Below, in pieces: positions 1 through 64,000 of a stretch of 64,000 nucleotides of DNA (position 1 is the first letter of the stretch; every line of letters begins with the position of its first letter). The stretch is from contig NISF01000005.1 in assembly GCA_002270295.1 (NCBI GenBank), positions 186,555 to 250,554 of the forward strand. The letters are read 5' to 3'. The DNA comes from Enterobacter sp. 10-1. Its GTDB lineage: Bacteria > Pseudomonadota > Gammaproteobacteria > Enterobacterales > Enterobacteriaceae. The notes below the pieces were generated by a model. It saw nothing but the letters and a program-made list of their open reading frames with translations, was not told where the DNA came from and did not search any database. The position numbers and the translations under genes are program-made.

Positions 1-363
1 ACGGATTTTCTGCTGTGCCGGCAGCGCGTCAAGAATATCGGCAGGCAAGCCGCGCGTTTCCGGGCCAAACAGCAAAAAATCACCGTCCTGATAGCTCACC
101 GCGCTGTGGGCGGGCGTGCCTTTGGTGGTGAGCGCAAACAGGCGCTGCGGGCTGGCGCTTGCGACAAAAGCCGCATAATCGTGATGTCGCTGAACGGCGG
201 TAAACTCGTGATAATCCAGCCCGGCCCGACGCAGGCGCTTATCGTCCCAGGCGAAGCCCATCGGCTCGATGATATGCAGGCTAAAGCCGGTGTTGGCGCA
301 CAGGCGGATAATATTGCCGGTGTTCGGCGGGATCTCTGGTTCGAATAGTACAATGTTCAGCAT
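1..363 (-). CDS. trmL: tRNA (cytidine/uridine-2'-O-)-methyltransferase TrmL, 3' end outside window
   Basis: Reading leftward from the ATG at 363, 121 codons run off the window edge. The N-terminus ([17 protein letters not shown]) and the later [11 protein letters not shown] stretch are characteristic of the SPOUT-class methyltransferase TrmL (YibK). TrmL methylates the wobble nucleotide 34 ribose of the two tRNA-Leu isoacceptors, using S-adenosylmethionine bound in a trefoil knot. The E. coli protein has about 157 residues, so roughly 36 are missing here. It lies just downstream of lldD on the same strand, as in E. coli. A hairpin at 417-451 separates it from that operon. Confidence 0.95.
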
Positions 364-416
364 GCTGCCCTGTCTCATTAGGCTCTTGAGTGCGGGGGGC
401 AGAATAGCAGATATTT

Positions 417-451
417 CCCCGGCCCTCATCCCTGCGGGAGAGAGCCGGGGG
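417..451. repeat. GC-rich hairpin between lldD and trmL
   Basis: A CCCCGGCCCTC arm pairs imperfectly with GAGAGCCGGGG around a CCCTGCGGG core. It lies in the 94-bp gap after the lldD stop, and no clear T-run follows on the leftward strand. It resembles the other CCCTCTCC/GGAGAGGG-type intergenic hairpins in this window (4321-4340, 6975-7035, 11837-11857, 23481-23501). It may act as an mRNA 3'-end stabiliser or a weak terminator; the function is inferred. Confidence 0.5.
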
Positions 452-457
452 AGCGGA

Positions 458-1642
458 TTACGCGGCGTTACCCTGCTTCAGCGCGCTGAAGGTCTGCAGC
501 GCTTCGGCGTTTTGCACCAGCGAGTCGCGGCTGATTTCGCCGATGGTTTTGGTTCCGGTCAGGGTCATCGCCACCTTCATCTCTTTCTCAATCAGGTTCA
601 GCAAATTCGCTACCCCTTGCTTACCGTGCGTCGCCAGGGCGTACAGATAGGCGCGGCCGAGCAGCACGCTATCGGCGCCCAGCGCAATCATCCGCACCAC
701 GTCGAGGCCGTTGCGAATACCGCTATCGGCAAGAATCGCGATATCGCCCTTCACCGCATCGGCGATAGCGGGCAGCGCGCGGGCGGAGGAGAGGACGCCG
801 TCGAGCTGGCGGCCGCCGTGGTTGGAAACCACGATCCCGTCGGCGCCGAAGCGCACCGCATCCCGTGCATCCTGCGGATCGAGGATCCCCTTGATCACCA
901 TCGGGCCGTCCCAGAATTCGCGGATCCACTCAAGGTCTTTCCAGGAAATAGACGGATCGAAGTTATTGGCCAGCCAGCCGATATAGTCTTCAAGACCGGT
1001 CGGCTTGCCGAGATAGGCGGAAATATTGCCGAGGTCATGCGGGCGGCCGTTTAAGCCAACGTCCCATGCCCACTGCGGGTGGGTCATCGCCTGCCAGTAG
1101 CGGCGCAGCGCCGCATTCGGGCCGCTCATGCCGGAATGGGCGTCGCGATAGCGGGCCCCCGGCGTCGGCATATCAACGGTAAAGACCAGAGTTGAACAGC
1201 CCGCAGCCTTGGCGCGCTCCAGCGCATTGCGCATAAAGCCGCGGTCGCGCAGGACGTACAGCTGGAACCACATCGGGCGCTTGATGGTCGGGGCCACTTC
1301 TTCAATCGGGCATACGGAAACCGTGGAGAGGGTAAACGGAATGCCTTTATCATCCGCCGCTCCCGCCGCCTGCACTTCGCCGCGACGGGCATACATTCCG
1401 CACAGCCCGACCGGAGCCAGCGCCACCGGCATGGAGAGCTTTTCTTTGAACAGCGTGGTTTCCAGACTCAGGTCCGACATATTTTTCAGCACCCGCTGGC
1501 GCAGCGCCACGTCGGAGAGGTCTTCAACGTTGCGGCGCAGCGTGTGCTCGGCGTAGGCACCGCCGTCGATATAGTGGAACAGGAACGGCGGCAGGATACG
1601 CTGGGCGGCGGCGCGGTAGTCGCTGGCGGCTGAAATAATCAT
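458..1642 (-). CDS. lldD: L-lactate dehydrogenase (FMN, quinone-linked)
   Basis: 394 residues, nearly identical to E. coli LldD. This is a membrane-associated FMN enzyme that oxidises L-lactate to pyruvate and passes electrons to the quinone pool. The alpha-hydroxy-acid oxidase signature [10 protein letters not shown] places the catalytic histidine at H275. The start is the ATG at 1642, which shares one base with the lldR stop (TGATG). A GTG one codon upstream is less likely because E. coli LldD begins MIISAAS. AGGGAG upstream serves as ribosome binding site. It is the last gene of the lldP-lldR-lldD operon. Confidence 0.97.
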
Positions 1643-2415
1643 CACGAGTTCTCCCTGGAATTCTCATTGTGGTCACCGGGCAGGCGGGTAATGCGCGCCT
1701 GGCGGGCCTGGTCTTCATCAAAATGTTTAATCGTGGCGTGCACAAAGCCTAAATGGGCCATCATCGCCTGACGCGCGCCCTCGGCGTCAGCGGCAAAAAT
1801 GGCGTCCATAACGGCCTGGTGCTGTTCGGTCAGGCGGGCGAAAACCGGCGGAACAAGGTACATCCGCTGGCGGCTCTCCTTGACCGACGATTGCAGGAGG
1901 TCGAAAAAACCGCGCATGGTTTGCAGCAGCACGACGTTGTGCGACGCTTCGGCAATCGCCAGGTGGAAGCGGACGTCGGCCTGGGAGGCCAGATCCGGAT
2001 CTTCGCTCTGGGTGGCTTCAAAGCACAGGCGGATTTTCTCTTTTTCGGCATCGGTAGCCCGCATCGCGGCATGCCAGGCGGTACTGGCCTCGATGGCGTG
2101 GCGGGCTTCCAGAATATCAAAGCTGTAGTCGGGGTCGTCGGCGAGCAGCGTTTTCAGCGGCTGAACGATATTCTGTTCCGACCACGCCTCGTGCTGCCAG
2201 CGGACAAAGGTTCCGCCGCCGCGTCGGCTCAGCAGGAGACCTTCGTTCACCAGCATCGCCAGCGCCTCGCGCAGCGAGTTACGCGACACGCCAAGCAGAG
2301 CGGCCAGCTGCCGTTCGGCGGGCAATCGCATGCCCGCCTCCAGGTTTTGTTCTTCAATCAGCTCCCGCACGCGACGGGCGACGTCGTCTGCGAGGCGCTT
2401 AGGCATAACTATCAC
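1642..2415 (-). CDS. lldR: L-lactate-responsive GntR-family regulator LldR
   Basis: 257 residues with an N-terminal GntR winged helix (roughly 8-75, including [12 protein letters not shown]) and a C-terminal FadR-type all-helical ligand domain. It represses the lld operon without L-lactate and activates it with lactate. The start is GTG at 2415, overlapping the lldP stop by four bases (GTGA), as expected for translational coupling. The first residues MIVMPKRL match E. coli LldR (MIVLPRRL). Its predicted operators flank the operon promoter at 4137-4153 and 4263-4279. Confidence 0.96.
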
Positions 2416-4067
2416 GGGATCATCCAGGTTAAGACGTAGGCCTGCAGCGTGGTGATGACGCCGACCATACAGGTAAAGATCAGGCTATGTTTTACGGTAA
2501 AGCGGAACAGATCGGACTCCCTGCCCACCAGGCCTACCGCCGCACAGGCGATGGCGATGGACTGCGGGGAGATCATCTTCCCGGTAACTCCGCCGGTAGT
2601 GTTGGCGGCAACCAGCAGGATATCGGAAACGCCAATTTGCTGCGCCGCCGTGGCCTGTAGCGCGGCGAACAGCGCGTTCGACGAGGTATCTGAACCGGTC
2701 AGGAACACCCCCAGCCAGCCGAGGAACGGCGAGAAGAAGGTAAACGCATGGCCGGTATGCGCCAGAGCGAGAGCCAGCGTTGACGACAGTCCGGAGTAGT
2801 TCGAGATAAACGCGAACGCCAGAACCATGCCGATTGAGTAAATCGGCAGCGCCAGCTCCTTGAGCGTGCTGCCAAAGGTGATCAGCGCGTCTTTCGGCTT
2901 CATGCGCAGCCAGACCACGGAAAGTATAGCCGCGAACAGAATCGCCGTACCGGTGGCCGACAGCCAGTCGAATTTATACACCGCGGCGTAAGGCGTCGCG
3001 GCGCTGACCACCGGCGGCATGCGGGCGACCATCTTATCGAGGAACGGCACGGAGATATTAATCACGAAGTCGTACATCGCGCCGCCCGGAGCAAACAGGG
3101 CCTTAAACGGCGGGATGCTCCACAGCGTGACGGTGGCGGTCAGGAACAGGAACGGCGACCAGGCGCGAATGACCTGCCCAGCGGTGTAATGCGTGCGCGC
3201 CAGGGTTTGATCGACCTGCGCGGCGCCCATATCGCCAAAGCGGAAGATGCGCACCGGCTGCCAGCGCTTGAGGAACAGGGTCAGACAGACCAGCGACACC
3301 AGCGAGGAGATAATGTCCGGCAGCTCCGGGCCAAGGAAGTTTGAGCTGAGGTATTGTGCAATTGCAAAGGAGCCGCCGGCGACCATGACCGCAGGCCAGG
3401 TCTCTTTGACACCGCGCCAGCCGTCCATAATCGCCATAATCCAGAACAGCACGATGATCGTCAGGAACGGCAGCTGGCGTCCGACCATCTGGCCGATGGC
3501 AAAGCTGTCGATACCGGTGACCTGGCCGGCGACCAGAATGGGGATCCCCATCGCCCCGAAGGCAACCGGCGCGGTGTTTACTATCAGGCACAGGCCCGCA
3601 GCGTACAGGGGGTTAAAGCCGAGGCCAACCAGCAGCGCGGCGGTAATCGCCACCGGAGCACCAAAGCCCGCGGCCCCTTCGAGGAAGGCGCCGAAGGAGA
3701 AGCCGACGATCAGCATCTGCAGGCGCTGGTCGGGGGTAATGGAGAGAATGGACGAGCGGATAATCTCGAACTGCCCGGTTTTCACCGAGATTTTGTAGAC
3801 GAATACGGCGGCAATAATAATCCAGGCGATGGGCCACAGGCCGTAGAAGAAGCCGTAGACTACCGAAGTCAGCGCGCGATCGACCGGCATTTTATAGAAC
3901 AGCAGCGCCACCGACAGCGCGATCGCGACGGTCCAGGTGGCGGCAATGTACCCCTTGAGCTTGAGCTTAATCAGGGCAAAAAAGAAAAACAGAATCGGTA
4001 GCGATGCGATAAAGCTTGAGAGCCAGATATTACCGGCCGGATCGTAATTTTGTTGCCAGAGATTCAT
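2412..4067 (-). CDS. lldP: L-lactate permease LldP
   Basis: 551 residues, the E. coli length, with a dozen or more hydrophobic segments. It is the LctP-family proton symporter for L-lactate (also D-lactate and glycolate) in the inner membrane. The ATG at 4067 ([13 protein letters not shown]) is chosen because it matches E. coli and has GGAGA five bases upstream. An in-frame start at 4079 would add only four residues. It is the first gene of the lldPRD operon, overlapping lldR by four bases. Confidence 0.97.
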
Positions 4068-4136
4068 GCAGGTCTCCATCGGGCCACCACGATGCTGTGC
4101 TGAGTCTGCGCTCTTTGCAGGTCACACCATTTGTAA

Positions 4137-4153
4137 AACTGGCCCAGCCAAAA
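4137..4153. promoter_or_regulatory. LldR operator, promoter-proximal (O2-like)
   Basis: AACTGGCCCAGCCAAAA is an imperfect copy of the AATTGGCCNNACCAATT-type LldR operator. It lies about 70 bp upstream of the lldP start. Its centre is 126 bp from the second site at 4263-4279, matching the wide separation of the two E. coli lld operators, which flank the promoter. Assignment rests on motif similarity and position. Confidence 0.7.
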
Positions 4154-4262
4154 GGTAGTTGTAGGGTTAACGACAACGAATGGTTAACCAAATGTTATTA
4201 ATGAGCAATATGGTTGTGACTAAAAATGATGGATATGTGAACTATTGGACGGTTTAAGAAAT

Positions 4263-4279
4263 AATTGGTTGGGCCAATT
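4263..4279. promoter_or_regulatory. LldR operator, distal (O1-like)
   Basis: AATTGGTTGGGCCAATT is palindromic in its outer six bases (AATTGG/CCAATT) and matches the LldR consensus closely on the reverse strand. It is the upstream member of the operator pair. The 4154-4262 stretch between the sites should hold the lldP promoter. GTTAAC and ATGTTATTAA elements there resemble ArcA sites, but no confident -10/-35 pair was identified. Confidence 0.75.
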
Positions 4280-4320
4280 GGGGCGGAATTAAGGGGGAAG
4301 CGTTTTGAGAATGGAGAATC

Positions 4321-4340
4321 CCCTCTCCGGGCGGAGAGGG
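4321..4340. repeat. CCCTCTCCG/CGGAGAGGG hairpin downstream of yibL
   Basis: A perfect 9-bp inverted repeat (4321-4329 and 4332-4340) with a 2-base loop lies just past the yibL stop, between yibL and the lld promoter region. It belongs to the pyrimidine/purine hairpin family seen elsewhere in the window. It may end or stabilise the yibL transcript, but there is no T-run. Confidence 0.55.
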
Positions 4341-4348
4341 AAGGGGGA

Positions 4349-4711
4349 TCAGAATGCGATTTTAGAGAAACCGGTCATTTCTGTGAGCTTCATTTCACGC
4401 CCCAGAGCGGTCATCGGGTGAACGATAACCAGGCCACGCACGCTTTTTTTCAGCTTGCCCATATCGGCCTGCTCTTTTTTAGTGATCGCGCGGCGGTGCG
4501 GCAGGCTCATAAGCTTTTGCGCTTCTTTGCTCAGCTTCTGACCCTGAACGTCGCGCAGGCGCACGATTTCCGCTTCAATGGTCTCTTTTTCTTTTTCCAG
4601 CTCGGCGTATTTGTCCGCGGCTTCAACCAGCGACATATCGGCCTGCTGATGGCGGATGGCGTCGAGACGGTCGCTCAAACGCTTGATTTCATTCTTTTCG
4701 ACTTCTTTCAT
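4349..4711 (-). CDS. yibL: YibL family ribosome-associated protein
   Basis: 120 residues, matching E. coli YibL in length and sequence. The N-terminal half (about 1-65) is rich in Glu, Lys, Leu and Ala and looks like a coiled coil. The C-terminal half is basic. E. coli YibL co-purifies with ribosomes; its molecular role is unknown. The start is ATG at 4711, with no strong Shine-Dalgarno visible. It stands alone between yibT (divergent) and the lld operon. Confidence 0.93.
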
Positions 4712-4986
4712 GGTGATTTAATCTATTAATAAAGGGGGTTCAACGCCATATAGTATGGGCTGTGAGTTCTGTTGTGGGTAGTTATTTATCGAAATCTCGC
4801 GGCTTTGCCCGGCGAAGCATCATTCAGTGTAAATTCTAATTAATTGAATAATAAAACTATTATTACTAAAATAACGCTGAATTTCGATTCTGTGAAGCTT
4901 GACGAAACTTAAGCACGTTTTCCTTAACCGCGCCCCCTTTTTTAGCTAATTCTTAATAAGAGTATCCTTAAGAAGAGGAGGTCATA
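4712..4986. other. Divergent yibL/yibT intergenic region
   Basis: 275 bp of AT-rich sequence without a credible reading frame. It should hold promoters for both divergent genes. A TTGACG at 4899-4904 could be a -35 for yibT but lacks a good -10 partner. A strong AGGAGG lies at 4975-4980 before the yibT ATG. No clear operator was seen. Confidence 0.5.
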
Positions 4987-5211
4987 ATGGCGAAAATTGG
5001 CGACGGCGTACCGCTTATTATCGATAAGACGGTTGATTTTATGGCTTCAAGCCAGGCTTTTATGGAGTATTTGAAGAAATCCCCGCGTTTGCAGCACGTG
5101 CCGAGCGAGATTCCGCAGAATAAAGAGGAGCTGTTTCTCAGTCGTCTGGAGTATTACAGGCAGCTGTATCGGCCAGCATGCGGTGAGCATGAGCGGGAGT
5201 CAGAGCGTTAG
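4987..5211 (+). CDS. yibT: Small conserved protein YibT
   Basis: 74 residues beginning [25 protein letters not shown], recognisably the same as E. coli YibT, which occupies the same place between yibL and mtlR. The function is unknown; no signal peptide or membrane segment is seen. The ATG at 4987 is preceded by a near-perfect AGGAGG. The 3' end overlaps the convergent mtlR 3' end by 12 bp. Confidence 0.85.
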
Positions 5212-5799
5212 TTTCTGAAAAGCTTTTTTTAAGCTGATTCGGGAAATCAGCTCGGTCAGAGACAGCATCATCGTTGAGCGTACAACCTGCTGGTAGCGCA
5301 GCTTCTGCATTGCCAGCAGTTCCGCATCGCTATCATCAAACAGCGGCAGAGGCGGCAGCGCGCTGACGCAGTGCAGTTCGCCAAAAGGCCCGAGGATCTC
5401 ATCGTCAGTAAAGCCGTACTCGTTGCCGTCGTGGTTGAGCTCTTCGCGCAGGGCCATAAGCAGCTCGGCGTCTTCGTATTCGGCGCGACTAATCACCCCA
5501 AGGCCGTAAATCAGCTTCAGGCGTACGGAAAGGTCGCCCAGCGGCCCGTCGCCGTCCAGCAACGGTTCCACTGCGTATTTCACCGCGTAATCATCTTTGC
5601 GGAATACCTGAAGCACCAGGATATTAACCGCCTCAGTGAGTAGCTCGACGGCGGCGATCAGGAAGCTTCGTACGGTTTTGCCAGCATTCAGACGCTCAAG
5701 CACACGGTTTTCAAATGCCTGTGTTTCTTCCATTATTGCCTGCATATCTGACAGGAGTAGTAGTGGGCGCGGTTCGTGCCGCGCCTGTTCGTGCCTCAT
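5200..5799 (-). CDS. mtlR: Mannitol operon repressor MtlR
   Basis: Up to 199 residues; the body from [22 protein letters not shown] onward closely matches E. coli MtlR (195 aa). MtlR represses mannitol uptake and catabolism and does not belong to a classical helix-turn-helix family. The ATG at 5799 overlaps the mtlD stop by four bases (ATGA), suggesting coupling. The first 18 residues differ from E. coli, and an internal ATG at 5745 is an alternative start, although it lacks a Shine-Dalgarno sequence. It is the last gene of mtlADR. Confidence 0.93.
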
Positions 5800-6944
5800 T
5801 TGATGGCGTTATAGTCGTTAACGGCCTCCAGCACCACGTCGCTTGCGGCATCCAGACCGGAAATCTGTGCCAGCGCGGCCTGCGGCCCTTTCTCAGCGAT
5901 CAGCGCGGCCAGCTCCTGCGCCTGCGGGTCTTCAGCGCAGCGGAAATGCATTGCTGCGGCGATCCCTTGCACCAGGTTCTGGTGCGGCAGGGCGTATTCC
6001 AGCGTGCCGAGCAGCGGCTTAACCAGCCGATCGCCCGCGCTGAGTTTACGCAACGGCTGGCGGCCAACGCGCTCAACGTCATCTTTCAAATACGGGTTCT
6101 CGAAACGACCAAGAATCTTCTGGATATAGGCGGCGTGCTTCCGGGCATCAAAGCCGTAGCGTTTGATCAGTACCGCGCCGCTCTCTTCCATGGCCCCTTT
6201 GACTACGGCGCGAATTTTCTCATCGAGGATCGCGTCGCGAATGGTCTGGTGGCCCGCCAGTTTTCCGAGGTAGGCGGTTATAGCATGTCCGGTGTTTAAG
6301 GTGAATAGCTTACGTTCGACAAATGCCATCAGGTTGTCGGTTAATTCCATGCCTGGGATAGCGGGCAGGACGCCCTTAAACTGGGTTTTATCGACAATCC
6401 ATTCGCTGAAGGTCTCCACGGTGACTTCCAGCGGGTCGTGGGTTGCGGACGCGGACGGCGGCACAATACGGTCGACGGCGGAATCGACGAAGCCGACGTG
6501 GGCTTCTACCCAGGCCTTGTCTTCTTCGGCCAGCGCGTTAAACACGTGGCCCTTCAGCTGCGTGGTTCCGCGCACCATGTTCTCGCAGGCAATGATGTTC
6601 AGCGGGGCTTCAAGCCCTTGCGCCTTGCGCTTTACCAGGCCTTTGGCAATGGCCGGGGCGATGCGCTCCAGCACGACCGGGCCGACGGCGGTGGTGATGA
6701 GGTCAACGCTGGCAATCAGCTCAACGACCTCATCGCCGATGCTGCTCACGGCATTGACGCCGGATACGGTATCCACCTGCTCATTTTCGCCGACAACATG
6801 AACCTGATAGCTATGACGGGCGTTCAGGGCATCCAGAACGACCTGATTCACATCGGCAAACGTTAAGGTGATTCCCGCGTCGGCCAGCAGTTTACCGATA
6901 AAGCCACGCCCGATATTACCTGCGCCAAAATGTAATGCTTTCAT
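5796..6944 (-). CDS. mtlD: Mannitol-1-phosphate 5-dehydrogenase
   Basis: 382 residues, as in E. coli. It oxidises mannitol-1-phosphate, the product of the MtlA PTS, to fructose-6-phosphate with NAD+. The N-terminal Rossmann motif GAGNIGRGF and the polyol-dehydrogenase stretch [19 protein letters not shown], holding the catalytic lysine, are both visible. The ATG at 6944 ([10 protein letters not shown]) has AAGGT upstream and matches E. coli. An earlier in-frame ATG at 6959 would add five unrelated residues. A 181-bp gap with hairpins separates it from mtlA. Confidence 0.97.
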
Positions 6945-6974
6945 AGTATTAACCTTCAATTAATGTTTTTACCT

Positions 6975-7035
6975 GAGAGGGCTGGGGTGAGGCTTGTCCC
7001 TTACCCTAACCCTCTCTCCAGCATGTGGAGAGAGG
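6975..7035. repeat. Hairpin repeats between mtlA and mtlD
   Basis: CCTCTCTCCA (7011-7020) pairs with TGGAGAGAGG (7026-7035), next to GAGAGGGCTGGGGTGAGG (6975-6992). The latter is the same GAGAGGG-TTGGGGTGAGG tract that flanks the hairpin at 23481-23501. Further right, 7096-7130 is GC-rich and REP-like (gcgccttatccgggcagcaggctac). The element lies inside the mtlA-mtlD transcript and could affect mRNA stability or relative expression. Confidence 0.6.
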
Positions 7036-7125
7036 CTGGTGTCTTTCTCGTCGCTTCGGGGCGCGTTGCGGCGCCGGCGGAGAACGGCCCGGACGTCGGC
7101 GCAGGCGCCTTATCCGGGCAGCAGG

Positions 7126-9039
7126 CTACGCTTTGTTCAGCAGCGCCAGCACTTCTTCCACGCTGGTGGTGTGCGTCAGGCGCTCAATCACTTTTTCATC
7201 GTCCAGCGCATTGGTCAGGCTGGTGATGACCTGAATGTGCTCGTTGTTGCGGGCGGCGATGCCGATGACCAGACGGGCAATGTCATCTTCCTCTTCGCCA
7301 AAACGAACGCCCTGCGGGTACTGACAGAACACCACGCCGGTTTTCAGGACGCGATCTTTCGCTTCGATAGTGCCGTGCGGTACCGCGATGGACTCACCCA
7401 GATAGGTTGAGGTCAGCTTTTCGCGATCCAGCATCGCCTGCACGTATTCCGGTTCAACGTAGCCGCCTTTGACCAGCTGCTCGCCGGCAAAGAGAATGGC
7501 TTCTTCTTTGGTCGCCGCGTGACGACCGAGGAAGATATTTTCCGCCCCGAGCCTGAACAGGTGAGTATCGGCAGCGTCAAAGCTGTCCTTCAGGCTACCG
7601 CGAACTTTCTCTTCATTGTCGGTATGACGCTGCGCCGCGACCAGACGTTCGGTCAGGCTGGTGTACAGGCCGCTATCGAGGAAGTTGGTCAGCGAAATAT
7701 GCTGAGCCTGCGGTACCTGGCGCATGGCGCGTTCGGTCAGGTCGCGGTGGGTAATCACCAGGTCGACGTCCGGCGGCAGGTTGTTAATCGCACAGTTGGT
7801 GACGGAGATATTGCTCAGTCCCGCATCCTGTACTTTCTTACGCAGCACGCCCGCGCCCATTGCGCTGGAACCCATACCGGCGTCACAGGCAACGATGATT
7901 TTGCGCACGTGGCTCAGGTCGTTAGCGACATCGCCTGCGGCCAGCGGAGTCGCCGCGCCTTTGGAGGCTGACTTCATATCCTGCATACGGCGGGTTGCCG
8001 CATCGATATCCTCTTCTTCTTTCACTTTGCTGGTTTTCAGCAGAATGGCGGAGACCACGAAGGAGACGGCCATAGCGGCGATAATCGCAGCGATGTTAGC
8101 AAAATAGGCGCCTTTCGGAGTCATTGCCAGTACCGCCAGGATGGAGCCCGGAGAAGCCGGAGACACCAGGCCACCGTTGAGGATAGTCAGGGTGAATACG
8201 CCGGTCATACCGCCGAGGATAACGGCCAGGATCAGACGCGGGTTCATCAGCACGTACGGGAAGTAGATTTCGTGAATACCGCCGAGGAAGTGGATGATTG
8301 CCGCGCCGCCTGCGGACTGCTTAGCATTGCCGCGACCAAAGAACATGTACGCCAGCAGCACGCCCATCCCCGGACCCGGGTTCGCTTCAATCAGGAAGAA
8401 GATTGATTTGCCCAGCTCGTGGGACTGCTGAATACCCAGCGGCGAGAAGATGCCGTGGTTGATGGCGTTATTCAGGAACAGGATTTTCGCCGGTTCTACG
8501 AAGATAGACGCCAGCGGCAGCATGTCATGCACAACCATGAAGTTAACGCCCGCCGCCAGAATTTTGGACAGGACTTCAACCGCAGGGCCAATGCCGAGAA
8601 ACGCCAGAATCGCCAGGATCATCCCGATGATGCCGGCGGAGAAGTTATTCACCAGCATCTCGAAGCCGGACTTAATCTTACCGTCTACCCAGCTGTCAAA
8701 ATGTTTAATCGCCCAGCCGCCCAGCGGACCGGCAATCATCGCGCCGAGGAACATCGGCATATCCGCGCCGACGATCACGCCCATAGTCGTAATCGCGCCG
8801 ACCACGCCGCCGCGCTCGCCGCCAATCAGCTTACCACCGGTGTAACCGATCAGCAGCGGCAGCAGGTAGGTAATCATCGGGCCGACCAGCTTCGCCAGCG
8901 TCTCGCTTGGCAGCCATCCTGTCGGAATGAATAGTGCGGTGATGATACCCCACGCGATAAACGCGCCGATGTTTGGCATCACCATATTGCTAAGGAAACG
9001 ACCAAAGCTTTGCACCTTGATCTTGATATCGGATGACAT
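7126..9039 (-). CDS. mtlA: Mannitol-specific PTS permease IICBA
   Basis: 637 residues, the same length as E. coli EII-Mtl. Residues about 1-345 form the membrane IIC domain. About 375-470 is IIB, with the phosphocysteine in IIVACDAGMGSS near 384. About 490-637 is IIA, with the phosphohistidine in IAVPHGT near 554. It imports mannitol and phosphorylates it to mannitol-1-phosphate. ATG at 9039 follows an AGGGG Shine-Dalgarno. It is the first gene of mtlADR, preceded by a promoter region with several CRP-like sites. Confidence 0.98.
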   Translation of the reverse strand: MSSDIKIKVQSFGRFLSNMVMPNIGAFIAWGIITALFIPTGWLPSETLAKLVGPMITYLLPLLIGYTGGKLIGGERGGVVGAITTMGVIVGADMPMFLGAMIAGPLGGWAIKHFDSWVDGKIKSGFEMLVNNFSAGIIGMILAILAFLGIGPAVEVLSKILAAGVNFMVVHDMLPLASIFVEPAKILFLNNAINHGIFSPLGIQQSHELGKSIFFLIEANPGPGMGVLLAYMFFGRGNAKQSAGGAAIIHFLGGIHEIYFPYVLMNPRLILAVILGGMTGVFTLTILNGGLVSPASPGSILAVLAMTPKGAYFANIAAIIAAMAVSFVVSAILLKTSKVKEEEDIDAATRRMQDMKSASKGAATPLAAGDVANDLSHVRKIIVACDAGMGSSAMGAGVLRKKVQDAGLSNISVTNCAINNLPPDVDLVITHRDLTERAMRQVPQAQHISLTNFLDSGLYTSLTERLVAAQRHTDNEEKVRGSLKDSFDAADTHLFRLGAENIFLGRHAATKEEAILFAGEQLVKGGYVEPEYVQAMLDREKLTSTYLGESIAVPHGTIEAKDRVLKTGVVFCQYPQGVRFGEEEDDIARLVIGIAARNNEHIQVITSLTNALDDEKVIERLTHTTSVEEVLALLNKA

Positions 9040-9184
9040 AAAACACCCCTTTTTCTGTTTTGCTTATCGCGTAGGCTAAAAGCCTGAGGCTTGTTGTTAA
9101 TGTGGCGGCAGAGGAAGCCGGACCCTGATTGATAAAGCGAAATCTGGCACTGAATCATAGAACTGTCCAGTGACCGGGTCTTTA

Positions 9185-9200
9185 TGTGATCTGCATCACG
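9185..9200. promoter_or_regulatory. CRP-like site 1 of mtlA
   Basis: TGTGATCTGCATCACG matches TGTGA-N6-TCACA at nine of ten conserved positions. It is the site closest to the predicted mtlA -10. Confidence 0.8.
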
Positions 9201-9228
9201 TGAATATAGGCGATCGTGAGGTGTATAT

Positions 9229-9244
9229 AGTGATATGTGTCACA
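9229..9244. promoter_or_regulatory. CRP-like site 2 of mtlA
   Basis: AGTGATATGTGTCACA matches the CRP consensus except for the first base. It is centred 44 bp from site 1, about four helical turns. Confidence 0.75.
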
Positions 9245-9301
9245 TAATGGCTGTGCAAAAAAGCGGCTGAGGGATAATTTGGTGCCGAAAATGCGCTTTA
9301 A

Positions 9302-9317
9302 TGTGACGCATATCTCA
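9302..9317. promoter_or_regulatory. CRP-like site 3 of mtlA
   Basis: TGTGACGCATATCTCA has a perfect left half and a one-mismatch right half of the CRP consensus. It is probably a weaker site. Confidence 0.55.
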
Positions 9318-9345
9318 ATTTTTAATCTGTGAATAATTATTTATA

Positions 9346-9361
9346 TGTGATGTTAATCACA
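9346..9361. promoter_or_regulatory. CRP-like site 4 (perfect palindrome)
   Basis: TGTGATGTTAATCACA is a full match to TGTGA-N6-TCACA. It lies between mtlA and yibI and could serve mtlA at a distance or the divergent yibI side. Confidence 0.8.
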
Positions 9362-9577
9362 AAATATCGTGACTTGTTTTTAGCGCCTGTGATCTCAGAC
9401 AGATTCCCCGCCGTTTCATACGCCGGGATGTAACGGCGACGCGCGTCGCGCTGGCGATCGTTTTTTCTCGCCAGATGGTAAAAATGAGATGCGTGAATTA
9501 TGCTCAAATCATCAGTCGGGATTCTATTTGACTGTCTACATCCTGATATAAATTATTAGCGTAAATTCGAGGAAAAT

Positions 9578-9940
9578 ATGTTTCTCAATTATTTTGCGCT
9601 GGGCGTTCTGATCTTCGTTTTTCTGGTTATCTTTTATGGAATCATCATCCTGCATGATATTCCTTACCTGATCGCGAAGAAGCGTAACCACCCACATGCA
9701 GATGCCATTCACGTCGCGGGATGGGTCAGTCTGTTTACTCTACATGTTATTTGGCCATTCCTCTGGATCTGGGCCACGCTCTATCAGCCTGAGCGCGGCT
9801 GGGGCATGCAGCATCGGCCGGACGGGGGCCTGGCAGACGCGACAGAAGAGCAGGATCTGGCGCAGCTCCGGCAGCGCATTGCCGACCTTGAGAAAAGAGT
9901 GGCTCAGCGCCACGCTTCCGCCCGATCCCCGGAGAAATAA
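9578..9940 (+). CDS. yibI: Inner-membrane protein YibI (DUF3302)
   Basis: 120 residues matching E. coli YibI. There are two hydrophobic segments (about 5-25 and 48-68) and a charged C-terminal tail of coiled-coil character ([12 protein letters not shown]). The function is not established. Its stop is two bases before yibH, a HlyD-type adaptor, so the pair is probably one operon. DUF3302 proteins commonly accompany such adaptors. ATG at 9578 is preceded by GAGGAAA. Confidence 0.92.
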
Positions 9941-9942
9941 CC

Positions 9943-11079
9943 ATGGATCTGCTGATTATTTTAACTTACGTGGCTCTTGCCTGGTCGATATTTAAAATAT
10001 TTAAAATCCCGGTAAATAAATGGACGGTACCCACCGCCGCGCTAGGCGGTATATTTATTGTTAGTGCGCTAATCTTATTAATGAACTACAACCATCCCTA
10101 TACTTTTACCGCGCAGAAGGCGGTTATCTCTATTCCCGTTACGCCTCAGGTTACTGGCGTGGTCAGCAGCGTGACGGATAAAGCGAATCAGCGGGTGAGT
10201 AAAGGCGAGGTGCTCTTTACCATCGACCCCGTGCGCTATCAGGCAAGGGTGGACAGGCTGCAGGCCGATCTGGTGACCGCGCTGCACAGCATTAATACCC
10301 TGAAGGCGCAGCTCTCGGAAGCGCAGGCCAATACCGTCCGCGTTTCCGCAGAACGTGACCGGCTCTATAAAGACTATCAGCGCTACCTGAAAGGCAGCCA
10401 GGCGCGGGTTAATCCGTTTTCTGAAAGCGATATTGATAACGCCCGACAAAACTACCTCGCCCAGGATGCGATGGTGAAAGCCTCGGTGGCGGAACAGGCG
10501 CAGATACAAAGCCAGCTGGACAGTATGGTCGGCGGAGAGCAGTCGCAGGTCGTCAGCCTGCGTGCGCAGCTGGCCGAGGCAAAATATAACCTCGATCAGA
10601 CCGTCGTTCGCGCGCCGAGCGATGGCTACATCACGCAGGTATTGATTCGTCCCGGAACCTACGCGGCTTCGCTACCGCTGCGCCCGGTGATGGTGTTTAT
10701 CCCCGAACAGAAGCGGCTGATCGTGGCGCAGTTCCGGCAAAACTCGCTGCTGCGGCTGAAAAACGGCGATGACGCGGAGGTGGTCTTTAGCGCCCTGCCC
10801 GGGCAGGTCTTTCACGGCAGGCTGACCGCTATTTTACCGGTGGTGCCCGGCGGGAGCTATCAGGCGCAGGGCGCGCTGCAGTCGCTGACCATGACGCCGG
10901 GCTCCGATGGCGTTCTGGCAACCATTGAGCTGGATCCTAATGCCGACGTGGAGGCGCTCCCGGACGGTATTTTTGCTCAGGTTGCGGTCTATTCCGACCA
11001 TTTCACCCACGTTTCGGTGATGCGAAAAGTCCTGCTGCGTATGACCAGCTGGATGCACTATCTCTATCTGGATCATTAA
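9943..11079 (+). CDS. yibH: HlyD/EmrA-type membrane fusion protein YibH
   Basis: 378 residues, the E. coli YibH length. It has two hydrophobic N-terminal segments (about 1-20 and 27-47), then a biotinyl-lipoyl-like half-motif, a long helical coiled-coil hairpin (about 95-215), the second lipoyl half ([17 protein letters not shown]) and a beta-barrel domain. Such proteins bridge an inner-membrane exporter to the outer membrane. No exporter gene is adjacent, so the partner and substrate are unknown. It is translationally close to yibI. Confidence 0.92.
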
Positions 11080-11169
11080 GGCGGGTACCGGCAGGCCGAC
11101 GCTAAGTCTTCCTGCCTTTTGCCTGCTCCTGAACCATACTTAGATTTTTGTTGGCGAAAGGAGCAGGCT

Positions 11170-11778
11170 ATGAAACTGATCGGCAGCTACACCAGTCCCT
11201 TTGTGCGCAAAATCTCCGTCATACTGCTGGAAAAAGATATCCCCTTCGAGTTCGTCAATGAATTCCCCTACAGCGAAGCCAGCGGCGTCGCAAAATATAA
11301 TCCGTTAGGCAAGGTCCCGGCGCTGGTCACCGACGACGGCGAGTGCTGGTTCGACTCGCCGATTATTGCGCAATATCTGGAGCTGCTCGGCGTGATGCCA
11401 GATATGCTCCCGACCGACCCGAAGGCGGCGCTGAAAATACGCCAGCTGGAGGCGCTGGCTGACGGCGTGATGGAAGCGGCCCAGGCGCTGGTGCGTGAAA
11501 AGGCGCGTCCGCCGGCCCAGCAGTCGGAAACGGAACTGCTGCGCCAGCGAGAGAAGGTGGCTCGCGGCCTCGATGCGCTGGAGGCCTACGCGGCCGACGG
11601 CAGCCTGCGCGGCGATGAGATCAATCTGGCGTCCATATCTGCCGCCTGCGCCATTGCCTATCTTAACTTCCGCCGCGTGGCGCCGGGCTGGTGCGCAACG
11701 CGGCCTCGGCTGATTGCGCTGGTTGAGGCACTCTTTCAGCGCGCCAGTTTTGCCCGCACGGAACCGCCAAGGACTTGA
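11170..11778 (+). CDS. yibF: Glutathione S-transferase family protein YibF
   Basis: 202 residues. The N-terminal thioredoxin-like GST domain ([29 protein letters not shown] near 52; a Glu/Asp-Ser motif [12 protein letters not shown]) is followed by an all-helical C-terminal domain. E. coli YibF binds glutathione but has no assigned substrate. ATG at 11170 is chosen over an in-frame start at 11119 because of AAAGGAG 8-14 bases upstream and agreement with E. coli. The gene stands alone between yibH and selA. Confidence 0.93.
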
Positions 11779-11883
11779 CCCAGGCAGGTAACAGTTTCTG
11801 CGCGCAGGCGTTACAATTGCTGCTCAATTGTTGACTCCCTCTCCCGTCGGGAGGGGGAAAATAACCTATCGCCAGGCTCATTC
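11779..11883. promoter_or_regulatory. selAB leader with two hairpins
   Basis: ACAATTG (11813-11819) pairs with CAATTGT (11825-11831) around a CTGCT loop. CCCTCTCCCG pairs with CGGGAGGGG at 11837-11857. E. coli selAB is reported to carry a SECIS-like leader element bound by SelB. The first hairpin is in a comparable place but lacks the GGTCT-type loop, so it is not called a SECIS. The second belongs to the dispersed hairpin family. Confidence 0.45.
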
Positions 11884-13272
11884 ATGACTATCGATACTCG
11901 TGCGCTTTACACCCAGCTTCCGGCCACCGACCGTCTGCTCCGCGATCCCGCTTTTTCGTCCGTGCTGGCCCGATATGGCCATGTCCAGGTTGTCGCCCTG
12001 CTGCGCCAGATGCTGGAGCAGGCGCGAGAGCACATTCGCCTGAGCCTGGCGCTGCCCGACTGGTGCGGCGACTGGGCGCGGGAGGCCGAACGGCGGCTGG
12101 CGCAAACAACGGAAAGCGCGCTGCGCCCGGTTTTCAACCTGACGGGAACGGTCCTGCACACTAATTTAGGCCGCGCGATTCAGGCCGAGGCCGCGGTGGA
12201 GGCGGTTGCGCAGGCGATGCGGGCGCCGGTTACCCTTGAATATAGCCTCGACGACGGTGGACGCGGCCACCGCGACCGCGCGCTGGCGGACCTGCTGTGC
12301 CGCCTGACCGGCGCGGAAGACGCCTGTATCGTCAATAACAACGCCGCGGCGGTGCTGCTGATGCTGGCGGCAACGGCTAACGGCAAAGAGGTCGTTCTCT
12401 CGCGCGGCGAGCTGGTGGAGATTGGCGGCGCGTTTCGTATCCCTGACGTGATGCGTCAGGCGGGCTGCATTTTACATGAGGTGGGCACCACCAACCGCAC
12501 CCACGCTAAAGATTATCGCCAGGCCGTGGGTGAGAATACCGGCCTGCTGATGAAGGTGCATACCAGCAATTACAGCATTGCCGGTTTTACTAAAACCGTT
12601 GATGAGGCGGAGCTGGCGGCGATGGGCCGCGAGCTGGATATTCCGGTGGTGGTCGATCTGGGCAGCGGTTCGCTGGTGGACCTGAGCGAATACGGCCTGC
12701 CTAAGGAGCCGATGCCGCAGGAGGCGATCGCCGCCGGCGTCAGCCTGGTGAGCTTCTCCGGCGATAAGCTGCTGGGCGGCCCGCAGGCGGGGATTATCGT
12801 CGGTAAAAAGGCGATGATTGCCCGCCTGCAGCAGCACCCGCTCAAGCGCGCGCTGCGCGCCGATAAAATAACCCTTGCGGCGCTGGAGGCCACCCTGCGC
12901 CTCTACCTGCATCCGGAAACCCTCGCCGGGCGCCTGCCAACCCTGCGCCTGCTGACCCGCACCGCCGAGGAGATCCATACCCAGGCGGCGCGCCTGCAGC
13001 CGCAGCTTGCCGCGCACTACGCTGACTTTGAGGTGCGGATAGAGCCCTGCCTGTCGCAAATCGGCAGCGGCTCGCTGCCGGTGGACCGTTTGCCCGGCGC
13101 CGCGCTGACCTTCACCCCGCGCGACGGCCGGGGCAGCCGGCTGGAGGCGCTGGCCGCCCGCTGGCGGGCGCTGGCGGTGCCGGTGATTGGGCGGGTTAGC
13201 GATGGCCGCCTGTGGCTGGATTTGCGCTGCCTCGAAGATGAATCGAGGTTTATGGAGATGTTATTACCATGA
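11884..13272 (+). CDS. selA: L-seryl-tRNA(Sec) selenium transferase
   Basis: 462 residues (E. coli 463). This PLP enzyme converts seryl-tRNA(Sec) to selenocysteyl-tRNA(Sec) using selenophosphate and works as a large ring decamer in the cytoplasm. The PLP lysine is K295 in [12 protein letters not shown]. The N-terminal domain that binds tRNA(Sec) is present. ATG at 11884 gives the E. coli-like MTIDTR start. Its stop overlaps the selB start by four bases (ATGA), so the two are co-translated. Confidence 0.97.
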
Positions 13273-15107
13273 TTATTGCCACCGCCGGACACGTTGACCA
13301 CGGCAAAACCACGCTGCTGCAGGCGATTACCGGCGTCAACGCCGATCGCCTGCCGGAAGAGAAATCCCGCGGGATGACAATCGATCTGGGCTATGCCTAC
13401 TGGCCGCAGCCTGACGGCCGGGTGCTGGGCTTTATCGACGTGCCGGGCCATGAAAAGTTTTTGTCCAATATGCTGGCGGGGGTGGGCGGTATTGACCACG
13501 CGCTGCTGGTGGTAGCCTGTGATGATGGCGTGATGGCGCAAACCCGCGAGCATCTGGCGATCCTGCAGCTGACCGGAAAACCGTCGTTGACGGTTGCGCT
13601 AACGAAGGCCGATCGCGTCGAGGCGCAGCGCGTTGACGAGGTGCGCGCCGACGTAGAAGCGGTGCTGGCAGAGTTTGGGTTTGCGCACGCGGCGCTATTC
13701 GCCACCGCCGCACCGGTCGGTCGTGGGATAAGCGAGCTGCGCGAGCACCTGCTGCAGCTCTCCGAGCGCGGGCATCCGCAGCATCAGCGCTTTCGCCTGG
13801 CGATCGATCGCGCCTTTACCGTTAAGGGCGCGGGGCTGGTTGTCACCGGTACGGCGCTCAGCGGTGAAGTTAAGGTCGGCGATACGCTGTGGCTTACCGG
13901 CGTTGGTAAGCCCGTGCGCGTGCGCGGCCTGCACGCGCAAAATCAGCCGGTCGGGCAGGCGCGGGCGGGTCAGCGAATCGCGCTGAATATCGTCGGCGAT
14001 GCGCAAAAAGAGGCGCTAAACCGCGGCGACTGGCTGCTGTCGGTTCAGCCTCCCGAACCGGCCGGGCGGGTGATAGTCGAGCTGCAGTGCCACTCGCCGC
14101 TAACCCAGTGGCAGTCATTACATATCCATCATGCTGCCCGCCATATTACCGGACGCGTGTCGCTGCTGGAGGGAGCGCTGGCCGAGCTGGTGCTTGATAA
14201 CCCTTTGTGGCTGGCGGATAACGATCGCCTGGTGCTGCGCGATATCTCCGCCCGCACCACGCTGGCAGGCGCCAGAGTGGTGACGCTGAATCCGCCGCGC
14301 CGCGGCAAGCGTAGGCCGGAATACCTGCAGTGGCTGCATACGCTGGCGACCGCCGACGACGACGCCCGGGCGCTGGAGGTTCATCTCCAGCGTGATGCGG
14401 TGCGTCTCGATGATTTTGCCTGGGCCCGGCAGCTTAGCGAAACCGGCCTGGCCGCGCTGATGGGCCAACCCGGCAATCTGCAGGCGGGCAACAGCCTGCT
14501 AAGCGCCCCGCTGGCGGCGCGCTGGCAGACGAAATTAGTCGACGCGCTGACGCGCTATCACGATCAGCATCGCGATGAGCCGGGTACGGGACGCGAACGC
14601 CTGCGGCGCATCGCGCTGCCGATGGAAGACGAAGCGCTGGTGCTGCTGCTGATTGAGCAGATGCGCGAAAGCGGGGTTCTCCACAGCCACCACGGCTGGC
14701 TGCATCTGCCGGAACACAAAGCGGGCTTTACCGATGAGCAGCAGGCCATCTGGCTACGGGTGGTTGACCTGTTTGCCGATGAGCCCTGGTGGGTGCGCGA
14801 CCTGGCAAAAGAGAGCCGCGTCGAAGAGCCCTTAATGCGCGCGGTGCTGCGCCAGGCGGCACAGCAGGGAATGATTACCGCGATCGTGAAGGATCGCTAT
14901 TACCGCAACGATCGGATTGTCGAATTCGCCGGGCTGATCCGCGAGCTTGATCTCGAAAGGGGATCGACCTGTGCCGCTGATTTTCGCGATAAGCTGAACG
15001 TCGGCAGAAAGCTGGCGATCCAAATCCTCGAGTATTTCGACCGTATTGGCTTCACCCGCCGGCGCGGAAACGATCATATTCTGCGCGATAAAGCGCTGTT
15101 TCTGTAA
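13269..15107 (+). CDS. selB: Selenocysteine-specific elongation factor SelB
   Basis: 612 residues (E. coli 614). The N-terminal GTPase has the P-loop GHVDHGKTT (7-15), DVPGHEKF and TKAD motifs and is followed by EF-Tu-like barrel domains. The C-terminal third forms winged helices that bind the SECIS hairpin of selenoprotein mRNAs. It delivers selenocysteyl-tRNA to UGA codons. It is coupled to selA by a 4-bp overlap. No selenoprotein gene and no selC tRNA lie in the window, consistent with their distant location in enterobacteria. Confidence 0.97.
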
Positions 15108-15116
15108 GCATCATAG

Positions 15117-15163
15117 GGTCATTCCCGGAGAAGGCGCTTAACGCGCCCGTCCGGGCTACCCAC
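15117..15163. repeat. REP-like palindrome after selB
   Basis: CCCGGAgaaGGCGC...GCGCCcgTCCGGGCTACC has the imperfect-palindrome structure of enterobacterial REP/PU units: a stem with small internal mismatches and a GGGCTACC end. It lies in the convergent gap between selB and the GH127 gene, a typical REP position, and may protect 3' ends of both transcripts. Confidence 0.6.
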
Positions 15164-15218
15164 TGGCGGCAGGTTGTCGCCCCGCTAAGCGCAGGGGAGA
15201 TAGCCAGGTCCTGCGTGT

Positions 15219-17180
15219 TTATTCGTCCGCTTCTTTCACCCAGATGCGCATCTCTCCTTCGCCGCGATTGGCCCAGCTAAACCACGGAATAAAGGTTAAG
15301 GTCTGCGGCTGGCGCGCGGCCGGCGCACGGTCGTAATTCCACAGCGCCTGGCTTTCGGCATTCTCCGCCGTTTGCTTATAGCCCGGCGCCTGGAGAAGTA
15401 TCTTGTGAGCAAAAATCCCTTTGCCTTCAAAAGCGCTGAACCGTGCGTGACGCGGCAGCTGTAGGTTATGCAATTGCTCGCCGTTGTCCGCCTGTTCCAG
15501 ACAATAAACCAGCGGGCCTCGCTGTACGGCGACCTGGCCGGCCTGATGGCGCACCAGCGAATGACCATAAACGCGACGCACCGGCATAGGTAGCGTTAGC
15601 AGGATAATGTCGCCTTCCTGCCAGCGACGGCTGATGTGCAGATAGCCTTTGCGCACATCCTGTGGAACGGGCACACCGTTCAGCGTCACCTGTGGCTTGT
15701 CGCACCAGTCCGGGAGGCGTAACGCCAGGCTATGGTCGATTGGTATGGGCGAGTCGATTGCTATTTTCACCTGCTCCTGCCACGGATAGTTACCGCTGAT
15801 ACGCAGCCGCAAGGTCTTATCGCCAACCGGGATCTCCGCGCTGTTGCCGACATACAGATTGATGTAGAGCGCTTCTTCACGCGGCGTATAGATATAGTGC
15901 CCCAGAGACGTGAGTACGCGGGCGATATTCGGCGGGCAGCAGGCGCAGCCGAACCAACGCTGACGAACGGGCTTCACGTGGTCATAAATATGATTGAATT
16001 TTAACGACTTCGGGTGCACTTCCAGCGGGTTAACGTAGAAGAAGTGCTTGCCATCCAGCGCCATTCCTCCCAGCACGGTGTTATACAGCGCGCGTTCCAT
16101 CACGTCGGCGTACTGGCTGTCGGCCTCCATTTCCAGCATTCGGCGAGCAAACATCATTAAACCGATGGATGCGCAGCTTTCGGCATAGACCGTGTCGTTT
16201 GGCAGGTCATAGTCGCTGCTGAAGGCCTCACCGCTGCTCTGCGAACCAATGCCGCCGGTAATATACAGCTGACGCTGGGCCATATTGTTCCACAGGCGCA
16301 GGCAGTCCTGACGTTTGCCTTCGTCCTGGCTCAAGCGGGCGAGATGGGCGATGCCGGTCATCAGGTAAACAAAGCGAACCGCATGACCGATGGCGACGGG
16401 CTGTTCAGAAATCGGCTGGTGCGCCTGGCTGTAGGGCTTATCCATCACCATCCACGCCGGGCCGTAGGTATTCCAGTAGGACGTTTTGCCGCGTTTCGCA
16501 TATTCGATATCGTAAAAATGCGGCTGCGCTCCGCGCTCCTCGACGAAATAGTTCGTCAATGCCAGATAGCGCGGCTCCTGGGTCACGTCATACAGGCGCA
16601 TTAACGCCAGCTCGATCTCCGGGTGCCCAGGATAGCCGTGCAGCTGATGTTCTCCGGGGCCAAACACGCTGTCGATATGGTCGGCGAGGCGGCAAACCAC
16701 CTCCAGCAACCGACGCTTACCGGTCGCCTGGAAGAAGGCGACGCCCGCTTCAATCATGTGCCCGGCGCAGTATAGTTCGTGGCACTCGGCAAGGTTAGTC
16801 CAGCGTTCTGCTGGCGCTTTGACCGTGAAGTAAGTGTTCAGATAGCCATCTTCACACTGGGCGGCGGCCACCAGTTCAATCACCTCATCGGCGGTTTTTT
16901 CCAGCCCGGCGTCCGGCTTCTGGCACAGCGACCAGGCCACGGCTTCCAGCCATTTCGCCACATCGCTGTCCTGAAATACCATCCCGTAAAACTCCCCTTC
17001 CTGCAGCCCTGCTGCGATGCGGAAGTTTTCGATCGCATGGCTCGGATCGGCCTCGTCGATGCGATCGTTAAGTGCATCCCATTGGTAGGGAATCACCACA
17101 TCGCGCACCAGCTGCTGGTACTGGCCGAGGAACGGGTCGCTGATTTTCAGTTTGCGTAGATTGACTTCCATTACAGACAT
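15219..17180 (-). CDS. GH127 beta-L-arabinofuranosidase-type glycoside hydrolase
   Basis: 653 residues of the GH127 (former DUF1680) family, whose Bifidobacterium member HypBA1 releases L-arabinose from beta-L-arabinofuranosides such as those on plant hydroxyproline-rich proteins. Family key residues are present: GEAF with the acid Glu at 318, the zinc ligands E334 and C336 in AESCASIG, and CACCPPN with C414 (the nucleophile equivalent) and C415. There is no signal peptide, so it acts on imported sugar. ATG at 17180 has AAGGAG upstream; an in-frame start at 17228 lies inside the transporter gene. It follows the GPH symporter by 10 bp. Exact substrate inferred from family. Confidence 0.88.
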   Translation of the reverse strand: MSVMEVNLRKLKISDPFLGQYQQLVRDVVIPYQWDALNDRIDEADPSHAIENFRIAAGLQEGEFYGMVFQDSDVAKWLEAVAWSLCQKPDAGLEKTADEVIELVAAAQCEDGYLNTYFTVKAPAERWTNLAECHELYCAGHMIEAGVAFFQATGKRRLLEVVCRLADHIDSVFGPGEHQLHGYPGHPEIELALMRLYDVTQEPRYLALTNYFVEERGAQPHFYDIEYAKRGKTSYWNTYGPAWMVMDKPYSQAHQPISEQPVAIGHAVRFVYLMTGIAHLARLSQDEGKRQDCLRLWNNMAQRQLYITGGIGSQSSGEAFSSDYDLPNDTVYAESCASIGLMMFARRMLEMEADSQYADVMERALYNTVLGGMALDGKHFFYVNPLEVHPKSLKFNHIYDHVKPVRQRWFGCACCPPNIARVLTSLGHYIYTPREEALYINLYVGNSAEIPVGDKTLRLRISGNYPWQEQVKIAIDSPIPIDHSLALRLPDWCDKPQVTLNGVPVPQDVRKGYLHISRRWQEGDIILLTLPMPVRRVYGHSLVRHQAGQVAVQRGPLVYCLEQADNGEQLHNLQLPRHARFSAFEGKGIFAHKILLQAPGYKQTAENAESQALWNYDRAPAARQPQTLTFIPWFSWANRGEGEMRIWVKEADE

Positions 17181-17190
17181 GACGGACTCC

Positions 17191-18591
17191 TTAAGGCTGA
17201 ACGTGACGCGCGCGCAGGTCGGTGGCAATGCGCGCCATCATCGGATTATTGAGCTTGCAGGCGCGGATCGAAAAGGCCAGCAGCAGGTGGAACAGGGCGG
17301 GCAGCAGGGTTTCCATTGAGGCGATCCCGGACAGCGACAGGGCCGTTTGGTTGCCGGCGCCCGGCTGATAGGCCACGTAGATAAAAATCAGGCTGATAAT
17401 TCCGGCGCTGGAGGCCCACGCCAGCTTGATGAAGAACAGGTTGAAGGCAAAGTTCATACCGGAAGAACGCACGCCGGTTTTCCATTCGCCGTAGTCGTCA
17501 GAGAAGGCCATCAACGAGAAGTGCAGCGGCAGGGTGAAGCCGAGAATAATGCCGTTGCCGAGGATCGCCACCAGCCACAGGGTCTGGTATGCCTGGCCGG
17601 TCGGTAAAAACCACATCGCGATGGCCAGGGCGGCCAGCACCAGGTTGGTGTAGTAGTAGAGCCTGACGGTATCGAAGCTGCGTGAAAGCAGGTTGATGAT
17701 GACGGAGCCGAAAATCGACGCGAAGGTCACCATGGTGAAAAATAGCGAGGTGTAGCCGGTGGACCCCTCAAGGACGTAGGTGATGAAGTACATGTAGCCG
17801 CCGCCGCGGATATTAAAGACGTTGATCAGCAGGAACGACATCACCAGCATCAGCAGCAGTTGGTCGTTTTTACGCAGACCGGCGATATGCTCCCGCAGTG
17901 TAAATTTACCCATCATGTCCAGCGAGACGCGTTCGCGTACCCAGAAGAAGCAGCACAGGAACATCACCACCGCGATGGCGCAGAGTACGCCGACGCCATA
18001 CTGATAGCCTTGGGCTGTGTTGCCCCGACCGAGCGCTTTTACCAGCCACGGCAGCCCGACGGAGACCAAAAAACCCGCTACGCCGCACAGGACAAAGCGC
18101 CAGGCCTGACACGAGATAACCTCGCTATGGCGAGTGGTCATGGTGTTGATCAGCGCGCAGTACGGCACGTTAATCGCGGTGTAGCTCATCGACAGCAGCA
18201 GATAGGTGCCGAATGCCCAGGCGATTTTTACCCCCATGCTGGCATCAGGTACGGTAAACGTCAGTACGCCGATGATGCCGATCGGCACGGCAATCCACAG
18301 CTGCCAGGGACGAAAACGCCCCCAGCGGCTTTGAGTTCGGTCGGCCAGAACGCCCATGATTGGGTCGGAAATCGCGTCGAAAACGCGCAGGGCCAGGAAC
18401 AGGGTCCCGACCAGCGCGGGCGTCAGCCCAAAGACATCGGTATAGAAAAAAGTTAAAAAGTTCATGATCAGGCAGGTAATGACCGTTCCGCCTGCATCCC
18501 CCAGCCCATAGCCTACTTTTTCACGTACGGATAATTTATCGTCCAGCGCTTTTGGCGCCGAATCGGTAGTGGAAATTAATGTCGAAGTCAT
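17191..18591 (-). CDS. GPH-family (MelB/YicJ-type) sugar:cation symporter
   Basis: 466 residues with about 12 hydrophobic segments. The N-terminal pattern [14 protein letters not shown] and the [25 protein letters not shown] loop are signatures of the glycoside-pentoside-hexuronide symporters, where the Asp residues bind cation and sugar. The neighbouring GH127 enzyme suggests the cargo is an arabinofuranosyl di- or oligosaccharide. ATG at 18591 follows a GAGG. It is the first gene of a two-gene operon divergent from an AraC regulator. Confidence 0.9.
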
Positions 18592-18852
18592 GGAGAACGC
18601 CTCACGTATTCGGAGATTTTGTTTCCAGAAAATAAGCCGCCTGGTTGTGGCTCTTGTTGTGTAGTTTGCAAAGTACCTTTTTATTTTGCATTGAATTCAC
18701 CACACAACAAGGGAAGGGAAAAGTACAAAAAGGTGATGATTCCGACCTGATTGAGAAAATGTGATTTCGATCTGCTCAGTTATTCTGTTTTCGTTAATAA
18801 TCAATAATAAGGTGGTTATTTTCATCACGTAATAGCGAGAGTTGACATAGTT
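18592..18852. promoter_or_regulatory. Divergent promoter region of the arabinoside locus
   Basis: 261 bp. A perfect 10-bp inverted repeat CTTGTTGTGT (18653-18662) / ACACAACAAG (18702-18711), 39 bp apart, is centred about 90 bp upstream of the symporter start. It is a candidate operator pair for the adjacent AraC protein. A half CRP-like TGTGA is at 18760-18764. TTGACA at 18842-18847 sits only five bases before the regulator ATG, so it cannot be that gene's -35 if the start is right. Confidence 0.55.
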
Positions 18853-19671
18853 ATGCTCGAATTATCCATAGCACTTCCGATCCGGGTGCAAAACGGAGGG
18901 TTATTTATTTCTCGCGGCGTGGGGAGCCACCCGTCGCGTACCCTGCATTCCTGGGAAGTTATTTTTGTTGAAAAGGGGATATTAACGATCCGTGAAGAGG
19001 ATAAGGTTTTCACGGTAAATTCAGGCGAAAGTTTATTACTCTGGCCGCAACGCCGTCATGTCGGCGTGGGGGAATTTCCGGCAGATTTAAAGTTCTACTG
19101 GCTGCATTTTGAATTAACTCCGACGGTGGAAAAAAAAGCGCATCAATCGGTGTTGATGTTACCGCAGCACACAACGTTAAGTGACCCACAATATATGACC
19201 GGGTTATTTCGACAATTCTTAAATGAGCAGGAAAATGTGCACCGAAGCGTAGCGCTGGAATGTATTTTGCTGCTGATTTTGCAGCAGATATCAGCCTCCG
19301 CTTTAAGCGAAAGGGCGGGGAATAACCCGGGCATTGCGCTGGCCTGGAAAGCCCGTCAGATGATCGGTACGCACTTTCATCTGCCCATTTCGGCGTCGCT
19401 GCTGGCGAAAGAGTTGCACTGCAATGTGGACTATTTAGGCCGGGTTTACCGACGGGCCTTTCGTCTGACGTTAACCGAAGCCATTCACCGCCAGCGTGTA
19501 CGGGCAGCGGAGAAGCTGCTGATCAGCGATTCGCTGTCGCTAAAAGAGGTGGCGGAGCAGTGCGGTTTTCACGATGTGGGCTATTTTCGGCAGATTTTCC
19601 GCAAGCATACCGGCATAACGCCCGCCGCATGGAAGCGGCGGTATTGTAAGGAGCATATTAATTCGGGATGA
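18853..19671 (+). CDS. AraC-family transcriptional regulator of the GH127 locus
   Basis: 272 residues. The N-terminal cupin-like sensor domain (about 20-120, with HSWEVIFVEKG) is followed by two helix-turn-helix motifs (about 175-265) ending in the AraC signature GFHDVGYFRQIFRKHTGITPAAWKRRY. It is divergent from the symporter-GH127 operon and probably activates it when a plant arabinoside is present. Start choice is uncertain: ATG at 18853 has only a distant GAGAG. A CCCCTGGCG hairpin follows the gene. Confidence 0.88.
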   Translation: MLELSIALPIRVQNGGLFISRGVGSHPSRTLHSWEVIFVEKGILTIREEDKVFTVNSGESLLLWPQRRHVGVGEFPADLKFYWLHFELTPTVEKKAHQSVLMLPQHTTLSDPQYMTGLFRQFLNEQENVHRSVALECILLLILQQISASALSERAGNNPGIALAWKARQMIGTHFHLPISASLLAKELHCNVDYLGRVYRRAFRLTLTEAIHRQRVRAAEKLLISDSLSLKEVAEQCGFHDVGYFRQIFRKHTGITPAAWKRRYCKEHINSG

Positions 19672-19702
19672 GGCTTTAGCATTGCGCGGTCTGATGCCCT
19701 GA

Positions 19703-19737
19703 CCCCTGGCGCTCTCCTACAGGAAGATCGCCAGGGG
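19703..19737. terminator. Hairpin between convergent araC-type gene and sgbE
   Basis: A perfect 9-bp inverted repeat CCCCTGGCG (19703-19711) / CGCCAGGGG (19729-19737) with a 17-base loop lies in the convergent gap. Neither strand has a T-run, so it is probably a bidirectional mRNA-end hairpin rather than a classical intrinsic terminator. Confidence 0.5.
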
Positions 19738-19753
19738 GCCGCAGAGGACGCGC

Positions 19754-20449
19754 TCACTGCCCGTAATAGGCATTCGCTCCGTGCTTACGCAGGTAGTGTT
19801 TATCCAGCAATTCATCCTGCATATCCGGCAGCTGTGGGGCCAGCTGGCGCGAGAACAGGCCCATATAGGCGCACTCTTCCAGCACTACCGCATTGTGCAC
19901 CGCGTCATGGGCATTTTTACCCCAGGCAAACGGGCCGTGGGAGTGCACCAGTACCGCCGGAACCTGCATCGGGTTCAGGGCGCGCTCCTCAAACGTTTTG
20001 ATGATCACTTCGCCGGTTTCGTACTCGTACTCGCCGCCGATCTCTTCAGAGGTCATCAGGCGAGTGCACGGGATCGTCCCGTAGAAATAGTCCGCGTGGG
20101 TGGTGCCCCAGGCGGGCAGGTCCAGTCCGGCCTGTGACCAGATGGTGGCGTGGCGGGAGTGAGTATGCACAATGCCGCCGATCTCCGGGAAGCGACGATA
20201 TAGCGCCAGGTGCGTTGGCGTATCGGAAGAGGGTTTCTTGCTGCCGTCCACCACTTTGCCGCTGGCGATATCCACCACCACCATATCTTCGGCTTTCATC
20301 ACGGCGTACTCCACGCCAGAAGGCTTAATCACCATCAGTTTGCCGGTTGCATCCACCGCGCTGACGTTACCCCAGGTGAAGGTGACAAGCCCGTGAGCGG
20401 GCAGCGCCAGGTTTGCCGCCAGCACCTCGTCTTTCAGTTGCTCTAACAT
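19754..20449 (-). CDS. sgbE: L-ribulose-5-phosphate 4-epimerase SgbE (YiaS)
   Basis: 231 residues, the length of E. coli SgbE and closely matching it. This class II aldolase-like zinc enzyme converts L-ribulose-5-P to D-xylulose-5-P, the exit to the pentose phosphate pathway. Zinc histidines are visible in [15 protein letters not shown] and [11 protein letters not shown]. It is the last gene of the yiaK-sgbE operon, overlapping sgbU by seven bases. A GGAGGA Shine-Dalgarno lies inside the end of sgbU. It is called YiaS in the Klebsiella ascorbate literature. Confidence 0.96.
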
Positions 20450-21303
20450 ACGAATCCTCCTTCCTCCATACGGGCTTCAATCCAGCGACGGGCCTGAATG
20501 ATTTCCAGTACCGGCTCTTTGGCTTTTTCGGTCCACATCTCAATCAGAAATGCACCGCGATAGTTCAGGTTTTGTAATGTGCTGAAGACATTGACGAAAT
20601 CGACGCATCCTTCACCAAACGGCACATCACGGAACTGGCCTGGGCTGGTGTCGGTGACCGGCTGCGTGTCTTTCAGATGAATAGCGGCGATGCGGTCGAT
20701 GCCCAGAGCCAGCTCTGCCGGGACGTCATTACCCCAGGCGCTGAGGTTGCCCACGTCCGGGTAGACGGTGAACCACGGCGAGGCGAGCAGTTGGTCCCAT
20801 TTTTTCCACTTGGTGATGGAGTTCATAAACGCGGTGTCCATAATCTCCACCGCCAACATCACCTGAGCCCCTGCGGCCTGCTCAACGGCCCACGCCAGCC
20901 CTTCGGCGAAGCGCTGCTGAGTGCCCGCGTCATGCTCTTCGTAATAGACGTCGTAACCGGCGAGCTGGATGGTGCGGATGCCCAAATCGCGCGCCAGCTT
21001 GATGGCTTTGGTCATGATGTCTCTGGCACGCTCACGCACGGCTTCGTCGCGGCTGCCGAACGGAAAACGGCGATGCGCGGAAAGGCACATCGAGGGAATC
21101 GACACATTGGTTTCCAGCATCGCTTCCACTAACGAGGCGCGCTGGGCGGTGGTCCATTCGAGTCGCGACAGGCGCTCGTCGGTTTCGTCGACGGACATTT
21201 CCACGAAGTCGAATCCGCAGCTTTTAGCCAGAACCAGACGCTCCGGCCAGGATAAGTCTTTCGATAACGCTTTTTCATAAATACCTAATGGATGGTTACG
21301 CAT
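20443..21303 (-). CDS. sgbU: L-xylulose-5-phosphate 3-epimerase SgbU (YiaR)
   Basis: 286 residues, the same length as E. coli SgbU. This TIM-barrel (AP endonuclease 2-like) epimerase converts L-xylulose-5-P to L-ribulose-5-P. Metal-ligand stretches are seen as [30 protein letters not shown] and FLIEMWTEK. It is two bases downstream of sgbH, with GGAGAG as ribosome binding site, and overlaps sgbE by seven bases. This tight packing indicates one operon. Confidence 0.95.
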
Positions 21304-21305
21304 AA

Positions 21306-21959
21306 TTACGCTCTCCAGATGTCGCGAATGCGGGCGTGGAACTCTTCAGCCACCTGCTGCGGATCGGCGGCGCTGGAAAGGGCGCGTCCGGCAATAAAGG
21401 CCTTCACGTTAATCTCTTTGAACAGCGGCAGGTCGGCAGGGGTGATGCCCCCCGTGACGGAGAGCTCCAGGCCGATATCCGACAGCGCTTTCATGCGCGC
21501 CAGATCCACTTCGCCCCACTGCTGGCCGCTCGCCTGGGCGTCGCGCCCACGGTGATAAATCGCCTGACGCACGCCGGCGCTGTACCAGTCGCGGGCATCG
21601 TCGAAGGTCCAGTTACCAAACAGCTCGATTTGGATTTCGCCTCCGCGCGCAGCAGCAACGGCGTGACCTTTCTCGATGGTGGCCAGCGGTGCGGCACAGA
21701 TGATGGTCATCCAGTTGGCCCCCGCTTCCAGCGCCTGCTGGGCCAGGGTTTCCCCGGCGTCAGCGACTTTCCAGTCGGCGACGATCAGTTTTTCCGGGCA
21801 TTGGGCGCGCAGGGCGCGAATGGCATTTAGCCCCTCGCTCAGGCAGAGAATGGTGCCTGCCTCTACGATATCCACGCGGTCTTTTAACAACGCAACATCG
21901 CGCTGGGCGGCGGCAAGGTCGGTGTGATCGAGCGCCAGCTGCAGTAATGGTCGGCTCAT
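21306..21959 (-). CDS. sgbH: 3-keto-L-gulonate-6-phosphate decarboxylase SgbH (YiaQ)
   Basis: 217 residues (E. coli 220). It belongs to the orotidine-5'-phosphate decarboxylase/HPS suprafamily: LQLALD at the N-terminus and VADWKVADAGE carrying the Asp-x-Lys-x-x-Asp active-site pattern. It decarboxylates 3-keto-L-gulonate-6-P to L-xylulose-5-P with Mg2+. It overlaps the lyxK stop by four bases (ATGA). The last residues differ from E. coli SgbH. Confidence 0.96.
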   Translation of the reverse strand: MSRPLLQLALDHTDLAAAQRDVALLKDRVDIVEAGTILCLSEGLNAIRALRAQCPEKLIVADWKVADAGETLAQQALEAGANWMTIICAAPLATIEKGHAVAAARGGEIQIELFGNWTFDDARDWYSAGVRQAIYHRGRDAQASGQQWGEVDLARMKALSDIGLELSVTGGITPADLPLFKEINVKAFIAGRALSSAADPQQVAEEFHARIRDIWRA

Positions 21960-23461
21960 AAAGAGTGCTCCTTAATACGGGCGTGAAAGCCCTGAAGTGC
22001 TTCAATTAAAATCTGGTAACGGCGGTATTTGCGCTGGTAGGCCGCGTGGGCGTTCATGTCCGGCGTCAGGGTGCGCATTTCGTAGCTGAGGGTCTGCTGG
22101 GCGTCGGTGAAGTTTGCGTAAACGCCGGTGCCGACGAGGGCTGCAATGGCGGCACCAAAGCAGCCGGTCTCTTCCACCTGCGGCAGTTCAACGGGCAGGC
22201 CGCTGACGTCCGCCAGCATCTGCATCCATACGGGAGAGTGCGCCGGGCCGCCGGTGACGCGCAGGGAACGTACCTCGGTAAAGCGTTCGCGCATGCGGTT
22301 GAGGTGCGTCATGTGGCTAAACACTACCCCTTCATAGACCGCCTGTAACAGGTGCGCGCGGGTGTGCAGCGCCTGCATGCCATAAAAGCCGCTGGTCATA
22401 TCAAGCCCGGCGTTACTGCCGTACAGGAAGGGCAGGAAGAAGACATCGCTGGTGGCTTTCGGCAGGCTGTCGACGAGCTTGTTGATTTCATCAAAGCTGA
22501 TGTCGCCAAATTGTGCGGTCAGCCATTCGAGGTTGCCGGAGGAGGTGGGACTGGCTTCGTGGACGATGTACTGGCCATCGTTGACGTAGCGTCCGTAGAC
22601 GAAGGGGTGCGCTTCGTTATCGCGCAGCCCTTCGGCGATGCCGCTGGTGACCGCCCAGGTTCCCATTACGGCGTTCAGCGTGTACTCGTCATCCAGCCCG
22701 GCGCAGAGAGCGGTAGAAACCACATCAAACAGACCGCCCACGACGGGAGTTCCCGCCGCGAGACCGGTAATGGCGGCTGCCTGAGAGGTGATTTCACCGC
22801 TGATTTGGGATGAACCGACAATGGGCGGCAGCGCAGCGTCGATTTCGCTGATGCCAAGCCACTGCGTCAGGCAGGGATCGTACTGCCCGGAGGTCATATG
22901 GTAGAGGTTGGATTCAGAGATATTGCTCTCTTCGCATCCCTTCACGCCGGTGAGACACCAGCGCAGATAATCGTGGCCCATCATCACGCAGCCAATTTGC
23001 GCGTAACGCTGCGGCTCGTGCTCTTTCACCCAGCGCAGCAGTGAAGCCGGGTGCCCGGTCCATAAGGTCTGGCGCGTTAACGGATAGAGCTTTTGTGGAA
23101 TGCCGTCCTGCTGCCAGCGTTTGACGATCTCCATCGCGCGGCGATCGGAAGAGAGGATCGCGGTGCCCAGCGGCTGGTCATTTTTATCCAGTAAAAACAG
23201 TCCTTTGCCCTGAGCGGAAATACCGACGCCCTTGATTTGTTCCCCGCGAATGCCGGTGCGCTGCAGCAGACGGGAAATGGTTGCCGCGCAGTGCTGCCAC
23301 AATGCCGCCATGTCGCGCTCCGCCCAACCGGGCTGCGGGCTGAGGGTGTGAACGGACTGGCGTTCAATATCGAATTCTTTACCCTGGCTGTTGTACAGGC
23401 CTGCTTTCAGATAAGTACCGCCACAATCGATACCCAGCCAGAAGGTCTCTTTTTCACTCAT
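21956..23461 (-). CDS. lyxK: L-xylulose / 3-keto-L-gulonate kinase LyxK (YiaP)
   Basis: 501 residues (E. coli 498). It is an FGGY carbohydrate kinase, with the N-terminal ATPase motif LGIDCGGTYLKAGLY and the C-terminal RVTGGPAHSPVWMQMLADV signature. In this pathway it phosphorylates 3-keto-L-gulonate at C6; the E. coli enzyme also acts on L-xylulose. It sits between the YiaX2 permease and sgbH. A hairpin in the 54-bp gap upstream (23481-23501) may tune its expression. Confidence 0.95.
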   Translation of the reverse strand: MSEKETFWLGIDCGGTYLKAGLYNSQGKEFDIERQSVHTLSPQPGWAERDMAALWQHCAATISRLLQRTGIRGEQIKGVGISAQGKGLFLLDKNDQPLGTAILSSDRRAMEIVKRWQQDGIPQKLYPLTRQTLWTGHPASLLRWVKEHEPQRYAQIGCVMMGHDYLRWCLTGVKGCEESNISESNLYHMTSGQYDPCLTQWLGISEIDAALPPIVGSSQISGEITSQAAAITGLAAGTPVVGGLFDVVSTALCAGLDDEYTLNAVMGTWAVTSGIAEGLRDNEAHPFVYGRYVNDGQYIVHEASPTSSGNLEWLTAQFGDISFDEINKLVDSLPKATSDVFFLPFLYGSNAGLDMTSGFYGMQALHTRAHLLQAVYEGVVFSHMTHLNRMRERFTEVRSLRVTGGPAHSPVWMQMLADVSGLPVELPQVEETGCFGAAIAALVGTGVYANFTDAQQTLSYEMRTLTPDMNAHAAYQRKYRRYQILIEALQGFHARIKEHSL

Positions 23462-23480
23462 CTTTTTTTCCTGGTTTGCA

Positions 23481-23501
23481 CCCTCTCCCGGTGGGAGAGG
23501 G
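23481..23501. repeat. CCCTCTCCC/GGGAGAGGG hairpin inside the yia operon
   Basis: A perfect 9-bp inverted repeat (23481-23489, 23493-23501) followed by TTGGGGTGAAGG lies between yiaX2 and lyxK. It is the clearest copy of the dispersed hairpin family here. Located in an operon, it would be transcribed and could stabilise the upstream message. Confidence 0.65.
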
Positions 23502-23515
23502 TTGGGGTGAAGGCG

Positions 23516-24835
23516 TCAGATCGCGCGTTTCGGTGCGTTTACCGTACCGATAGACGAACTGTTGGCGTCGCACCTGGACGGCAGCAGCAGCGCCATCAGC
23601 GCGGCAATCGCCAGTGAAATCGCCAGGCAGTAAACGCCCGCATCTTTGCTGTAAAGAGTGATCAGCACGCCCACGGCATACGGGCCGCAGAAGCCGCCGA
23701 GGTTGCCGAGGGCGTTGATCACACCGCGTGCGCCGCCGGCCATTTCGGCGCTGAACAGACGCGCAGGAATGGTCCAGAACACCCCGGCAGCGGACTGCAG
23801 GAAGAAGCCACAGCCGACCAGCGCGGTGTACGACAGCCAGACGCTCTCTTTCAGCACAACGGAAAGGAACATGCAGGTGGCGAAACCAATCAGCGGTAGG
23901 GAGACGAACAGCTTGCGTTTGCCGGTGCGGTCAGACAGGGAAGAGAACAGGAACATCCCGGCAATCGCACCCACGTACGGCAGAATGGCGAGCATCCCGA
24001 CCTGGCCCATACTGGTGTGGGTCAGCTCTTTCAGGATGGTCGGGAGCCACAGGGTGTAACCGTAAATCCCGGTCTGGTAGAAGAAGTTCAGGGCAATCAG
24101 CTGCCACATAGTGCGGTCAGACAGCACGGCGCCCAGAGAGGCATTTACCGTGGTTTTACCGGCAATGGCGCGCTGTTCAGCGGCCAGGGTTTCCACCAGG
24201 TACTTTTTCTCTGCGTCGGAAATCCAGCGGGCTTCCTGCGGGCGGTCGTAAACAGTCAGCGCCCACATCACCAGCACGACGAGGGAGAGCAGGCCTTCGA
24301 TGATGAACAGCCAGCGCCAGTCGAGGGCGGTGATGATCCAGCCAGAGAGTGGGGCGGTGATGATCCCGGCGATCGGCACGAACATGATGACGATGGCGTT
24401 AGCGCGACCGCGCTCGGCATCCGGGAACCAGTTACTGATCATGGTGAGTACCACAGGCAGCATGCCGCCTTCCGCCACACCCAGCAGGAAGCGCAGTGCC
24501 AGCAGCTGGTAGTGGTTGGTAACAAGCCCGGTGAACACGGAAATCACCGCCCACGCGACCAGCGACCAGCCGATGAATTTTTTGCCGCTGCCGTGAACGG
24601 CGATTTTGCCGCCTGGCACCTGTAAGAATAGATAGCCGAGGAAGAAAATACCGCCAGCCAGGCCTGCCATAGTCGCGGTGATGCCTAAATCCTGATCCAT
24701 CCCGCCGGGCATGGCAAAGGCAATATTCACGCGGTCCATATAAGAAATAATACACGCGATAAGAATAGGAGGAATAATTCTTAACCAGCGTTGGCGCGGA
24801 ATATCCGCGGTTGTAGCGTAAGAGGAAGTGTTCAT
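23516..24835 (-). CDS. yiaX2: MFS anion:cation symporter YiaX2
   Basis: 439 residues with about 12 transmembrane segments. It has the ACS-subfamily pattern near the N-terminus (YMDRVNIAFA) and the loop motif RFLLGVAEGGMLPVVLTMISNWFP. By position it is YiaX2 of the Klebsiella yiaKLX1X2PQRS operon, the uptake system for ascorbate or a breakdown product such as 2,3-diketo-L-gulonate, taking the place of E. coli YiaMNO. Cargo is inferred from context. The gap to yiaX1 is 53 bp. Confidence 0.87.
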   Translation of the reverse strand: MNTSSYATTADIPRQRWLRIIPPILIACIISYMDRVNIAFAMPGGMDQDLGITATMAGLAGGIFFLGYLFLQVPGGKIAVHGSGKKFIGWSLVAWAVISVFTGLVTNHYQLLALRFLLGVAEGGMLPVVLTMISNWFPDAERGRANAIVIMFVPIAGIITAPLSGWIITALDWRWLFIIEGLLSLVVLVMWALTVYDRPQEARWISDAEKKYLVETLAAEQRAIAGKTTVNASLGAVLSDRTMWQLIALNFFYQTGIYGYTLWLPTILKELTHTSMGQVGMLAILPYVGAIAGMFLFSSLSDRTGKRKLFVSLPLIGFATCMFLSVVLKESVWLSYTALVGCGFFLQSAAGVFWTIPARLFSAEMAGGARGVINALGNLGGFCGPYAVGVLITLYSKDAGVYCLAISLAIAALMALLLPSRCDANSSSIGTVNAPKRAI

Positions 24836-24888
24836 ATTAATCTCTTGTTTAAATTAACTGACCTTGCGATTAAATTGACGCTTTATAT

Positions 24889-25824
24889 TTATTGTTGGGC
24901 TATGTTTAACGCGTTAATGCCATCGCGTAATATGGCTATGCGATGATTCGCATCAGCATTCTCATCAATTTCCAGTAACTTAATACCGGCAAACTGTAAA
25001 TTTGCTGAATCAGCCACGTTAAATAATTCTTTTGCGTGATCCGCCGTTAACAGGCTTTGCGGGCAGAACGGTGCGAACGGTGCGTGCAGGTCAGTCCATT
25101 CGCCGTACGGCCCTTCGGTCGCGGTGCCAGAGAACATCAGCGCCCCCAGTTTGCCTGCGGCATGTACCGCCTGAGCGTGCGTCAGCGGCAGGGCGGCGTC
25201 ACGCCCTTCAATCGCCGAACGCGCCCAGTTGATACAGATATCAATGCTGTAACCTGCCAGGATCTCCAGCACGTTTTCCAGCGGCAGAAAGCCTTTGCGT
25301 GGCGCGGGCTGGTTCATGGCATCACAATGTTCCAGTACGAGTGAGCATGACCAGTCCCAACCCGCAATCTCTTTGATTGAGCGCGCGAAGGCATCGGCTG
25401 CCTGCTCTACGTTCGCATTGCCCGCAAGCGGTGCCGCCTGCAGTTCAAGGGAGATGACCTTGCCGGCAAAGCGTTTGTTTAGCGCATTGATTTTGTTGCG
25501 TAAATGACGATGGAATTCGACGCACGCCAGGCGCTGTTCTTCATCGCTGGAGGCCAGGCCGAAAGCCGTGTTGCCGCCGCCACGGCGACGCATGGTTTCC
25601 GGGATGGCAGTCACCACCATCTTCCACTCCTGCGGCGTATGCTGGAGCAACCACTCATCGCCATAGGGGTGAAAGTTTTCATGGCATGGCTGCTCCAGGC
25701 CACGGATGTGGGGCGTGTCCGCGAGTAAGCGCCAGAATTCCGTCTCTTCCTGTTCGCTCTTTTGGTGAAATGAAGGCGCGCAAGGGTATGCGCCGATGAT
25801 ATAACCGGCGTCATTTCTTTCCAT
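24889..25824 (-). CDS. yiaX1: DUF4862 family protein YiaX1
   Basis: 311 residues of the DUF4862 family. No signal peptide or membrane segment is seen. Alternating strands and helices, with motifs such as [20 protein letters not shown] and [22 protein letters not shown], suggest a TIM barrel of the sugar-isomerase type, though this is not proven. By position it corresponds to YiaX1 of the Klebsiella ascorbate operon, whose reaction is not firmly established. An isomerase or lactone/keto-acid handling role is a guess. It lies 45 bp after yiaL. Confidence 0.82.
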
Positions 25825-25869
25825 TTTTCACTCCTTTTATTTATCGGTGTTCGACAAATAAATTACGGA

Positions 25870-27347
<1,478 letters not shown>

Positions 27348-27372
27348 ACGCTTTCTCCATTACATCTTTTTG

Positions 27373-27399
27373 TTTCACATAGTGGAATGTTATTCCACT
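27373..27399. promoter_or_regulatory. Candidate YiaJ operator upstream of yiaK
   Basis: TTTCACATAGTGGAAT (27373-27388) matches 14 of 16 bases of TTTCGCATAGTGAAAT, read on the reverse strand at 32110-32125 in front of the ABC transporter genes. It overlaps a perfect palindrome AGTGGAAT-GTT-ATTCCACT (27381-27399). Both sites lie in promoter gaps of leftward genes in the YiaJ neighbourhood. Operator function is inferred. Confidence 0.65.
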
Positions 27400-27460
27400 A
27401 AATAGTGTTGGGTTGCAAAACCGCGCCGGCAGGACCGGTGCGTTTCGGTGTTACTCCGGT

Positions 27461-28324
27461 TTATCCCTGAAGGCGGGATGGGGCGAGGCTCACCCGGTAC
27501 AGCGATGTCGTCGCCGTAATAAAAAGCGTATTCCCGTCGGGGCCGCCAAAGGTGCAGTTAGAGACGCGCTCGGGGACCGCAATGGTTTCCAGTAATTCGC
27601 CTGCGGCGGAGAAAATCAAAATCCCTGTCTCGCAGCTGCAGTAAATATTCCCGTCCTGGTCGACGCAGAATCCGTCCGGAATACCCGGTTTGACCTGGGT
27701 TACGACGTGGGAAAATAACGCGTTATCGCCTTCAAGACGGTAAGCGCGAATTTCCCGGCGGCCCTGGCTCGGAAAATCAATAACCGACATATCTGCCACG
27801 TATAGCCATTTATCATCCGGCGAAAAGGCCAGCCCGTTGGGGCGCTGGGTATCGCTGATGGCAATAGCGACCTGGTTACGCGCTTCATCAAATCGGTAGA
27901 CGTAGCAGCCAATTACCTGGCTTGCGGCGCGATAGCCCTCTTCGTCACCGACGATGCCGTAGGGCGGATCGGTAAACCAAATCGACCCGTCCTGGCGCAC
28001 CGCGATATCGTTGGGGGAGTTAAAACGCAGCCCGTCGACTTTATCCACCAGCAGGGTGTGATTGCCCGCGGCGTCGGTACGGCTGATACCGCGCCGACCG
28101 TGCTCGCAGGTCAACAAACGCCCTTGCTTGTCCAGCGCGTTGCCGTTGGCGTAGTGGGATTCGGCACGAAACACGCTGACTCCATTTTGCGCATCCCAAC
28201 GGAACATCCTGTTGCCCTTCACATCGCTGAAAATCAGACACTGCTGGTCTGCCAGCCACACCGGGCCTTCCGCCCAGATCGCCGGTGAGCACAGGCGTTC
28301 AAAACTTCCCGTAACGGCTAACAT
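27461..28324 (-). CDS. SMP-30/gluconolactonase family lactonase
   Basis: 287 residues forming a six-bladed beta-propeller of the SMP-30/regucalcin/gluconolactonase family. Family metal ligands are in place: E19 (WAEGPVW), N163 (RPNGLAFS) and D217 (IPDGFCVD), with N105 in NSPNDIAV. Members hydrolyse sugar-acid lactones. It begins one base after the ABC binding-protein stop, so it is in that operon, and precedes yiaK. Dehydroascorbate hydrolysis would yield the YiaK substrate, so this is an attractive but untested substrate. Not part of the E. coli yia operon. Confidence 0.88.
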   Translation of the reverse strand: MLAVTGSFERLCSPAIWAEGPVWLADQQCLIFSDVKGNRMFRWDAQNGVSVFRAESHYANGNALDKQGRLLTCEHGRRGISRTDAAGNHTLLVDKVDGLRFNSPNDIAVRQDGSIWFTDPPYGIVGDEEGYRAASQVIGCYVYRFDEARNQVAIAISDTQRPNGLAFSPDDKWLYVADMSVIDFPSQGRREIRAYRLEGDNALFSHVVTQVKPGIPDGFCVDQDGNIYCSCETGILIFSAAGELLETIAVPERVSNCTFGGPDGNTLFITATTSLYRVSLAPSRLQG

Positions 28325-28325
28325 C

Positions 28326-29435
28326 TCACTTCACGCCCCAGATGGCTTTGTAGCGATCGCGATAATGGTTGTCCGGATCGAATTCGTTGTTCTGGCCGCC
28401 GTCGGCGCCGATGTTCTCTTTGGTCACCAGATGTGCCGGGGTGACATAACCAGACGGCTCTTTGCCCGCGAAGGCGCGGTTAAATTCATCCAGCAGCTGC
28501 CAGCCGTGCAGTTTCAACGGCTCTGGTACGGTTGCGATCTGCGCTTTGCCTTCACGCACGCGCTGGTAGGCGGTGACGGAACCATCGCCAGCGGAGATGT
28601 TGTACGGCGGTTTATCTCCGGTGCCTTTGCCCGCGGTTTGCAGGGCTGGGGCCATAAAGTCGAAGTACAGGTCGTTAATCGCCAGCGAGTATTCGAACCT
28701 GTCGCCATATTTTTGGATCAGGCTGTAGGTCATGCCCGGCATGCGGTTGGAGGTGTCGGCAAGCGGGGTATCGATAAACTCCACCACCTGGCAGCCGCTG
28801 CACTGCTCAATCACCTTCTTCATCGCGTTGGCTTTATCCAGCGCGATTTGGTACAGCGAGTCGGTGAAAATAAGCACTTTGGCGGTGCCGTTGGATTTCG
28901 CCACCGCATACAGCGCCGCCATGCGCGAGACTTCGTTCGAGTCGGAGGTCACGTTGTAGAAAATGTTGTAAGCCGGAACCGGGCCAGGCGCGGGAACCGC
29001 ATGCCATGCGGTCAGCACGATGCCCTCTTTCACCGCTTTTTTCAGCGGAATTTTGGCGACGTTCGGGTTCCAGCCGCCAATGACGATACCGTCCGGTTTG
29101 CGGGCGATCGCCTGGTTTAGTGCCGCCAGTTGATCTTTCACCGAACCTGCGCCATCCAGCACATCCAGCTGCCAGCCTGCGGTTTTCGCCGCTTCTTCCA
29201 GACCCTCTTTAACGCCCAGCACGCCGCCGTTTTTCATGTCCGAGGCGATGAAAATGATCTTTTTATTAGGCTGCAGCACCGGGCCCTGGGTTGGGCCATC
29301 CCATGCGGTGACTGGCGCGGTCGCTTTGGCAATCGCCGTTTTCGCCTGCTGAACAAAGGTATCGTCGGCGAGGCTGAAACCACTTGCCATCATCAACCCG
29401 GCAGCCAGACAGTATTGAACTATTTTGTTATTCAT
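28326..29435 (-). CDS. Ribose-type (CUT2) ABC transporter periplasmic binding protein
   Basis: 369 residues with a signal peptide (MNNKIVQYCLAAGLMMASGFSLA). The mature protein has a type I periplasmic-binding fold with KIIFIASDMKNGGVLGVKEG and IVIGGWNPN elements. It should deliver a sugar or sugar-acid ligand to the adjacent permease and ATPase. The ligand is unknown. Genetic context with YiaJ, SMP-30 lactonase and YiaK suggests an ascorbate-related or other aldonolactone compound. The gene is 21 bp after the permease. Confidence 0.86.
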   Translation of the reverse strand: MNNKIVQYCLAAGLMMASGFSLADDTFVQQAKTAIAKATAPVTAWDGPTQGPVLQPNKKIIFIASDMKNGGVLGVKEGLEEAAKTAGWQLDVLDGAGSVKDQLAALNQAIARKPDGIVIGGWNPNVAKIPLKKAVKEGIVLTAWHAVPAPGPVPAYNIFYNVTSDSNEVSRMAALYAVAKSNGTAKVLIFTDSLYQIALDKANAMKKVIEQCSGCQVVEFIDTPLADTSNRMPGMTYSLIQKYGDRFEYSLAINDLYFDFMAPALQTAGKGTGDKPPYNISAGDGSVTAYQRVREGKAQIATVPEPLKLHGWQLLDEFNRAFAGKEPSGYVTPAHLVTKENIGADGGQNNEFDPDNHYRDRYKAIWGVK

Positions 29436-29456
29436 TTTCAGTTCCTTACGCGAGAG

Positions 29457-30527
29457 TCATTGGGTAACGGAGGAGCCTGATGCTGGCGATTGTGCCCGCT
29501 GCACCAGTTTCTTATTTAATGCCCGACGGCGTTGGGCGTAGCCTGCCAGGGTAATCGACAGCAGCAGCGTCGCGCCGTTAAACAGCGGTTCGACCCAAAA
29601 CGCGCCGCCGAACTGCTGGATGCCCGCAATACCAATCGCCAGCACCGCAATACCTACCACCGTGCCCCAGACGTTCACCCGGCCGGGACGAATGGTGGTG
29701 CTGCCGAGGAACGCGCCCACCAGAGCCGGGAGCAGATAATCCATACCGACGCTGGCCTGGCCCACGCCCTGCTCGGCGGCGATGATCACCCCGGTAAAGC
29801 CGGTTAAGGTGCTGGAAGTCATAAATGCCCCGATGATGTACCGATTAACGGAAATGCCGTTGAGCGCTGCGGCGACCGGGTTACCGCCCACCGCATACAT
29901 GCAGCGACCAATCGGGGTATGTTCGGTGATAATCCACAACACCACGGCGGCAAAAAGGACGTAGAAGGCCACCACCGGAATGCCAAACAGGTCGGAGTGA
30001 TGCAGGGCGATAAAGGCGTCCGGTAGGTCACCGACGATCTGCCGACCGCCAGAGTGCCAGAGCGCGACGGCGTACAGCACCGTACCGGAACCCAGGGTCG
30101 CAACAAAGCTGTCGATATCCGCCAGCGCCACCAGAATACCGTTCAGCAACCCGTAGAGCGCGGAGAGCACCAGCACGATCGCCACCGCGGCGGGCCAGGA
30201 GAAACCATATTCAACCTGCAAAGTGATGGCGAGGATGTGCCAGAGTACGATGCCGAAGCCGACGTTCAGGTCGATTTTGCCGACAATCATCGGAATGGTT
30301 GCTGCCAGCGCCAGCAGGGCGATTTTCGATTTGCTGTCGAGAATCGCCTGCAACGTCAACAGGGAGGCAAACGAAGGCGTTGTCAGTGAAAAAACGATAA
30401 CCAGCACCACGCAGATCGCGGGTAAACCGTAACGGGTGGTCAATTGTCCAAGCCAGGTGGCCGCACCGTGTTCATGAAGTGATACGCGTGATTCCAGGGC
30501 CGTCGATTTCATTGATGTTTTAGCCAT
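29457..30527 (-). CDS. CUT2 ABC transporter permease
   Basis: 356 residues, multi-spanning, with the RbsC/XylH-family patterns ALADIDSFVATLGSGTVLYA and TGFTGVIIAAEQGVGQASVGMDYLLPALVGAFLGS. The single permease would form the channel as a homodimer. ATG at 30527 (MAKTSMKSTALE) is chosen. An open frame continues upstream to 30800, but only as an out-of-frame shadow of the ATPase gene. It sits 13 bp after the ATPase gene. Confidence 0.88.
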   Translation of the reverse strand: MAKTSMKSTALESRVSLHEHGAATWLGQLTTRYGLPAICVVLVIVFSLTTPSFASLLTLQAILDSKSKIALLALAATIPMIVGKIDLNVGFGIVLWHILAITLQVEYGFSWPAAVAIVLVLSALYGLLNGILVALADIDSFVATLGSGTVLYAVALWHSGGRQIVGDLPDAFIALHHSDLFGIPVVAFYVLFAAVVLWIITEHTPIGRCMYAVGGNPVAAALNGISVNRYIIGAFMTSSTLTGFTGVIIAAEQGVGQASVGMDYLLPALVGAFLGSTTIRPGRVNVWGTVVGIAVLAIGIAGIQQFGGAFWVEPLFNGATLLLSITLAGYAQRRRALNKKLVQRAQSPASGSSVTQ

Positions 30528-30540
30528 AACGCACTCCGAC

Positions 30541-32061
30541 TTAATGTATGGTGCCGCTGCCCGATGCCAGCTCAAGCAATCTGGCAAAGGTGACATCCTG
30601 GTTGAGAAGTTCGCCGACGATCTGCCCGCGGTTAAACACCAGCGCCCGGTTACAGATGTGCGCCACCTCTTCCAGGTCGTTGGAGATGACCAGAATGGCA
30701 ACGCCGTTTTGCAGCGCCTGATTGAGTAAATCGTAAATTTCTGCGCGTGCGCCCACGTCGACGCCAGCAGAAGGATCTTCCAGGATGAGCAGAGGGGCAT
30801 TGAGCGAAAGCCAGCGTGCCATTACCACTTTTTGCTGGTTGCCGCCCGACAGTGCACTGATTTCAATATTTATCTGCGAAGGGCGCACGTCGAACTGGCG
30901 GATTTTCTCCCGGCTCAGCGGCGCTTCGCTTTTTTCGTTATAGCGGGAAAGCAGCGCATGACCGTGTTTACAGGGGTTCATAAACAGGTTTTCACGCACC
31001 ATCATGCCCGGGATCAGACTTTCATGAAGACGGTCGCCTGCGACAAAAGAGACGCCTGCGGACATCGCCTCCCCTGGTGTTGTCGCCGTAAACGGCACGC
31101 CGTTTAAAGTGATTTGTCCACTTTCCTGCGTCCGGCAGGCAAACAGTAAACGTCCAATCTCTTCCTGGCCGGCGCCACGCAGACCGGCGAGTGCCACCAT
31201 CTCACCGGCACGCAGCTCGAAGGAGACCGGCCCGGTATCGCCCACTTTGACGTGGTCCATTTTCAACAGCACCGGGGCGCTGGCATCGGGTAAGGCCTGA
31301 CGCTGGTCATCGCGCAGGCTTTCGCCCACAATCAGTTCGACCAGACCACGCAGGCTGTAGCGGCCGATATCGCCGCCCCCGGCGTAGCAGCCGTCGCGCA
31401 TGGCGCAAACGGTATCAGCCATCTCCATCACCTCATCCAGGCGGTGGGTGATGTAAATCATGCCTACCTGCTTCTCGCGCAGGATGTTCATGACGCGGAA
31501 CAGGTGGCGTACATCGTCGGCAGGCAGCGAGGCTGTCGGTTCATCGAGCACCAGCACCGAGGCGTCAACTGCCACCGCGCGGGCAATCGCCAGCAGGGAT
31601 TTTTCGGTGCGGGAAAGGTCAAACACGCGGTCATCCGGGTCGAGCTGAATGCCGATATCTTCCAGCGCTTTTTGCGCCTGGCGTTTGGTGGCCGCCCAGT
31701 CAATCAGGCCGAAGCGACGGGGAAACCCCATCACCAGCGCCATGTTTTCGGCGATGGTCATCCACTCTACCAGGCCTAAATCCTGATGAATAAAGGCGAT
31801 AGGCTGTTCGTTGCCCTGACGTAACGCGGCGGCAGAATCCACCGGCTGACCGCGAAACAGGATCTCGCCACCATCACGGGAATAGACGCCAGCCAGCACC
31901 TTAATCAACGTCGATTTACCGGCACCGTTTTCTCCCAGCAGCGCCACAACCTGGCCCGGATAAATATCCAGACTGACGTTATTGACCGCCACATTTCCAC
32001 CAAAGCGCTTGATAATGTGGCGCATGGATAACAACGGAGACAACACTGCTGCTTCTGCCAT
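30541..32061 (-). CDS. CUT2 ABC transporter double ATPase
   Basis: 506 residues with two ABC modules. The first has Walker A GENGAGKST, Walker B VLVLDEPTAS and an unusual signature LSRTEKSLLAIARA in place of LSGGQ. The second has a degenerate Walker A (LRGAGQEE), as is common in RbsA-type proteins, a good LSGGNQQK signature and LILEDPSAGVD. It energises uptake through the adjacent permease. It is the first gene of the leftward ABC-lactonase operon, divergent from yiaJ. Confidence 0.88.
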   Translation of the reverse strand: MAEAAVLSPLLSMRHIIKRFGGNVAVNNVSLDIYPGQVVALLGENGAGKSTLIKVLAGVYSRDGGEILFRGQPVDSAAALRQGNEQPIAFIHQDLGLVEWMTIAENMALVMGFPRRFGLIDWAATKRQAQKALEDIGIQLDPDDRVFDLSRTEKSLLAIARAVAVDASVLVLDEPTASLPADDVRHLFRVMNILREKQVGMIYITHRLDEVMEMADTVCAMRDGCYAGGGDIGRYSLRGLVELIVGESLRDDQRQALPDASAPVLLKMDHVKVGDTGPVSFELRAGEMVALAGLRGAGQEEIGRLLFACRTQESGQITLNGVPFTATTPGEAMSAGVSFVAGDRLHESLIPGMMVRENLFMNPCKHGHALLSRYNEKSEAPLSREKIRQFDVRPSQINIEISALSGGNQQKVVMARWLSLNAPLLILEDPSAGVDVGARAEIYDLLNQALQNGVAILVISNDLEEVAHICNRALVFNRGQIVGELLNQDVTFARLLELASGSGTIH

Positions 32062-32284
32062 TTAAGGTGACCTCCCGCTGAGGGAATAAGAACGTTTTAC
32101 AATCTATAAATTTCACTATGCGAAATCTGATTTCAAATATATCGATCATGATTTCACAAAGCAATCGGGGAGGATGTTTTTGAAATTCAATAAAATCAGT
32201 TAATTACAAAATTTCTGTTCAGATCGTGAAGTGAAACACACTTTGCGCTACCATCAGGTCGCCACAGAATGGAGAGCGGAAGCG
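32062..32284. promoter_or_regulatory. yiaJ / ABC operon divergent control region
   Basis: 223 bp, AT-rich. It contains the candidate YiaJ operator at 32110-32125, about 49 bp upstream of the ABC ATPase start, and several further ATTTCA/TGAAAT half-sites (for example near 32130 and 32181), suggesting multiple regulator contacts. GGAGAGCGGAAG precedes the yiaJ ATG. No clear CRP site was found. Confidence 0.55.
32110..32125. promoter_or_regulatory. Candidate YiaJ operator upstream of ABC operon
   Basis: Read leftward the sequence is TTTCGCATAGTGAAAT, nearly identical to TTTCACATAGTGGAAT at 27373-27388. It is itself palindromic in its ends (ATTTC...GAAAT). IclR-family proteins typically bind such short palindromes. 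Assignment to YiaJ is by context. Confidence 0.65.
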
Positions 32285-33100
32285 ATGAACACAAAAGAGA
32301 GTGAAAACACGCCGGAGAAAGAGCGGCCGGCTGGAAGCCAAAGCTTGTTTCGCGGTTTGATGTTGATAGAAATCTTAAGCAATTACCCCAACGGTTGCCC
32401 GCTGGCGCATCTTTCAGAACTGGCCGGGCTGAACAAAAGCACCGTGCACCGATTACTACAAGGGCTGCAATCCTGTGGCTACGTCACTCCCGCGCCCGCC
32501 GCCGGGAGTTACCGTTTAACCACGAAATTTATCGCCGTCGGTCAAAAAGCCCTGACGTCGCTGAATATTATCCACGTGGCGGCGCCGCATCTGGAAGCGC
32601 TAAACCTCTCTACCGGGGAAACCATCAACTTCTCCAGCCGTGAGGACGATCACGCCATTCTGATTTATAAGCTGGAACCGACGACCGGGATGCTGCGTAC
32701 CCGCGCTTATATCGGCCAACATATGCCGCTGTACTGTTCGGCAATGGGTAAGATTTACATGGCGTTTGGTCAGCAGGAATATGTGAAAGAGTACTGGGAG
32801 ACGCATCAGGAGCAGATTCAGCCTCTGACGCGCAACACCATTACGGGGCTACCTGCGATGTACGATGAGCTGGCGCAAATTCGTGAAAGCGTGATGGCGA
32901 TGGACCGCGAAGAGAATGAGCTTGGCGTTTCCTGCATTGCTGTTCCGGTGTTTGATATTCAACACCGTGTGCCGTATGCCATCTCCATCTCACTCTCGAC
33001 GTCACGTCTGAAACAGATTGGTGAGAAAAATTTGCTCAAGCCGCTGCGCGACACGGCACAGGCCATCTCTAACGAACTGGGATTTACCTTACGCGTGTAG
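32285..33100 (+). CDS. yiaJ: IclR-family regulator YiaJ (PlaR)
   Basis: 271 residues, closely matching E. coli YiaJ. An N-terminal winged helix (about 20-85; LAGLNKSTVHRLLQGLQSCGYV) is followed by the IclR ligand-binding domain. E. coli YiaJ represses yiaKLMNO-lyxK-sgbHUE. In Klebsiella the inducer is linked to ascorbate metabolism. ATG at 32285 (MNTKESENT) is preferred over 32231 because of GGAGAGCGGAAG and the E. coli-like body. Here it is divergent from the ABC-lactonase genes instead of directly from yiaK. Confidence 0.95.
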   Translation: MNTKESENTPEKERPAGSQSLFRGLMLIEILSNYPNGCPLAHLSELAGLNKSTVHRLLQGLQSCGYVTPAPAAGSYRLTTKFIAVGQKALTSLNIIHVAAPHLEALNLSTGETINFSSREDDHAILIYKLEPTTGMLRTRAYIGQHMPLYCSAMGKIYMAFGQQEYVKEYWETHQEQIQPLTRNTITGLPAMYDELAQIRESVMAMDREENELGVSCIAVPVFDIQHRVPYAISISLSTSRLKQIGEKNLLKPLRDTAQAISNELGFTLRV

Positions 33101-33107
33101 GCAAAAA

Positions 33108-33208
33108 GCCAGATGCGGTTAGGCAGATGACAGATCTGGCAACAATCCCCGCCAGGATCAAAGCGAAGGCGGTTCGTTTTCTGGCACTCTGACGCTAATC
33201 AACGTCAG
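33108..33208. repeat. Two hairpins between yiaJ and yiaI
   Basis: GCCAGAT (33108-33114) pairs with ATCTGGC (33134-33140). CTGACG (33189-33194) pairs with CGTCAG (33203-33208). The first probably marks the 3' end of the yiaJ transcript. The second lies just upstream of the yiaI ribosome binding site and could shape its leader. No T-run follows either. Confidence 0.4.
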
Positions 33209-33220
33209 GCGGGGTGGAAA

Positions 33221-33709
33221 ATGAACCGTTTTATCATTGCGGATTCGGCTAAATGCATTGGCTGTCGTACCTGCGAAGTCGCCTGCGTGGTGTCACACCA
33301 GGCAAATCAGGATTGCGCCGCACTTTCTCCAAAAGCCTTCAGCGCCCGCATTTGGGTGGTGAAGAGCGGGTCTTTTACAACCGCCGTGACCTGCCATCAT
33401 TGCGAAGATGCGCCCTGCGCCAACGTCTGCCCGGTGGGGGCGATTAGCCGGGTCAGCGGCGCGGTGTACGTTGAACAATCCCTTTGTATTGGCTGCAAAA
33501 GCTGCATGCTGGCCTGTCCGTACGGCGCGATGTCCGTGATGATGACCGACGATGGCGTACAGGCGTTGAAATGCGATTTGTGCGGCCATCGCGAAGACGG
33601 CCCGGCCTGCGTGGCGGCCTGTCCGACCCAGGCGCTGTACTGCATGACGTCGGCGGAGCTGGAGAGATTAAGCGGCGAGCGCCGTCGGCGGACGGCGCTG
33701 GCGATTTAG
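33221..33709 (+). CDS. yiaI: 4Fe-4S ferredoxin-type protein YiaI
   Basis: 162 residues (E. coli about 157) with four cysteine clusters: CIGCRTCEVAC, CHHCEDAPCANVCP, CIGCKSCMLACPYG and CDLCGHREDGPACVAACP. This is the four-cluster pattern of HycB/DmsB-like electron-transfer subunits. The partner oxidoreductase is not encoded nearby and the role is unknown. It ends 20 bp before the convergent avtA stop. Confidence 0.93.
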   Translation: MNRFIIADSAKCIGCRTCEVACVVSHQANQDCAALSPKAFSARIWVVKSGSFTTAVTCHHCEDAPCANVCPVGAISRVSGAVYVEQSLCIGCKSCMLACPYGAMSVMMTDDGVQALKCDLCGHREDGPACVAACPTQALYCMTSAELERLSGERRRRTALAI

Positions 33710-33729
33710 GCGGGCGACAAAACGTGCGA

Positions 33730-34986
33730 TTACGCGCCCTGTTCACCCCAGGCGCGTTCAACCTCTTCGGCGAGAATCTTCACGCCCGCTTCAATTTTCT
33801 CCGGGTCCGGTACGTAGTTCATGCGCATGCACTGGTGGGTGTGCGGCCAGGGCTTATCAAGGCCCGGGAAGAAGTAGTCGCCCGGCACCATCAGCACGCC
33901 GCGTTTCTTCAGGCGCTGATAGAGCAGCTCGGTGGAAATAGGCAGATCCTTAAACCACAGCCAGAGGAAAATGGCGCCTTCCGGCTTATGGATCAGGCAG
34001 CGCTCTGCCGGCAGATAGCGGCGAATAATGGCGATGGTTTCCTGAACCCGCTGGTAATAGAACGGCTTAATAACCGTTTCCGACAGGCGCAGCAGGTCGT
34101 TGCGTTTAATCATTTCGCACATCATCGCCGGGCCCATACCGCCGGGAGCAAGGCTGATAATGCCGTTCATATTGCTGATGGCGGTAACGATCTTCTCATT
34201 GGCGATGATAATTCCGCAGCGGCTGCCCGGCAGACCCAGCTTGGAGAGGCTCATGCACAGAACGATATTGGGGTTCCATAGCGGCCTGGCGTCGCTGAAA
34301 ATAATCCCCGGGAAGGGAACGCCGTACGCGTTATCAATGACCAGCGGCACGCCGTGTTGATTGGCCAACGCATCCAGCTTGATTAACTCTTCGTCGGTAA
34401 TCACGTTACCGGTGGGGTTGGTCGGTCGGGAGACGCAAATCATGCCCGTCTCTTCCGTCACCTGCAGGTGTTCGAAATCCACATGATATTTAAACTGGCC
34501 TTCCGGCAGCAGTTCGATATTCGGGCGGGTGGCGACGAACAGATCCTCTTCGAGACCCGAATCGGCGTAACCGATATATTCCGGGGTCAGCGGGAACAGC
34601 ACTTTACGGGTCGTGCCATCCGCACGGCGTCCGGCAAAGAGGTTAAATAAGTAGAAAAATGCACTCTGACTGCCATTTGTCAGTGCAATATTCTGTGGTT
34701 CAATCTCCCAGCCGAGTTCGTCACGCAGCATCTGCGCCAGCAGGCTCAGCAGTTCGCTTTTACCCTGCGGGCCGTCGTAATTACAAAGCGCATCAAGGGC
34801 TTTACCGTTAGCCAGCATGTCGGCAAGCAGGCCGTGGAAGTAGTCATTCATTTCCGGTATTTGTGCGGGATTACCGCCACCCAGCATGATTGCTCCCGGC
34901 GTACGCAGGCCGTCATTAAGGTCTTCCATCAAACGGGTAATGCCCGAATGGCGGGTGAATTTGTCGCCGAAAAGTGAAAATGTCAT
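33730..34986 (-). CDS. avtA: Valine-pyruvate aminotransferase AvtA
   Basis: 418 residues (E. coli 417). It is a class I PLP aminotransferase that transfers the amino group of L-valine (or L-alanine/alpha-aminobutyrate) to pyruvate or 2-ketoisovalerate, linking alanine and valine synthesis. The PLP lysine is in MSLSKLGLPGSRCG, and DNAYGVPFPG holds the cofactor Asp/Tyr. ATG at 34986 gives MTFSLFGDKFTRHSG, as in E. coli. It is a single-gene unit, convergent with yiaI. Confidence 0.96.
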   Translation of the reverse strand: MTFSLFGDKFTRHSGITRLMEDLNDGLRTPGAIMLGGGNPAQIPEMNDYFHGLLADMLANGKALDALCNYDGPQGKSELLSLLAQMLRDELGWEIEPQNIALTNGSQSAFFYLFNLFAGRRADGTTRKVLFPLTPEYIGYADSGLEEDLFVATRPNIELLPEGQFKYHVDFEHLQVTEETGMICVSRPTNPTGNVITDEELIKLDALANQHGVPLVIDNAYGVPFPGIIFSDARPLWNPNIVLCMSLSKLGLPGSRCGIIIANEKIVTAISNMNGIISLAPGGMGPAMMCEMIKRNDLLRLSETVIKPFYYQRVQETIAIIRRYLPAERCLIHKPEGAIFLWLWFKDLPISTELLYQRLKKRGVLMVPGDYFFPGLDKPWPHTHQCMRMNYVPDPEKIEAGVKILAEEVERAWGEQGA

Positions 34987-35122
34987 CGCGGATAATCTGT
35001 CGGTATGTCTGGAAAGTGGGTAACCATAACGCCAGCGTTGGCGAGGTGCAAATCTGCGGATGCGGAGAGGCTTTTGTTATTATGCTGAGATATTTGTTTT
35101 TTATAGATATTTATTCTGTTAT

Positions 35123-35147
35123 GACGCCCTCGGCTGCCGAGGGCGTC
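35123..35147. terminator. Perfect 12-bp hairpin downstream of malS
   Basis: GACGCCCTCGGC (35123-35134) and GCCGAGGGCGTC (35136-35147) form a perfect 12-bp stem around one central base, just after the malS stop. Leftward the stem is followed by ATAACAGAATAAATA rather than a T-run, so it is a strong 3'-end hairpin more than a canonical intrinsic terminator. It also precedes avtA by about 140 bp. Confidence 0.6.
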
Positions 35148-35160
35148 GCTTATCCGCTGG

Positions 35161-37194
35161 TTAGCGCTGGCCTGCCCACACGACCATGACCTTATCATCG
35201 CCGTTTTCGCGCACAAAACCGTAGCCCTGCGGCAGGGAAAGGGTGGTTTGCTTACCCATACCGATGGCGGAGTGGCGGGCGCGGAACTGACCGAGCTTCT
35301 GCCAGTGCGTCACGCTAAGCGCGGCTTTGCCCGTGACGTCCTGCCAGTTCATATCCGAACGCGTGCCCTGCAGCGGATCTGAGCCGGTCGGGCCAAAGGG
35401 CCGCGAGGACTCATCGCCGTAGAAGATTTGCACCGCGCCAGGGGCGAGCAGCAGCAGTTCGGCCGCCGAGCTGCCGCCTTCGCGGAACAGGCGCGTATCG
35501 TGCGATGAGAGGTAGCTCAGGACGTTAAACTGCTGCAGCTTGTCCGCCATTTGCTGCCAGGTGAGGTCCATATTTGCCAGACAATCCGCCGCTTTCGCCG
35601 CCTGATCCTGATAATCGAAGTTAATCATCGCGTCAAAACCGTGGCGATAGTAATCGCTCTGCATGACGCCGTGGCCCCAGGCCTCGCCGGTCATCCAGAA
35701 CGGCGCGCTATCCAGCGCCTTATCGGGGTTGGCCTTTTTCCACTCCGCCAGCGCCGCCGTCGCCTGCGTTTTCAACTGCTGCCAGGCGGCCTGCTCGACG
35801 TGCTTGGCGGTATCGACCCGGAAACCGTCAATACCGTAATCACGCACCCACTGACTGAGCCAGTGGGTCAGGTAATCGCGCGGCGTGAAGCCGGGGATCT
35901 CTTTGGCTGCGGTATCCGCTTTCAGATGATAGAAGTTCGGCAGGCCGGAAGGCGTTGTCGATTCCGTTTTCAGGTCCGGCAGGAAGGCCAGGGACATGGT
36001 CAGATCGTCAAAGCCGGGGTTGTCGTAGTCACCGATATCGGTACGGATCCACTTTTTCCCCCACCATTTTTCCCAGCCGGCCTTATCGCTGAAGTTGATG
36101 TAATCGTTAAAGCTGTGCCAGCTCTGCCCCGGGCCGGGTTTCCAGTCGGTCCAGCGTTCGCCGAACGTCTTTTTCAGCTCATCGCCTTGCAGATAGAGAG
36201 AGCCAAATTTGAACTCCTGCATATCGGCGAGCGTCGCGTAGCCGGTGTGGTTCATCACGACATCAAACAGGATGCGCATGCCGCGCTTATGGGCCTCATC
36301 GACGAGACGACGCAGGTCGGCTTCGGTACCCATGTTGGCATCCAGCTTCGTCCAGTCCTGCGCGTAGTAGCCGTGATAGGCGTAATGGGGGAAGTCTCCC
36401 TTGGTTCCGCCGCCAACCCAGCCGTGAATTTGCTCCAGCGGAGAGCTGATCCACAGCGCGTTGACGCCCAGCTGCTGGAGATAGTCGAGCCGGCTGGTCA
36501 GGCCCTGCAGGTCGCCGCCGTGAAACGTGCCGATCTCCTGCATGCCGTCTTTGTGCCGCCCGTAGCTATTGTCGTTCGCGGGGTTGCCGTTAACAAAGCG
36601 GTCGGTGAGAACGAAATAGACCGTCGCGTTATGCCAGCTAAACGGCGCGGCGGCGTCGGTTTCCGCGCGTTCGAGCAGCAGCAGGCCGTTGCTGTTGGGG
36701 GCCGGCTGTAGGGTGACTTTGCCGCCGCTCACCGTCGCGATGTTGCCGCTGTAAAAATCACGTACCTTGCTGCCTTCGGCAAAAGTCTGGCCGACGGCGA
36801 TCGTCAGCGGCTGGCCCTGCCATTTCGGGCACTGACGCAGCTGGGGCGTCGCCGCTGACGCCGTTTCGTTCTCTTTGAGGGAGATCATCAGCGTCGGCGT
36901 GCCGGAGCGGGTATCGACATCAAGGGTGTACAGGCCTTCACGGAAAACTCGCCACTGCGCAGGCGCGCCGCGGCAGGGCTCCATGGAGAGCATTTGGTTA
37001 AGTTTTATGGTCCCGACGGGCTGCCAGCACTGTTGGTCAAAATTTATTTGCAGCGGACGTGTACCCTTCGCCACCTCATTTTGGCTAATAAATCTGCCGG
37101 TGCCTTCTTCGGTGAAGGTGGGAAAGTTAGCGGTGGTCCAGGCGGCGAAGGCCATCCCAGGCAACAGTAGCGACGCGAGAGCAGCGAGTTTCAT
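35161..37194 (-). CDS. malS: Periplasmic alpha-amylase MalS
   Basis: 677 residues (E. coli 676). A signal peptide (MKLAALASLLLPGMAFA) is followed by an N-terminal extension and a GH13 barrel. The four GH13 regions are visible as DVVMNH, GFRVDTAKH, EAWG and YLSSHD. It cleaves long maltodextrins, mainly to maltohexaose, in the periplasm for the maltose system. Upstream MalT-type boxes (37244-37294) fit MalT-dependent control. Confidence 0.96.
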   Translation of the reverse strand: MKLAALASLLLPGMAFAAWTTANFPTFTEEGTGRFISQNEVAKGTRPLQINFDQQCWQPVGTIKLNQMLSMEPCRGAPAQWRVFREGLYTLDVDTRSGTPTLMISLKENETASAATPQLRQCPKWQGQPLTIAVGQTFAEGSKVRDFYSGNIATVSGGKVTLQPAPNSNGLLLLERAETDAAAPFSWHNATVYFVLTDRFVNGNPANDNSYGRHKDGMQEIGTFHGGDLQGLTSRLDYLQQLGVNALWISSPLEQIHGWVGGGTKGDFPHYAYHGYYAQDWTKLDANMGTEADLRRLVDEAHKRGMRILFDVVMNHTGYATLADMQEFKFGSLYLQGDELKKTFGERWTDWKPGPGQSWHSFNDYINFSDKAGWEKWWGKKWIRTDIGDYDNPGFDDLTMSLAFLPDLKTESTTPSGLPNFYHLKADTAAKEIPGFTPRDYLTHWLSQWVRDYGIDGFRVDTAKHVEQAAWQQLKTQATAALAEWKKANPDKALDSAPFWMTGEAWGHGVMQSDYYRHGFDAMINFDYQDQAAKAADCLANMDLTWQQMADKLQQFNVLSYLSSHDTRLFREGGSSAAELLLLAPGAVQIFYGDESSRPFGPTGSDPLQGTRSDMNWQDVTGKAALSVTHWQKLGQFRARHSAIGMGKQTTLSLPQGYGFVRENGDDKVMVVWAGQR

Positions 37195-37509
37195 GCCGAA
37201 GTCCTGTAAGCGGTTTTTTGTTCAGTTTGCCCGTCTGACCGCAGGATGAACTCATCCCACCTGCGCTTTTACGGGGATGATGAAAAGGGGTGAGTGATTC
37301 AGTTCAAAAAATAGCCAAAAAATGAGACTGCGCTAGCATTTTTACGACGTTTCCAGCGGGCAGAAACCGATTTCAGATGACAGCTTTTAGGAATTGGACT
37401 ATTTCTGTTAGTGCTCTCACTGGGTATTTTTGATACTATTCGCGATTCAATTAACGTTTTTTCGCATAAAACAAGGTGTTGGAATGCATATATCCGACCA
37501 GGAGATCTA
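37195..37509. promoter_or_regulatory. Divergent malS / bax control region with MalT boxes
   Basis: 315 bp. GGATGA (37244-37249), its inverted partner TCATCCC (37252-37258), GGGGATGA (37273-37280) and GGGGTGAG (37287-37294) resemble the MalT recognition core GGGGA(T/G)GA and lie 50-100 bp upstream of the malS start. For bax, CAGGAGATCTA precedes the ATG at 37510. No confident -10/-35 assignments were made. Confidence 0.6.
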
Positions 37510-38328
37510 ATGATATCGATTCCCATTCGACGATATGGGGCCGCGATACTCATGTTACTTACCTGCATATTTTCAGGTAGTGCGTTGGCAACAACCCACA
37601 CGGCAACAACGAGTCATAAAGCCCCGATAGTAAAGAAAAGCAGTAGTGTTAAGGTCAGCGGTAAACAAGAGTATTCTCGCAATAGTGTAAAGAGCAGTTC
37701 ACTTCCTGATTTGCGAAAATACCCTTCCGGAACACCAAGGAAAAAAGCGTTTCTCCGGACAGTGATGCCTTATATTACCAAGCAGAATCAGGTGATTACT
37801 GCCGATCGTGACTGGCTTGTTACCAAGCAGTATGATTCCCGCTGGTCGCCGAGCGAGCGTACGCGTCTGAAAGATATAACGTCGCGCTATAAGGTGAAAT
37901 GGTCCGGCAATACGCGCCGTATTCCGTGGAACACGCTGATGGACCGCGTCGACATTATTCCTAACAGCATGGTTGCCACAATGGCGGCGGCCGAAAGCGG
38001 CTGGGGTACGTCGAAGCTGGCGCGCATGAACAACAATTTGTTTGGTATGAAGTGCGGCGGCGGCAACTGCAGCGGTGCGATGAAAGGCTATTCTCAGTTT
38101 GATTCTGTAGAACAGTCGGTGCAGGCCTATGTGACCAACCTGAACACGCATCCGGCGTATAAATCCTTCCGCACCTCCCGTGCGCAGCTGCGTAAAACGG
38201 ACCAGGAAGTGACCGCCAGCACGATGATTCATAAGCTGAAGGGCTATTCGACCAAAGGGTCGAGCTATAACAACTATCTCTTCGCGATGTATCAGGATAA
38301 CCAGCGTCTGATTGCCGCACATATGTAA
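37510..38328 (+). CDS. bax: Bax family glucosaminidase-domain protein
   Basis: 272 residues (E. coli 274). A signal peptide (about 1-28, ending SGSALA) is followed by a Ser/Lys-rich linker and a glucosaminidase (lysozyme-like, FlgJ-type) domain from about 140, containing MAAAESGWGTSKLARMNNNLFGMK with the catalytic Glu in AAAESGWG. It is likely a periplasmic cell-wall hydrolase; its physiological role is unclear. ATG at 37510 with CAGGAG is preferred to the longer frame from 37411. Confidence 0.93.
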   Translation: MISIPIRRYGAAILMLLTCIFSGSALATTHTATTSHKAPIVKKSSSVKVSGKQEYSRNSVKSSSLPDLRKYPSGTPRKKAFLRTVMPYITKQNQVITADRDWLVTKQYDSRWSPSERTRLKDITSRYKVKWSGNTRRIPWNTLMDRVDIIPNSMVATMAAAESGWGTSKLARMNNNLFGMKCGGGNCSGAMKGYSQFDSVEQSVQAYVTNLNTHPAYKSFRTSRAQLRKTDQEVTASTMIHKLKGYSTKGSSYNNYLFAMYQDNQRLIAAHM

Positions 38329-38344
38329 TGCAAATCCTATAATG

Positions 38345-38379
38345 AAAAATGCCCGGCGCGCATGCCCGGGCATTTTTTT
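38345..38379. terminator. Bidirectional terminator between bax and xylR
   Basis: ATGCCCGG (38349-38356) pairs with CCGGGCAT (38366-38373), followed by seven T on the plus strand and preceded by a run of A (38345-38349) on the other side. This is a classical intrinsic terminator for bax and, in reverse, for xylR. Confidence 0.9.
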
Positions 38380-38392
38380 CGCTCTTTTCCCG

Positions 38393-39571
38393 CTACATCA
38401 TTACTTCGCTGTGCCGGTCGCGGTACTCCTTCGGCGTGACGTCGTACTCTTTCTTAAACACGGAATAGAAATATTGCAGCGACGGATAGCCGCACATCTG
38501 CGAGATTTCATTAATCGACAGCGTCGTCGAAACCAGCAGGCTGCGCGCTTTTTCTAACTTCTCGCTGTGAATGACCGTATGAATGGTTTCGCCCACCTCC
38601 TCTTTAAAGCGCTTTTCGAGGTTCGATCGCGAGATCCCGACGGCGTCCAGCACCTGCTCGACCTTTATGCCTTTGCAGGCGTGATTGCGGATGTAGTGCA
38701 TGGCCTGGATAACCGAAGGGTCGGAGAGGGAGCGGTAGTCCGTCGAGCGTCGCTCAATGACGCGCATGGGGGGAACCAGCCTGCGCTGCAGCGGCAGCGC
38801 TTCTTTATCCAGCAGGCGGTGCAGCAGCTTTGCCGCCTGATAGCCCATCTGGCGGGTGCCCTGCGCCACCGACGATAGCGCAACGCGCGACAGGTAGCGG
38901 GTCAGCTCTTCGTTATCGATGCCGATGACGCAGAGCTTTTCCGGTACCGGAATATGCAGCAGCTCGCAGGCCTGCAAAACGTGGCGCGCGCGGGCGTCGG
39001 TAACGGCGATGATCCCCGTTTGCGGCGGCAGCGTTTGCAGCCAGTCCGCCAGGCGGTTCTGCGCGTGCTGCCAGTTTTCCGGCGCCGTCTCCAGCCCCTG
39101 GTAAACCACGCCGCGATACTTCTCTTTTGCTACCAGCTGGCAAAATGCGTGCTCGCGTTCAACGGCCCAGCGCTTGCCGCTGGAGGTGGGCAGCCCGTAA
39201 AAGGCGAAACGGTGAACCCCTTTCTCTTTAAGATGCAGAAAGGCGCTCTCAACCAGGGCTGCGTTATCGGTGGCGATATAGTGAACCGGCGGGTAATCCT
39301 CGGGGCGATAGTAGGAGCCGCCGACGCCGACGATCGGTACTTCGACGCCGGCCAGCAGCTTTTCAATTTCGGGGTCGTCATAATCGGCGATCACCCCGTC
39401 TCCCAGCCACTCTCTGATGTTCTCTATCCGGGCGCGGAAATCCTCTTCGATAAAGATGTCCCACTCCAGCTGCGACGCCTGTAAATATTCGCCAACGCCT
39501 TCCACAACCTGCCGATCGTAGGCTTTGTTGGCGTTGAATAACAGCGTAATACGGTGGCGCTTTTCAAACAT
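38393..39571 (-). CDS. xylR: Xylose operon activator XylR
   Basis: 392 residues, as in E. coli. The N-terminal periplasmic-binding-protein-like domain (about 1-275) senses D-xylose. The C-terminal AraC domain (about 285-392) carries GISRSNLEKRFKEEVG and the MCGYPSLQYFYSVFKKEYDVTPKEYR signature. It activates the xylA and xylF promoters. ATG at 39571 (MFEKRHRITLLFNANKAYD) matches E. coli; an upstream in-frame start at 39607 is not supported. It follows xylH by 124 bp. Confidence 0.97.
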   Translation of the reverse strand: MFEKRHRITLLFNANKAYDRQVVEGVGEYLQASQLEWDIFIEEDFRARIENIREWLGDGVIADYDDPEIEKLLAGVEVPIVGVGGSYYRPEDYPPVHYIATDNAALVESAFLHLKEKGVHRFAFYGLPTSSGKRWAVEREHAFCQLVAKEKYRGVVYQGLETAPENWQHAQNRLADWLQTLPPQTGIIAVTDARARHVLQACELLHIPVPEKLCVIGIDNEELTRYLSRVALSSVAQGTRQMGYQAAKLLHRLLDKEALPLQRRLVPPMRVIERRSTDYRSLSDPSVIQAMHYIRNHACKGIKVEQVLDAVGISRSNLEKRFKEEVGETIHTVIHSEKLEKARSLLVSTTLSINEISQMCGYPSLQYFYSVFKKEYDVTPKEYRDRHSEVMM

Positions 39572-39615
39572 AATCTCGTTCCCTGGTCTCTCTTGCTGGC
39601 CATACAATACCGGCC

Positions 39616-39680
39616 AATGCCCGAACTATTACAAGCTACTTATGCGTAAATCTGGCGGTAGCGCAAATAATTCGGGCATT
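39616..39680. repeat. 10-bp inverted repeat in xylH-xylR gap
   Basis: AATGCCCGAA (39616-39625) and TTCGGGCATT (39671-39680) are perfectly complementary and 45 bases apart, extendable by further partial pairing (TATT/AATA). In the xylFGHR transcript they could close a long hairpin that lowers read-through into xylR or protects the xylFGH message. Confidence 0.55.
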
Positions 39681-39695
39681 CTGTTGTCCAGCGTC

Positions 39696-40877
39696 TCAGG
39701 CGCGCCGCTTGGTGGCGGAATCCATCCACACCGCCAGCAGCAAAATGGCGCCTTTAACGATGTATTGCCAGAAGGTGGCGACGTCCATCATGCTCATGCC
39801 GTTATCCAGCGCGGACATGATAAAGGCCCCCATGACCGCGCCGGCCACGCTGCCTACGCCGCCGGCAAGGCTGGTACCGCCGATAACGCAGGCGGCGATG
39901 GCGTCGAGTTCGGCGATGTTGCCCGCGGACGGCGAGCCGGCCCCCAGCCGCGAGCTGAGGATCAGCCCGGCAATGGCGACCATCAGGCCGTTGATGGCGA
40001 ACACCGCCAGCTTAGTCCGCTCTACGCTGATACCCGACAGGCGGGCCGCTTCAAGGTTGCCGCCGATGGCGTAAATCCGTCGACCAAAGGCGGTGCGGGT
40101 GGCCATAAACATGCCGGCCAGCAGCAGCGCGGCGAGGAGCAGCACCGGCGTAGGGACGCCGCGATAGTCGTTCAACAGCCAGATTGCGCCGAGAACAAAA
40201 ACGGCGGTAAGGGTCTGGCGGCCGACGGTAGCGGTTGAGGCGGAGGTGGTTAACCCCAACGCCTGGCGGCGCAGGCGGCCGCGCCACTGCCAGATAATAA
40301 AAGCGGCCATGCCGACGACGCCGATACCGAAGCCAATGCCGTCCGGCAGGTAGCTCTGCCCGATTTGCGACATCGCCGGGCTGGTCGGGGAGACCGTGGT
40401 GCCGTTGGTGATGCCGATCAGAATGCCGCGGAACGCCAGCATGCCGGCAAGGGTGACGATAAACGAGGGCACCTTGCGATAGGCGACCCACCATCCGTTC
40501 CAGGCGCCCAGCAGCAGCCCCATCGCCAGCGTCACCACGATGGTGAGTGGCAGCGGCCAGCCGAGCCAGACGTCGAAGATGGCCGCCGCGCCGCCGAGAA
40601 GCCCCATCATTGAGCCGACGGAGAGGTCAATCTCGGCGGAAATGATCACAAAGACCATCCCCACCGCGAGGATGCCGGTGATGGCCGTCTGCCGCAGCAG
40701 GTTCGAAATATTGCGCGCGCTTAAGTAGGCGCCATCGGTAACCCAGGTAAAGAACAGCATGATGACCACGATGGCGGCGATCATGACGAAAACCTGAAGA
40801 TTCAGGCCCTTTAATCCGGGCAGGGTGGCGGAGGCTGATGGGGCCAGTTTTATCTCAGACGACGTGTTTTTCGACAT
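39696..40877 (-). CDS. xylH: D-xylose ABC transporter permease XylH
   Basis: 393 residues, as in E. coli, with about ten or more membrane segments. The CUT2 permease motif [20 protein letters not shown] and the [19 protein letters not shown] loop are present. It forms the xylose channel with XylG and XylF. Its start overlaps the xylG 3' end by 23 bp, implying translational coupling. Confidence 0.97.
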
Positions 40878-42396
40878 GGTGTTCGCTCCTCAGTGCGGCT
40901 TCCATTACCTGTTCCTGGGTCAGACCCTGGTTGATTAAGTTCGCTTTCAGTTTGCCTTCGTGCATGACCAGCACCCGATCGCTGAGTCCGAGCACCTCCG
41001 GAAGCTCCGATGAGATAACGATAACGGCGATCCCCTGCTGCACCAGCTGATTAATCAGCTTGTAGATTTCGTATTTCGCGCCGATATCAATGCCGCGGGT
41101 GGGCTCATCAAGGATTAAAATGCGCGGGTTCAGCAGCAGGCAGCGGGCGAGGATCGCTTTCTGCTGATTACCGCCGCTGAGTCGGCCGATGGCCAGATCC
41201 GGCGACGAGGTTTTGATTTTCAGCCGCTGGATAGACTGCTGAATGCACAGCTGCTCCCCGGCGTCATCGAGGCTGCTTAGCGGGCCGCTAAACTGGTCCA
41301 GCGCGGCCAGGGTGATATTCTTACCGACCGCCATCACCGGCACGATGCCGTCTTTTTTGCGATCCTCCGGCACCATGGCGATACCGTGAGCAATCGCCTG
41401 CTGGCAGTGATGAATCGCCACCTGCTGACCGTCAATATAGATTTTCCCCTCCCAGCGACCCGGCCAGACGCCAAACAGGCACTGGACCGCCTCGGTGCGC
41501 CCGGCGCCGACCAGTCCGGCAATGCCGAGGATTTCGCCGCGATGCAGAGAGAAGGAGATATTGTTCACCCGTTTGATATGGCGATTGACCGGATGCCATG
41601 CGGTTAAATTTTCGACGCGCAAAATCTCGTCGCCGTGGGTGTGCGGTTCGCTGGGGTAAAGGGCGGTAAGCTCGCGGCCGACCATCATGGTAATGACATC
41701 ATCTTCGTTCATGCCGCTGGCGTCGCGGGTGCCAATATGCTGGCCGTCGCGAATCACGCAGATGGTGTCGGAGATCGCTTTTACTTCGTTGAGCTTGTGG
41801 GAGATGTAAATACAGGCGATGCCGTGATTTTGCAGATCGCGAATAATGTTCAGCAGAATTGCCGTTTCTTGTTCGGTTAATGAAGCGGTGGGCTCATCGA
41901 GAATCAGTAAGCGCACCTGTTTGTTGAGCGCTTTGGCAATTTCAACCAGCTGCTGCTGGCCAAGACCTAAATCCCCGACGCGCGTATCGGGTGATATCGC
42001 CAAATTGACCTGAGCCAGCAGCTTCTGGCTGCGTAGGGTCATGGTTTCATAATCCAGCAGGCCGTGGCGGGAAATTTCTGCGCCGAGGAAAATGTTCTCC
42101 AGCACCGTTAAGTGTTTTACCAGCGCGAGCTCCTGGTGAATGATGGCGATGCCCTTACGCTCGGTATCGCGAATATTGGCGGCCTGCAGGGTTTCGCCAG
42201 AGAAAATAATCTCGCCCTCATAGCTGCCGTGCGGATAAATGCCGCACAGCACCTTCATCAGGGTGGATTTGCCGGAACCATTTTCGCCACACAATGAGAC
42301 AACTTCCCCGGCGTTAAGCCGCAGGCTGACATTATCAACGGCCTTCACCGCGCCGAAAGATTTGGTAATGTTCTTCATTTCAAGTAACCAGGACAT
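40855..42396 (-). CDS. xylG: D-xylose ABC transporter ATPase XylG
   Basis: 513 residues, as in E. coli, with two ABC modules. Module 1 has Walker [10 protein letters not shown], signature [15 protein letters not shown] and [10 protein letters not shown]. Module 2 has LVGAGRTE in place of Walker A, signature LSGGNQQK and [10 protein letters not shown]. It powers high-affinity xylose uptake. It lies 65 bp after xylF. Confidence 0.97.
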
Positions 42397-42461
42397 AGAT
42401 GCTCCGCATAAGCGATATCCGGCTGGACGAGAATAACGCCCCGGTTAAGGGGCGTCGGAGG

Positions 42462-43454
42462 TTACAGTTCGCTCTTTTTGTGGAAACCGTCTTTAATCAC
42501 CGTTTGGTCGATATTGTCTTTATTCACTTCAATTGGCGTCAGCAGCCGCGACGGGACGTCCTTCAGCCCGTTGTTTAAGGTGGTATCAGCGTGCGGCGCC
42601 TTATCGTTACCGAGCTCAACGGCAATTTCTGCCGCGGTGGTGGCAAGCGTCACGATGGGTTTATAAACCGTCATCGTCTGGGTACCAGAGATAATGCGCT
42701 TCACTCCGGCGAGGTCGGCGTCCTGACCCGAGATCGCCACTTTCCCCGCCAGCCCCTGGGCGCTTAGCGCCTGGATTGCCCCGCCGGCGGTGGCGTCGTT
42801 TGAGGCCACTACCGCATCAATTTTGTTATTGTTGGCGGTAAGCGCATTCTCCATAATTTTTAACGCGTTTTCCGGCAGCCAGCCGTCGACCCACTGATCG
42901 CCGACAATTTTGATTTTGCCCTGATCGATATAAGGCTTAAGCACCTTCATTTGCCCGGCACGGAAGAGTTTGGCGTTATTATCAACAGGCGAGCCGCCCA
43001 TCAGGAAATAATTACCCTGGGGCACTTTATTGACCAGGCTTTGGGCCTGCATTTCGCCGACTTTTTCGTTATCGAATGAAATATAGAAATCAATATCTGC
43101 GTTATTAATCATACGGTCATAGGCGAGAACTTTGATCCCTTCCTGCTTCGCTTCTTTAATAACGTTACTTAAAACCTGACCGTTGTAAGGAATAATAACC
43201 AGAACGTCAACGCCGCGATTTATCATATTTTCAATTTGCGACATTTGCGTTTCTTCATTGCCGTTGGCAGACTGAACAAATACTTTTGCACCTAATGATT
43301 CGGCCTTGTTGACAAAAATATCGCGGTCTTTCTGCCAGCGTTCCAGACGAAGATCGTCAATGGCCATACCAATTTTAACTTCTTTAGCAATACCCGCCAT
43401 GCTGGTAAGAATGAGTGAAGCGCAGAGCGTGAGGCAAAGGTTCTTTATCTTCAT
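42462..43454 (-). CDS. xylF: D-xylose-binding periplasmic protein XylF
   Basis: 330 residues, as in E. coli, with a signal peptide ending near residue 23 (MAGIAKEV) and a type I periplasmic-binding fold (KIGMAIDDLRLERWQKD, YDRMINNADIDFYISFDN, VASNDATAGG). It captures xylose for XylGH. ATG at 43454 (MKIKNLCLTL) has AAGGT upstream; an open frame to 43553 is non-homologous. It is the first gene of xylFGHR, divergent from xylAB. Confidence 0.97.
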   Translation of the reverse strand: MKIKNLCLTLCASLILTSMAGIAKEVKIGMAIDDLRLERWQKDRDIFVNKAESLGAKVFVQSANGNEETQMSQIENMINRGVDVLVIIPYNGQVLSNVIKEAKQEGIKVLAYDRMINNADIDFYISFDNEKVGEMQAQSLVNKVPQGNYFLMGGSPVDNNAKLFRAGQMKVLKPYIDQGKIKIVGDQWVDGWLPENALKIMENALTANNNKIDAVVASNDATAGGAIQALSAQGLAGKVAISGQDADLAGVKRIISGTQTMTVYKPIVTLATTAAEIAVELGNDKAPHADTTLNNGLKDVPSRLLTPIEVNKDNIDQTVIKDGFHKKSEL

Positions 43455-43695
43455 AATAATAATACCTTTTTGTAAAGTGCAGGATAAAACGAGCGGTAAA
43501 AGCAGACGGCCTGATACGCTGAAGATTCTTAACGTGGAAAAGGGCGCTGGCAATTACCTGTGCTTATTTTGGCGTTATGAAATTTAGTTTATTTGCTGAT
43601 TTATGACCGCGATCTTATTTTAATCTTCAGGGCCTCAGGGATTGTCCCGATCTTTCATTGAGATACTGCGTAAATAGCGAATTAGACCGTTATTT

Positions 43696-43711
43696 TTGCG
43701 ATCTGGCGCAC
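43696..43711. promoter_or_regulatory. CRP-like site between xylF and xylA
   Basis: TTGCGATCTGGCGCAC is a divergent CRP-type element. The E. coli xyl regulatory region also uses a non-canonical GCGA...GCGCA CRP site at the corresponding place. Assigned by position and similarity. Confidence 0.55.
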
Positions 43712-43738
43712 GTTTGCGGATTCTCTCAACCGCGGTGT

Positions 43739-43768
43739 GAAATAACGTAATTGAGGAAAGTAAAACAG
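43739..43768. promoter_or_regulatory. XylR site I(A) at xylA promoter
   Basis: GAAATAACGTAATTGAGGAA and the following A-rich stretch closely resemble the E. coli XylR binding site adjoining the xylA promoter. The downstream sequence CTATATTGGCTTATGAC is likewise conserved with E. coli around the xylA -10. Confidence 0.7.
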
Positions 43769-43826
43769 CAATTCTATATTGGCTTATGACTTATTACCCG
43801 CCGCATCCCTGAATATGGAGTTCATT

Positions 43827-45149
43827 ATGCAGACCTATTTCGATCAACTCGATCGCGTTCGTTATGAAGGCCCTAAATCTACTAACCCGCTGGCTTTCCG
43901 TCACTATAACCCGGATGAGCTGGTGCTGGGTAAACGCATGGAAGAACACCTGCGGTTTGCGGCCTGCTACTGGCACACGTTCTGCTGGAACGGAGCCGAC
44001 ATGTTTGGCGTCGGTTCCTTCAACCGCCCGTGGCAGCAGCCGGGCGACGCCCTGGAAATGGCAAAACGTAAAGCTGACGTCGCCTTTGAGTTTTTCCACA
44101 AGCTGAACGTCCCTTACTACTGCTTCCACGACGTTGACGTCTCGCCGGAAGGCGCGTCGTTGAAGGAGTATCTGAACAATTTCGCGCAAATGGTCGATGT
44201 GCTGGCGGCAAAACAGGAGCATAGCGGCGTGAAGCTGCTGTGGGGCACCGCGAACTGCTTCACTAACCCGCGATACGGCGCAGGTGCGGCAACCAACCCG
44301 GACCCGGAAGTGTTCAGCTGGGCAGCGACTCAGGTCGTTACCGCGATGGATGCTACCCACAAGCTGGGCGGGGAAAACTACGTCCTGTGGGGCGGCCGTG
44401 AAGGGTATGAAACTCTGCTCAATACCGATTTGCGCCAGGAGCGCGAGCAGATTGGCCGGTTTATGCAGCTGGTCGTTGAGCACAAACATAAAATTGGCTT
44501 CCAGGGGACGCTGCTGATTGAGCCGAAGCCGCAGGAGCCGACCAAGCACCAGTACGACTACGACGCCTCCACCGTTTATGGCTTCCTCAAGCAGTTCGGT
44601 CTGGAAAAAGAGATCAAGCTTAATATTGAAGCGAACCACGCGACCCTGGCAGGCCACAGTTTCCACCACGAGATTGCCACCGCCATCGCGCTGGGCCTGT
44701 TTGGTTCCGTCGATGCCAACCGCGGCGACCCGCAGCTGGGCTGGGATACCGATCAGTTCCCGAATAGCGTGGAAGAAAACGCCCTGGTGATGTATGAAAT
44801 TCTCAAGGCCGGCGGTTTCACTACCGGCGGGCTGAATTTTGATGCCAAAGTTCGTCGTCAAAGCACCGATAAGTACGATCTGTTCTATGGTCATATTGGG
44901 GCGATGGATACGATGGCTCTGTCGCTGAAAGTGGCGGCGCGCATGATTGAAGATGGCGAGCTGGATAAGCGCGTAGCAAAACGTTATGCCGGCTGGAACG
45001 GCGACCTGGGCCAGCAAATCCTCAAGGGGCAGATGACGCTGACGGAAATTGCTCAGCATGCCGCGCAGAATAATCTGACGCCGCAGCATCAGAGCGGCCA
45101 CCAGGAGCAGCTGGAAAATCTGGTGAATCATTATCTTTTCGATAAGTGA
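43827..45149 (+). CDS. xylA: D-xylose isomerase XylA
   Basis: 440 residues, as in E. coli. It interconverts D-xylose and D-xylulose with two divalent metals in a TIM-barrel tetramer. The catalytic pair H101/D104 lies in [11 protein letters not shown]. Metal ligands appear in [26 protein letters not shown] and [21 protein letters not shown] at 43827 ([16 protein letters not shown]) agrees with E. coli, against an upstream frame from 43779. Confidence 0.98.
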
Positions 45150-45196
45150 TGATAGTGCCCGGCGCGTCCGGGCATAGGCTATTTAGCACGCTTTTT

Positions 45197-45220
45197 CGCG
45201 CCACGCTCAGCCGTGGCGCG
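45197..45220 (+). repeat. Hairpins in the xylA-xylB gap
   Basis: CGCGCCACG (45197-45205) pairs perfectly with CGTGGCGCG (45212-45220). A smaller GCCCGG/CCGGGC hairpin precedes it at about 45159-45175. The large hairpin ends just before the TTAAGGAGA ribosome binding site of xylB. It could reduce xylB expression relative to xylA or stabilise the xylA message. Confidence 0.6.
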
Positions 45221-45238
45221 CTGTTAAGGAGAGTCTGT

Positions 45239-46693
45239 ATGTACATCGGGATTGATTTAGGTACCTCGGGCGTGAAGGCCATTTTGCTCAATGAGCAAGG
45301 TGAGGTACTGGCTTCGCATACTGAAAAGCTCAGCGTATCGCGCCCGCACCCCCTATGGTCCGAACAAGATCCCGAGCACTGGTGGCAGGCAACGGATGGC
45401 GCGATCAAAGCGTTGGCAGAGCGGCACTCCCTGCGCGACGTGAAGGCTATCGGTATCGCCGGGCAGATGCATGGCGCCACGCTGCTGGATAAGCAGCAGA
45501 AGGTGCTGCGCCCGGCCATTTTATGGAATGACGGGCGCTGCGGCGAAGAGTGCGCCCTGCTGGAAGAGCGGGTGGAGCGGTCGCGGCAGATCACCGGCAA
45601 CCTGATGATGCCCGGCTTTACGGCGCCGAAACTGCTATGGGTTGAGCGGCACGAGCCGGACGTGTTCAGCCAGGTTGATAAGGTCCTGCTGCCGAAAGAT
45701 TATCTCCGTTTACGCATGACCGGCGAGTTTGCCAGCGATATGTCTGACGCTGCCGGGACGATGTGGATGGACGTGGCAAAACGCGACTGGAGCGACGAGA
45801 TGCTCGCCGCCTGCGGCCTGAGCCGCGATAACATGCCTGCGCTATTTGAGGGCAGCGAGGTGACGGGAACGCTGCGTCCGGCTATCGCCGAGGCGTGGAA
45901 TATGCCCCAGGCGCTGGTGGTTGCCGGCGGCGGCGATAATGCCGCCGGGGCCGTTGGCGTCGGCATGGCGGACGCGGGACAGGCGATGCTATCGCTGGGC
46001 ACCTCCGGCGTTTACTTTGCCGTCAGCGATGGCTTTCTCAGCAAACCCGAAAGCGCTGTGCACAGTTTCTGCCATGCGCTTCCCGGGCGCTGGCATTTGA
46101 TGTCGGTCATGCTCAGCGCGGCATCCTGCCTCGACTGGGCGGCGAAGCTGACCGGCCTTGGTTCGGTTCCGGCGCTGATCGCCGCCGCCGGGTCAGCGCA
46201 TGAGAGCGCGGGCCCGGTGTGGTTTCTGCCATATCTTTCCGGCGAGCGTACGCCGCATAACAATCCGCAGGCGAAAGGCGTCTTTTTCGGCCTGACCCAT
46301 CAGCATGGCCCGGCGGAGCTGGCGCGTGCGGTGCTGGAAGGGGTGGGATATGCGCTGGCGGACGGTATGGATGTGGTCCACGCCTGCGGCATTAAGCCTG
46401 AGAGCATTACCCTGATTGGCGGAGGCGCTCGCAGCCCCTGGTGGCGGCAGATGCTGGCCGACATCAGCGGACAGCAGCTGGATTACCGTACCGGCGGCGA
46501 CGTCGGGCCGGCGTTAGGCGCCGCGAGATTAGCGCAGCTGGCGCTGCATAAAGGCGCGTCGTATTCAGACCTGCTGCCTCAGCTGCCGCTGGAACAGGCT
46601 CACCTTCCGGATAGCGAACGCTTCGCGCTCTATGCCCCGCGTCGCGAAACGTTCCGCCAGATTTATCAGCAGCTCCTCCCGCTGATGTCATAG
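45239..46693 (+). CDS. xylB: Xylulokinase XylB
   Basis: 484 residues, as in E. coli. It is an FGGY kinase that phosphorylates D-xylulose to D-xylulose-5-P. The N-terminal MYIGIDLGTSGVKAILLNEQ motif, GGGDNAAGAVGVG (with the catalytic-base Asp) and the C-terminal LIGGGARSPWWRQMLADI signature are visible. ATG at 45239 follows AAGGAGA; the longer frame from 45146 is rejected. It completes the xylAB operon. Confidence 0.97.
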   Translation: MYIGIDLGTSGVKAILLNEQGEVLASHTEKLSVSRPHPLWSEQDPEHWWQATDGAIKALAERHSLRDVKAIGIAGQMHGATLLDKQQKVLRPAILWNDGRCGEECALLEERVERSRQITGNLMMPGFTAPKLLWVERHEPDVFSQVDKVLLPKDYLRLRMTGEFASDMSDAAGTMWMDVAKRDWSDEMLAACGLSRDNMPALFEGSEVTGTLRPAIAEAWNMPQALVVAGGGDNAAGAVGVGMADAGQAMLSLGTSGVYFAVSDGFLSKPESAVHSFCHALPGRWHLMSVMLSAASCLDWAAKLTGLGSVPALIAAAGSAHESAGPVWFLPYLSGERTPHNNPQAKGVFFGLTHQHGPAELARAVLEGVGYALADGMDVVHACGIKPESITLIGGGARSPWWRQMLADISGQQLDYRTGGDVGPALGAARLAQLALHKGASYSDLLPQLPLEQAHLPDSERFALYAPRRETFRQIYQQLLPLMS

Positions 46694-46698
46694 CGGCG

Positions 46699-46726
46699 AC
46701 CCGCTCCCGCCGCGGGGGCGGGTTTT
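46699..46726 (+). terminator. xylB terminator
   Basis: ACCCGC (46699-46704) pairs with GCGGGT (46718-46723), with inner CCCGC/GCGGG pairing, followed by TTT. It lies six bases after the xylB stop in the convergent xylB/wecH gap. Confidence 0.75.
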
Positions 46727-46735
46727 ACCGTTGCG

Positions 46736-47731
46736 CTAGCTCACCAGCCGACGCGTGTCGATGCGCTGCACCAGCGCCGACAGCAGCAGGCTGCCCAGCA
46801 GCGCGGCGCTAAATATCCACAGAATATCCAGCAGCGGCCAGCGCGTGAGCTCCAGGCCGCTGGCCCGCAGCGCGTGGATAATCAGCGCATGAAAACCGTA
46901 GATCCCCAGAGAGTGGCGGGCGATAAGCGCGATGCCGGGGATCTGACGCCCGTTGAGGGTATTTTTCGCCAGCGTCAGCAGGGCTACCGCGCAAACAAAC
47001 ACCGCCGGACCGCAGTATAAATACCAGGTATCGCCGAAGTCGCCGCGCCACTTTAGCTCGTGCAGCGTACCGCGTGATATCACCCAGACGGCGCTGGCAA
47101 ACAGCGCGGCGCACAGCAGAGTCAGCCATTTTTTATCCGTCTCCATCATGCCAATCGCCCGGCCAAGCACGCCGTACAGCACGTAGTAAAAGGCATCGCC
47201 GCTGATATAGAGATTGATCGGCAGCCATTCGATACCGCCCGCTTTTACGCTCACCATATTGGGATTGGCGAGAATGCCGATGACCAGCATCAGCGCCAGC
47301 AGCATCTTCCCGCTGACCTGCTTAACCTGAATGAGCGGCGAGAGCAGGTAGACGACGATAATCGCGAAGAAAAACCACAGGTGATAGAACACCGGCTTTT
47401 GCAGCAAGTTTCTTAGCGAGAGCTCGACGTTGATATGGGTAAACAGGGAGATGTAGAGCAGCGACACGGCGCTGTAGAACAGTACGCACAGCACGATGCG
47501 CAGAAAGTGCCGCGGCTGGGCGCTGCGTTCGCCGAAAAACAGATACCCTGACATCATGAAGAAGAGCGGGACGCTGACGCGAGAGGCGGAGTTGAGCAGG
47601 TTGGCCATATCCCATTCCACCAGGCTGATGGCGTGGGGATGGGTGATGTACCAGGTTGTGCTGTGGATCATCACCACCATCATGCATGCGATACCGCGCA
47701 AACTCGTAATCCAGTTTATTTTTTCCTGCAT
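46736..47731 (-). CDS. wecH: Acyltransferase-3 family O-acetyltransferase WecH (YiaH)
   Basis: 331 residues, as in E. coli WecH. It is an integral membrane acyltransferase (about ten segments) with [18 protein letters not shown] near the N-terminus, holding the conserved His of the family, and [19 protein letters not shown]. In E. coli it O-acetylates GlcNAc residues of enterobacterial common antigen. It is a single gene, convergent with xylB and divergent from ysaB. Confidence 0.93.
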
Positions 47732-47910
47732 CAGTACCTCAGTGGTTCCTTCTTAAACAGGGTCTGACTTCCCTGATACGGCGGTGTCTCAATGGAATAT
47801 TCTGAGTTTTCCGCCGCATGCTTGTAGAGATGTGGAGAGATTCGCACAATGTCCGGGCGATTTCACGTAATCTGCACGATAACAATTTGCTAACAAGGCG
47901 GTTGAGGATA

Positions 47911-48216
47911 ATGGTGATGAAATATTTCTTTTCTGGAGTGCTGCTGCTTGTGCTTGCCGGCTGCAGCCAGACGCCGTCCCAGCCGTTACAAAAAGCGCAA
48001 AGAGCGCGAATTACGCCGCAAATCACCCTGAACATGGAGCAGCTGTGTAAGGATAAGGCGGCAAGACGCTACAGCACCGGGGCCCGGCTGGTTGACGTCA
48101 GCCATTTTGAACAGTTCCAGGGAAGCTATGAGCTGTCGGGCCATACCGAGCAGAATGAGCGCTTTATCTGTTCTTTCGATCCAGACGGGCAGTTTTTACA
48201 TCTTTCTATGCGCTAA
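47911..48216 (+). CDS. ysaB: YsaB-like lipoprotein
   Basis: 101 residues (E. coli YsaB 99). A lipoprotein signal with lipobox LVLAGC (Cys about 19) is followed by a short domain NMEQLCKDKAARRYSTG...VSHFEQFQGSYELSG...FICSFDPDGQFLHLSMR, which matches YsaB. The function is unknown. ATG at 47911 is favoured by GAGGAT just upstream; 47917 is an alternative. An upstream open frame to 47818 lacks support. Confidence 0.88.
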   Translation: MVMKYFFSGVLLLVLAGCSQTPSQPLQKAQRARITPQITLNMEQLCKDKAARRYSTGARLVDVSHFEQFQGSYELSGHTEQNERFICSFDPDGQFLHLSMR

Positions 48217-48352
48217 ATGCCCGCAGCTGCCGCATGATGGCGTGAATTTCCCCAATTTTGCTTAAACAACGCCGTTTCGTACTGTATATCTCGCAGCCAG
48301 CGGGTATACTGATCCCTTCCTTTAAATCCACACGTATCCAGCACGAAATAAT
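48217..48352. promoter_or_regulatory. glyQS upstream region
   Basis: 136 bp between ysaB and glyQ. TATACT at 48305-48310 could be the -10 of the glyQS promoter, but the -35 is weak. No T-box is expected or seen in this group. The Shine-Dalgarno before 48353 is poor (ACGAAATAAT). Confidence 0.35.
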
Positions 48353-49264
48353 ATGCAAAAGTTTGATACCAGGACCTTCCAGGGCCTGATCCTGACCTTA
48401 CAGGATTACTGGGCTCGTCAGGGCTGCACCATTGTTCAACCACTGGACATGGAAGTTGGCGCCGGCACCTCCCACCCAATGACCTGCCTGCGCGCGCTGG
48501 GGCCAGAGCCGATGGCGACTGCCTATGTGCAGCCTTCGCGTCGTCCGACCGACGGTCGCTATGGCGAAAACCCGAACCGCTTGCAGCACTACTATCAGTT
48601 CCAGGTGGTCATTAAGCCATCGCCGGACAACATCCAGGAGCTGTACCTTGGGTCTCTGAAAGAGCTGGGTATGGACCCGACTATTCATGATATCCGCTTC
48701 GTGGAAGACAACTGGGAAAACCCAACGCTGGGCGCCTGGGGTCTGGGCTGGGAAGTGTGGCTGAATGGTATGGAAGTGACTCAGTTCACTTACTTCCAGC
48801 AGGTTGGTGGTCTGGAATGTAAGCCGGTAACCGGCGAGATCACCTACGGCCTGGAGCGTCTGGCGATGTACATTCAGGGCGTAGACAGCGTTTACGACCT
48901 GGTATGGAGCGACGGCCCGCTGGGTAAAACGACCTACGGCGACGTGTTCCATCAGAACGAAGTCGAGCAATCAACCTACAACTTTGAATACGCCGACGTG
49001 GACTTCCTGTTCTCCTGCTTTGAGCAGTATGAGAAAGAAGCGCAGCTGCTGCTGGCGCTGGAAAATCCGCTGCCGCTGCCTGCCTACGAGCGTATTCTGA
49101 AGGCCGCCCATAGCTTCAACCTGCTGGATGCGCGTAAGGCCATCTCCGTCACCGAGCGTCAGCGCTATATTCTGCGCATCCGCACCCTGACGAAAGCGGT
49201 GGCAGAAGCTTACTACGCTTCTCGTGAGGCCCTTGGCTTCCCGATGTGCAACAAAAACAAATAA
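48353..49264 (+). CDS. glyQ: Glycyl-tRNA synthetase alpha subunit
   Basis: 303 residues, as in E. coli. It is the catalytic subunit of the alpha2beta2 glycyl-tRNA synthetase. The class II motifs sit in the N-terminal part ([45 protein letters not shown]). It charges tRNA-Gly with glycine in the cytoplasm. glyS follows nine bases later with its own GAGGCGG ribosome binding site. Confidence 0.98.
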
Positions 49265-49273
49265 GAGGCGGCC

Positions 49274-51343
49274 ATGTCTGAGAAAACTTTCCTGGTGGAG
49301 ATCGGCACCGAAGAGCTGCCACCAAAAGCCCTGCGCAGCCTGGCTGAGTCTTTTGCTGCGAACTTTACCGCGGAGCTGGATAGCGCCGGCCTCGCCCACG
49401 GCACCGTTGAATGGTTTGCCGCCCCGCGTCGTCTGGCGCTGAAGGTGGCCAATCTGGCCGCTTCCCAGCCGGATCGTGAAATCGAAAAACGCGGTCCGGC
49501 GGTTTCAGCGGCGTTTGACGCCGAAGGTAAACCGAGCAAAGCGGCCGAAGGCTGGGCGCGCGGCTGCGGCATCACCGTCGAGCAGGCCGAACGTCTGGCG
49601 ACCGATAAAGGCGAATGGCTGCTGTATCGCGCCCACGTGAAAGGCGAAAGCGCAGAAGCGCTGCTGCCGAACATGGTCGCGACGTCGCTTTCCAAACTGC
49701 CTATCCCTAAACTGATGCGCTGGGGCGCGTCAGACGTGCAGTTCGTGCGCCCGGTTCACACCGTGACCCTGCTGCTCGGCGACAAAGTCGTTCCGGCGAC
49801 CATTCTCGGTATCGACTCCGATCGTGTGATCCGCGGCCATCGCTTTATGGGCGAGCCGGAATTCACCATCGATAACGCCGAACAGTATCCGCAGATTCTG
49901 CTGGCGCGCGGGAAGGTTGTTGCCGATTACGCCGCGCGTAAGGCGATCATTAAAGCCGGCGCTGAAGAAGCGGCCCGCAAGATTGGCGGTAACGCTGACC
50001 TGAGCGAAAGCCTGCTGGAAGAGGTGACCTCGCTGGTGGAATGGCCGGTGGTGCTGACGGCGAAATTCGAAGAAAAATTCCTCGCGGTGCCTTCTGAAGC
50101 CCTGGTTTACACCATGAAAGGCGATCAGAAGTATTTCCCGGTTTATGCCGACGACGGCAAACTGCTGCCGAACTTCATCTTCGTCGCCAACATCGAATCC
50201 AAAGACCCGCAGCAGATCATCTCCGGTAACGAGAAGGTTGTGCGCCCGCGTCTGGCGGATGCCGAATTCTTCTTCAATACTGACCGCAAAAAGCGCCTGG
50301 AAGACAATCTGCCGCGTCTGCAGACCGTCCTGTTCCAGCAGCAGCTGGGCACCCTGCGCGATAAAACCGACCGTATTCAGGCCCTTGCCGGCTGGATTGC
50401 CGGCCAGATTGGCGCAGACGTTAACCACGCGACCCGTGCGGGCCTGCTGTCGAAGTGCGACCTGATGACCAATATGGTCTTCGAGTTCACCGATACCCAG
50501 GGCGTTATGGGCATGCACTACGCGCGTCATGATGGCGAAGCGGAAGACGTTGCCGTGGCGCTGAACGAGCAGTATCAGCCGCGTTTTGCCGGTGACGATC
50601 TGCCGTCTAACCCGGTTGCCTGCGCGGTGGCGATTGCCGATAAGATGGATACGCTTGCCGGTATCTTCGGCATTGGTCAGCACCCGAAAGGGGACAAAGA
50701 CCCGTTCGCGCTGCGCCGTGCCGCGCTGGGCGTGCTGCGTATCATCGTTGAGAAGAACCTGAATCTGGATCTGCAAACCCTCACCGAAGAAGCGGTACGT
50801 CTGTATGGCGACAAGCTGACTAACGCGAAGGTGGTTGATGATGTTATCGACTTTATGCTCGGTCGCTTCCGCGCCTGGTACCAGGACGAAGGCTACGGCG
50901 TTGATACTATTCAGGCGGTACTGGCTCGTCGCCCAACCCGTCCGGCTGATTTCGATGCGCGCATGAAGGCGGTTTCGCACTTCCGCACGCTGGAAGAGTC
51001 CTCGGCGCTGGCGGCGGCGAATAAGCGTGTCTCCAACATTCTGGCTAAGTCTGACGAAGTGCTGAACGATATCGTCCACGCCTCCGTGCTGAAAGAAGCG
51101 GCTGAAATTAAGCTGGCCAGCAATTTAGTCGTCCTGCGCGACAAGCTGCAGCCGTACTTCGCCGAAGGCCGCTATCAGGACGCTTTGATCGAGCTGGCGT
51201 CGCTGCGCGAGCCGGTTGACGAGTTCTTCGAGAACGTAATGGTCAACGCGGAAGATCAAAGCGTGCGCGTTAACCGCCTGACGCTGCTGTCTAAACTGCG
51301 CGAGCTTTTCCTGCAGGTAGCGGATATTTCTCTGCTGCAGTAA
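49274..51343 (+). CDS. glyS: Glycyl-tRNA synthetase beta subunit
   Basis: 689 residues, as in E. coli. The beta subunit recognises tRNA. It contains an HD-like domain in the middle (around [22 protein letters not shown]) and a C-terminal anticodon-binding domain of the ArgRS/DALR type. It is co-transcribed with glyQ and ends in a strong terminator at 51364-51388. Confidence 0.98.
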
Positions 51344-51363
51344 GCGCCTTTTGGCAACAAAAA

Positions 51364-51388
51364 AACCTGCCTTCTGGCAGGTTTTTTT
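51364..51388 (+). terminator. glyQS terminator
   Basis: AACCTGCC (51364-51371) - TTCT - GGCAGGTT (51376-51383), followed by TTTTT and preceded by an A-run. It is a textbook intrinsic terminator that also works for leftward transcripts. Confidence 0.93.
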
Positions 51389-51441
51389 ATGGCGCGAAGA
51401 CGCTCATGGAGCAATCTCGTCGCCCGCGGGCTGGCCCTTAA

Positions 51442-51630
51442 TTACTGCAGGTTGCCTGCCGTCAGGCTCTCTTTATCGAAAGCATGGCTGACGTTAATGC
51501 GGTTTTGATGCATCGACGTATCGATGTTTGAGCCTGCTTCCGGCTGTACGGCATGGCGTTCTGCCGCCATGACGCCGGTTGACAGTGAGGCTGCCAGAAA
51601 CAGGGCGGTCATCACGCTGATATTTTTCAT
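51442..51630 (-). CDS. Small exported protein of unknown function
   Basis: 62 residues. MKNISVMTALFLAASLSTGVMA is a clear signal peptide with an Ala-x-Ala-like site (GVMAAE). The mature part is about 38 residues, hydrophilic and rich in His, Asn and Asp (HQNRINVSHAFDKESL). No family was recognised. ATG at 51630 has AAGGAA nine bases upstream; the open frame to 51711 lacks support. It follows another small exported protein on the same strand by 87 bp. Confidence 0.65.
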   Translation of the reverse strand: MKNISVMTALFLAASLSTGVMAAERHAVQPEAGSNIDTSMHQNRINVSHAFDKESLTAGNLQ

Positions 51631-51717
51631 CTTATATTCCTTTTCATCGTGCTGTTGTTGTCGCCTGCGTAGCTGGTTCCGGCGGCCGGCACTCTCTAAG
51701 AGAGCCATCAACGAGAT

Positions 51718-51927
51718 TTATTTAGTCAGCTCTGCGGTCATATGAACGCGGTTGTTGAACTGGGCGCTGGTAATTTTGTAGGACGCACCCTGCTCAGCAG
51801 CCTGGGCGGCAATTTTAGCTTCTGCGCGATCCAGGGTGGAGGCAGTGGTGCTGATGCTCTGAGCGAATGCGCCGAAGGACATCAGGGAAAGTGCGGTAAC
51901 TGCAACGAAAGTTTTGATTGATTTCAT
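51718..51927 (-). CDS. DUF1471 (YhcN/BhsA-like) periplasmic protein
   Basis: 69 residues from ATG 51927, or 71 from 51933. The signal peptide MKSIKTFVAVTALSLMSFGAFA is followed by the DUF1471 core: STLDRAEAKIAAQAAEQGASYKITSAQFNNRVHMTAELTK. Enterobacteria encode many paralogues (BhsA, YhcN, McbA, YdgH) linked to stress resistance and biofilm. The exact paralogue cannot be named. AGGA lies upstream of the start. A near-perfect 22-bp palindrome lies about 90 bp upstream. Confidence 0.85.
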   Translation of the reverse strand: MKSIKTFVAVTALSLMSFGAFAQSISTTASTLDRAEAKIAAQAAEQGASYKITSAQFNNRVHMTAELTK

Positions 51928-52015
51928 GGTCATATTCCTAAGGTTGTTTGTCTGTAATAGGGCGTTGTGCCCTGATGTGATAAATAATAGGCCGATCGTC
52001 TGGTGATTAAAATCG

Positions 52016-52037
52016 GAACAATTTGCGCATATTGTTC
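52016..52037. promoter_or_regulatory. Near-perfect 22-bp palindrome, candidate operator
   Basis: Outer arms GAACAAT (52016-52022) and ATTGTTC (52031-52037) are perfectly complementary and enclose TTGCGCAT, whose core TGCGCA is itself palindromic. Only one base pair is broken overall. It lies about 90 bp upstream of the DUF1471 gene and may overlap its promoter. The regulator is unknown. Confidence 0.5.
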
Positions 52038-52112
52038 AAAAAAATAGAATAATATTTGATCGATAACTATGGGGGCGTTAATCGTCATGACTGGCGATAA
52101 ATAAGCCCGTCA

Positions 52113-52139
52113 GTTAGCCCGGCGGCGCGGCTAACTTTT
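52113..52139 (+). terminator. Hairpin with short T-run upstream of ABC-F gene
   Basis: GTTAGCC (52113-52119) pairs with GGCTAAC (52129-52135), followed by TTTT. It looks like a weak rightward terminator. No gene on that strand ends just before it, so it could terminate a short non-coding transcript or an attenuated leader. Confidence 0.4.
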
Positions 52140-52326
52140 GCCTGTCTCTGCGTGGGCGCTGAAAAAATAATCTTGAAATGTGGGTGTCGGTGTGGCTATT
52201 CTGTGCCCCGACGAATCCCTCGTCTTACTGAGAGCACACTGAAAATGGATAACCACGCCTGCTGAATTCACTCCTTGCTAGCACGATGTGCGGCAGGGGA
52301 AGTATCGATTTCATTCAGGAGTGCTT

Positions 52327-53946
52327 ATGGCCCATTGTGCCCGGTCCCCCGCTTTTATTTTGCATCAGCTCACCTGTCAGTTTGCGACAGGAGACACGCT
52401 GTTCGGCCCGCTAAATTTATCGTTGGAAACGTCGTTCTGCGGCCTGGTCGGCCGTAATGGCGTCGGCAAAACTCGTCTGCTTCGGCTGCTGGCGGGCGTT
52501 GACTCTCCCTCCGGTGGACATATCGAACGGTTTACCTCTCTGGCCTATGTTGCCCAACAGCCGGCTATGACTCCCTGCGCTACGCTGGCCGATCTGCTGG
52601 GCTATGGCTGCGTATTCTCCGCCCTGCGGCGGCTTGAGCGTGGTGAAGGATTCGCTGACGACGTTGAGAGCCTGGAAGGTTTCTGGGATCTGCGCGAGCG
52701 TCTGAGCGCGGCGTTCGCAGATGCCGGCCTGCCGACGTTTGCTCCCGATCGACTCGCGTCGTCGCTGAGCGGCGGCGAGCGGGTGAAAGCGCTGCTGTGC
52801 GGGGCCTTTCTCTCAGGCTCAGACTATTTGCTGCTGGATGAGCCGACAAACCACCTCGACAGACAGGGGCGCGAATGGCTGTACCAGCAGCTTGAGCGCT
52901 GGCGCGGCGGGGGAATTATCGCCAGCCACGATCGTGAACTGCTGGCGCGGATGCCGCGCATCCTTGAGCTCACTCCGACGGCGCTGCGAAGCTATGGCGG
53001 GAGCTACGCCGACTACCGGCAGCAGCGCGATGCCGAGCAGCAGGCTGCGCGATCCGCGCTGGAGCATGCCGCGACCGAACGCCGTCGCACCCGGGCGCGT
53101 ATGCACAAAGAACATGATGCCAGCCAGCGGCGATCTGCGCAGACGCTGCGGGTTGTCGATACCCTGAATATTGCCTCGTTTGAACGCGTGAAGTACAAAG
53201 GCGCGGCGAAGGAGCGCCCTGGAACGCTCCTGCGGCAGCATCGGGAACAAAACAGCGCCCTCAACGCCGCCGTTGCCCAGGCGTACGAGCGGGTAGAAGA
53301 TGAAGCGTCGGTGATGTTTACTCTGCCGGGAAGTCATATTGCCGCCGGTAAGCAGGTTCTGGAGCTGGAGGGCTTACGGCTGGCCCACTCGGCGGCAGCA
53401 CCGCTTAGCTGGCGCCTTGACGGGCCGATGCGCGTCGCGCTGCGTGGTCCTAATGGCTGTGGAAAAACCACCTTATTGAAAACGCTGATAGGCCTCGAGC
53501 AGCCGGTTAGCGGAGAGTGCCGACTATCGGTACATGCGGCCTGGCTGGATCAGCACCTGACGCAGCTGGACCTGTCGCTATCGGTTTTAACGCATCTTAA
53601 TCTTGACGATACGCCGCTGGAGGAGGGCGTGCTGCGCAGCCGGCTTGCACAGCTGCAGCTGGGAGCGGATAAAATCAATCTACCTTTGGCGGCGCTGAGC
53701 GGCGGCGAACGACTGAAGGCGGCGCTTGCCTGCGTGCTGTGGCGGCGGGACGCCACCCAGCTGCTGCTGCTCGATGAGCCGACTAACCACCTTGATTTAG
53801 CCTCCGCTCAGGCCATTGAAGCGGCGCTAGCGGGATTTCCCGGTGCGATGCTGGTTGTGTCGCATGATGAGGCGTTCCTGCAGGGGCTGAAGCTCACCCA
53901 CGTTTTAGAGTGGCGGGACGGCGGCTGGCATTTTGAGGCGAGCTAA
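52327..53946 (+). CDS. ABC-F family ATPase
   Basis: 539 residues with two soluble ABC modules and no membrane part. Module 1 has GRNGVGKT, LSGGERVK and LLLDEPTNHLD. Module 2 has GPNGCGKT, LSGGERLK and LLLDEPTNHLD. Between them is a basic, Arg-rich linker (about 220-300, with RRRTRARMHKEHDASQRR), the P-site tRNA-interacting region of ABC-F factors. It probably acts on ribosomes; it is not Uup, YheS, EttA or YbiT by sequence. ATG at 52327 follows CAGGAG; the in-frame ATG at 52288 is less likely. Confidence 0.87.
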   Translation: MAHCARSPAFILHQLTCQFATGDTLFGPLNLSLETSFCGLVGRNGVGKTRLLRLLAGVDSPSGGHIERFTSLAYVAQQPAMTPCATLADLLGYGCVFSALRRLERGEGFADDVESLEGFWDLRERLSAAFADAGLPTFAPDRLASSLSGGERVKALLCGAFLSGSDYLLLDEPTNHLDRQGREWLYQQLERWRGGGIIASHDRELLARMPRILELTPTALRSYGGSYADYRQQRDAEQQAARSALEHAATERRRTRARMHKEHDASQRRSAQTLRVVDTLNIASFERVKYKGAAKERPGTLLRQHREQNSALNAAVAQAYERVEDEASVMFTLPGSHIAAGKQVLELEGLRLAHSAAAPLSWRLDGPMRVALRGPNGCGKTTLLKTLIGLEQPVSGECRLSVHAAWLDQHLTQLDLSLSVLTHLNLDDTPLEEGVLRSRLAQLQLGADKINLPLAALSGGERLKAALACVLWRRDATQLLLLDEPTNHLDLASAQAIEAALAGFPGAMLVVSHDEAFLQGLKLTHVLEWRDGGWHFEAS

Positions 53947-53954
53947 AACTAAAA

Positions 53955-53980
53955 AACCGCCATGTGAAGTGGCGGTTTCC
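53955..53980 (+). terminator. ABC-F gene terminator
   Basis: AACCGCCA (53955-53962) pairs with TGGCGGTT (53970-53977), followed by TCC. An A-run precedes the stem. It lies eight bases after the stop codon. The T-run is short. Confidence 0.7.
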
Positions 53981-53992
53981 TGATGTTCAGAT

Positions 53993-54021
53993 AAAAAAAA
54001 TCCCCGCCGTAAGGCAGGGAT
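53993..54021 (-). terminator. cspA terminator
   Basis: Read leftward, ATCCCTGCC-TTAC-GGCGGGGAT is followed by eight T. It is a strong intrinsic terminator 24 bp after the cspA stop. Confidence 0.93.
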
Positions 54022-54045
54022 CTTGAATTCTGAGCTTATTTAAGC

Positions 54046-54258
54046 TTACAGGCTGGTAACGTTGCCAGCTGCCGGGCCTTTAGCGCCGCTTTCGATGGTG
54101 AAGGAAACTTTCTGACCTTCATCCAGAGATTTGTAGCCATCGTTCATGATAGCGGAGAAGTGTACGAACACATCTTTAGAACCGTCATCAGGAGTAATGA
54201 AGCCGAAACCTTTATCAGCGTTGAACCATTTTACGATACCAGTCATTTTACCGGACAT
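54046..54258 (-). CDS. cspA: Major cold shock protein CspA
   Basis: 70 residues, differing from E. coli CspA at about one position (Met for Gln in [10 protein letters not shown]). It is an OB-fold RNA chaperone with RNP1 KGFGFI and RNP2 VFVHF, which melts mRNA structure after cold shock. AAAGGTATTTCGCT precedes the ATG. A long conserved 5' leader (54259-54412) controls its cold-dependent translation. Confidence 0.98.
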
Positions 54259-54412
54259 AGCGAAATACCTTTAAAAAATTAATGAACCTTTCGGCGATAC
54301 GGTCTGGACTACAGATTTGAAGCTATAAAGGGAAAGTTCACTACCGGGGTATCTAGGATAACCGCTCAAGGACTACTCTATACTAATGCTCTGTGGTCTG
54401 TACATCAAACCT
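54259..54412 (-). ncRNA. cspA 5' UTR cold-sensing leader
   Basis: About 154 bp with strong similarity to the E. coli cspA leader: GGTTTGATGTACAGACCA (the cold-box region) at the 5' end, GTTATC...GATACCCC in the middle and CGTATCGCCGAAAGG near the ribosome binding site. This RNA refolds with temperature in E. coli to expose the start site in the cold. The transcription start near 54412 is placed by homology. Confidence 0.85.
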
Positions 54413-54520
54413 GCGAGCATTAACTCATTTTTGAGATGCGATAGCAAACGTTTTTTTTCATAGAAATTAAAACGGTCCCTAATCAGGACCGTAATCAGTG
54501 TCCAATAACATTATAGAACT

Positions 54521-54811
54521 TCACTCGTGAATTTGCCTTGAAAGCTTTGAGTTAGCCTGGATCAGGCGCATCAACTTGAGCTCAGTCGAAGAGGGCTTGA
54601 CGCGTCTCGACTCCCACTCCTGCACCATCGCCACGCTGACGCCCATCGCATCGGCGAAATCGTCAATTTTCAGCCCGGTCCCTTTACGGAGCCGGTCGAA
54701 TTCGCTGAAGGCGGTTGGCTTGCGGGTTGGGGCGGTCGCTCGGGGAATGTCTTTAAAAACAATTTGTTCCAGGCTGCTAAGCAATTCGAATATTGGATCT
54801 TTATATTCCAT
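54521..54811 (-). CDS. yiaG: HTH (Xre-like) transcriptional regulator YiaG
   Basis: 96 residues, as in E. coli YiaG. The C-terminal half holds a helix-turn-helix resembling antitoxin/HigA-type DNA-binding domains: LRKGTGLKIDDFADAMGVSVAMVQEWESRRVKPSS. No toxin gene is adjacent. Target genes are unknown. GGAGCTC precedes the ATG at 54811. It keeps its E. coli position beside cspA. Confidence 0.93.
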   Translation of the reverse strand: MEYKDPIFELLSSLEQIVFKDIPRATAPTRKPTAFSEFDRLRKGTGLKIDDFADAMGVSVAMVQEWESRRVKPSSTELKLMRLIQANSKLSRQIHE

Positions 54812-55055
54812 AGAGAGCTCCTTCCTGCTGCACAGTAAAGGGTAGGTTTGGTGGATGCTTATTAAGAATAGTCAGAAAAAAACGCGGAGAACGGTAACGG
54901 GGGTGATTATATGCCGGCAGCCCTTCTTTTGAGACCGAACAGCCCGGCGGGAGTTGGGGGTAAGCCGATGATTAATCATCATACGCGCGGGTTTAGAAAA
55001 TTTTTGTAAACGGCACAGAAAAACCGAAGCCAGCGGCTCCCCGCTGGCCTTGCGA
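54812..55055. other. yiaG upstream / MFS downstream gap
   Basis: 244 bp, AT-rich near yiaG and GC-rich near the permease stop. AGCGGCTCCCCGCTGGCC near 55030-55050 can form a short hairpin that may end the permease transcript. No gene or clear promoter element was recognised. Confidence 0.35.
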
Positions 55056-56414
55056 TCAGGCTTTCTGCAGATTTTCAGCGTCGGCCTGAGGCGGAGCAGG
55101 CTGACGCTGGCTCATTTTGTATTTTACCAGCAGGGCGATGGCGGATAAAAACGCCGGGATGGCCAGCAGGGTGAAAATGGTCGCAAAAGAGAGCTGCGCC
55201 TGCATCAGGAATACGCCGCTGAAGGCGCCAAGAATGCCGCCAAAGCGCCCGATACCCAGCATCCAGGCGACGCCGGTTGCGCGGCCCTGCGTGGGGTAAA
55301 ATCCGGCTGCCAGCGCCGGCATGGAAGACTGCGCGCCGTTCATAATGCTGCCGGCGATAAATACCATGATCCCCATCAGCACCAGGCTGTCGGTGGAGAA
55401 GCCCACGAGACAGACGAAAATACCGGTTAGCAGCCAGCCGACGGCGACGACCTTATTGGGGTTGATCTTATCCATCAGCGCGCCGAGGATCAGCACGCCA
55501 ATACCGCCGCCCAGCGGGAACAGTGCGGTGATAATCGACGCCTGGCTCATCGATGCGCCGGTTTCACGAATCAGCAGCGGCAGCCAGCTGGTCAGTAAAT
55601 AGAAGATCAGCAGGCCCATAAAGTAGGTCAGGCACAGCATCACGGTTCCGACGATATAGCGTGGAGAGAAAATGACGGCCAGAGCCGATTTCTCTTTTAC
55701 CTGGCCGGCCTCACGCAGCTCAAACTCCACCTCTTGCGGAAGCGGCGCAATGCGGCGGAGAATTGTCGCAATGCGCTGCGCAGGCTGGCGCTTAACGACC
55801 ATGTAGCGCACCGATTCCGGCAGCAGGAAGATCAGCGCCACGGCGAGCAGCAGAGGCATCACGCCGCCCAGTACCAGCACGCTTTGCCAGCCGTAATGGG
55901 GGATCATCCAGGCTGAGAGAAAGCCCCCCAGCGACGATCCCATCGGGAAGCCGACAAACATCAGGTTGACCATTAAGGCCCGGCGGCGCTCCGGCGCGTA
56001 TTCGCTCATCAGCGTCGCGGCGTTCGGCATCGCGGCCCCCAGCCCCAGCCCCGTCAGGAAGCGCAGCAGCGTCAGCTGGTTCAGGCTGGTAGCAAAAGCG
56101 GTAAGCAGGCTAAAGCTGCCAAAAACCACGATCGACATCAGCAGGACCTTCTTGCGGCCAATGCGGTCGGCCAGCGGCCCCGCGGTCAAGGCGCCCACCG
56201 CCAGGCCGACCAGCGCAGCGCTCATTACCGGGCCTAATGCCGACTTTTCTACGCCCCACTCCTGCACCAGGTCTGAGGCGATGAAACCGATTATCGCGGT
56301 ATCGAAACCGTCCATAGCGACGGTGATAAAACATAAGGCCAGAATCATCCACTGGTACTTCGTGAAGGGATGTTCATTGATAAAAGCCTGAATATCGATG
56401 GTTGTCTTATTCAT
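55056..56414 (-). CDS. MFS aromatic acid:H+ symporter (AAHS) family permease
   Basis: 452 residues with 12 predicted membrane segments. AAHS-type motifs are present: DGFDTAIIGFIA in segment 1 (Asp required in PcaK-like transporters), GPLADRIGRKKVLL in loop 2-3 and LPESVRYMVVK. Relatives carry protocatechuate, 4-hydroxybenzoate or 3-(3-hydroxyphenyl)propionate. No aromatic-degradation gene lies nearby, so the cargo is unknown. It is inserted between yiaG and yiaF relative to E. coli. The upstream gap is unusually long (439 bp). Confidence 0.87.
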   Translation of the reverse strand: MNKTTIDIQAFINEHPFTKYQWMILALCFITVAMDGFDTAIIGFIASDLVQEWGVEKSALGPVMSAALVGLAVGALTAGPLADRIGRKKVLLMSIVVFGSFSLLTAFATSLNQLTLLRFLTGLGLGAAMPNAATLMSEYAPERRRALMVNLMFVGFPMGSSLGGFLSAWMIPHYGWQSVLVLGGVMPLLLAVALIFLLPESVRYMVVKRQPAQRIATILRRIAPLPQEVEFELREAGQVKEKSALAVIFSPRYIVGTVMLCLTYFMGLLIFYLLTSWLPLLIRETGASMSQASIITALFPLGGGIGVLILGALMDKINPNKVVAVGWLLTGIFVCLVGFSTDSLVLMGIMVFIAGSIMNGAQSSMPALAAGFYPTQGRATGVAWMLGIGRFGGILGAFSGVFLMQAQLSFATIFTLLAIPAFLSAIALLVKYKMSQRQPAPPQADAENLQKA

Positions 56415-56853
56415 ACGGCATTCCTGGCAGGCAGAGCGGGGGACGAAAACGGCGGTTTACGTCTCCCTCGCTGTCGTTAATATTATTTGTGCGATAATCG
56501 AACGTAATGCCGTTAATCGCTCATTAATCAAAACACTGAACCCGACTGCAGGCAACGCGGGTCGGCCAGGAAGCGTGCGATTATCGTTCTTTTTAGGGAT
56601 TTAATCGCGATTGATGAAATTAAAATTCAATAAAATCAACTTGTTGAATATTGATTTTGACGTTTTGCTTATGGCGGTAATTGTGATGTGCTTAACAGAC
56701 GATACCGGTTGTCGATAAAACGCCGCCAGAGGGCTATTTCCTGCGGAAGATTGTCAGGAAAGAGTATCCTGTGAGGCCGACCTGGACTATCCTTGTCAGC
56801 GTCTGGCACGTGTGTGTCTGTTTGCGCTTTTTTTGGCTGAAAGGAGTAAAAAA
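56415..56853. promoter_or_regulatory. Divergent MFS permease / yiaF control region
   Basis: 439 bp with no credible gene. AAAATCAA (56632-56639) and TTGATTTT (56651-56658) form an inverted repeat in an AT-rich stretch. TTGACG at 56657-56662 may be a -35 for yiaF but lacks a good -10. AAAGGAG just before 56854 is the yiaF ribosome binding site. The permease promoter should lie near 56420-56560; no operator was recognised. Confidence 0.45.
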
Positions 56854-57564
56854 ATGGCGACAGGAAAGTCCTGCTCTCGCTGGTTTGCGGCTGTTGCGGC
56901 CTTATTAATGGTGGTTAGCCTGAGTGGGTGTTTTGATAAAGAAGGCGATCAGCGCAAAGCGTTCATCGACTTCCTGCAAAATACGGCTATGCGGAGCGGC
57001 GAACGTCTGCCGACGCTGACCGCCGATCAGAAAAAACAGTTCGGTCCTTTTGTGTCCGATTATGCGGTGATTTACGGCTATTCGCAGCAGGTAAGTCAGG
57101 CGATGGACGCGGGCCTGCGCCCGGTGGTAGACAGCGTGAACGCGATCCGCGTCCCGCAGGACTATATCACTCAGCGTGAACCGCTGCGTCAGGCAAACGG
57201 CGCGCTGGGCGTACTGAGCCAGCAGCTGGAAAATGCGAAAATGCAGGCCGATGGTGCGCATAGCGCGCTGAAGCAGGGCGACGATCTGAAGCCGGTCTTT
57301 GACCAGGTTTACAACAAAGTGGTTACCGCTCCGGCAAATGCCCTGCAGCCGCTGATCCCTGCGGCGCAGGTCTTTACACAGCAGCTGGTGCAGGTCGGTG
57401 ATTTTGTTGCTCAGCAAAGTACGCAGGTGAGCTTCGTGGCGAACGGGATTCAGTTCCCGACCTCGCAGCAGGCCAGCCAGTACAACGCATTGATTGGCCC
57501 GCTGGCGGCTCAGCACCAGGCGTTCAATCAGGCGTGGACTGCAGCAGTTAACGCTACGCGATAG
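56854..57564 (+). CDS. yiaF: DUF3053 lipoprotein YiaF
   Basis: 236 residues, as in E. coli YiaF. The lipoprotein signal peptide has lipobox SLSGC (Cys about 27), followed by a helical DUF3053 domain (KEGDQRKAFIDFLQNTAMRSGERLPTLT...). Probably anchored in the cell envelope; the function is unknown. ATG at 56854 (MATGKSCSRWF) with AAAGGAG is chosen over an upstream in-frame ATG at 56812. Confidence 0.93.
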   Translation: MATGKSCSRWFAAVAALLMVVSLSGCFDKEGDQRKAFIDFLQNTAMRSGERLPTLTADQKKQFGPFVSDYAVIYGYSQQVSQAMDAGLRPVVDSVNAIRVPQDYITQREPLRQANGALGVLSQQLENAKMQADGAHSALKQGDDLKPVFDQVYNKVVTAPANALQPLIPAAQVFTQQLVQVGDFVAQQSTQVSFVANGIQFPTSQQASQYNALIGPLAAQHQAFNQAWTAAVNATR

Positions 57565-57569
57565 CCGCT

Positions 57570-57657
57570 GCCCGAGCCCGGGGAAGGCGTTTATCGCGCC
57601 ATCACCCGGGTTTCTTCCCGGCTGACGCTACGCTCAGCCGGGCGAGAATGCCCCTTT
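57570..57657. repeat. REP-like elements between yiaF and ghrB
   Basis: Two GC-rich imperfect palindromes lie in the convergent gap: CCCGGGGAAGGCG...CGCCATCACCCGGG, and CCCGGCTGACGC...GCTCAGCCGGG. Their form matches enterobacterial REP/BIME units, which usually sit at transcript ends. Confidence 0.6.
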
Positions 57658-57662
57658 CCTTC

Positions 57663-58634
57663 CTATTTCACCTGCGGGTTCACGCAGTTCTTATCGACGT
57701 TGCCCTGTAGCGCATCAATTAGATTATCCACCGCACAGGCCGCCATGTTGTAGCGCGTTTCATGGGTAGCGGAACCAATATGCGGGAGCGCGACGACGTT
57801 CGGCATGCTGAGCAGCGGGGAGTCCTGCGCCAGCGGCTCCTGCTCAAACACGTCGAGACCGGCGGCATGGATTTCGCCATTCTGCAACGCGGCAATCAAC
57901 GCCTTCTCATCGACGACCGGACCGCGTCCGGCGTTAATAAAGATGGCGGATGGCTTCATTTTGGCGAACTTCTCCGCATTGAAAAGATGATGAGTCTCAG
58001 CGGTCAGCGGCAGGATCAGGCAGACAAAATCGGCTTCCTCAAGCAGCGTATCCAGATCGCAGTAGCGGGCGTTGAAGCGCTCTTCCGCCTGCGGGTGCTG
58101 GCTACGCGCATTATAAAGAATCGGCATCCCGAAGCCGGCATGCGCGCGCTGGGCCAGCGCCATGCCGATGCGCCCCATCCCAACGATGCCCAGCGTTTTG
58201 TGGTGCACATCGCTGCCGAACCAGTCCGGCCCGATGCTTTTGGTCCATTCACCCGCCTTCACGCGATTGGCCACTTCCACCACCCGGCGTGAGGTGCTGA
58301 GTACCAGCGCCATCACCGTATCGGCAACGGTTTCGGTCAACACGGTGGGCGTATGCATCAGCAGGACCCTGCGCGCGTTTAGCGCTCCAACGTCGAAGTT
58401 GTCGTAGCCCACGGAGACCGTTGAGGCCGCACGAAGATTGGGCATTTTCTCCAGTAACGCGGCATCAACTTTTTCGCTGGAGCCCAGCAGGCCTTCGGCC
58501 TGGGCAAACGCCTCGGCGTGCTGCGCGATGGTTTCGGCACTCAGGTTTTTCACCCGGGTGACGGCAAAGTATTTTTCCAGACGTTGCTGCAGGTCGTCGG
58601 GAAGCGTTTTATAGAGAATAACGGACGGCTTCAT
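57663..58634 (-). CDS. ghrB: 2-ketoaldonate/glyoxylate reductase GhrB (TkrA), likely KguD role
   Basis: 323 residues (E. coli 324). It is a D-isomer-specific 2-hydroxyacid dehydrogenase with the Rossmann motif GMGRIG (152-157) and the catalytic triad R237 (NAGRGPVVD), E266 (DVFEQEP) and H285 ([10 protein letters not shown]). E. coli GhrB reduces glyoxylate, hydroxypyruvate and 2-keto-gluconate with NADPH. Here it follows kguT by only 24 bp on the same strand. It therefore fills the kguD slot, reduction of 2-keto-6-phosphogluconate to 6-phosphogluconate, an inference from operon order. Confidence 0.92.
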
Positions 58635-58658
58635 GCGGATCTCCGTAGTATTTAGGGG

Positions 58659-59939
58659 TCAGGCGTGACGAGCGCCAAGCGGAATTTTTTGATTATTAGC
58701 AGGCTTAACAATCAAAGTAAGCCATACCGCGACGAAAAGCGCCACTCCCATGAAAATGTACGAGGCTGACGGGCTGCCGGTCGAACCGTTCAGGTAGCCG
58801 ACGAACCATGAGCCAAAGAATGAGCCTAGCGCGCCCATGCTGTTAATCAGCGCCATCGCGCCGCCGGCTACGTTGCGCGGTAGCATCTCCGGGATGATGG
58901 CGAAGAAGGGGCCATAGGGGGCGTACATCGCCGCGCCGGCAATCACCAGCAGGGTATAAGAAGTCCAGAAGTGGTTCGCGCCGACGGCCCAGGAGCCGAT
59001 AAAGGCCAGCCCGCCAATCAGCAGCAGCGGCCAGACGAACAGCTTACGGTTCTGCATTTTGTCCGAGGCCCAGGAGACGACGATCATCGCAATAGTCGCC
59101 GCCAGGTAAGGTACCGAGGAGAGCCAGCCAACCTCGACCATGCCCATGTTTTCACCGCCGCTGCGGATGATTGACGGCAGCCACAGCACGAAGCCGTATA
59201 CCCCGATACTCCAGGCAAAATACTGCATGCACAGCAGAACGACGTTACGTGAGCGGAAGGCCTCGCTGTAGTTACGTACGGCTTTGATGCCCTGCTGCTC
59301 GCGTTCCAGCTGCTCCTGCAGCGCGGCTTTTTCGCTCTCCGACAGCCAGTTCACCTGCGACGGCTTATCTTTTACCAGTACCCACCAGCAGAAGGCCCAG
59401 ATCACCGCCGGAACGCCTTCAATGATGAACATCTCGCGCCAGCCAAAGGACTGGATCAGATAGCCGGAAACCACCGACATCCACAGCACCGTGACCGGAT
59501 TGCCGAGGATTAAAAAGGTATTGGCGCGCGAGCGTTCGGATTTAGTAAACCAGTTGCTGATGTAAATCAGCATCGCGGGCATCACCGCGGCTTCGACGAC
59601 GCCGAGAATAAAGCGGATAGCGGCCAGCGCCGGAATATTGTGCACCATGCCGGTCAGCGAGGCGCAGGCGCCCCACAGGATCAGGCAGATAAAAATAAGT
59701 TTTCGCACGCTGCGGCGTTCAGCATAAATTGCCCCAGGGATCTGGAAGAAGAAGTACCCGAGGAAGAAAAGAGCGCCCAGTAGCGATGAGACCCCTTTGG
59801 TGATCCCTAAATCTTCGGTAATGCCCGCCGCGGAGGCGAAGCTGAAGTTAGCGCGGTCGAGATACGCCAGGCTATACGTGATAAACACGATAGGCATGAT
59901 GTACCACCAGCGTTTTGTTGCATTGGTTAAGCTGTTCAT
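58659..59939 (-). CDS. kguT: 2-ketogluconate transporter KguT (MFS, ACS family)
   Basis: 426 residues with 12 membrane segments. ACS-family motifs are present: YLDRANFSFASAAG in segment 1 and RFILGVVEAAVMPAMLIYISNWF. It resembles the 2-ketogluconate permeases of Pseudomonas and other enterobacteria, and its neighbours kguE and kguK support that cargo. ATG at 59939 is preceded by GAGGCAAGCCT. It lies 99 bp after kguK and 24 bp before ghrB. Confidence 0.85.
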   Translation of the reverse strand: MNSLTNATKRWWYIMPIVFITYSLAYLDRANFSFASAAGITEDLGITKGVSSLLGALFFLGYFFFQIPGAIYAERRSVRKLIFICLILWGACASLTGMVHNIPALAAIRFILGVVEAAVMPAMLIYISNWFTKSERSRANTFLILGNPVTVLWMSVVSGYLIQSFGWREMFIIEGVPAVIWAFCWWVLVKDKPSQVNWLSESEKAALQEQLEREQQGIKAVRNYSEAFRSRNVVLLCMQYFAWSIGVYGFVLWLPSIIRSGGENMGMVEVGWLSSVPYLAATIAMIVVSWASDKMQNRKLFVWPLLLIGGLAFIGSWAVGANHFWTSYTLLVIAGAAMYAPYGPFFAIIPEMLPRNVAGGAMALINSMGALGSFFGSWFVGYLNGSTGSPSASYIFMGVALFVAVWLTLIVKPANNQKIPLGARHA

Positions 59940-60038
59940 AGGCTTGCCTCTGTATGTGAGGTAACACTCACCGATAGAAGGTGTCTTATGCCGCGCTGTA
60001 TGTAGGGTACAGAGTGGCTACGATCGTTGCATTAAACG

Positions 60039-60977
60039 TTATTCGCCCAGCGCTTCGCGCGTCGGTAATCCTTCGCTATCGCCCTGAACCTGAATAGCCA
60101 GCGAGCCGATTTTATTCCCGCGCCGTACCGCCTGATCCAGCGCTTTGCCTTCCAGCAGGGCGCTAATAACCCCGACCGCAAAGCCATCGCCTGCGCCGAC
60201 GGTATCGACGACGTTATCGACTTTTATCGCCGCGACGGCACCCTGCTCACCCGCGGTCGTTTTATACCAGGCGCCGTCGGAGCCGGTTTTGATGATTACG
60301 GCGCGCACGCCGCGGTTGAGATAGAAGTCAGCGATAGCCTCCGGCGTTTGCTGACCCGTCAGGATCATCCCCTCCTTCAGACCGGGTAAAACCCAGTCGG
60401 CCTGGAAAGCGAGATGGTTGAGCTTTTCCACCATCTCACCTTCGCTTTTCCACAGCACCGGCCGCAGGTTGGGGTCGAAAGAGATCGTTTTTCCCTCGGC
60501 CTTCATCGTGCCGGCGGCGCGATCCAGCAGCGCATATGAACTCTCCGACAGCGCGGCGGCGACGCCGCTTAAATGCAGGTGGCGGGCGCTGGCGAAGTAA
60601 TCGGGGTGGAAATCATCCGGCGACAGGTGGCTGGCAGCCGAGCCTTTGCGGAAATATTCCACAATGGGATCGGTTCCATTTTCGACTTTAGATTTCATCT
60701 GGAAGCCGGTTGCGTAGCGCGGGTCCTGGGTTACACCGCGGGCGTCAATCCCCTCTTTTGCCAGCGAGTTAAGAACAAAGCGACCGAAGCTATCCTCGCC
60801 GACGCGGCTGACCCAGCCGACCTTCAGCCCCAGACGAGCAAGGCCGGTGGCGACGTTCAGCTCCGCGCCGGCGACGCGCTTGATAAAGCATTCTACTTCC
60901 GCGAGGTCCCCGGTTTGGGTTGCCACAAACATGGCCATCGCTTCGCCGATGGTAATGACATCCAATCTGTTTTCCAT
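60039..60977 (-). CDS. kguK: 2-ketogluconate kinase KguK (PfkB family)
   Basis: 312 residues of the PfkB/ribokinase family, near to 2-keto-3-deoxygluconate kinases. It has the N-terminal signature RVAGAELNVATGLARLG and the C-terminal DTVGAGDGFAVG, with D264 as catalytic base. In the kgu operon it phosphorylates 2-ketogluconate at C6. By sequence alone a KdgK role is also possible; the operon context favours KguK. It begins three bases after the kguE stop. Confidence 0.86.
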   Translation of the reverse strand: MENRLDVITIGEAMAMFVATQTGDLAEVECFIKRVAGAELNVATGLARLGLKVGWVSRVGEDSFGRFVLNSLAKEGIDARGVTQDPRYATGFQMKSKVENGTDPIVEYFRKGSAASHLSPDDFHPDYFASARHLHLSGVAAALSESSYALLDRAAGTMKAEGKTISFDPNLRPVLWKSEGEMVEKLNHLAFQADWVLPGLKEGMILTGQQTPEAIADFYLNRGVRAVIIKTGSDGAWYKTTAGEQGAVAAIKVDNVVDTVGAGDGFAVGVISALLEGKALDQAVRRGNKIGSLAIQVQGDSEGLPTREALGE

Positions 60978-60980
60978 GGC

Positions 60981-61730
60981 TTAATCCTCGCGTAAAAGGT
61001 TCACATAGCGGCGGGTAACGGCCGTCAGGTCATGGCCGACCAGCGGAAATTCGATGCCGCGTGGGGCATCGGCGGGCAGGTTATCAAGCAGCGCCATCCA
61101 GCGCGGAGCGGCCTCATCGGGAGGAACGGCGCGGTACTGCTCGCGATGCGGCTGGGCCGCCTTAACGTGAATATAGCTGACGGCGGGCGCAAGATGGCGG
61201 GCGGCCTCTTCCGGCGAATCGCCGACCCACAGCCAGTTGCCCATATCAAACGTCAGCGTCACCGGCAGGTTATTGACCCGGCAGGTGGCTTTAAACCGCT
61301 GCATCGGCGCCAGCTGCCCGCAATCGGTCTGGTCATTTTCCACCACCAGCGCCATACCGCTCTCCTGCAGCGTGCGGCGCAGGGTCTCCAGCTGGTTGTT
61401 ATGGATGAAGTGGCCGAGCGAGAGTTTTAACCATAAGGCGTTGAGGGTTTGCGCTTCCTGCAGCAGCGCCGCGAGGTTCGGGTTAAGCGAGCCGTCGGCG
61501 GCAAACAGGGCCTGCGGCGCGGAGTAGCAGACCAGCAGGTTGTGGCTTTCTATCTCCGCGGCGAGCGCGGGCAGCCGGCTCAGTTCGCCGGGGCTGAATA
61601 ACTCGCGGCGAATCTCCACGCCGTCGGCGCCGGAACCGGCAATGAACGGCAGTACGGCGGACTGCCCGCCAAGCTCTCTAACGCGATCGTTGCCATAAGC
61701 GGCGGTCACGACAATGATTTTTCTGGCCAT
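60981..61730 (-). CDS. kguE: KguE family TIM-barrel (epimerase-like) protein
   Basis: 249 residues, sugar-phosphate isomerase/epimerase-like (AP endonuclease 2 fold). Metal-ligand type stretches include DGVEIRRELFS, LVVENDQTDCGQ and LTFDMGNWLWVGD. Such a gene is the first of kguEKTD in Pseudomonas, where its exact reaction remains unclear. ATG at 61730 (MARKIIVVTAAYGN) has GGGAG upstream. The longer frame to 61793 would run through a probable operator and is rejected. Confidence 0.83.
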   Translation of the reverse strand: MARKIIVVTAAYGNDRVRELGGQSAVLPFIAGSGADGVEIRRELFSPGELSRLPALAAEIESHNLLVCYSAPQALFAADGSLNPNLAALLQEAQTLNALWLKLSLGHFIHNNQLETLRRTLQESGMALVVENDQTDCGQLAPMQRFKATCRVNNLPVTLTFDMGNWLWVGDSPEEAARHLAPAVSYIHVKAAQPHREQYRAVPPDEAAPRWMALLDNLPADAPRGIEFPLVGHDLTAVTRRYVNLLRED

Positions 61731-61778
61731 CTGACAAACTCCCGGTGGTTCTGTAGCGAATCTCTCTATTACGCTAGA

Positions 61779-61792
61779 TGGTACCGGTTCCA
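61779..61792. promoter_or_regulatory. PtxS-like operator upstream of kguE
   Basis: Leftward the sequence reads TGGAACCGGTACCA, close to the Pseudomonas PtxS operator TGAAACCGGTTTCA (two or three differences, core AACCGGT intact). It lies in the 110-bp gap between the LacI-type regulator gene and kguE, about 50 bp upstream of the kguE start. Confidence 0.65.
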
Positions 61793-61840
61793 AAGGAAAG
61801 GGGAGGATGTCTAATTTATGATCACCATCACGAAGGAGAG

Positions 61841-62857
61841 CTAACGGGAGGTCGATCCGCGGACGATCAGTTCACCGGAAAATACCCGCTCACAGATCGG
61901 TTCATGGCTGCCTTCGATGCGGCGCACCACCTGTTCAACGGCGGCGTAGCCTATTTGCCACGTCGGCTGCTTGAGGGTGGTAATCCCGACTCCCGCGAGC
62001 TCCGCCCACTCCAGCTCATCAAACCCGAGCAGGCCGATATCGCTCCCCCAAATCAGGTCAACTCGCTTCAGCGATCGCGCGACCTGCAGCGTCAGAGCGC
62101 CGTTGGCGGAGATAACCGCTTTGCGCATTCCGCGATGGCCGGAGTGAAACTGGCGCAGCACGCTGTCCAGCATCGCGCCGTCGTTGAGCGGGACTTCGGC
62201 ATTTTCCGCGACGATCCCGGCGTGGCGCTGGATGGTGGTGCGAAAGGCGCTCAGCCGCTCGCGTCGCGTGTTGACGGAGCCTAACGGTTCGCTCAGAAAC
62301 AGCAGCGCCTCGAAGCCTTTTTCCACCAGGTGTTCGGTGGCGGTGGTGGCGGCCTGGGCGTTATCCAGTCCGACCACGTCGCAGGCAAAATCCGGAATTT
62401 TTCGGTCGATCAGCACCATCGGCAGCGCCGACTGCTGCAGGCGATTGAGCCCCTCTTCCCGCATCCCGACGGCGTTGACCACAATCCCCTCAACCTGATA
62501 GCTGCGCAGCAGGTCGAGATAGTGCAGCTCCTGATCCAGCTCGTTGTTGGTATTACATACCAGCAGGGTGAAGCCTTTCTCGCGGCAGGCGGCCTCGATG
62601 CCGCTAAGCACGTTAACCGAGTAGGGATTGGTAATATCGGCGATGATCAGGCCAATCAGCCGGGTACGTCCGTGCTTTAGGCCGCGGGCCATCAGGCTGG
62701 GGCGATAGTTAAGTTCGGCAATCGCCTTTTCAATGCGCGCCAGCAGGTCATCGGAAAGCAGATGCTTTTCGCCGTTGAGGTAGCGTGAAATGCTGGTTTT
62801 ACCGGTCTTTGCGGCTTTTGCCACATCGCTAATGGTTGCTCGCGCCGCTTTCGCCAT
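61841..62857 (-). CDS. ptxS: LacI-family regulator of the 2-ketogluconate operon (PtxS-like)
   Basis: 338 residues. The LacI helix-turn-helix (about 7-55; TISDVAKAAKTGKTSISRYLNGEKHLLSDDLLARIEKAI) includes the hinge LNYRPSLMARGLK and is followed by a periplasmic-binding-like sensor domain. Located directly upstream of kguE on the same strand with a PtxS-like operator between, it probably represses kguEKT-ghrB until 2-ketogluconate or its phosphate is present. The symbol is given by analogy with Pseudomonas PtxS. Confidence 0.82.
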   Translation of the reverse strand: MAKAARATISDVAKAAKTGKTSISRYLNGEKHLLSDDLLARIEKAIAELNYRPSLMARGLKHGRTRLIGLIIADITNPYSVNVLSGIEAACREKGFTLLVCNTNNELDQELHYLDLLRSYQVEGIVVNAVGMREEGLNRLQQSALPMVLIDRKIPDFACDVVGLDNAQAATTATEHLVEKGFEALLFLSEPLGSVNTRRERLSAFRTTIQRHAGIVAENAEVPLNDGAMLDSVLRQFHSGHRGMRKAVISANGALTLQVARSLKRVDLIWGSDIGLLGFDELEWAELAGVGITTLKQPTWQIGYAAVEQVVRRIEGSHEPICERVFSGELIVRGSTSR

Positions 62858-62922
62858 GATGGCTTCCTTTGCTGAAATCTGGAGAACACCTTAGCGCGAA
62901 AATTCGCTATATCAAGCATTTT

Positions 62923-62947
62923 GCCCGGTAAGCGCCTCTTACCGGGC
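62923..62947. terminator. Perfect 10-bp hairpin downstream of yiaD
   Basis: GCCCGGTAAG (62923-62932) and CTTACCGGGC (62938-62947) pair perfectly around CGCCT. It lies 14 bp after the yiaD stop and before the ptxS-like gene. There is no T-run on the yiaD strand, so it is REP-like or a 3'-end stabiliser. Confidence 0.6.
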
Positions 62948-62961
62948 GGAGGATGGCGGGG

Positions 62962-63624
62962 TTACTGCAGCGGACTGAGGGTAATTTCCACGCGGCGGTT
63001 CTGCGCTTTGCCTTCCGCAGTGCCGTTGCTGGCAATCGGATTGGCCGGGCCCATTCCGCTGGTGCGGATACGGTTTGCCGCGACGCCCTGGGTGATAAGG
63101 GCGCTGGCAACGCTATCCGCGCGCTGCTGCGAAAGACGCATGTTCAGGTCCTGGCCGCCGGTGCTGTCGGTATAGCCGACAACGTTAACCGCCGTCTTTT
63201 CGTACTCTTTCAGCACCATCGCGACCCCGGAGAGCGTATTGGCTCCTGCCGGTTTGAGATTGGCGCTGCTGCTGTCAAAGGTGACGTTATTGGGCATATT
63301 CAGCACGATGTTATCGCCATTGCGCGTCACGCTGACCCCGGTTCCCTGCATTTTCTCGCGCAGTTTTGCTTCCTGTACGTCCATGTAGTAGCCGATGCCG
63401 CCGCCAAGCGCCGCGCCCGCCGCCGCGCCGATCAGCGCCCCTTTGCCTCGGTCGTGTTTGGAAGAGGAGAGCGCGCCAATGCCCGCGCCGACCAGGGAGC
63501 CGATACCGGCGCCGACGCCGGATTTTCCTGCTTCACGTTCGCCGGTATAGGGGTTGGTCGTACAGCCAGAAATGGCCAGGGTGCCGCTAACCAAAGCCGC
63601 AATCATCAGTACGCGTTTTTTCAT
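62962..63624 (-). CDS. yiaD: OmpA-family outer-membrane lipoprotein YiaD
   Basis: 220 residues (E. coli 219). The lipobox LAISGC (Cys about 21) is followed by glycine-zipper segments (GVGAGIGSLVGAGIGAL; GALIGAAAGAALGGGIGYYMD) and a C-terminal OmpA peptidoglycan-binding domain (VVGYTDSTGGQDLNMRLSQQRADSVASALI, NRRVEITL). In E. coli it is a multicopy suppressor of a BamD defect. It is divergent from bisC. Confidence 0.96.
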   Translation of the reverse strand: MKKRVLMIAALVSGTLAISGCTTNPYTGEREAGKSGVGAGIGSLVGAGIGALSSSKHDRGKGALIGAAAGAALGGGIGYYMDVQEAKLREKMQGTGVSVTRNGDNIVLNMPNNVTFDSSSANLKPAGANTLSGVAMVLKEYEKTAVNVVGYTDSTGGQDLNMRLSQQRADSVASALITQGVAANRIRTSGMGPANPIASNGTAEGKAQNRRVEITLSPLQ

Positions 63625-63791
63625 ATTATTTCCTTAATCCATTTTATTCTTTGTCACAGCGCGCGTGACGGTTGATTATGACGCCCGGATGTGGAGAAAA
63701 TTCCCCGGATAACGTCTCTATTTGTAAGTAACCTTGAACGGCCGAATAACAGGCCGTCACCACACCTGCATTCGCTGACCAGGAGCTCGCT

Positions 63792-64000
63792 TTGCCAACC
63801 TCATCTGCAACTGAAACCATCCTCACCGCGGCCCATTGGGGACCGATGCTGGTTGAAACCGATGGTGAAAATGTCCTCTCTTCCCGCGGCGCGCTGGAAA
63901 CCCCCTTCGCCAACTCTTTGCAAACCGCCGTGCGGGACCAGGTTCATAGCAAGACTCGCGTGCGTTACCCGATGGTGCGTAAAGGTTTTCTGGCCTCGCC
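63792..64000 (+). CDS. bisC: Biotin sulfoxide reductase BisC, 5' end only
   Basis: 69 codons before the window edge. LTAAHWGPMLVETDGE, SSRGALETPFANSLQ, VRDQVHSKTRVRYPMVRKGFLAS match the N-terminus of E. coli BisC, a cytoplasmic molybdopterin (bis-MGD) enzyme that reduces biotin and methionine sulfoxides. The only start fitting the homology is TTG at 63792, seven bases after AGGAG (63781-63785). The first residues (PTSSATE) are not conserved with E. coli. Confidence 0.9.
   Translation, partial: MPTSSATETILTAAHWGPMLVETDGENVLSSRGALETPFANSLQTAVRDQVHSKTRVRYPMVRKGFLAS

Follow-up and report, generated by a model that had tools for sequence, protein, structure and literature searches.

Two copies of a predicted YiaJ operator precede an ABC transporter-lactonase cassette and yiaK in an Enterobacter locus

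Introduction

The E. coli K-12 locus plaR (yiaJ)-yiaKLMNO-lyxK-sgbHUE is among the closest described counterparts of the locus studied here, and the two share a divergent IclR-type regulator gene and a yiaK operon. PMC6958661 reports that PlaR binds the K-12 site, that a yiaK-lacZ fusion is derepressed in a plaR mutant, and that E. coli PlaR responds to L-ascorbate and D-galacturonate. According to the same paper, the sequence recognised by KdgR resembles that of PlaR, and the two regulators have several targets in common. A Klebsiella relative, yiaKLX1X2PQRS, is named in the reference list of the same paper. The titles and abstract openings that we searched did not describe an ABC transporter cassette under YiaJ, though Ibanez 2000 or Campos 2008 may describe one.

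Results

We analysed a window of 64,000 nucleotides (the whole stretch of Enterobacter sp. 10-1 DNA) in which an intact yiaJ (plaR) orthologue at 32285..33100 on the plus strand adjoins its putative target genes. The encoded protein carries the Pfam domains IclR_C and HTH_IclR and shares 89 to 97% of its residues with the YiaJ proteins of E. coli relatives and Phytobacter. A reading of the sequence alone (the sequence-only reading) had placed four genes between yiaJ and yiaK, and all four are there on the minus strand. By family profile matches they encode an AraG/RbsA-like ABC sugar transporter ATPase (30541..32061), a BPD_transp_2 permease (29457..30527), a Peripla_BP_4 periplasmic sugar-binding protein (28326..29435), and an SMP-30/gluconolactonase-like putative lactonase (27461..28324). 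The last has a Pfam SGL domain scoring 159.4 bits against a gathering score of 26.3, and by alignment only, its closest solved chains are the gluconolactonases 3dr2 and 3e5z. The second leftward unit opens with yiaK, for 2,3-diketo-L-gulonate reductase (26349..27347, minus strand; NCBIfam NF009750, 645.8 bits against a cut-off of 316). It continues on the same strand with open reading frames for yiaL, X1 (DUF4862), X2 (MFS), lyxK, sgbH, sgbU, and sgbE (19754..26337). We assigned yiaL, X1, X2, and lyxK by family and sgbH by position and comparison; from the gene order, we take the last two to be sgbU and sgbE. The leftward block has only two gaps longer than 54 bp, of 223 and 113 bp, in agreement with the sequence-only reading, and its remaining gaps range from -7 to 54 bp. 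Scans of both gaps for sigma-70 promoters and terminators recognised none.

Each of the two gaps holds one copy of a 25-bp element with three half-sites. The copy before the ATPase gene, O1 (32111..32135, plus strand; TTTCAC TAT GCGAAAT CTG ATTTCA), lies 49 bp from the ATPase start, and the copy before yiaK, O2 (27373..27397, plus strand; TTTCAC ATA GTGGAAT GTT ATTCCA), lies 25 bp from the yiaK start. Both fit the composite TTYCRCnnnGYGRAATnnnATTYCA with 0 mismatches, the third half-site reading ATTTCA in O1 and ATTCCA in O2, and in each copy the half-sites form two overlapping palindromes with centres 10 bp apart. The elements overlap the two 16-mers on which the sequence-only reading had based a shared motif, which are part of the longer element. 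Those 16-mers are present at 27373-27388 (plus) and 32110-32125 (minus) and are identical at 14 of 16 positions, as claimed. The earlier alignment had set opposite strands against each other; O1 and O2 in fact share one orientation. In a same-strand comparison the identity of the 16-mers falls to 11 of 16 positions, and the common element there is the one of 25 bp. The yiaJ-ATPase spacer also contains an IHF-like site (32194..32206, plus strand; 1 mismatch, 0 in K-12) and a CRP-like site (32225..32240, plus strand; 2 mismatches, likewise in K-12), both judged against their consensus sequences, and the block around the CRP-like site is conserved in the spacer alignment.

By itself, the 14/16 match is suggestive only. 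When both strands of the 113- and 223-bp gaps were compared, the best 16-mer match reached 14 identities in 13 of 2,000 dinucleotide shuffles and 13 identities in 200 of 2,000. With up to 2 mismatches, the degenerate 16-mer occurs 9 times in the 6.1-Mb genome, versus 8 times for a control, and its only exact occurrences are the O1 and O2 places.

The K-12 yiaJ-yiaK spacer contains the same element with 2 mismatches. Compared with the published PlaR box in its 21-bp reading, the K-12 site has 3 mismatches, O1 has 4, and O2, a poor fit, has 7; the place in K-12 that matches the box best is the second palindrome of the element.

A motif search in relatives, which the sequence-only reading had proposed, showed that the element accompanies yiaJ, yiaK, and the cassette. 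We examined 40 distinct ABC-cassette loci, 39 of which adjoin a yiaJ. In all 39, the element stands before the ATPase gene with 0 to 3 mismatches and in one polarity, and it is absent before the ATPase gene of the remaining locus, which has no yiaJ in the fetched stretch. A second copy precedes yiaK in 29 of the 30 blocks in which yiaK follows beyond the SMP-30 gene. Across 1,949,338 bases, 149 sites have no more than 2 mismatches; 146 of them stand before an ATPase, yiaK, or SMP-30 gene, and one further site is that of K-12 yiaK. Most of the compared loci were already in view when we drew up the composite, and related records do not count as independent observations. Of the 32 sites with 3 mismatches, 27 lie away from the target genes, so sites this weak mean little. 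A pattern built from cassette-free relatives only ranked O1 first (0 mismatches) and O2 second (1 mismatch) in the 6.1-Mb genome. A model of the cassette-free operators (R1) found O1 with an E value of 5.2e-11; it did not report O2 in the genome at E ≤10, with 150 of 2,116 first-look candidates scored, or within the window at E ≤1. Shared control by YiaJ, as the sequence-only reading had suggested, is well supported by comparison, through the co-occurrence, the kept polarity, and the absence of the element before the yiaJ-less cassette. Because the same element precedes both, the cassette unit and the yiaK genes are probably switched together.

Another reading is that O2 is the sole working target operator and that O1, left over from the old promoter of yiaK or serving yiaJ in autoregulation, does not control the cassette. 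O1 and its spacer do align with the yiaJ-yiaK spacers of cassette-free relatives; O1 corresponds to their operator, so the cassette is not needed to explain its origin. In Mangrovibacter, however, where the cassette lies on the other side of yiaJ and the element keeps its polarity toward the target gene, the yiaK operator occupies the usual spacer and a separate element stands before the ATPase gene. The element also precedes the ATPase gene in loci L098 and L100 to L103, which are divergent from yiaJ with no yiaK in the fetched stretch, and in L111. We consider a noncontrolling O1 very unlikely. It is likewise very unlikely that the sites are bound, in place of YiaJ or together with it, by a different IclR-family protein whose box is similar, for example KdgR. 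The overlap of KdgR with PlaR in recognition sequence and targets (PMC6958661) and a 2-mismatch site before a KdgM porin gene would favour this, but elements with at most 2 mismatches go with yiaJ, yiaK, and the cassette and are missing before the yiaJ-less cassette. Chance, for which one could cite the few shuffles that reach 14/16 and a genome-wide frequency no higher than that of the control, is rejected with near certainty by the comparative counts, since the element is conserved with fixed polarity across Enterobacterales.

We found five further 2-mismatch sites in the genome (L138 to L142), two of them inside open reading frames (L139 and L141) and three outside open reading frames of at least 100 amino acids (L138, L140, and L142). 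We judged only L140, the site before the KdgM porin gene, noteworthy, and we rejected a wider regulon in this genome.

The sequence-only reading held that yiaJ directly abuts yiaK in E. coli and Klebsiella. This holds for the K. pneumoniae type strain and for E. coli K-12, neither of which has the four genes between yiaJ and yiaK, and is too broad for Klebsiella in general: among 20 searched genomes of the window's own GTDB genus, 14 have yiaJ and 5 of these, including the window's genome, have the ATPase gene beside yiaJ. The cassette is widespread but patchy. A megablast search of 20,395 E. coli records found none, and we set aside a plasmid-borne cassette, for which the plasmid matches were two partial ones in Pantoea covering 32 to 33% of the query. 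The two-operator arrangement occurs in Serratia, Brenneria, Phytobacter, Raoultella ornithinolytica, and others, and its proteins codiverge with YiaJ and YiaK. One cassette-free locus (L031) keeps both operators and the SMP-30 stop codon, a deletion scar. These observations do not support, as a general history, the view that the cassette was an addition recruited to the same regulator; that view does fit Mangrovibacter, as well as the tract common to the window and R. ornithinolytica. The added-genes reading is probably backwards. Loss of the cassette accounts for at least one of the lineages without it and probably for several, and the E. coli locus is probably a cut-down version.

Discussion

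We consider it highly probable that O1 and O2 are YiaJ (PlaR) operators through which two units are repressed until an inducer acts, and that the cassette was lost in at least one lineage. The place, polarity, and conservation of the element and its co-occurrence with yiaJ and the target genes are observed; we infer YiaJ binding, repression, and the identity of the inducer. Without inducer, YiaJ would occupy O1 at the ATPase gene and O2 at yiaK and would repress both leftward units, one encoding the ABC transporter and the SMP-30 lactonase and the other being yiaKL-X1-X2-lyxK-sgbHUE. An inducer would then release YiaJ from both operators. Judging from gene content, the cassette would import a sugar-acid lactone, perhaps dehydroascorbate, which SMP-30 would open to 2,3-diketo-L-gulonate for YiaK.

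A broader proposal, which we offer tentatively and think somewhat less likely to hold than to fail, is that the YiaJ operator is the mark of a module for lactone uptake, made up of an importer and an SMP-30 lactonase that turns imported dehydroascorbate or a similar lactone into 2,3-diketo-L-gulonate for YiaK. Such a vitamin C pathway would be separate from the Ula phosphotransferase and old in Enterobacterales, with the E. coli locus as the remnant after a deletion. In Klebsiella indica, an MFS sugar transporter would take the place of the ABC transporter as the importer of the module. For many plant- and gut-associated Enterobacterales, the comparison connects a so far uncharacterised ABC transporter and lactonase with the breakdown of diketogulonate. 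It narrows the transporter substrate to a short, testable list and suggests that an uptake step present in relatives is missing from the model E. coli locus.

The predicted YiaJ operator is fuller than the published 21-bp box, with 25 bp, three half-sites, and a fixed polarity. The Serratia, Brenneria, Phytobacter, and R. ornithinolytica blocks resemble the window in that they carry its cassette at the equivalent position and have both operators. Those of Serratia and Brenneria differ in their longer gaps and in cassette, YiaJ, and YiaK proteins that are 61 to 86% identical, whereas in R. ornithinolytica the shared tract is nearly the same as in the window and yiaJ is of the Klebsiella type. 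The Klebsiella yiaKLX1X2PQRS system has the window's order of yiaK, yiaL, X1, X2, lyxK, and sgbH (e.g., L033), although K. pneumoniae L033 has no cassette between yiaJ and yiaK. Unlike the window, E. coli K-12 has a single operator, no ABC/SMP-30 cassette, and the yiaMNO transporter where the window has X1-X2.

Results

The sequence-only reading had reported a 16-bp motif shared by the gaps before yiaK and the ABC ATPase gene, and both 16-mers lie where it placed them (27373-27388, forward strand, and 32110-32125, reverse strand) and agree at 14 of 16 positions. No other gap in the leftward block is longer than 54 bp; these two measure 223 and 113 bp. Dinucleotide shuffles of both gaps reached 14 of 16 in 13 of 2,000 trials and 13 of 16 in 200 of 2,000. 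Across the 6.1-Mb genome of Enterobacter sp. 10-1, the degenerate 16-mer at ≤2 mismatches has 9 sites, about as many as a control (8), so the 14-of-16 agreement taken alone is only a hint. The common unit exceeds the 16-mer: in TTYCRCnnnGYGRAATnnnATTYCA, three half-sites form two overlapping palindromes. This element occurs before the ATPase gene (O1, 32111-32135) and before yiaK (O2, 27373-27397) in the same orientation; the opposite-strand alignment proposed earlier had instead paired the first palindrome on opposite strands.

The best 80 of 87 named yiaJ loci were fetched, their neighboring genes mapped, and the gaps compared. The element was present, with 0 to 3 mismatches, in every listed yiaJ-yiaK, yiaJ-ATPase, yiaJ-SMP-30, and SMP-30-yiaK gap; three loci (L051, L077, and L078) whose fetched stretch includes yiaJ but lacks both yiaK and the cassette (ATPase, permease, binding protein, and SMP-30 lactonase genes) had no element at ≤3 mismatches. 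Of the 40 distinct cassette loci, counted without the window and with identical binding-protein DNA taken as one, yiaJ adjoins 39, and the element precedes the ATPase gene in all 39 (0 mismatches in 7, 1 in 19, 2 in 12, and 3 in 1) and yiaK in 29 of the 30 blocks having yiaK beyond SMP-30, counts that are not independent events because the composite pattern was drawn after L001 to L080 had been seen and some of the 27 cassette regions added later came from the same species or from records already included. This motif search in related genomes, a check proposed with the sequence-only reading, came out in favor of shared control by YiaJ. The yiaK exception, L097, has only about 26 bp between yiaK and SMP-30. 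The one distinct cassette away from yiaJ (L110, 4484-8242) lacks SMP-30, has no yiaJ or SMP-30 match in its 14.5 kb, and shows no element (best site, 6 mismatches); it is inserted among what we take, by eye, to be housekeeping genes.

At ≤2 mismatches, 146 of 149 sites in 1,949,338 bases of fetched loci lie upstream of the ATPase gene, yiaK, or SMP-30 with fixed polarity; the others are the K-12 yiaK site itself, which falls outside the gene table, and one K. indica site, present in two records, that lies upstream of genes for an MFS sugar transporter and SMP-30. Of the 32 sites with 3 mismatches, 5 are at these genes of the cassette and yiaK operon and 27 are elsewhere. The Mangrovibacter cassette groups with Serratia-side cassettes and lies downstream of, and on the same strand as, yiaJ; its element is on the other strand, so polarity relative to the ATPase gene is kept. 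In Klebsiella indica, a second yiaJ locus (L059:9862-12472) pairs SMP-30 with an MFS_2 sugar transporter in one operon, and a perfect element precedes it. Two yiaJ paralogues occur in what seems to be a single Prodigiosinella confusarubida genome (L080 and L100): the first adjoins yiaK and has no cassette, and the second adjoins the cassette and has no yiaK nearby.

Fifty-four cassette-free loci yielded 27 distinct operators, from which a sequence model was built; six yiaJ-yiaK spacers (L018, L031, L052 to L054, and L059) had been set aside beforehand. In the strain's own genome it placed O1 at an E value of 5.2e-11 (next best, 0.088); O2 was not reported there at E values up to 10 (150 of 2,116 first-look candidates scored) or in the window at E values up to 1. 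A pattern from the same operators had its best match in that genome at O1 (0 mismatches) and its second best at O2 (1 mismatch), followed by five sites at 2 mismatches, with 45 sites in all versus 17 for the control. Upstream of a KdgM oligogalacturonate-porin gene, at a distance of 29 bp, the same genome has an operator-like site with 2 mismatches (L140:1501-1525), which may be a KdgR site. The yiaJ-proximal spacer holds an IHF-like site with 1 mismatch and a CRP-like site with 2, and the best such sites in the yiaK gap have 2 and 4. A scan of both gaps recognized no sigma-70-like promoter.

The genome shares its GTDB genus with R. ornithinolytica and K. indica (Klebsiella/Raoultella), yet its YiaJ (32285-33100) groups with Phytobacter in the YiaJ tree, which makes the locus a mosaic. 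A tract of roughly 7.5 kb (24720-32240) has 93 to 98% identity to R. ornithinolytica (L046) and Enterobacter sp. JUb54 (L026), versus 73 to 87% beside it and 74 to 92% for JUb54 over 8 to 52 kb. Its edges are sharp, one inside X2, the MFS gene of the yiaK operon, and one just before yiaJ, and the exchanged tract contains both operators and the cassette and stops short of the yiaJ start.

Of 392 genomes of the family, 28 encode the binding protein; by genus, the count is 15 of 154. Cassette proteins codiverge with YiaJ and YiaK (distance correlations, 0.85 to 0.93; 33 rows); Mangrovibacter departs from this pattern through its cassette. In a quick tree of 100 YiaJ rows, 37 of which have the cassette, its distribution takes no fewer than 9 changes to explain (5 if only starred branches are counted), so gains and losses are both possible. 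A Pluralibacter metagenome assembly (L031), sister to L096 on that tree with high support, has no cassette; we read this as a deletion because its spacer, in which both operators are present, is collinear with the two L096 spacers and still contains 12 nucleotides from the end of the SMP-30 gene, with 1 mismatch and with the stop codon. Phytobacter massiliensis (L018) likewise has two operators and no cassette, and loss is therefore likely in both. We infer that E. coli also lost the cassette.

Discussion

These comparisons argue that the locus is a real, conserved YiaJ locus with two predicted operators. YiaJ would most likely repress both the cassette and the yiaK operon, and an inducer would release both. 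The inducer is not beyond doubt, because none of 80 compounds altered target expression in an earlier study, as reported in PMC5540944. Judging from gene content, the probable cargo of the cassette's transporter is a sugar-acid lactone, and SMP-30 would then open it for YiaK. Among solved structures, SMP-30 is closest to gluconolactonases, and the binding protein matches sugar-binding proteins only weakly. The K. indica variant fits the lactone idea, since another sugar transporter is paired there with SMP-30 under a perfect element.

Our searches of open papers turned up no account of how the cassette is controlled; the regulator and the yiaK operon are already known. In the study of PlaR, the E. 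coli YiaJ (PMC6958661; author correction to the abstract, PMC7021838), PlaR binds the yiaK promoter, its box overlaps that promoter, and yiaK-lacZ is derepressed in a plaR mutant. O2 fits the published box poorly (7 mismatches). The E. coli K-12 plaR-yiaK spacer contains our element with 2 mismatches, and its best PlaR-box match falls on the element's second palindrome, with 3 mismatches when the box is read as 21 bp and 5 at the same place for the 20 letters printed.
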